21,217 nt of DNA from a virus: positions 1-21,217 of the IMG/VR virus record IMGVR_UViG_3300042396_000490; one strand, given 5' to 3'. Below are positions 1 through 21,217 of the stretch, piece by piece (position 1 is the first letter of the stretch; each line of letters starts with the position of its first letter). The translations under genes were made by a program, and so were the position numbers. Under the pieces are notes generated by a model, which saw only the letters and a list, made by a program, of their open reading frames with translations, had not been told where the DNA came from and did no database searches.

Positions 1-144
1 CCGGCTGAGGTCTGCAGGTATGCAAGCCTTGAAAGCGCGTGGAAGGCTTGGAATAAATCGCAGGGCAAGGAATGCCAAGGGTTAATTAATCGCCGGTGCT
101 GTGAATGGGAAATCTGGAAAAGCGGCATTTATAAAAAATGGTGA
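1..144 (+). CDS. Phage lysozyme (GH24-like), C-terminal end only
   Basis: Frame 1 is open from the first base to a TGA at 142-144 and gives 47 residues. They include SLESAWKAWNK and CQGLINRRCCEWEIW. The GL-x-NRR segment followed by aromatic and acidic residues is typical of the C-terminal end of T4-type/GH24 phage endolysins (usually GLVNRR or GLVKRR). The family cleaves the MurNAc-GlcNAc bond of peptidoglycan at the end of infection. The catalytic Glu and the start lie upstream of the window and cannot be checked. The gene ends 3 bases before the Mor/C-like gene, so both are probably on one transcript. The holin follows within 430 bases, which supports a lysis role. The family call rests on this short tail only. 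Confidence 0.6.
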   Translation, partial: PAEVCRYASLESAWKAWNKSQGKECQGLINRRCCEWEIWKSGIYKKW

Positions 145-147
145 TTT

Positions 148-498
148 ATGAGGCACCCGTCAATAAATGAAATTATCGAGGTTATCGGTATTGTTGAGGC
201 CGGGAGGCTTGTCGATCAGATCGGCGGGGTGACGTACTACTTTCCGTCAGATGGCAAGGAATCCCCGCACGTTTCGCTTTCCCCGGTGGCATGGCAGGCC
301 ATGTGCAGCCATTACGGGGACTGGGTTTATATTCCTAAAGATGAAAGCGGAAAGCGCGAAGTCAGAAACGCTGAAATCAGAAAACTGAGGGCTGAAGGGG
401 CGCATATTATCGATTTAGCCATTAAGTTCAGGCTATCAGATAGGCAGATTAAAACAATCTGCAGTGGGGTGATGAAAAAGCGTCCAAGCCTTAGATAG
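148..498 (+). CDS. Mor/C-family late transcription activator
   Basis: The protein has 116 residues. The C-terminal part (about 72-108) reads RNAEIRKLRAEGAHIIDLAI followed by KFRLSDRQIKTIC, a helix-turn-helix of the kind found in the Mor/C family of phage Mu. The N-terminal half (NEIIEVIGIVEAGRLVDQIG) fits the dimerisation region of that family. Mor turns on the middle operon and C turns on late genes in Mu. Here the gene sits just before the holin, as C sits just before the lysis genes in Mu, so a C-like role is the better guess. The ATG has a GGTGA ribosome site about 5 bases upstream. A palindromic element repeated elsewhere before late genes begins right at its stop codon and is a candidate binding site. 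Confidence 0.75.
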   Translation: MRHPSINEIIEVIGIVEAGRLVDQIGGVTYYFPSDGKESPHVSLSPVAWQAMCSHYGDWVYIPKDESGKREVRNAEIRKLRAEGAHIIDLAIKFRLSDRQIKTICSGVMKKRPSLR

Positions 499-514
499 TG
501 AAGCGCTTCCCCTT
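499..514. promoter_or_regulatory. Late-gene palindromic element, copy 1 (before holin)
   Basis: The sequence tgaagcgctt-ccccta-like stretch contains the perfect 10-base palindrome gaagcgcttc at 500-509, followed by cccttataag. Copies 2 (9490-9511) and 3 (14611-14632) have the same core with accttaa after it. A TA-rich hexamer (TATAAG, 514-519) begins 4 bases after the palindrome and could be a -10 element. The element lies between the Mor/C-like gene and the holin. Its role as an activator site or operator is inferred from position and repetition. Confidence 0.6.
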
Positions 515-539
515 ATAAGATCGACAACCGCCACATATT

Positions 540-569
540 ATCCCCGCAAACTTACAGCGGGGATTTTTT
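540..569 (+). terminator. Stem-loop with U-run directly abutting the holin start
   Basis: An 8-base perfect stem atccccgc (540-547) and gcggggat (557-564) with a 9-base loop is followed by six T (564-569). This has the form of a Rho-independent terminator. The T-run ends at base 569 and the holin ATG starts at 570. The only Shine-Dalgarno-like sequence for the holin (GGGGA, 559-563) lies inside the 3' arm. The hairpin could therefore stop upstream transcription, hide the holin ribosome site, or do both. Confidence 0.7.
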
Positions 570-971
570 ATGTTCGGGATCGGGGAAGTAGCAACGCTAA
601 TTGATACAGCGGGCAACAAAATTTGGGCCGACGCTAATATCGAAGCGGAAAGCAAAGCAGAGGCAATAAAACAAGAGCTGACCCAGGAATTTAGTTCGAT
701 TATGGGGCAGCTTGAAATCAATAAAACTGAAGCGGCCAGTGGGTCGCTTTTCGTATCAGGTTGGAGGCCAGCAGTCGGATGGTGCGGCGCACTGGGCTAT
801 GGCTACCAATTCTTATTTAGACCAATCGCTAACGGTTGCGCAATCGCGGCGGGGTTTCCGCCAATCTTTCCAGGCATTGAAACCGAAGCGCTTGGCACTC
901 TTTTATTTGGATTGCTTGGGTTCGGCACTATGCGAATGGTTGAGAAAGTAAAAGGCGTCGAGCGTAAGTAA
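570..971 (+). CDS. Three-transmembrane phage holin
   Basis: This 133-residue protein has a polar N-terminal part (1-50) and then INKTEAASGSLFVSGWRPAV, the signature stretch of the 3TM phage holin family (also found with gene-transfer-agent release genes). Three hydrophobic segments follow at about 68-84, 86-101 and 106-122, and the tail is basic (KVKGVERK). Holins form the membrane lesions that release endolysin and time lysis. The gene overlaps the next one by one base (TAATG). The start at 570 is chosen because no upstream in-frame start gives a better ribosome site; GGGGA lies about 6 bases upstream but within a hairpin. The lysozyme upstream supports the assignment. Confidence 0.85.
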   Translation: MFGIGEVATLIDTAGNKIWADANIEAESKAEAIKQELTQEFSSIMGQLEINKTEAASGSLFVSGWRPAVGWCGALGYGYQFLFRPIANGCAIAAGFPPIFPGIETEALGTLLFGLLGFGTMRMVEKVKGVERK

Positions 972-1219
972 TGGACGAAAAAACACTGAGGGAAATACTG
1001 GCCGACGTGCTTGAGCAGCACGAAAGCGTAACAGCAGCCACCCACGCAGAACACCATGAGTTTATCCGGGCCATGATTGCCAGGGAAAAAGTCAAAGCGG
1101 AGCGGTGGGAGGCCATCCAAAAACAGGTGCTTGGTTGGGGCGTTATTGCCTTAATCGGAGCCATCGGACACGCGGTGTCTGAGCATTTAAAAATCGACAT
1201 TTCCACGCTTTTCAGATGA
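971..1219 (+). CDS. Small one-TM protein of the lysis module
   Basis: The 82-residue product has a charged N-terminal region rich in His and Glu (HAEHHEFIRAMIAREKVKAE) predicted to be helical. One hydrophobic segment follows at about 53-69 (VLGWGVIALIGAIGHAV), then a short tail. No signal peptide or lipobox is visible. Proteins of this shape are often found directly after 3TM holins in proteobacterial phages, and their function is not settled. It could be a holin partner, a regulator of holin insertion or a spanin-like factor. The gene starts one base inside the holin stop (TAATG) and ends with an ATGA overlap with the next gene, so it is expressed with the lysis genes. Confidence 0.6.
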   Translation: MDEKTLREILADVLEQHESVTAATHAEHHEFIRAMIAREKVKAERWEAIQKQVLGWGVIALIGAIGHAVSEHLKIDISTLFR

Positions 1220-1422
1220 TCGACAACTTAGACAGAGCCAGCGACTATGCGGAATTTGAGCGCGAGTTACAAATTAAAAACAGAGCAAGCGCTGAAATTG
1301 AACCCGGCAGACCGGGCGAATGCGACGAGTGCGGCATGAATTCAGAGCGGTTGGTCAAAGGGCTTTGTGTTCAATGCCGTAACGAAGCCGAAAGAAAAAA
1401 CAGGAGTTTTTCCCCACTATGA
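1216..1422 (+). CDS. TraR/DksA-type C4 zinc-finger protein
   Basis: The protein has 68 residues. The C-terminal half carries CDEC (36-39) and CVQC (51-54) with GLC between, the four-cysteine zinc finger of the TraR/DksA family, followed by RNEAERK. Full DksA is about 150 residues. TraR-like phage versions lack most of the coiled coil and are about 70 residues, as here. Family members bind in the secondary channel of RNA polymerase and alter promoter choice, mimicking DksA plus ppGpp. Such proteins are common in Mu-like and P2-like phages. ATGA overlaps on both sides tie it to the holin-side genes and to the methyltransferase. Confidence 0.8.
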   Translation: MIDNLDRASDYAEFERELQIKNRASAEIEPGRPGECDECGMNSERLVKGLCVQCRNEAERKNRSFSPL

Positions 1423-2804
1423 AAAAAGAGCTTGAGATTATCCAGCGCAGCACCGACGACTTGATTCCATACGCCAGGAACAGCCGCACCCATAGCGAGG
1501 ATCAGGTGGCGCAAATCGCGGCCAGCATCAAGGAGTTTGGGTTCACAAATCCCATTCTTACAGATGGCAGTAGCGGAGTCATTGCGGGCCATGGGCGGCT
1601 CTTGGCAGCTAAAAAGCTTGGTATCAAAGAGGTTCCCACGATTGATTTGGCGCATTTTACCGAGTCGCAAAAGCGGGCTTATATCATCGCTGACAATAAG
1701 TTGGCATTAAATGCCGGGTGGGACTTTGACATGCTGCAAATCGAAATAGAGGAACTGAGCGAGGACGGGTTTGATTTGGATTTGCTGGGGTTTTCTGCAG
1801 ACGAGCTTGATGGATTGCTTGACGGCGCTTTTGGCGACGATGGCGAAGAGGGAAGCGAAGGCAGTACCAGCGACAGCAAAGGAAGCCTGTCAGAAAAATT
1901 CTTGGTTCCGCCGTTTTCCGTGCTTAATGCGCGGGACGGATGGTGGCAGGATCGAAAGCGCGGGTGGCTTTCCATGGGGATCGATAGCGGCAACGGCAGA
2001 ACAGAGAACTTGCTGAAGTTTTCCAAGACCGTAAACGAGAAAGCCGGAAGCTTAACCGGGACTTCAATATTTGACCCGGTGCTATGCGAAATCATTTATC
2101 GGTGGTTCAGTCCTGAGGGCGGCATGGTGCTTGACCCCTTTGCGGGCGGATCGGTGCGCGGGATCGTGGCAGCCAAGCTAAACCGCCAGTATGTCGGCCA
2201 TGAGCTGAGGCCAGAGCAGGTAGAGGCGAACCGGGAGCAAGCCGAGGCATCATGCACCGCCAACGAGCCGCACCCGGCTTGGATTTGCGGCGATAGCCGG
2301 GGCATTGACAAAACTTGCCACGATATCGACGCCGACTTGGTTTTCAGCTGCCCGCCCTATGCTGACCTTGAGGTTTACAGCGATGACCCGCAAGACCTGT
2401 CAACCCTTGAATATAGCGAGTTTCGGGACGCCTATAGCGACATCATCGCGAAAGCTTGCAAGCGATTGAAGCCCAACCGGTTCGCTTGTTTTGTCGTGGG
2501 CGAGGTCAGGGACAAAAAGACCGGGGCTTATCTGAATTTTGTCGGCGACACCATTCAGGCCTTTGTTGATGCGGGGCTTGAATATTACAACGAGATTATT
2601 CTGGTTACAGCAGTTGGCACCTTGCCAATCCGGGCGGGGCGAACCTTCAGCGCAGGGCGCAAGATCGGCAAAACCCACCAAAACGTGCTTGTTTTCGTCA
2701 AAGGATCGGGGGCGGAAGCTTCAAAGGCTTGCGGAACTGTCGAGGTCAACGAGGAATGCTTTGCAGACTATGAAGACGAGCCAGAAGTCGAAGAAATCAA
2801 TTGA
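1419..2804 (+). CDS. ParB-like domain fused to DNA methyltransferase
   Basis: The 461-residue protein has two parts. Residues about 10-95 form a ParB/sulfiredoxin-type N-terminal domain (IAASIKEFGFTNPIL, then IAGHGRLLAAKKLG and IIADNKLAL). An acidic linker follows (about 115-160). Residues about 161-430 form an N6-adenine/N4-cytosine methyltransferase: motif I LDPFAGGS (238-245), where SAM binds, then motif IV SCPPY (310-314), then a C-terminal RAGRTFSAGRKIGKTHQNVL. Motif I before motif IV excludes the beta-class order. SCPPY is close to the SPPY of N4-cytosine enzymes, but the target base cannot be read from sequence. No restriction endonuclease is nearby, so this looks like an orphan phage methylase, probably protective against host restriction. 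It overlaps the next gene by 35 bases. Confidence 0.85.
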   Translation: MKKELEIIQRSTDDLIPYARNSRTHSEDQVAQIAASIKEFGFTNPILTDGSSGVIAGHGRLLAAKKLGIKEVPTIDLAHFTESQKRAYIIADNKLALNAGWDFDMLQIEIEELSEDGFDLDLLGFSADELDGLLDGAFGDDGEEGSEGSTSDSKGSLSEKFLVPPFSVLNARDGWWQDRKRGWLSMGIDSGNGRTENLLKFSKTVNEKAGSLTGTSIFDPVLCEIIYRWFSPEGGMVLDPFAGGSVRGIVAAKLNRQYVGHELRPEQVEANREQAEASCTANEPHPAWICGDSRGIDKTCHDIDADLVFSCPPYADLEVYSDDPQDLSTLEYSEFRDAYSDIIAKACKRLKPNRFACFVVGEVRDKKTGAYLNFVGDTIQAFVDAGLEYYNEIILVTAVGTLPIRAGRTFSAGRKIGKTHQNVLVFVKGSGAEASKACGTVEVNEECFADYEDEPEVEEIN

Positions 2805-3765
2805 CCTAGGCAGCTATGCGACCGGGGAGGTTGGCGGGTTTGCGGCGCAATTATTCAGGATTGCAGCGCACAACCCGCTAAGGCCAATTGTGGCAAGGCT
2901 TCCAGCCAACGGAATGCCCATAATTAAAGAACTGTACCAGGGAAAAGCGCCAGAAATCGCCAGGGTTGAAGAGCCGGTTATTGTCAGGCGCGAAGTCAGT
3001 CAGGATCGGGGGCTTGTCGCCTTCTCAGGCGGAAAAGACTCGACGGCCGTTGCTATCAAGATGGTTCAGCAAGGCATATCCACCGAGCTTTTCAACGTAT
3101 CAGGGATTAATCCAGCCTACCCGGAGGAAATTAAGGCGGCGCGAAGTGTGGCTGGGGAGCTTGGCGTCAAAATGTCCGTGCTGTCCGTGAAATTGGGGCC
3201 GCAAGCTTGGGTCGAGAATCCAGCAAAGAACCAAGTGATTTTGGGTCTTATGATCGACTACGGGACTAGGATCGGGGCTGGCTCTTATGCAATGGGCATC
3301 ATGACCACCGAAGAGGCGGCGGAAGTTTCGTTCGACTATGGGTATTCGGACGCAATCGAAATGCACCGGGCCGGAGCTGAAACTTTCGAGGGCATGGTGC
3401 CAGGAATCAAAGTCCATACCGAGCTTTTAAAAAACGAGATTGACAGCTACCGAACCATATTGGGATTCAACCCGGGTCTTTTGGCAAAAATTCAGAGCTG
3501 CATGACGCCGATTCGATACCGGGGCGTTCATCATAAAAACAACCGGGCGAAGTTTGGCGCGACTATTTTGCCGAATCGTTGCGGGTCTTGCTACAAGTGC
3601 GCTCAGGAGGTCTTAATACTAAAGGACTTGGGCCATTTAACCCCAGGAACCGCGCTAGTGGGTCACGCAGTAGAAACCTTGGCAAAGGCAGCACCTAAAT
3701 TGATAGGAAGCCATGCAAAAGCCATGTCCAGGCAAGAAATTATCAACTATTTTACCAAGGAATAA
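2770..3765 (+). CDS. QueC-like PP-loop ATPase with C-terminal Cys cluster
   Basis: The 331-residue protein has the PP-loop SGGKDS at 86-91, which binds ATP and releases pyrophosphate. The later part resembles QueC (7-cyano-7-deazaguanine synthase) in order: SDAIEMHRAGAETFEGM, GIKVHTELLKNEI, SC (243-244) and CGSCYKC (271-277), giving four cysteines for zinc. QueC itself is about 225 residues; this one has about 80 extra N-terminal residues and a much longer gap between the first Cys and the CxxCxxC. Automated tools may label it PAPS reductase-like. The ATG at 2770 is preferred over in-frame starts from 2539, since that extension lies inside the methyltransferase and is low-complexity. The substrate is unknown; the linkage suggests nucleic-acid modification. 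Confidence 0.7.
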   Translation: MKTSQKSKKSIDLGSYATGEVGGFAAQLFRIAAHNPLRPIVARLPANGMPIIKELYQGKAPEIARVEEPVIVRREVSQDRGLVAFSGGKDSTAVAIKMVQQGISTELFNVSGINPAYPEEIKAARSVAGELGVKMSVLSVKLGPQAWVENPAKNQVILGLMIDYGTRIGAGSYAMGIMTTEEAAEVSFDYGYSDAIEMHRAGAETFEGMVPGIKVHTELLKNEIDSYRTILGFNPGLLAKIQSCMTPIRYRGVHHKNNRAKFGATILPNRCGSCYKCAQEVLILKDLGHLTPGTALVGHAVETLAKAAPKLIGSHAKAMSRQEIINYFTKE

Positions 3766-3768
3766 CCA

Positions 3769-4374
3769 ATGTCTTATTCATACGGGTGCTATGAGCGCGA
3801 GTCAGAAACTCATGGTCTAGGGTGCTTTTCAGCTATGCGGTTTTATGAGGGGCAAATTATCGGCGGGTTTTCCGGAAAGTGGCTGCTTTTGCCATTGATC
3901 GACGGCCAGCCGGTTTATCCGTCCTCGATTGATTGGCGGTATTGTATCGACGTCAAAATCATGACCTTTTTAGGCGCTGAATTTTGCCTTGTTCTAAACC
4001 CATTGGGCGGCATCGGCCATAACCCTATTGATCGGATCAATCACAGCGACAAGCCAAATTGCAGGGTCGAGGGGCTGATGGTGGTGGCTGATATGACTAT
4101 CCAGCCATGGGACGAGCTTTTTATTGACTATTCAAAGCTGGATTGTACCGAGGTTATTTTTGATAGCGCTGAACAAGCGCCAGCTTTCCAGCCTCAACAG
4201 CCGCAGTGCAATCAATGCCAAGCTGAGCAAAAAAGCGCGGGTTTGTCAGGCATCCGTGAGCTTGTTCAATGGCTTTTTTGTGACTGCCTAAGTCCGGAAA
4301 TTTGGCAGCAAGTGAAAGCGCGGCTTTCCACTTTTCTTGAGCCATTAAGGCCTTTAGTTGGTCGATTTTTTTAG
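3769..4374 (+). CDS. SET-domain protein (probable SAM-dependent lysine methyltransferase)
   Basis: The product has 201 residues. Residues 1-128 form a compact SET domain: HGLGCFSAMRFYEGQIIGGF near the N-terminus, then RINHSDKPNC (the NHS-x-x-PN motif of the SAM site), then DELFIDYS (the catalytic E-L-x-x-DY motif). SET proteins methylate lysine side chains; the substrate in this phage is unknown. A CNQCQ motif after the domain could bind metal but is no standard post-SET pattern. The last 73 codons are antisense to the minus-strand gene 4154-4387, so that tail may be functionless read-through. The gene starts 3 bases after the PP-loop gene with AAGGA upstream, so the two are surely co-transcribed. 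Confidence 0.75.
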   Translation: MSYSYGCYERESETHGLGCFSAMRFYEGQIIGGFSGKWLLLPLIDGQPVYPSSIDWRYCIDVKIMTFLGAEFCLVLNPLGGIGHNPIDRINHSDKPNCRVEGLMVVADMTIQPWDELFIDYSKLDCTEVIFDSAEQAPAFQPQQPQCNQCQAEQKSAGLSGIRELVQWLFCDCLSPEIWQQVKARLSTFLEPLRPLVGRFF

Positions 4375-4387
4375 GGGGCTGGTTCAT
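4154..4387 (-). CDS. Small conserved phage protein, antisense to SET gene 3' end
   Basis: The minus strand encodes 77 residues including KIDQLKALMAQEKWKAALSL, AAKFPDLGSHKKAIEQAHGC and NPRFFAQLGID. It matches my memory of a widespread small family in proteobacterial phages (pattern: W-xx-AL-x-LAA-xFP-xLG, then IE-xAH, then P-xFY-xQLG), often opposite the terminase genes; its function is unknown. It is helical and soluble, with no membrane segment. Support for reality: a TAAGG ribosome site 8 bases before ATG, a TTGATA-16-TATAAT promoter upstream, and a family-like protein pattern that antisense noise would not give. It is the only minus-strand gene in the window and could be expressed in the lysogen. 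Confidence 0.7.
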   Translation of the reverse strand: MNQPPKKIDQLKALMAQEKWKAALSLAAKFPDLGSHKKAIEQAHGCLTNPRFFAQLGIDCTAAVEAGKLALVQRYQK

Positions 4388-4404
4388 TTTTTCGCCTTAA
4401 ATTG

Positions 4405-4417
4405 TAGCACGGTGCTA
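4405..4417. promoter_or_regulatory. Palindromic operator candidate at the minus-strand start site
   Basis: TAGCAC and GTGCTA form 6-base inverted arms around a single G. Flanking ATTG (4401-4404) and CAAT (4420-4423) extend the symmetry with a 2-base offset. The palindrome covers the predicted transcription start of the minus-strand promoter, the usual place for a repressor operator. The binding protein is not identifiable from this window. Confidence 0.5.
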
Positions 4418-4421
4418 ATCA

Positions 4422-4449
4422 ATTATAGCAATGAACTAAACTTTATCAA
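4422..4449 (-). promoter_or_regulatory. Sigma-70 promoter for the minus-strand gene
   Basis: Read on the minus strand, TTGATA (4449-4444) and TATAAT (4427-4422) are separated by 16 bases. The -10 is a perfect consensus and the -35 matches five of six positions. Transcription would start near 4415, about 28 bases before the ATG at 4387. The -35 box touches the first base of the terminase small subunit start codon, so the promoter occupies the whole divergent gap. It is the only near-consensus sigma-70 promoter I found. Confidence 0.75.
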
Positions 4450-4844
4450 TGGCAAAAAAAACAGGTAGGCCAGCATTCCAGGCAAGCCAAGAGCAAAAGA
4501 ACATGGTCAAGGCGATGGTCGGGTTTGGCATTCCGGTGGAGGATATTTGCAAAGTGATCGAAAACCCGGCAACCGGGAAGCCCATAGACAAAAAAACGGC
4601 TTACCGGCATTTTAGGGAAGAGATAGAAAGCGGGCATGTTCTAGCGACCTTCAAAGTGGCCAAAAACCTTTTTAATATCGCCACCGGCTCGACACCTCAG
4701 GCCATTACAGCAGCCATTTTTTACTTGAAGTGCCAGGGCGGGTGGAGCGAAAAAGGCAAGGCGGAAGGCGACGCGGGCATTGTCGAGCCACCCACAGAAA
4801 TCAGGATTATAGGGGTGCCGGGTCGTGGCAAAAAAGAAGAGTAA
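4449..4844 (+). CDS. Terminase small subunit
   Basis: The 131-residue protein starts basic (MAKKTGRPAF). It has a helix-turn-helix at about 17-58 (NMVKAMVGFGIPVEDICKVI, then DKKTAYRHFREEI) and a helical oligomerisation region (ATFKVAKNLFNIATG, AITAAIFYLKCQGGW). This is the layout of small terminase subunits, which recognise viral DNA and load it onto the large subunit. Its end overlaps the large-subunit gene by 20 bases. No Shine-Dalgarno is visible before the ATG (aactttatca), so initiation may be weak or leaderless. The -35 of the divergent promoter reaches the start codon, so transcription in the two directions may interfere. Confidence 0.8.
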   Translation: MAKKTGRPAFQASQEQKNMVKAMVGFGIPVEDICKVIENPATGKPIDKKTAYRHFREEIESGHVLATFKVAKNLFNIATGSTPQAITAAIFYLKCQGGWSEKGKAEGDAGIVEPPTEIRIIGVPGRGKKEE

Positions 4845-6078
4845 CCCGCTTGAGTTGCGAATGCCCGAACCCTTGGCGGAAATTTTTTCAATTCCCAGGG
4901 GAGGCGTCAGGTACAGAGGGGCGCACGGCGGAAGGGGCAGCGCCAAGTCGATGACATTTGCCAAGATGTCGGCCATTTTTGGAGCGCGGGAGCCGCTCAG
5001 GATTTTATGCACCAGGGAGCTTGAAACATCGATTAGAGAATCGTTTTACGCTGAAGTGAAAAAGGCGATTTTGAGCGACCCATGGCTTAATTCCGTCTAT
5101 TCAATCGGGTCGAGTTATATCCGAAGCAAATACGGCACCGAGTATATATTCAGGGGGTTGCGGCATAACATCAGCTCAATTAAGTCCATGGGTCAAATCG
5201 ATATTTGTATTGTCGAAGAGGCCGAGGATGTACCGGAAGCCTCGTGGCGCGACTTGGTGCCAACTATCCGGGCCGACAAGTCGGAGATTTGGCCAATATG
5301 GAACCCGAGGCGAAGGGGGAGCCCTGTCGATAAGCGTTTCAGAATCAATACTGACTCTGACATGGCAATCGCTGAAGTGCATTACAGCGACAACTTTTGG
5401 TTTCCTGACGTGCTGGAAAGCGAAAGGCTGAGAGATTTAAGAACCCTCGACCTAGCCACTTATTCGCATATTTGGGACGGCGACTATCTGGAAATGAACC
5501 AAGCCAATGTCCTGAACGGCAAGGTCAAGGTTGAAAGCTTTGAGCCTACCGAGTTCTGGCACGGGCCGTATTTCGGGGCCGACTGGGGCTTCGCTACAGA
5601 CCCGACAACCTTGGTCAAGGTTTGGATTTGGGCGGGCTTTTTATTCGTTGAATACGAGGCCTATGGTCACTGCGTCGAGATTGATGAAACGCCAGAGTTA
5701 TTCGATAGCATCAAAGGCAGCAGACAGCACCTAATCCGGGCCGACAGCGCCAGACCTGAGACTATCAGCTCAATGAGGCGGGCGGGCTTTAATATCCGGG
5801 GCGCTATAAAGGGGCCGGGAAGCGTCGAAGATGGTATCTATCACCTTCGCTCTTATGAGGCCATTGTCATTCACCCGCGATGTACTCACGCAATTTATGA
5901 GGCTAAAAGTTGGTCTTACAAAGTGGACAAGTTGACCGGCGACGTTTTGCCGATACTGGTAGACGCTGATAATCATATATGGGACGCGGTTAGGTATGCA
6001 CTCGAACCGATAATGCGGGCGGGCGATGGGCGGCATCACATCGACTCAAGCGCTGAAAATTACGATAACGAATGGTGA
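4825..6078 (+). CDS. Terminase large subunit (ATPase-nuclease)
   Basis: The 417-residue packaging motor subunit starts at GTG with AGGGG 9 bases upstream. The ATPase half has Walker A GGRGSAKS (35-42) and Walker B ICIVEE (127-132), followed by WNPRRRGSPVDKRF. The nuclease half has the RNase H-like acidic residues in GADWGFATDP (D253), IRADSARPE (D307) and NHIWDAVRYAL (D387). The order and spacing match the Terminase_3/XtmB type of PBSX and SPP1-like phages rather than Mu gp28, although the head genes that follow are Mu-like. It cuts concatemeric or host-flanked viral DNA and drives it into the prohead through the portal. It ends 4 bases before the portal start. Confidence 0.9.
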   Translation: MAKKKSNPLELRMPEPLAEIFSIPRGGVRYRGAHGGRGSAKSMTFAKMSAIFGAREPLRILCTRELETSIRESFYAEVKKAILSDPWLNSVYSIGSSYIRSKYGTEYIFRGLRHNISSIKSMGQIDICIVEEAEDVPEASWRDLVPTIRADKSEIWPIWNPRRRGSPVDKRFRINTDSDMAIAEVHYSDNFWFPDVLESERLRDLRTLDLATYSHIWDGDYLEMNQANVLNGKVKVESFEPTEFWHGPYFGADWGFATDPTTLVKVWIWAGFLFVEYEAYGHCVEIDETPELFDSIKGSRQHLIRADSARPETISSMRRAGFNIRGAIKGPGSVEDGIYHLRSYEAIVIHPRCTHAIYEAKSWSYKVDKLTGDVLPILVDADNHIWDAVRYALEPIMRAGDGRHHIDSSAENYDNEW

Positions 6079-6082
6079 TGAT

Positions 6083-7591
6083 ATGAAAGGGCAAGAAATC
6101 GACGCAATTATTCAGAATGAAATACAAAGCCACCACCCGGTAAAAGGGGTTGACGAGATTTTGCAAATTCTTGTCCAGGCTGAGCAAGGCTATCTGGTGA
6201 GGCAGGCTGAGTTATTTGACGATATGGAAGAGCGCGACACCCATATTGGCGCGGAAATGGCTAAAAGAAAAATGCAGGTCAGCCAGCTTGATTGGTCGCT
6301 TGTTCCGGCATCATCAGCGGGAGCCAAGGAAAAAAAGGATGTCGAAAAACTCCAATCGCTGATTATAGACAATGTGGACGTCGAAAGTTTGGTGCTTGCC
6401 ATGTCCGACGGGATTGGGAAAGGGTTTTCGTGCATTCAAATCGAATGGGCCAGGGATCAATTAACCGGGCTATGGGTTCCGGGCGCTTTAAGGCCTAGAC
6501 CGGCGCGATGGTTTACAGTGGATCGGGCTACCCGGCAAAACATCCGAATCAGAACCGGAGCAAATAGCATTGACGGCGCTGAGCTTTTGAAAGACCAGTG
6601 GATTTGCCACCATCACTTTACAAGATCGGCAACCGGGCCAGCGACTAGCGGGCTATTCCGACAAATCGCCCTACCCTATGTCTTTAAAAATTTCGCCATT
6701 AAAAATTGGTTGCGGTTTTGCCAGTCATACGGGATTCCACTCAGGGTTTTGTTTCACAATGAAAAGGACGAGGCCAAAAAACGAGCACTCAGAGCGGCGC
6801 TTTATAGCCTAGGGTCGAGCGGCGTTGCATTGATCGAAGGCGGCACAACAGACGACCTGAAAACCGTAGACCTGACCAGCGGAGAGGGGCAAGGCTTCCA
6901 GGCCTTAGTCGACTGGTCTGAGTCGTCGGTTTCTAAGGCCATCTTAGGCGGAACTTTGACCAGCGACAGCGGGAAAAATGGCAACTATGCGACTGCCAAT
7001 ATCCATGACTCAGCCAGGATTCAGATTAGAAACCACGACTCAAAGCAAATAGCCGAAACCCTGACAAGGCAATTTGTCGGCGCTATGGCGCGGGTTAATG
7101 GGCTGAGCATTCGGGCAAGATGGGTTTTTGATACTCAAGACCCTGAAGACTTGGCGCTTTATGCCGACGCACTTCCAAAGCTGGCAGCGAGAAAGGTCAG
7201 AATCCCTCTTAAATACGTGCATGACAAGCTGAAAATACCGCAGGCTGTTGATGGTGAAGAGATTATGGACATCGGCGAAAGTAAACCCGAAATAACCCCA
7301 AAACAACCCCAACAAGGGTCAGGGCTGGCTTACCTATCTGGCAGCATAGCCAAGAGCAGGTTCACCAAAGAGCAACAGGCTGTCGAGGATTTGGCTGACG
7401 AGCTTTTAAAACGGCTTTCAAGCCCGGTTGACCCTGAAGCCATCGCGGCGGCTATTCGCGGAGCCAAAGACCCGCAAGACCTTGACAATAGGCTAGCGGT
7501 GGCGCTTGGCGGGGCTGATTTTGAAGGGTTCGCGGATATTTTAGAGCGGGCGCTGTTTGCGGCTGATGTCATGGGGTATGCCCATGGCTAA
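6083..7591 (+). CDS. Portal protein, Mu gp29-like (DUF935)
   Basis: The protein has 502 residues from the ATG at 6083, preferred over an in-frame upstream start at 6026 that would overlap the terminase by 53 bases; GGTGA lies about 5 bases before 6083. Typical DUF935 stretches are MEERDTHIGAEMAKRKMQV, GKGFSCIQIEW, LRPRPARWFTVD, LPYVFKNFAIKNWLRFCQSY, and VSKAILGGTLTSDSGKNGNY. The portal is the dodecameric ring at one capsid vertex through which DNA passes. The C-terminal 90 residues are charged and variable. An 8-base overlap joins it to the MuF-like gene, the usual Mu order of portal then minor head protein. Confidence 0.88.
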   Translation: MKGQEIDAIIQNEIQSHHPVKGVDEILQILVQAEQGYLVRQAELFDDMEERDTHIGAEMAKRKMQVSQLDWSLVPASSAGAKEKKDVEKLQSLIIDNVDVESLVLAMSDGIGKGFSCIQIEWARDQLTGLWVPGALRPRPARWFTVDRATRQNIRIRTGANSIDGAELLKDQWICHHHFTRSATGPATSGLFRQIALPYVFKNFAIKNWLRFCQSYGIPLRVLFHNEKDEAKKRALRAALYSLGSSGVALIEGGTTDDLKTVDLTSGEGQGFQALVDWSESSVSKAILGGTLTSDSGKNGNYATANIHDSARIQIRNHDSKQIAETLTRQFVGAMARVNGLSIRARWVFDTQDPEDLALYADALPKLAARKVRIPLKYVHDKLKIPQAVDGEEIMDIGESKPEITPKQPQQGSGLAYLSGSIAKSRFTKEQQAVEDLADELLKRLSSPVDPEAIAAAIRGAKDPQDLDNRLAVALGGADFEGFADILERALFAADVMGYAHG

Positions 7592-8876
7592 ACCCTTGAG
7601 CATAGGGTTTGATGTCCCGTTTGACGAGGCTATCAGCCAAGCCCAAAGCCGGGGCGTTGTATTGCCTGAAGTTTATTATGGGCAACTGCAAGGCATCGCC
7701 AGACAAAAGGCTTTCAGCATCGCAGGCCTTACAAGCCTTGACCAAATCTTAGCGGTGAAAAACTCGCTTTCAGAGGCGGCGCGGCGCGGCCAAAGCTTCC
7801 AGAGCTGGAAAAAAGAGGTCGAGGCCTCAGGGGTGCTGAGCTTGCCAAAGCACCGAATGGACAACATTTACAGAACCAATTTACAGGGCAGCTATTCAGC
7901 CGGGAAGTGGGAAAAGGCGCTAAAAACCGCCAAGTCAAGGCCTTACCTGATGTATGACGCCATTAATGACAGCCGCGTCAGACCGGCGCACTTAGCGCTC
8001 GACAATGTTATCAGGCCTATTAATTCCAGCTTTTGGAAAACCCACCTACCGCCCAACGGGTATCGGTGCCGGTGCGGCTTTATCACCTTGACAAAAGAAC
8101 AAGCGGAAGCCCGAAGCGGCAAAGGGAAAGGTCTGAATAACCCGGCGTTGCTTGATGACGGTGAAAAGGCTATGCCAGATCAGGGGTGGGAATATAACCC
8201 GTCAGATCGATTGGACGGGGTTAATTCGGCCATTGATGAAAGAACAAAGGAAGCGCCAAAGCTGGTAAAGCAAGTCAAGCAGCGGATCAAGCAGCGCGAC
8301 AGATTGGAAGAGGCCAAAAGCTATGTCATTGAAAACGGCAAGCCACTAGAGGCCGGGAGCATTGAGTTTGCCTTTGTTTATGATGAGACTGGCGGCATAG
8401 TGCTTAGAAAAAAGGGCGGGAAAAGCCACGTTTCGTTCGAGCCCGACGAAATCGAAAGCATGAAAGCTGCCAAGGGCATCACCATGGTTCACAATCACCC
8501 GAGCAGCCGTTCATTATCCGGGGAAGATTTTAAGTTTATCGGCAACTTTGAGGGCGGGCAGATTGTAGCCATCGGCCACAACGGGGCGGAGTATTACGGG
8601 AAAGCGCTAAAGACGGCGGAATTCAGCGCGGCGGAAGCCAGGGCCGACGCAATCATAAGGCCGGAGTTTATGCGCCTTATCAATGCGGCAAGCGGCAACG
8701 ATGACCTGCAGGATGCTGTTATAGCTATGGCTGAAGCCCACCACCACCATATACTCAACACCCTGATTTCAATGATGGGCGTCATTGAGTATAAGGTCAA
8801 AAACTTGCCTGACATGCCAGCGGAAGCGGCGGCGATATTTGAAAAAGTCAAAAAAATCATTAACCAAAGCTTATGA
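7584..8876 (+). CDS. Mu gpF-like head morphogenesis protein with C-terminal JAMM/RadC-like domain
   Basis: The 430-residue protein starts at the ATG at 7584, with GGGG 7 bases upstream. Residues about 50-170 form the Phage_Mu_F domain: MDNIYRTNLQGSYSAGKW, then YDAINDSRVRPAHLALDN, then WKTHLPPNGYRCRCGF with two cysteines. These minor capsid proteins sit near the portal and some are injected with DNA. The C-terminal part (about 245-345) is separate: IEFAFVYDETGGIVLRKKG, then MVHNHPSSRSLSGEDF (302-317). HNHP plus a serine and aspartate resembles the metal site of JAMM/MPN proteins such as RadC, with one residue fewer between the second His and the Asp. A run of four His lies at 386-389. MuF proteins are known carriers of extra effector domains. 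Confidence 0.82.
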   Translation: MAKPLSIGFDVPFDEAISQAQSRGVVLPEVYYGQLQGIARQKAFSIAGLTSLDQILAVKNSLSEAARRGQSFQSWKKEVEASGVLSLPKHRMDNIYRTNLQGSYSAGKWEKALKTAKSRPYLMYDAINDSRVRPAHLALDNVIRPINSSFWKTHLPPNGYRCRCGFITLTKEQAEARSGKGKGLNNPALLDDGEKAMPDQGWEYNPSDRLDGVNSAIDERTKEAPKLVKQVKQRIKQRDRLEEAKSYVIENGKPLEAGSIEFAFVYDETGGIVLRKKGGKSHVSFEPDEIESMKAAKGITMVHNHPSSRSLSGEDFKFIGNFEGGQIVAIGHNGAEYYGKALKTAEFSAAEARADAIIRPEFMRLINAASGNDDLQDAVIAMAEAHHHHILNTLISMMGVIEYKVKNLPDMPAEAAAIFEKVKKIINQSL

Positions 8877-9034
8877 AACGAATTCTGATTGACCCACCTG
8901 TAACCCCTTATTCAAAGCCAGCAGCCATAAAGCAATGGTTGGAGCAGCTAGCCGGAATGCCTCAAACCAAAGAGGTTCTGGAGGCTATCGGGCAGGCCAA
9001 AAAGTGGCTAAATGACCGGGAGAGTTCAAGATGA
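8873..9034 (+). CDS. 53-residue hypothetical protein between MuF-like and gpG-like genes
   Basis: This short gene starts in an ATGA overlap with the MuF-like stop and ends in an ATGA overlap with the gpG-like start. Both junctions are the same kind as elsewhere in the operon, which is strong support for real translation. The product begins MKRILIDPPVTPYSKPAAIK and continues with an amphipathic, helical stretch containing WLEQLAG, EVLEAIGQAKKWL and a charged tail. No membrane segment or known motif is visible. I do not recognise the family. Its position suggests a small head-assembly factor. Confidence 0.7.
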   Translation: MKRILIDPPVTPYSKPAAIKQWLEQLAGMPQTKEVLEAIGQAKKWLNDRESSR

Positions 9035-9489
9035 TACGGGTCAAAGTAGACGCGGCGGGCGTCATTCATAAGCTGGAAAGGATCAAGGACGCAGTTACAG
9101 ACCTTGGCGATGTCCTCGACCAGATCGGGGCCGGAATGATGGCAAACATACAGCTTGGCATCAAGGAGGGCAAAAGCCCGTGGGGCGACCCATTCGCACC
9201 GCTAAAAGAGCTTAGAAGCAATAACCGGGACGGCAGGGAAAGCGATGTGCCGTTAAATGACACGCGGCAGCACATTTACAACAAAATCAATTACAAGCGG
9301 GTGAGCGATGGCGTCGAGGTGGGCATGTTCGAAGAGCAAAAAATAGGTATTACCCACCAATACGGAAGCGAGAAAAAGAACATCACGGCGCGGCCATTTT
9401 TGCCACTAGATAAAAGCGGCAATGTAAACCTACCCGATTCATGGGTCAGGGAAATCAAAGACGTCATCGTTAAAAGCCTAAAAACATAA
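9031..9489 (+). CDS. Mu gpG-like virion morphogenesis protein
   Basis: The 152-residue protein begins MIRVKVDAAGVIHKLERIKD. It contains the family pattern GKSPWGDPFAPLKE (family form: W-x-P-x-x-L), PLNDTRQHIYNKINYKRVSDGVEVG and HQYGSEKKNITARPFLPL. This is the phage virion morphogenesis family that includes Mu gpG, thought to act in tail-head joining or tail completion. In Mu it follows gpF, as here. Its stop is followed by the second palindromic element and a 53-base leader before the protease, so this gene ends a transcription block. Confidence 0.85.
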   Translation: MIRVKVDAAGVIHKLERIKDAVTDLGDVLDQIGAGMMANIQLGIKEGKSPWGDPFAPLKELRSNNRDGRESDVPLNDTRQHIYNKINYKRVSDGVEVGMFEEQKIGITHQYGSEKKNITARPFLPLDKSGNVNLPDSWVREIKDVIVKSLKT

Positions 9490-9511
9490 TTTAGGAAGCG
9501 CTTCACCTTAA
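9490..9511. promoter_or_regulatory. Late-gene palindromic element, copy 2 (before protease)
   Basis: A 22-base stretch whose core is aggaagcgcttcacctta is identical at 14611-14632. It includes the palindrome gaagcgcttc (9495-9504). It fills the gap between the gpG-like stop and the protease gene, where Mu has its C-dependent promoter PI. A TA-rich hexamer TAAAAG (9509-9514) starts 4 bases after the palindrome, as in copy 1. Downstream, the leader has ggcat-c-atgcc (9529-9539) just before the ATG. Confidence 0.7.
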
Positions 9512-9542
9512 AAGCTGATTTTCAGGCGGGCATCATGCCAGC

Positions 9543-10619
9543 ATGAAAAATCAGAAATCAACAATGTTGGCCGCTCTTAATGCTCAGATGATTGAGCTGA
9601 ACGGGTCGGCACCAACAGAAATCAGACTACTACCTAGTGGTGCATTCAGGGCCAAGGATGGCCGACCTTTCGACGCGGAAAACTGGGTAATCAACGAAAG
9701 CTTGGCGGCGAAGATCGTCAGCAAGCGCCAATCAATCAGCGACAAGTTCTTGATTGATTACGAGCACCAAACATTAGAGGCCAGAACCAAAGGGATAAAG
9801 GCACCGGCTTCAGGTTGGGGTGGTGAAATCGAATGGCGGGACGATGGGCTTTACCTAACCGGCATTGAATGGACAGCGGCGGCGGCTTCAGCAATCGAAG
9901 CGAAGGAATACCGCTACATAAGCCCGGTCATTCACTACAAAAAGAACTCAGGGGAAATAACTGACGTAACCATGGCGGCGCTTGTTAATTTTGCAGGCCT
10001 TGACGGGCTTGTAGATTTGACTGCGGCGGCATCATTTTACATTGAAGGGGATGAGATGAACGAAAAAAACAAGCTAATGCTGGTCGCCCTTATGGGGCTT
10101 ACAGCAACAGCAACCGACGAGGAAATCAGCACGGGGTTAAGTGCTTTGCAGAGCATGTGCGGAGACGGCAAAAGCCTTGTTGAAACCATCAAGGAATCAG
10201 CCGAAAAAGTCGCGGCGCTGTCTGTTGAGATTGCCGGGGTTCCAGAAAAGTTTGTCAAGGTTGAGGCTTTGTCCGAACTACAAACCAAGTACGACGCCTT
10301 GCAAGCGACGGTCAAAAAAGAAAAGTCGGCGGCGATCATTGAAGCGGCGCTGGCTGACGGCAGGCTTAAGCCAGGGCAAAAAGAAGCGGCGGAAAAGTTG
10401 GCCGAAGTAGACGTCGAGGCTTTGAGTGCCTTTATCAAAGGGCTTGAGCCTAACGCGGCCTTAGGGGATCAACAAGGCGGGCCGGAAGGCGATGGCAACA
10501 CCCCGCAAACCGGCGCTGACATTGCTGCAAAGGCAACCGTCTACCAAAAACAACAGGCAGCTTTAGGCGTCGAAATTTCCGACGTTGAGGCTATTGATTA
10601 CGTCACCAAGGGGGTTTAA
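9543..10619 (+). CDS. Mu gpI-like capsid maturation protease with scaffold tail
   Basis: The 358-residue protein matches the Mu-like I family. The N-terminal protease part (1-165) has PSGAFRAKDGRPFDAENWVI, FLIDYEHQTLEA (D72, H75), PASGWGGEIEWRDDGLYL, EYRYISPVIHY and AALVNFAGLDGL. The C-terminal part (172-358) is rich in Ala, Glu and Lys and predicted helical, with ALQATVKKEKSAAIIEAALA as a scaffold-like coiled stretch. The protease cleaves the scaffold and itself during capsid maturation. An in-frame internal start at codon 172 probably yields a free scaffold. No good ribosome site is seen before the ATG at 9543 (GGCGGG is about 12 bases away), so initiation may be weak. Confidence 0.87.
   Translation: MKNQKSTMLAALNAQMIELNGSAPTEIRLLPSGAFRAKDGRPFDAENWVINESLAAKIVSKRQSISDKFLIDYEHQTLEARTKGIKAPASGWGGEIEWRDDGLYLTGIEWTAAAASAIEAKEYRYISPVIHYKKNSGEITDVTMAALVNFAGLDGLVDLTAAASFYIEGDEMNEKNKLMLVALMGLTATATDEEISTGLSALQSMCGDGKSLVETIKESAEKVAALSVEIAGVPEKFVKVEALSELQTKYDALQATVKKEKSAAIIEAALADGRLKPGQKEAAEKLAEVDVEALSAFIKGLEPNAALGDQQGGPEGDGNTPQTGADIAAKATVYQKQQAALGVEISDVEAIDYVTKGV
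10056..10619 (+). CDS. Nested in-frame scaffold protein (Mu gpZ analogue)
   Basis: Codon 172 of the protease gene is ATG with GAAGGGG 5 bases upstream (10044-10050), a far better ribosome site than that of the full gene. Translation from it gives 187 residues that start MNEKNKLMLVAL and cover exactly the helical scaffold region after the protease domain. Mu and lambda both make a scaffold from an in-frame internal start in the protease gene (Z in I; Nu3 in C). Expression as a separate product is inference from the ribosome site and this precedent. Confidence 0.7.
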   Translation: MNEKNKLMLVALMGLTATATDEEISTGLSALQSMCGDGKSLVETIKESAEKVAALSVEIAGVPEKFVKVEALSELQTKYDALQATVKKEKSAAIIEAALADGRLKPGQKEAAEKLAEVDVEALSAFIKGLEPNAALGDQQGGPEGDGNTPQTGADIAAKATVYQKQQAALGVEISDVEAIDYVTKGV

Positions 10620-11012
10620 ATGTACGGCAATCGACAACTTATAAAGCCGCTCAAGGCTACCGCAGCGATCAGCAACAACTTGATTGTCAAATTCGGCGCA
10701 GCGAATGACACAGTTTCTCAGGCGGCGGCGGCTTCCGACTTGCTAATCGGCGTAACAACTGAGGTTGGCATTACAGCGGCTGAAATTACAGCGGGAACCT
10801 ATACCGACGTTGTTTTGGAAGGGATTACCGAGGTTTTGGCGGGCGGCACCATTGCCAGGGGCGCAAAAATCACGTCAGACGCAAACGGCAAAGCCATTGC
10901 AGCGGCACCCGCAGCTGGCACTAATGCACAGGTGATTGGTATCGCGCTCAATTCGGCTGTTTCGGGCGACATCTTTCCCATGCTGATTAGTCATTCTGTC
11001 ATGCAGGGCTAA
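10620..11012 (+). CDS. Capsid decoration (cement) protein, DUF2190-like
   Basis: This 130-residue, Ala/Gly/Thr-rich beta protein has LKATAAISNNLIVKFGAAND at the start, then SDLLIGVTTEVGIT, VVLEGITEVLAGGTIARGAK, ITSDANGKAIAA and VIGIALNSAVSGDIFPMLI. This is the pattern of the DUF2190 family, small proteins encoded between scaffold and major capsid genes that bind the outside of the shell and stabilise it. The ATG follows the protease stop at once, with AAGGGGG about 5 bases upstream, so expression should be high, as for a protein made in hundreds of copies. Confidence 0.82.
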   Translation: MYGNRQLIKPLKATAAISNNLIVKFGAANDTVSQAAAASDLLIGVTTEVGITAAEITAGTYTDVVLEGITEVLAGGTIARGAKITSDANGKAIAAAPAAGTNAQVIGIALNSAVSGDIFPMLISHSVMQG

Positions 11013-11042
11013 TTGATTTAACTAATTACCAAGGACTAAAAA

Positions 11043-11969
11043 ATGGCAAATTCAAACTCACCATTGGTTATCGTTCCGAAGCTTTCGGCGGTAGCTATTA
11101 AATATCGACAAAAGGGCTTGATTGCTGACCAAGTTTTGCCAAGAACTAAGGTTGACTCTCAGGAGTTCATCAGCTTGGCTGACAGAATGGCCGAGTGGAT
11201 TTCTCCACCCGACACCACGGTCGGCAGAACTTCAAACGTCAACAAGCTGGCAAATTCGGCGCAAGACCCCACCTATTTGGCAACCGTCAACCAGGGCTTA
11301 GACGAGCCGGTTCCGAACCAGGACGAAATGAACGGGCCTTCAGAATCGGCGTTGGCCAGAGCGGTGGCGCGGGTGATGGGCTTTGTTGAGCTTCGCAGGG
11401 AAATCAGAGCCGCAGCAATCACGACTACGGCTGGAAACTACGCGTACACCGCGACCCTTTCTGGCACAAGCCAATGGTCTGACAAGGTGAACAGCAATCC
11501 ATTGAATGATTTGCTTACCAACCTAGACAAGCCGTTTATGCGGCCTAACAAGGTGGTCATGGGTCGCGACGTTTGGACGCAGCTTTCGCAACACCCGAAA
11601 ATGATAGAGGCGGCATTCTGGGCAGGTGCTCAAGCGGGCAAAATCACCCGTCAGCAGTTGGCTGACTTGCTGGAAGTCGAAGAGATTATTGTGGGCGATG
11701 GTTGGCAGAATACAGCTGTCAAAGGCCAGACACCGGTTAAAACAAGAATTTGGGGTAAGTTCTTGGCTGGATTCTATCAAGGCGACTTTGACAACGATTC
11801 CGGCAACGCTTGGGGCTATACAGCGCAGTTCGGCGACAGAATCGCGGGAACCATCGTCGACCCCAATATCGGTCTGTTTGGTGGCGTCAATGTAAGGGCT
11901 GGCGAATCGGTCAAAGAAGTTGTCGCAGCGCCAGAATTCGGGTTCCTGCTGTCCTCGGTCATAGCCTAA
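11043..11969 (+). CDS. Major capsid protein
   Basis: The protein has 308 residues. Recognisable features are AIKYRQKGLIADQVLPRTKV near the start, WISPPDTTVGRTSNVNKLA, DLLTNLDKPFMRPNKVVMG, VWTQLSQHPKMIEAAFWAG and a final GVNVRAGESVKEVVAAPEFG. It resembles 300-350 residue major capsid proteins of the HK97 fold found in siphoviruses and Mu-like phages; I cannot assign it to gpT or E families with certainty. Position after protease/scaffold and decoration genes, a good ribosome site (AAGGA, 8 bases upstream) and a strong terminator right after it all fit the most abundant virion protein. Confidence 0.85.
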   Translation: MANSNSPLVIVPKLSAVAIKYRQKGLIADQVLPRTKVDSQEFISLADRMAEWISPPDTTVGRTSNVNKLANSAQDPTYLATVNQGLDEPVPNQDEMNGPSESALARAVARVMGFVELRREIRAAAITTTAGNYAYTATLSGTSQWSDKVNSNPLNDLLTNLDKPFMRPNKVVMGRDVWTQLSQHPKMIEAAFWAGAQAGKITRQQLADLLEVEEIIVGDGWQNTAVKGQTPVKTRIWGKFLAGFYQGDFDNDSGNAWGYTAQFGDRIAGTIVDPNIGLFGGVNVRAGESVKEVVAAPEFGFLLSSVIA

Positions 11970-11987
11970 TCGGTCGGGCTAATTCAT

Positions 11988-12010
11988 AGGGCGGGAAACC
12001 GCCCTTTTTT
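11988..12010 (+). terminator. Rho-independent terminator after the major capsid gene
   Basis: A perfect 7-base stem AGGGCGG (11988-11994) and CCGCCCT (11999-12005) closes a GAAA tetraloop and is followed by six T (12005-12010). This is a textbook intrinsic terminator. Only 20 bases separate it from the next gene and no strong promoter is visible there, so it probably reduces rather than abolishes downstream transcription. Confidence 0.92.
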
Positions 12011-12030
12011 AAATTATGGTTTGGTGACTT

Positions 12031-12327
12031 ATGCCTAAAATTATTTTAAATGACAACGTGCTGCATGATAACGAGCTGCACGAAAAAAGCAGAAAGCCAG
12101 TTGACTCCGAGTCTATCGGCTTAAGTAAAAAGCAATTAAGCGCATTGGTTGAGTCGGGCGCTGTGTCGCTTTATGTGCCAGATGAGGCGGAAGGCGAAGA
12201 GGAAGATGACGCAGCAGCCAGGGCAGCAGCTGAAGCAGCCGAAGCTGAAGCAGCCGAAGCTGAAGCAGCAGCCAGGGCAGCGACCAAGGCAGCGACCAAA
12301 GCTGACAAAGACAAAGGCGGCAAGTAA
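12031..12327 (+). CDS. Small protein with Ala/Glu-rich repeat tail
   Basis: The 98-residue protein has an ordinary N-terminal half (PKIILNDNVLHDNELHEKSR, then GLSKKQLSALVESGAVSLYV) that looks like a small folded domain. A strongly acidic stretch (EAEGEEEDD) and an Ala/Glu then Ala/Thr/Lys tail built of short repeats follow. Mu-like phages carry a small gene (gp35) between capsid and gp36 genes; this one fits by position and N-terminal form, but I cannot confirm homology. The start has GGTGA 5 bases upstream. The stop and the next start share a base (TAATG). The tail should be a charged helix or disordered. Confidence 0.6.
   Translation: MPKIILNDNVLHDNELHEKSRKPVDSESIGLSKKQLSALVESGAVSLYVPDEAEGEEEDDAAARAAAEAAEAEAAEAEAAARAATKAATKADKDKGGK
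12229..12273 (+). repeat. 15-base tandem repeat inside the Ala/Glu-rich gene
   Basis: gctgaagcagccgaa occurs twice exactly (12229-12243, 12244-12258) and a third time with changes at its end (12259-12273). It encodes AEAAE units. A second short repeat, gcagcgaccaa, follows twice near 12278-12299. Such repeats can change copy number by slippage while keeping frame. Confidence 0.8.
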
Positions 12328-13976
12328 TGAAGGGGCCACGAAGATCGGTTGCGACAAGGATTGCAACCCCGGCAACAAACCCAGGGACGCCAGACACCAC
12401 CCCACCAACAGCGCCAGGAACGCCAGTAGTTAGTAACATTTCGGGTGATGGTGTCACCATCACCTTTGCAGAATCTACTGATACGGTGGGTGTTGCTGGG
12501 TATGCAGCATTCATAGATGGTGGAAACGCTCACGCAGCAATAAGCAACGGAAACAATCCAAGCATTATCATTTTAGGGTTGCTTCCAGGTGAGCATAGAG
12601 TTGAAGTTAAGGCGTTTGACTTGGCGGGTAATTTTTCAACTGCTAGCGAGTCGGTTGGGTTTGAAGTAAAAAAACCAGGAACAGGTGAGGTATATCTTCC
12701 GCCAATGGCAAAAATAATCGACCCTTTAAGCATCACTAATATTAGTGATAAAGCTTGGACAATGGTCGAGGCGTCGGGGGGGGAGTCTGCATTATCGGCG
12801 TTGCACTTAGGGCTTGGAAGTGGCGCAGGATCAAAAACGATAAAAATATCTACCCCAGCATCATCAGGTTTAAACGGATCAGCAACCGCACCCCTTAGCG
12901 CAGTAAACATGTCTGAATATGACTATATTGAGATATCATATTTTAGCGAGCAGTACGACGCGGTTTCACCTACATTCGGCGCGCTATATTTATTTACATC
13001 AACACCAAGTACGTCTGATTATTATTCGATTAACATCCAAGTTTTAAACCCTGGGTGGAATATTTGCCGAATATTAAAGTCATTGTTTTCAATAACTGGC
13101 TCACCAAGTTGGAGTAACATAAATCAGGTCAGGTTTAGGGTTAATTCATCAACAAACACTATCAGGACTTTATATTTTGCCGACCTTCGCGGGGTTGTGT
13201 TATCTCAACAGCGTGCAGCAATATCGGTAGGAATAGATGACGGGCATAAGTCTTCATATCAAGTTGCGGCGCTAGCTGCGGCAAGAGGGATAAGGCTAAC
13301 TTACTTTATTATGCCAGACTTAATAGGTACAAATAATTATCTGACCAAAAGCGACTTGATGGATATTAGGGCCATGGGTCACGAACTGGCAATTCACGGG
13401 CCAGGAGGGGTATACGGTAACGGGAACTGGATGGACGAGCTTAACGGCATAGGATATGACGCATTTGTTGAGAAATTGAGAGCCGACAAAGATGCGATGA
13501 TGGAGCTTGGTGTTGATATTGAGTGCGCGTCCTATCCTCAAGGGGTATTTGCAAGTTATCCGGTGCAAAACGGTTTTGAAAATGACCCGTTGCAGAATGC
13601 TTTAAAGGAAGTAGGGATTAAATTTATCCGAATGATTGTATCGACCGGATTTTTTGGAATTTATGCGCTATACAGCACAAGGTTCCCAAAATGCTCAAGA
13701 TTAATATTAGGCGGATTCTCTCTTAACAATACAACATCACTTGCACAGGCAAAAGCAAACATTGACGCTGCTAGGGATGCCGGGGCATGGATTAATATTT
13801 ACGGTCACAAATCAGCATCAACCGCATTGGACAGCACAACTTGGGCTATTAGTGATTATATTGATTTGTTTGACTATATCCAGGCAGGAAAAATAGCAGG
13901 GAGTTATGTAGTCAAGCCATTTTGCGAAATGGCAAGAGAGTTAAAATCTAGGGGCTTTTTAACTGATACAGAATAG
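12327..13976 (+). CDS. FN3 domain plus NodB-type polysaccharide deacetylase, virion-associated candidate
   Basis: The 549-residue protein has three parts. Residues about 24-115 form a fibronectin type III domain (PPTAPGTPVVSNISGDGVTI to EVKAFDLAGNFS). Residues about 128-292 form an unassigned beta-rich domain ending YFADLRGVVLS. Residues about 296-549 form a NodB-like carbohydrate esterase: GIDDGHKSSYQVAALAAARG (D304-D305, motif 1), GHELAIHG (H352 and H357, metal ligands), YPQGVF (403-408, motif 3) and WINIYGH (H494). All key residues are present, so it should remove acetyl groups from an N- or O-acetylated polysaccharide. There is no signal peptide. The gene is AT-rich: 19 of 60 bases at 13021-13080 are G or C, against 34 of 60 at 7141-7200. 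This suggests recent acquisition. Confidence 0.82.
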   Translation: MKGPRRSVATRIATPATNPGTPDTTPPTAPGTPVVSNISGDGVTITFAESTDTVGVAGYAAFIDGGNAHAAISNGNNPSIIILGLLPGEHRVEVKAFDLAGNFSTASESVGFEVKKPGTGEVYLPPMAKIIDPLSITNISDKAWTMVEASGGESALSALHLGLGSGAGSKTIKISTPASSGLNGSATAPLSAVNMSEYDYIEISYFSEQYDAVSPTFGALYLFTSTPSTSDYYSINIQVLNPGWNICRILKSLFSITGSPSWSNINQVRFRVNSSTNTIRTLYFADLRGVVLSQQRAAISVGIDDGHKSSYQVAALAAARGIRLTYFIMPDLIGTNNYLTKSDLMDIRAMGHELAIHGPGGVYGNGNWMDELNGIGYDAFVEKLRADKDAMMELGVDIECASYPQGVFASYPVQNGFENDPLQNALKEVGIKFIRMIVSTGFFGIYALYSTRFPKCSRLILGGFSLNNTTSLAQAKANIDAARDAGAWINIYGHKSASTALDSTTWAISDYIDLFDYIQAGKIAGSYVVKPFCEMARELKSRGFLTDTE

Positions 13977-13992
13977 GCTTGAGGTCGGTATC

Positions 13993-14412
13993 GTGAACTA
14001 CTGCACAGCACAAGACTTGATTGATCGGTTCGGAGAGGCTGAAATATTGCAACGAACCGACCGGGCGCGAACAGGGTCAATTGACTATTCTGTTGCTCAG
14101 ATGGCGATTGATGACGCGTGCGCGGAGATTGACGACTATCTTACCGACTATGCTCTTCCATTGTCATCGGTGCCTCTCAATCTAAAAAAACGGGCTTGCG
14201 ACATCGCCAGAAACAACCTTTTTTATGACATGCAAGTTGAGGTCGTCGAATCAAACTACAGGTCAGCAATAGAGTTTTTAAAGGGCGTTTCGTCGGGCAA
14301 ATTCAAGCTTGGTCTTGATCAAAACGGCGCTTCACAAGAGCAAAGTTCAGGGTCAATTTACATCGAAGAGCAAAGCCCAATAATGTCGGATCAGTCGCTG
14401 TCCAGCTTCTAA
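13993..14412 (+). CDS. Head-tail connector, Mu gp36-like (DUF1320)
   Basis: The 139-residue protein starts at GTG with GAGGT 7 bases upstream. The DUF1320 pattern is clear: MNYCTAQDLIDRFGEAEILQ, then AIDDACAEIDDYLTDYALPL, then LKKRACDIARNNLFYD, and FLKGVSSGKFKLGL. These small helical proteins form connector rings between portal and tail; the Mu member is gp36. The C-terminal 30 residues are Ser/Gln-rich. It is the last gene of the head block and is followed by a 251-base gap. Confidence 0.85.
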   Translation: MNYCTAQDLIDRFGEAEILQRTDRARTGSIDYSVAQMAIDDACAEIDDYLTDYALPLSSVPLNLKKRACDIARNNLFYDMQVEVVESNYRSAIEFLKGVSSGKFKLGLDQNGASQEQSSGSIYIEEQSPIMSDQSLSSF

Positions 14413-14610
14413 AAATCAAATCTGTGGCACCAAATAACCCGCTCAGGGGTTGTCTTAGGTGCCATTTATCATTGCATCACATACCCCATTCGCGGGTGAT
14501 ACGCGATAGGGTTTTCTAACCCCTTGTCCAAATGCGCAGACCCCGAACAGGGTTTTCGACTATCAAAGTGGCTTCACGGCCAGACGACCCGCCACGGCAA
14601 TAAAACCCTT
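14413..14610. other. Non-coding gap with several stem-loops
   Basis: No supported gene lies here. Possible stems: tggcacc/ggtgcca (14425-14431 with 14458-14464), enclosing aaccc/gggtt (14436-14440 with 14447-14451); atcac/gtgat (14476-14480 with 14496-14500); gggtt/aaccc with a TTCT loop (14509-14522); gtggc/gccac (14568-14572 with 14591-14595). A gggtt/aaccc motif recurs at least five times in alternating orientation, so other pairings are possible. No classical T-run follows the stems. It may be a 3' processing or termination region for the head transcript, a leader for the tail transcript, or a phage RNA. Confidence 0.55.
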
Positions 14611-14632
14611 TTTAGGAAGCGCTTCACCTTAA
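14611..14632. promoter_or_regulatory. Late-gene palindromic element, copy 3 (before tail operon)
   Basis: This is identical over 22 bases to copy 2 (core aggaagcgcttcacctta, palindrome gaagcgcttc at 14616-14625). It precedes the first tail gene by 31 bases, comparable to copy 2 before the protease. The downstream leader also resembles that of copy 2: ggcat, then agcaatg or agcatg, then a short A-rich start. An inverted pair gctgca/tgcagc (14641-14646, 14657-14662) lies just before the ATG. Confidence 0.7.
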
Positions 14633-14663
14633 TTCTAAGCGCTGCAGTCGGCATAGTGCAGCA

Positions 14664-15089
14664 ATGGAAAACATCAGACCGGCGACTCAATCGCGCCTTA
14701 AAAACAATGTAACCGAGCTAAAAGAAGTCGCGGGCGCGGCCAGCTTGGCGCAAATTTTACAGGGCAAAAAAACCGACAAAGGGGCTTATGTTTTTCAAAC
14801 AAGGGAGTCGGCATCAAGCGGATTAAGCACCCAACTTGTCATTCAAAACGTCGATGTTCAGGTTTCGGTGGTTACGACCATTTATTGCGTTTCTGACTCC
14901 ATGGGCGGCGACGCTGCAGACGCAAGCCACGACCTAAGGGAGCTAATCAAGGCGGAATTGATCGGGTGGGAGCCGTCAGTAAATTTCGAGCCTATGGAGT
15001 TTGCAGGCGGCGACCTAATCAGTTTTTTAGACGGGTTCTACGTTTGGCGCGACAACTTCACATCACGAACAATCATTCAGCAAATTTAA
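14664..15089 (+). CDS. Tail terminator (tail completion) protein
   Basis: The 141-residue protein has the order of siphovirus tail terminators: N-terminal helix (RLKNNVTELKEVAGAASLAQ), AYVFQTRESASSG, a strand region VQVSVVTTIYCVSD, helix DASHDLRELIKAELIGWEPS, then NFEPMEFAGGDLISFLDGFY and WRDNFTS. The terminator caps the tail tube at the head end and sets its length. As expected, it lies between the connector gene and the tube gene. No Shine-Dalgarno is visible before the ATG; a hairpin sits there instead. It opens the tail operon after palindromic element copy 3. Confidence 0.75.
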   Translation: MENIRPATQSRLKNNVTELKEVAGAASLAQILQGKKTDKGAYVFQTRESASSGLSTQLVIQNVDVQVSVVTTIYCVSDSMGGDAADASHDLRELIKAELIGWEPSVNFEPMEFAGGDLISFLDGFYVWRDNFTSRTIIQQI

Positions 15090-15101
15090 TAAGGGGTAGC
15101 A

Positions 15102-15743
15102 ATGGCCAATATTTCAACATGGACAAACGTAAAGGTTTTTATGTCTGACGCACCAGGGGCGGCGGTTACGGTCACTGCAATCAGCAAAGCGACTGAGGCG
15201 GTTGTTTCTTGCACAACGCCACCAAGCAACGGCACTTTTGTATTGATGGAAGTGCAAGGCATGACCCAGGTTAATTTGCGGATTTTCCGCGTTTCTGGTG
15301 TTGTGGCTAATACCTCTTTCAAGCTGGAGGGCGAGGACAGCACGCTTTTTGATGACTTCACCAGCGGAACCTTTAGGCCGGTGGCTTTCAATACCAGCAT
15401 GTCAACCTTAACGACCGTAAACGGATCGGGCGGCGAACCGGACAAAATCCCAACCACCACCATCCATGCGGCGCAAAAATCAAACATTCAAGGCTTGGCT
15501 GAGGCGCTGTCCTATTCTTTCGACACCATTTGGGACGTTTCCGACGCGGCGCTTAAAAAGGCTCGGGACGTAACAAAATTGGGTGCTCTCAGGGCGTTTA
15601 TGATTCAGTTCAAAAATGGACAGCGGGTTATGTTTTACGGCACGGTGTTTTATTCAGGCCAGCCGGGCGGCGCTACCGGTGCAATGGTTACGGGCAAAAT
15701 GACCATCGAAGCGCAAGGCGCACAAACCGAGCTGGCTACCTAA
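15102..15743 (+). CDS. Major tail tube protein
   Basis: The 213-residue beta-rich protein has MANISTWTNVKVFMSDAPGA at its start, VVSCTTPPSNGTFVLMEVQG, FRVSGVVANTSFKLEG and a C-terminal region with ALRAFMIQFKNGQRVMFYGT and GKMTIEAQGAQTEL. This fits the tube proteins of siphoviruses, which stack as hexamer rings to form the tail. The first half looks Ig-like. AAGGGG lies 6 bases before the ATG, a strong site as expected for an abundant protein. It is followed by small genes, a chaperone and the tape measure, the standard order. Confidence 0.8.
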   Translation: MANISTWTNVKVFMSDAPGAAVTVTAISKATEAVVSCTTPPSNGTFVLMEVQGMTQVNLRIFRVSGVVANTSFKLEGEDSTLFDDFTSGTFRPVAFNTSMSTLTTVNGSGGEPDKIPTTTIHAAQKSNIQGLAEALSYSFDTIWDVSDAALKKARDVTKLGALRAFMIQFKNGQRVMFYGTVFYSGQPGGATGAMVTGKMTIEAQGAQTELAT

Positions 15744-15952
15744 TGGCTATCAGAAACATTCAAGGGCAAATACTAAACGCGCTGGGCGTATCTGAAGAAG
15801 AGTTGCGATATGTCACAAAGGCCGACATCAAGCTAAACGAAAAAGGGGTTTTTGTAACCCTTGAGCGCTTAGTGATTGGTGACCTAAAGGATGGGCTCAG
15901 AGAATTGGAGCATATAACGACCCGTTATGAATTGATCGAGAAACAGCAATGA
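15743..15952 (+). CDS. Small hypothetical protein between tail tube and chaperone
   Basis: The 69-residue protein (MAIRNIQGQILNALGVSEEE to HITTRYELIEKQQ) is coupled on both sides: TAATG with the tube gene and ATGA with the chaperone gene. It has no membrane segment, cysteine or known motif. The middle (VTLERLVIGDLKDGLRELEH) suggests strand then helix. I do not recognise it. The position suggests a tail assembly factor. Confidence 0.6.
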   Translation: MAIRNIQGQILNALGVSEEELRYVTKADIKLNEKGVFVTLERLVIGDLKDGLRELEHITTRYELIEKQQ

Positions 15953-16302
15953 TTCAGGCAATAATTGAAAAAATCCGTAAAAACCGCCAGTTTGACGTGG
16001 AGGCTGGCGGGTTGGTAATCACGGCAAGAAGGCCGACAAACTTAGAAATGGAAGAACTTCCAAGGGACGGTGCCACGATTCGCAACATTCTTTCAACCTT
16101 CGTGGTTGACTGGAATGCCAGAGAAAACGACCTGATTGCAGGCGGAACCCCTGAGGAAGTGCCGTTTTCAACGGCGCTATTTATGGAGTGGGCGGAAGAT
16201 AGGCCGGAAGCGTGGGCACCTATCATATCCAAAATTAAAGACCAATATGCTGAGCATAAAGCCAAGGTCGAAAGCTCGTTGGAAAAGCCAGAGGCTGGTT
16301 AG
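15949..16302 (+). CDS. Tail assembly chaperone, G-like
   Basis: The 117-residue helical, acidic protein sits between the tube and tape-measure genes, the place of lambda gpG. Recognisable stretches are ARRPTNLEMEELPRDGATIR, NILSTFVVDWNAREND and TALFMEWAEDRPEAWAPIIS. The chaperone coats the tape measure while the tube polymerises. Its stop at 16300-16302 is overlapped by a second reading frame (-1) that carries on to the tape-measure start, so a longer G-T fusion is expected from ribosomal frameshifting. Confidence 0.78.
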   Translation: MIQAIIEKIRKNRQFDVEAGGLVITARRPTNLEMEELPRDGATIRNILSTFVVDWNARENDLIAGGTPEEVPFSTALFMEWAEDRPEAWAPIISKIKDQYAEHKAKVESSLEKPEAG

Positions 16303-16514
16303 AAGATAGGGCTCTACCCTTCCCTACTAATCAGCCTGCACCGCTTATACACCTAGCGGCAATCAGGGTGTGGAACATGCTAGGGGGTATTGATTGGGCA
16401 GGCCTTGAGATTGCAGCCGAAATTGTAGGGGTGGCTGATATCGAAGAGCTTGTCGCCCACCTTGAAATGATACGAGACAACAAAACCAAGGCGCGGCCAG
16501 AAAATGAGCATTGA
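16260..16514 (+). CDS. Tail chaperone T-like extension in the -1 frame (frameshift product)
   Basis: In the -1 frame relative to the G-like gene, codons are open from 16260 (after a TAA at 16257-16259) to a TGA at 16512-16514, 84 codons. The product includes GWLEDRALPFPTNQPAPLIH, LAAIRVWNMLGGIDWAGLEI and AAEIVGVADIEELVAHLEMI, a coherent sequence typical of T-like chaperone parts. No ATG or GTG occurs before 16368, so the first half can only be made by a -1 shift in the 43-base window 16260-16302. The best site is GAAAAG (16282-16287, zero-frame GAA AAG), which is not a canonical X-XXY-YYZ heptamer. The end overlaps the tape-measure start by 11 bases. Confidence 0.75.
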   Translation, partial: SQGRKLVGKARGWLEDRALPFPTNQPAPLIHLAAIRVWNMLGGIDWAGLEIAAEIVGVADIEELVAHLEMIRDNKTKARPENEH

Positions 16515-18801
16515 CGTTAAAATCAAAATATCAGGCGATTCCAAGGAAGCGGTAGACGCGGCAACCAGGGCGGTAAATGCCATAAATGGCATAAGTAGCG
16601 AGTCAAAAAAGGCGGCGGATTCAGCAAGCGCCCTTTCCAAGTCAATGAGCGCTGTCAAAAGCGCCGTCGCTGGATTTGTTGGGTTTACAGCATTTGCCAG
16701 CCTATCAAAAGACATTCTCGACACAAACCGAAACATGGAAATGCTGAGAACTCAGCTGGTGTCTGTCATGGGCGGCATGGCAGGCGGTGAGCAAGCGTTT
16801 TCTTTTATATCCAAATTCGCAAAAGACACCCCGTTTGAGATTGAAGGGCTCACGACATCCTTCATCATGCTGAAAAACATGGGGCTTGAGCCTACACAGC
16901 AAGTTATGCAGTCGCTCACGGATCAAGCGGCGAAGCTTGGCGGCAAGCAGGAAACATTAACCTCAATTGTTCAGCAATTGGGGCAAGCCTACTCAAAAGG
17001 CAAGCTTCAACAGGAGGACATGATTGTTCTTGCTGAGCGCGGGGTGCCAATCTACAAAATTGCAGCCGAAGTGCTGGGTGTCACCGGCGACAAGCTGGCG
17101 GAAATGTCGTCCAAGGGTGAAATAGGCCGGGAAGCGATTGACAAAATTATTGTCAAAATGGGGGAGCTTTCCAGCGGATCGAATGCCAGGGCCATGGACA
17201 CGCTGAACGGCAAAATATCGGGCCTTTCTGACGCTTGGCACGAGTTCGAGGACGCGCTTTTAAACGATCGGTCTGAGGGGATCATTAAGAGCATTGTCCA
17301 GTCGGCAACCAATAGCCTTAACATTCTCAAGCGCAATCTTTCAGACACCATTGACGATCAATTGGCGCATTCTGAGGCCAGGATTAAAACCTATAACCAA
17401 ATGGGTTTTGTTGGCAAAGCTATGTCGGATTACACAGGTTTCGACATAGGCCAGGAAATCAACCGTCGCGACTCGCTTAAAAAACAAAAGGCAGCAAAGG
17501 ACGCGGCGGACGCTGAAGCGGCGGCAAAGGCAGAGGCAGAGGCCAAAGAAAAGCGGGCAGCTGAAGATAAGGCCAGCGCAGACGCCAAGCATACCGAGGA
17601 AACGCTTAAAAACAGCAAAAAACGGGTTGCAGCGGCTCAAAGCGAGGCCAGCGCCAAAGCCAAGGCTTTTAACTCAGAGCGCGAAGCGGTAGCCAAAAAC
17701 ATTGAAAACCTGCAATTCGAACTAAAAGCCTTGGGGCTTTCATCCGAAGAAAAAACCAAGCAATTGCGAATCAGGAGCGAAGCGGCCAACGCCACCGAAT
17801 CGGAGCGGGAAACCATAGTCGGGCTTATCGAGGCTATAGACGCTGAAACCGAGGCACAAAAAAGACAAAGCGCGGCATGGCAGCAAGCCATTGAAGACGC
17901 GAACAAGTATTACGACCTGAAAAAAGAAATCGCAGGCATGACAGGCGGGCCGTCAGGGGTTGATTCATCATCAAGCCTTAGTAGTGGAATAGCCAGGATT
18001 CAGGACGACTTAAAAGCAGGCGTAATTGACGACAAGCAGGCCAAAGAGCTATTTGACCAGCTTGGAAAAAGCTACAACGAAAACTTCATTGACCCGGCTA
18101 AAACAGCAACTTCCGAGCTGTCAGAGTTCAGCACCCAGGCGGCGCGGAACATGCAAGACGCGTTCGCTGATTTCTTGTTTGACCCGTTTTCAGATGGTAT
18201 CGGCGGCATGGCTGAAGGCTTTTCAAACGCATTAAGACGAATGGTTGCCGAGGCTTCAGCGGCTCAGTTGTTTAACGCGTTGCTTGGCAAGGACTACGGG
18301 AAAACCGGCGAGCTTGGCGGGATTCTTGGAAGTTTTGCCGAATCAATTACAAGCGCATACACCGGAAGCGGCGGCGGATTCCAGGGAAACGGGCCGCTCT
18401 TGAGCTATGGCAACAAGCACAGCGGCGGGATCGTGGGCGAGTTTACCGGGCTGTCCATGGTTCACCCTTCGGTGTTTAACAATGCTAAGCGCTTCCACAG
18501 CGGCGGGCTGGTAGGGAATGAAGTCCCCATTGTGGCGCTTAAGGGCGAAGAGGTATTGACCGAGAACGACCCGAGGCACGCTAAAAATTATCGCGGGGGC
18601 GGAAATGTCATTGTGAACATTACAACCCCACCAGGAACCAAGGCTTCAGAAAGTCGCCAGGAAACCCCGAACGGAACACAAATAAACGTACTGATTGAGC
18701 AGATAGAGGGGGTTATGGGCAACAACATAGCCAGGGGCGGCGGGCTTTCATCGGTGCTTGAACGTCAATATGGGCTGAATAGATCAGCGGGAGCGCTATA
18801 G
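16504..18801 (+). CDS. Tail tape measure protein
   Basis: The 765-residue protein has the tape-measure N-terminal domain (about 60-260): LSKDILDTNRNMEMLRTQLV, FSFISKFAKDTPFEIEGLTT, YSKGKLQQEDMIVLAERGVP and GKISGLSDAWHEFEDALL. A long Ala/Lys/Glu coiled region follows (about 330-460). The C-terminal part has PFSDGIGGMAEGFSNALRRM and the common ending RFHSGGLVGNEVPIVALKGE. It fixes tail length; at about 0.15 nm per residue this suggests a tail of roughly 115 nm. It is also likely to pass into the cell envelope during injection. The ATG lies inside the T-like frame, so translation is coupled to the chaperones. Confidence 0.93.
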   Translation: MSIDVKIKISGDSKEAVDAATRAVNAINGISSESKKAADSASALSKSMSAVKSAVAGFVGFTAFASLSKDILDTNRNMEMLRTQLVSVMGGMAGGEQAFSFISKFAKDTPFEIEGLTTSFIMLKNMGLEPTQQVMQSLTDQAAKLGGKQETLTSIVQQLGQAYSKGKLQQEDMIVLAERGVPIYKIAAEVLGVTGDKLAEMSSKGEIGREAIDKIIVKMGELSSGSNARAMDTLNGKISGLSDAWHEFEDALLNDRSEGIIKSIVQSATNSLNILKRNLSDTIDDQLAHSEARIKTYNQMGFVGKAMSDYTGFDIGQEINRRDSLKKQKAAKDAADAEAAAKAEAEAKEKRAAEDKASADAKHTEETLKNSKKRVAAAQSEASAKAKAFNSEREAVAKNIENLQFELKALGLSSEEKTKQLRIRSEAANATESERETIVGLIEAIDAETEAQKRQSAAWQQAIEDANKYYDLKKEIAGMTGGPSGVDSSSSLSSGIARIQDDLKAGVIDDKQAKELFDQLGKSYNENFIDPAKTATSELSEFSTQAARNMQDAFADFLFDPFSDGIGGMAEGFSNALRRMVAEASAAQLFNALLGKDYGKTGELGGILGSFAESITSAYTGSGGGFQGNGPLLSYGNKHSGGIVGEFTGLSMVHPSVFNNAKRFHSGGLVGNEVPIVALKGEEVLTENDPRHAKNYRGGGNVIVNITTPPGTKASESRQETPNGTQINVLIEQIEGVMGNNIARGGGLSSVLERQYGLNRSAGAL

Positions 18802-18802
18802 A

Positions 18803-19174
18803 ATGCCAGCATGGCCAGACACACTACCCAAACCACTTGCGGGCGGTTTTGGCTTCGAGAATGTTGACCCGGTTGTAAGAACCGAAATGTCATCGGGGCC
18901 AAAGCGGGCGCGCAGGCAGTTTACACAAACGACTGACAATTGCGCAATGCAATGGCTGTTCGAATCTGACGCGCAGCTTGCCACCTTTGAAAGCTTTCAC
19001 AAGCACGACCTAAACGATGGGGCCGCGTGGTTTGATGGGCCGTTTAAAAATGGCATGGGTGCATCGACCGTTCAGATGCGGTTTGCAGGGCCGTTCAGCG
19101 TGGCCTATGTCAGCGGAAAATGGCAGGTAACAGCCAAGATGGAAATCAAAAACCGACCAGTAGCAAGCGCTTAA
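18803..19174 (+). CDS. Minor tail protein
   Basis: The 123-residue protein starts 1 base after the tape-measure stop. It has MPAWPDTLPKPLAGGFGFEN, then RTEMSSGPKRARRQFT, FESDAQLATFESFHKHDLND, GAAWFDGPFKNGMG and WQVTAKMEIKNRPV. I recall this WP-x-x-LP-x-PL...RTEM-x-x-GP-x-R-x-RR...AWF pattern from a small family placed after tape-measure genes in proteobacterial siphophages. The beta-rich form fits a distal-tail or baseplate-hub part. The exact role is not known to me. Confidence 0.65.
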   Translation: MPAWPDTLPKPLAGGFGFENVDPVVRTEMSSGPKRARRQFTQTTDNCAMQWLFESDAQLATFESFHKHDLNDGAAWFDGPFKNGMGASTVQMRFAGPFSVAYVSGKWQVTAKMEIKNRPVASA

Positions 19175-19176
19175 TT

Positions 19177-19737
19177 ATGCCAAACAATACGCTATCAGCA
19201 GCCATAAAAGAGGCTTACGCCTCGTCGCCGAGTGATGAGGTTATTATTCACACCCTTGAATTCAGGCACCCGGCTTTTCTTAACGAATCAAACCAGCCGG
19301 ATTCTATCCGCGTGGTGCGGGACTATCGGGACTGGGAAGCAAAACTTGAGGCCGACGCACCGCTTCATGCTGGAACCTTCCAGCTTTTTGTTGGGTTCGC
19401 TTTCGACTTCAGCATTCCAGGCGTCGAAAAGTCATCAGCGCCAGCGATTGAAATCACTATCGACAATGCATCAAAGATCGTCATTGACCAGCTAGACGCG
19501 GCCATTGTGTTGCCGGGCAGTCTTGAGGTCACATACCGCCCTTATTTGCTGTCTGATATAGATGGCCAGGGCAGGCTAAACGAACCCCACATGATCCCTG
19601 TTTTAACCCTTAAAGTCGATTCAATAGATGTTACAGACTTACAAATCACTGCGATTGCCAGCGTGGGTGATTATGCAAACAAGCGATTCCCAAACGAGGA
19701 TTACACCGCCACAAGGTTTCCGGGGTTGATTAGATGA
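19177..19737 (+). CDS. Tail protein, DUF1833-like
   Basis: The 186-residue protein starts at ATG 19177, preferred over an in-frame start at 19120 that would overlap the previous gene by 55 bases. Typical stretches are DEVIIHTLEFRHPAFLNESN, IRVVRDYRDWEAKLEADAPL, FQLFVGFAFDFSIPGVEKSS and ITIDNASKIVIDQLDAAI, which fit DUF1833, a tail-tip family found before NlpC/P60 genes (lambda gpL position). The end TATRFPGLIR is also typical. No strong ribosome site is visible; an aagcgctt palindrome (19165-19172) lies just before the start. It has an ATGA overlap with the next gene. Confidence 0.78.
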   Translation: MPNNTLSAAIKEAYASSPSDEVIIHTLEFRHPAFLNESNQPDSIRVVRDYRDWEAKLEADAPLHAGTFQLFVGFAFDFSIPGVEKSSAPAIEITIDNASKIVIDQLDAAIVLPGSLEVTYRPYLLSDIDGQGRLNEPHMIPVLTLKVDSIDVTDLQITAIASVGDYANKRFPNEDYTATRFPGLIR

Positions 19738-20150
19738 TTCACTGGGCAAGTCAATACATCGGCAAGCCGTGGGAATCCGGGGCACAGGGGCCGGACGCTT
19801 TCGATTGTTACGGCTTTTTTCGCCATGTTCAGCGCGAACATTTCGGGATCGAGGTTCAAATAGTAAACGTGGACGCTGGCAGCATTGCGGCGACTGTCAG
19901 GGCTTTCGATGATAAGGGGCGGTTTGATGGCTGGAGGCAGGTTGACGAGCCCGCAGACGGTGACGCTGTTTTGATGAGCCAAGCCAGACACCCCTCACAT
20001 ATCGGCGTATGGATCATTGACAGAGCGCTTGGCATCAATGGCGCTTTGCATTGTGTTGAAGGGGCCGGGGTTATTTACTCAACCCCGCAGGCGCTCAGAC
20101 ATGACGGATGGGGAAAACAAACATTTTGGAGAAATGAAAAGTGGGCGTAA
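19734..20150 (+). CDS. Tail-tip NlpC/P60 peptidase (lambda gpK-like)
   Basis: The 138-residue protein has the NlpC/P60 catalytic order: Cys25 in FDCYGFFRHVQ, His89 in HPSHIGVWI, and a third residue, probably His106 in LHCVEG. GDAVLMSQ before the His is the usual strand. These enzymes cut peptide cross-links in the cell wall and act at the tail tip during DNA entry or in tail assembly. It corresponds to the C-terminal half of lambda gpK without the N-terminal JAB domain. It overlaps the J-like gene by 10 bases. Confidence 0.88.
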   Translation: MIHWASQYIGKPWESGAQGPDAFDCYGFFRHVQREHFGIEVQIVNVDAGSIAATVRAFDDKGRFDGWRQVDEPADGDAVLMSQARHPSHIGVWIIDRALGINGALHCVEGAGVIYSTPQALRHDGWGKQTFWRNEKWA

Positions 20151-21217
20151 TAGTTAGGTCTTATAACCCGTTAAATTCCAGGCATGATAAAGAGGTTTTT
20201 AAACTCGATTCTGAGCTGTCAATTAACGATTGGCTGGATCAAAACAAAGTAACCTTTTCAGCGCCGACCATTTGCCTTAAAAATGGTGAAGCACTTTTAC
20301 GGGCCGACTGGGATCAAACCATAGGCCAAAATGACATAGTGGCTTTTGTAGAGCTTCCGCAGGGCGGCAAAGGCGGCTCAAACATCCTGCAAGTATTGCT
20401 GATGGTAGTGGTTGCAATTGCGGCGGCGTTTACAGGCGGCGTTGTGGCGGCGGCTTATGGGACTGTCGCTGGGGCTGTTGCTGGTGCGGCGGTTGGAATT
20501 GTTGGTAACTTCCTTGTATCGCTGATTGTGCCAGCGGGCAACGGGCTGTCAAACCTTCAAAGCCAGGACGCAGCCGCAGCAAGTCCGACTTACAACCTGC
20601 AAGCGCAGGGCAATTCAGCCAGGATAGGCGCCCCCATTCCGGTAATTTATGGAAAGCACCGCGTTTACCCTGATTATGCGGCCATGCCATACACCGAATA
20701 TAAAGACAACGAGCAATATTTGTACATGTTGCTGTGCATAGGCCAGGGCGACTATGACATTTTGGACATGCGGATCGAGGACACCCCGATTTCATCGTTT
20801 GAAGAGGTCAGTTATACGATTTACGGGCCAGGGGCTACGGTCACAAGCTTTCCAACCAGGGTTGAGGTATCCGGGGAGGTTTCGGGTCAGGAATTGATTT
20901 ATAACAATTACGTCGGGCCGTTTTTTGTAAATGCTGAAGATACAGAAATCAACAAAATAGGCGTCGATATTGTCGCGCCTTATGGTATGTACTATGCAAA
21001 CGACCTTGGAAAAATGGACACAAGATCGGCAACATTTCATATTGAGGCGGCATTGTGGAACCCGTCAACAGGCGCTTTCGGGCCTTTTATTGTTTACCTT
21101 ACAAGAACTATAGGAGGAGCAAGCCCAACAGCCATCAGAAAATCGTATTCGTTTGATGTTGCAAAGGGGCGCTATGCAGTAAGGGTTAAGCGAGTTAGCG
21201 CCGACGATACAAGCGCC
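20141..21217 (+). CDS. Tail tip protein J-like with N-terminal gpI-like part, partial (3' end outside)
   Basis: From GTG 20141 (GGAGA 8 bases upstream) the frame is open for 359 codons to the window edge. Residues 1-76 look like a ubiquitin-like beta-grasp domain ending NDIVAFVELPQGG, similar to MoaD/ThiS and lambda gpI. Residues 81-131 are strongly hydrophobic and Gly/Ala-rich (LLMVVVAIAAAFTGG), as in gpI. Then ARIGAPIPVIYGKHRVYPDY opens the J-type tip domain, with YLYMLLCIGQGDYDILDMRI and an Ig-like or FN3-like strand region from about 190. J proteins bind the host receptor at the tail tip. I and J functions seem joined in one chain. Confidence 0.82.
   Translation, partial: MGVIVRSYNPLNSRHDKEVFKLDSELSINDWLDQNKVTFSAPTICLKNGEALLRADWDQTIGQNDIVAFVELPQGGKGGSNILQVLLMVVVAIAAAFTGGVVAAAYGTVAGAVAGAAVGIVGNFLVSLIVPAGNGLSNLQSQDAAAASPTYNLQAQGNSARIGAPIPVIYGKHRVYPDYAAMPYTEYKDNEQYLYMLLCIGQGDYDILDMRIEDTPISSFEEVSYTIYGPGATVTSFPTRVEVSGEVSGQELIYNNYVGPFFVNAEDTEINKIGVDIVAPYGMYYANDLGKMDTRSATFHIEAALWNPSTGAFGPFIVYLTRTIGGASPTAIRKSYSFDVAKGRYAVRVKRVSADDTSA

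Follow-up and report, generated by a model that had tools for sequence, protein, structure and literature searches.

What is a polysaccharide deacetylase-like protein doing among the head genes of a phage? The stretch of viral DNA analysed here, referred to below as the window, comprises 21,217 nucleotides (positions 1 to 21,217 of IMG/VR virus record IMGVR_UViG_3300042396_000490) and carries a late operon of Mu/B3 type, in which the genes run in the order terminase, portal, F-like, G-like, I protease (PF10123, E 1.5e-74), cement, major capsid, a 98-aa ORF, the FN3-NodB gene in question, Gp36, tail terminator, tail tube and tape measure. A sequence-only reading had suggested that the enzyme may ride on the capsid. 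The explanation that we favour, with rather better than even confidence, is that the gene fills an exchangeable slot and that its product combines a constant FN3 docking part with a virion-borne glycan enzyme. The immediate surroundings of the gene are as follows.

11043 to 11969, + strand: left border of the slot, a major capsid protein of B3/KS10/Mu-like siphophage type (phrog_1005 major head protein, E 7.5e-68; PF03864, 1.2e-5)
11988 to 12010, + strand: intrinsic-terminator-like hairpin and T-run 3' of the capsid gene (found by scan; RNA fold -14.7 kcal/mol, z -3.2)
12031 to 12327, + strand: small gp35-like ORF, 98 aa, the constant left edge of the slot (relatives match in position and length)
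12327 to 13976, + strand: FN3-middle-NodB gene, 549 aa, beginning with ATG at 12327 and without internal stop
13993 to 14412, + strand: Gp36 head-tail adaptor, bordering the slot on the right (PF07030, E 9.4e-32; phrog_195, 1.7e-37)

The capsid protein matches that of Pseudomonas phage B3 and its kin at 41%. The gene had been placed between capsid and connector genes, which is correct in that the capsid lies upstream and Gp36 downstream, although the small gp35-like ORF intervenes. No Pfam match was obtained for this small ORF itself, ORFs at the gp35-like position in related slots match DUF7210 or FluMu_N weakly, and its likeness to gp35 appears to be mainly positional. The locus from capsid through small ORF and NodB to Gp36 is identical in a second IMG/VR record, with the protein 100% identical over 549 aa, and the 3' end of the FN3-NodB gene is present with the same downstream genes in records from two other metagenomes; misassembly of this order is therefore very unlikely. 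The strong hairpin behind the capsid gene (AGGGCGG GAAA CCGCCCT, then the T-run) may set the excess of capsid over slot and tail genes. Upstream of the terminase lie genes unusual for a phage late region, encoding a ParB-N/DNA-methylase fusion (1419-2804), a QueC-like protein (2863-3765) and a SET-domain protein (3769-4374). A contig of the same species extends beyond the tail tip, reaching a tyrosine integrase (PF00589, 2e-17) and then the first genes of the window again, and the phage, with its B3/Mu-type head, nevertheless looks like an integrase phage.

The stop codon of the small ORF overlaps the ATG at 12327 as TAATG, so translational coupling of the two genes is probable. A frameshift fusion of the small ORF to FN3 was considered and rejected, and simple coupling or reinitiation is preferred on the sequences, because the relative frames differ between phages (-1 in the window; the same frame after the stop in the related loci L142, L290 and L183). 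In a further phage, L156, a gp35-like N-terminus is apparently fused to an SGNH enzyme, on weak similarity, which hints that small ORF and cargo act together. The gp35-like proteins of L142 (504-968) and L290 (4345-4818) contain a long VQDVQD... tandem repeat that differs in detail between the two phages.

Three regions can be distinguished within the 549-aa protein.

12399 to 12665, + strand: FN3 domain, residues ~25-113, the proposed docking module (chitinase A1 FN3 1k85, E 1.6e-4, residues 26-111)
12714 to 13211, + strand: beta-rich middle domain, residues ~130-295 (phrog_9983 tail protein, E 3.8e-8 at 172-278)
13212 to 13973, + strand: divergent NodB (CE4-like) domain, residues 296-549 (PF01522, HfsH, chromosomal NodB at best E 5.5e-6, motif alignment)

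Both domain names given to the protein earlier hold. The FN3 assignment is borne out by the chitinase A1 match, and FN3 Pfam models gave no match to the protein at E<=0.1. Assignment of residues 296-549 to a divergent NodB is well supported by sequence comparison: PF01522 scores 14.5 bits (E 0.035), under its cut-off of 23.1, the NCBIfam HfsH oligosaccharide deacetylase model gives E 1.7e-5, yet far under that model's own cut-off, matches to chromosomal bacterial NodB proteins range from E 5e-6 to 6e-4, and the alignment covers motifs 1, 3 and 5 and part of motif 2. INPHARED held no significant relatives of the NodB part, and among 398 genomes of one phylum three weak NodB matches were obtained and a chromosomal donor was not found. 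The beta-rich middle can be aligned with the region preceding the NodB domain of another relative, L169, and is a possible carbohydrate-binding or jelly-roll domain. AlphaFold models of the whole protein, and of the middle plus NodB from a two-sequence alignment, reached a pLDDT of 37 and were discarded.

Whether the position of this gene is peculiar to one phage or recurrent was addressed by gathering relatives via capsid, Gp36 and FN3 and measuring the gap from capsid to Gp36, a survey biased to relatives of the query and from which frame-artefact gaps were removed by eye only. The gap has a median of 335 bp and a 90th percentile of 777 bp (based on 149 distinct Gp36 genes that follow a capsid gene). 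ORFs of at least 330 aa were found in 9 of 196 capsid-Gp36 gaps, as against 0/202 between protease and cement, 0/195 between cement and capsid and 5/239 between Gp36 and the terminator, the loci in these counts being partly redundant, with some records present twice, and one of the nine (L076) not being enzyme cargo. Cargo was recognised in nine distinct phages, a different set from the nine gaps in that L076 is left out and three loci whose capsid the profile missed are included. The cargo is distributed as follows.

Window and L169: NodB (L169, PF01522, 7e-8)
L005, L142, L183 and L156: SGNH hydrolase (7e-9, 3e-8, 2e-7 and 2e-4, respectively)
L290: very divergent SGNH-like protein (motifs only, no Pfam match)
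L057: GH5 pair, a 772-aa protein without family match and a GH5 hydrolase (PF00150, 1.5e-14)
L119, a Burkholderiales MAG: PslG-like pair, a Gly-rich protein and a PslG-like hydrolase (E 3e-6)

All recognised cargo is glycan-active. Most relatives carry none, and a scan with L169 matched only itself. The interval that holds ORF39 in Pseudomonas phage B3, and that lies between gp35 and gp36 in Mu, is the same place in the head module, but the cultured relatives inspected (B3, KS10, TJ1 and POA1180) hold only proteins of 129-209 aa there and no enzyme; slot cargo proteins were found in no cultured phage. Among other large gaps, that of L076 reflects rearranged tail genes, and those of L134 and of L236/L267 (the latter pair with small ORFs) are not enzyme cargo. 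The SGNH protein of L013 (2660-3991) was also set aside, being located upstream of the head protease together with other fibre-like genes in a phage whose capsid is 66% identical. A second insertion place, between Gp36 and the tail terminator, holds LamG-like or beta-rich fibre-like proteins of 404-1019 aa in L160, L169 and L170. An open-access literature search returned no paper describing the capsid-Gp36 slot, and one may exist elsewhere.

Within the slot the part that stays and the part that is exchanged can be separated. The window, L142, L183 and L290 share the FN3 at the N-terminus though the enzymes behind it differ; in the other five of the nine cargo phages no FN3 was recognised. The FN3 domains of the window and L183 are about 50% identical in front of enzymes of different fold, and that of L142 also aligns. 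L142 and L290 have 59 of their first 60 residues identical, as read from the alignment, and their DNA is 90% identical from the capsid gene into FN3, shows no identity in the enzyme and is 84% identical again from the start base of Gp36, so that homologous flanks enclose unrelated cargo. Base composition changes at the same junction: in the window, L142, L290 and L286 the small ORF and FN3 have a GC of 0.48-0.54 and the enzyme 0.41-0.44, the window's own values being 0.515 for the small ORF and 0.496 for FN3, both phage-like, against 0.419 for the middle and 0.427 for NodB. The low GC that had been taken to indicate an origin elsewhere is thus real at the positions quoted (0.317 at 13021-13080, 0.567 at 7141-7200) and in the middle and NodB regions, but does not extend to the small ORF and FN3, and foreign origin fits the enzyme part but not FN3. 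Because the DNA swap ends at FN3 and GC drops at that junction, FN3 is best regarded as the phage's own and the enzyme as the mobile part.

Tail proteins and secreted enzymes can carry FN3 domains too, which counts against reading this one as a dock. Association with the virion is nevertheless the best reading of the sequences, given the late head operon, the recurrent cargo slot, an FN3 kept while enzymes are swapped, and the precedent of a NodB-like protein on the turrets of the archaeal tailed virus HFTV1 (PMC12494034). The slot, the constant FN3 and the exchange of enzymes are visible in the sequences themselves. The slot is the interval between the gp35-like ORF and Gp36 of B3/Mu-type head modules, and the FN3-NodB gene is its cargo; the protein would be made late alongside the capsid proteins through coupling to the gp35-like ORF, and would become part of the virion, where the surface of the head or neck is its most likely place, in the manner of HFTV1 turrets or Hoc-type fibres. 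Its N-terminal FN3 would serve as the constant dock, with the beta-rich, possibly sugar-binding domain and NodB as one of several interchangeable glycan-active enzymes, and NodB would bind and de-acetylate capsule, exopolysaccharide or wall glycan of the host at adsorption.

Comparison with known systems is instructive on both sides. The turret head protein gp31 of HFTV1, for which a structure has been solved, places a galactose-binding-like and a deacetylase-like domain on capsid turrets, seated on a small base protein whose gene immediately precedes its own (PMC12494034). It resembles the window protein in having a sugar-binding-like domain followed by a C-terminal NodB-like domain, in being directly preceded by a small gene that overlaps its own (gp30, 14862-15059; gp31 from 15056) and in its location in the head-tail module. 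It differs in that no FN3 and no enzyme swapping are reported, its gene follows the connector genes rather than the capsid directly, and both motif-2 histidines are apparently present (HGYNH). The match of the window NodB to the HFTV1 protein was not significant (hhalign probability about 4.4%, E 0.009, with a two-sequence profile), and the parallel is offered as an analogy of layout, with no demonstrated homology. Hoc of T4, pb10 of T5 and gp17 of N4 likewise place Ig-fold domains on the head surface, where such Ig-like decoration is linked to glycan binding and host adhesion, but no enzyme domain is described alongside (PMC7602432).

The slot protein might instead be a tail or neck fibre, a receptor-binding protein whose gene just happens to lie among the head genes, with its FN3 bound to the neck or tail rather than the shell. 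The enzyme part of L183 shares homology with tail fibre and minor tail proteins of the SGNH type from cultured phages (E 3e-45, 30% over 435 aa; phrog_15641, 1.9e-23), a similarity that appears to tie slot cargo to a pool of virion-borne receptor enzymes. Esterases and deacetylases of tail fibres and tailspikes, exemplified by the fibre of Pectobacterium phage Possum (PMC9569702) and by Arthrobacter phage Shoya, to whose protein the 30% identity applies, also present an SGNH or deacetylase domain on a virion fibre; these, however, are annotated tail proteins, and the FN3 anchor of the slot lies outside the Shoya match (query 112-546). The FN3 regions of slot proteins weakly match the phrog_1696 major tail protein, and on the same-species contig only a 204-aa protein stands between the large tail-tip protein and the integrase, no separate enzyme-bearing or large fibre being seen downstream of the tail tip. 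The position of the gene between capsid and adaptor argues against a fibre, as does a NodB-like protein on the shell of HFTV1 (PMC12494034), and we regard this alternative as rather unlikely.

The docking model leaves the catalytic state of the NodB domain to be considered separately. Motifs were assigned by aligning it with three other NodB proteins.

13236 to 13241, + strand: motif 1, Asp304-Asp305, catalytic base and metal ligand (aligned to FDD/YDD of other NodB proteins)
13395 to 13409, + strand: motif 2, H357-G-P-G-G361, first metal His kept, second replaced by Gly (aligned to HTVHH, HSEDH and HSWTH of the three)
13533 to 13544, + strand: motif 3, Y-P-Q-G, residues 403-406 (alignment)
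13806 to 13808, + strand: motif 5, His494, the catalytic acid position, in YGHK (alignment)

The metal site had been described as complete, with D304/D305, H352 and H357 and the later motifs present. D304/D305, H357, YPQG and H494 are indeed in place, but H352 is not a metal ligand of motif 2; it is the conserved GH histidine that precedes motif 2 in NodB proteins (PMC10967932). The CE4 form of motif 2, H(S/T)xxH, is not found, Gly361 standing at the second His, and by its motifs the domain is CE4-like and dyad-type rather than canonical CE4. Some NodB proteins are inactive, which counts against an enzymatic role. The fold might accordingly have been retained for sugar binding only, the second metal histidine having been lost to G361 as in a pseudo-enzyme, a state compatible with docking and for which catalytically inert NodB proteins provide examples (PMC10967932). 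Both motif-1 aspartates, H357, YPQG and the motif-5 His494 have been retained, however, and BoPDA and CtAxeA, CE4 enzymes that similarly lack the second motif-2 histidine and keep that of motif 5, bind metal through the same dyad, CtAxeA being active (PMC11713874). Those are bacterial enzymes, whereas the window protein belongs to a phage. Loss of catalysis seems less likely than not, and deacetylase activity based on two metal ligands is plausible by analogy with these dyad-type CE4 enzymes.

The protein could also act away from the virion, altering the glycans of the lysogenic host itself or being freed at lysis. The phage is temperate, with its tyrosine integrase, and FN3-enzyme layouts are common in secreted bacterial enzymes, the FN3 matches here including chitinase A1. 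Against such a role, the N-terminus, MKGPRRSVATRIATPATN, is not signal-peptide-like as judged by eye, in agreement with the earlier remark that no signal peptide is present, its ATG overlaps the stop codon of the late gene before it, and different phages keep both FN3 and the same late position; lysogenic conversion or lysis-stage release is highly improbable. That unrelated genes enter a tolerant intergenic site with no functional tie to the virion, as the low GC of the cargo and its absence from most relatives might suggest, is barely credible when the recognised cargo is all glycan-active, four phages share an FN3 fused in frame to their respective enzymes and the recombination boundaries fall at the FN3 end.

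The exchangeable slot with its FN3 dock may have a more general meaning. We propose, tentatively and at somewhat less than even confidence, that bacterial phages with B3/Mu-type heads have a dedicated socket on the head (or neck) at which an FN3 adaptor presents glycan enzymes of unrelated folds (NodB and SGNH; elsewhere GH5 or PslG-like without FN3), swapped at the FN3/enzyme and enzyme/Gp36 boundaries, so that the capsid would gain a means of stripping capsules or setting host range that does not depend on the tail. The tail genes are where phage host-range enzymes are generally sought, and the capsid-adjacent slot would be another place to look, with a simple genomic rule for finding more, namely to read the gap from the capsid and gp35-like ORF to Gp36. 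The slot also gives a testable prediction of what decorates B3/Mu-type heads. If the proposal is true, the capsids of bacterial phages can bear exchangeable surface-stripping tools, much as the turret of HFTV1 suggests for a virus of archaea.
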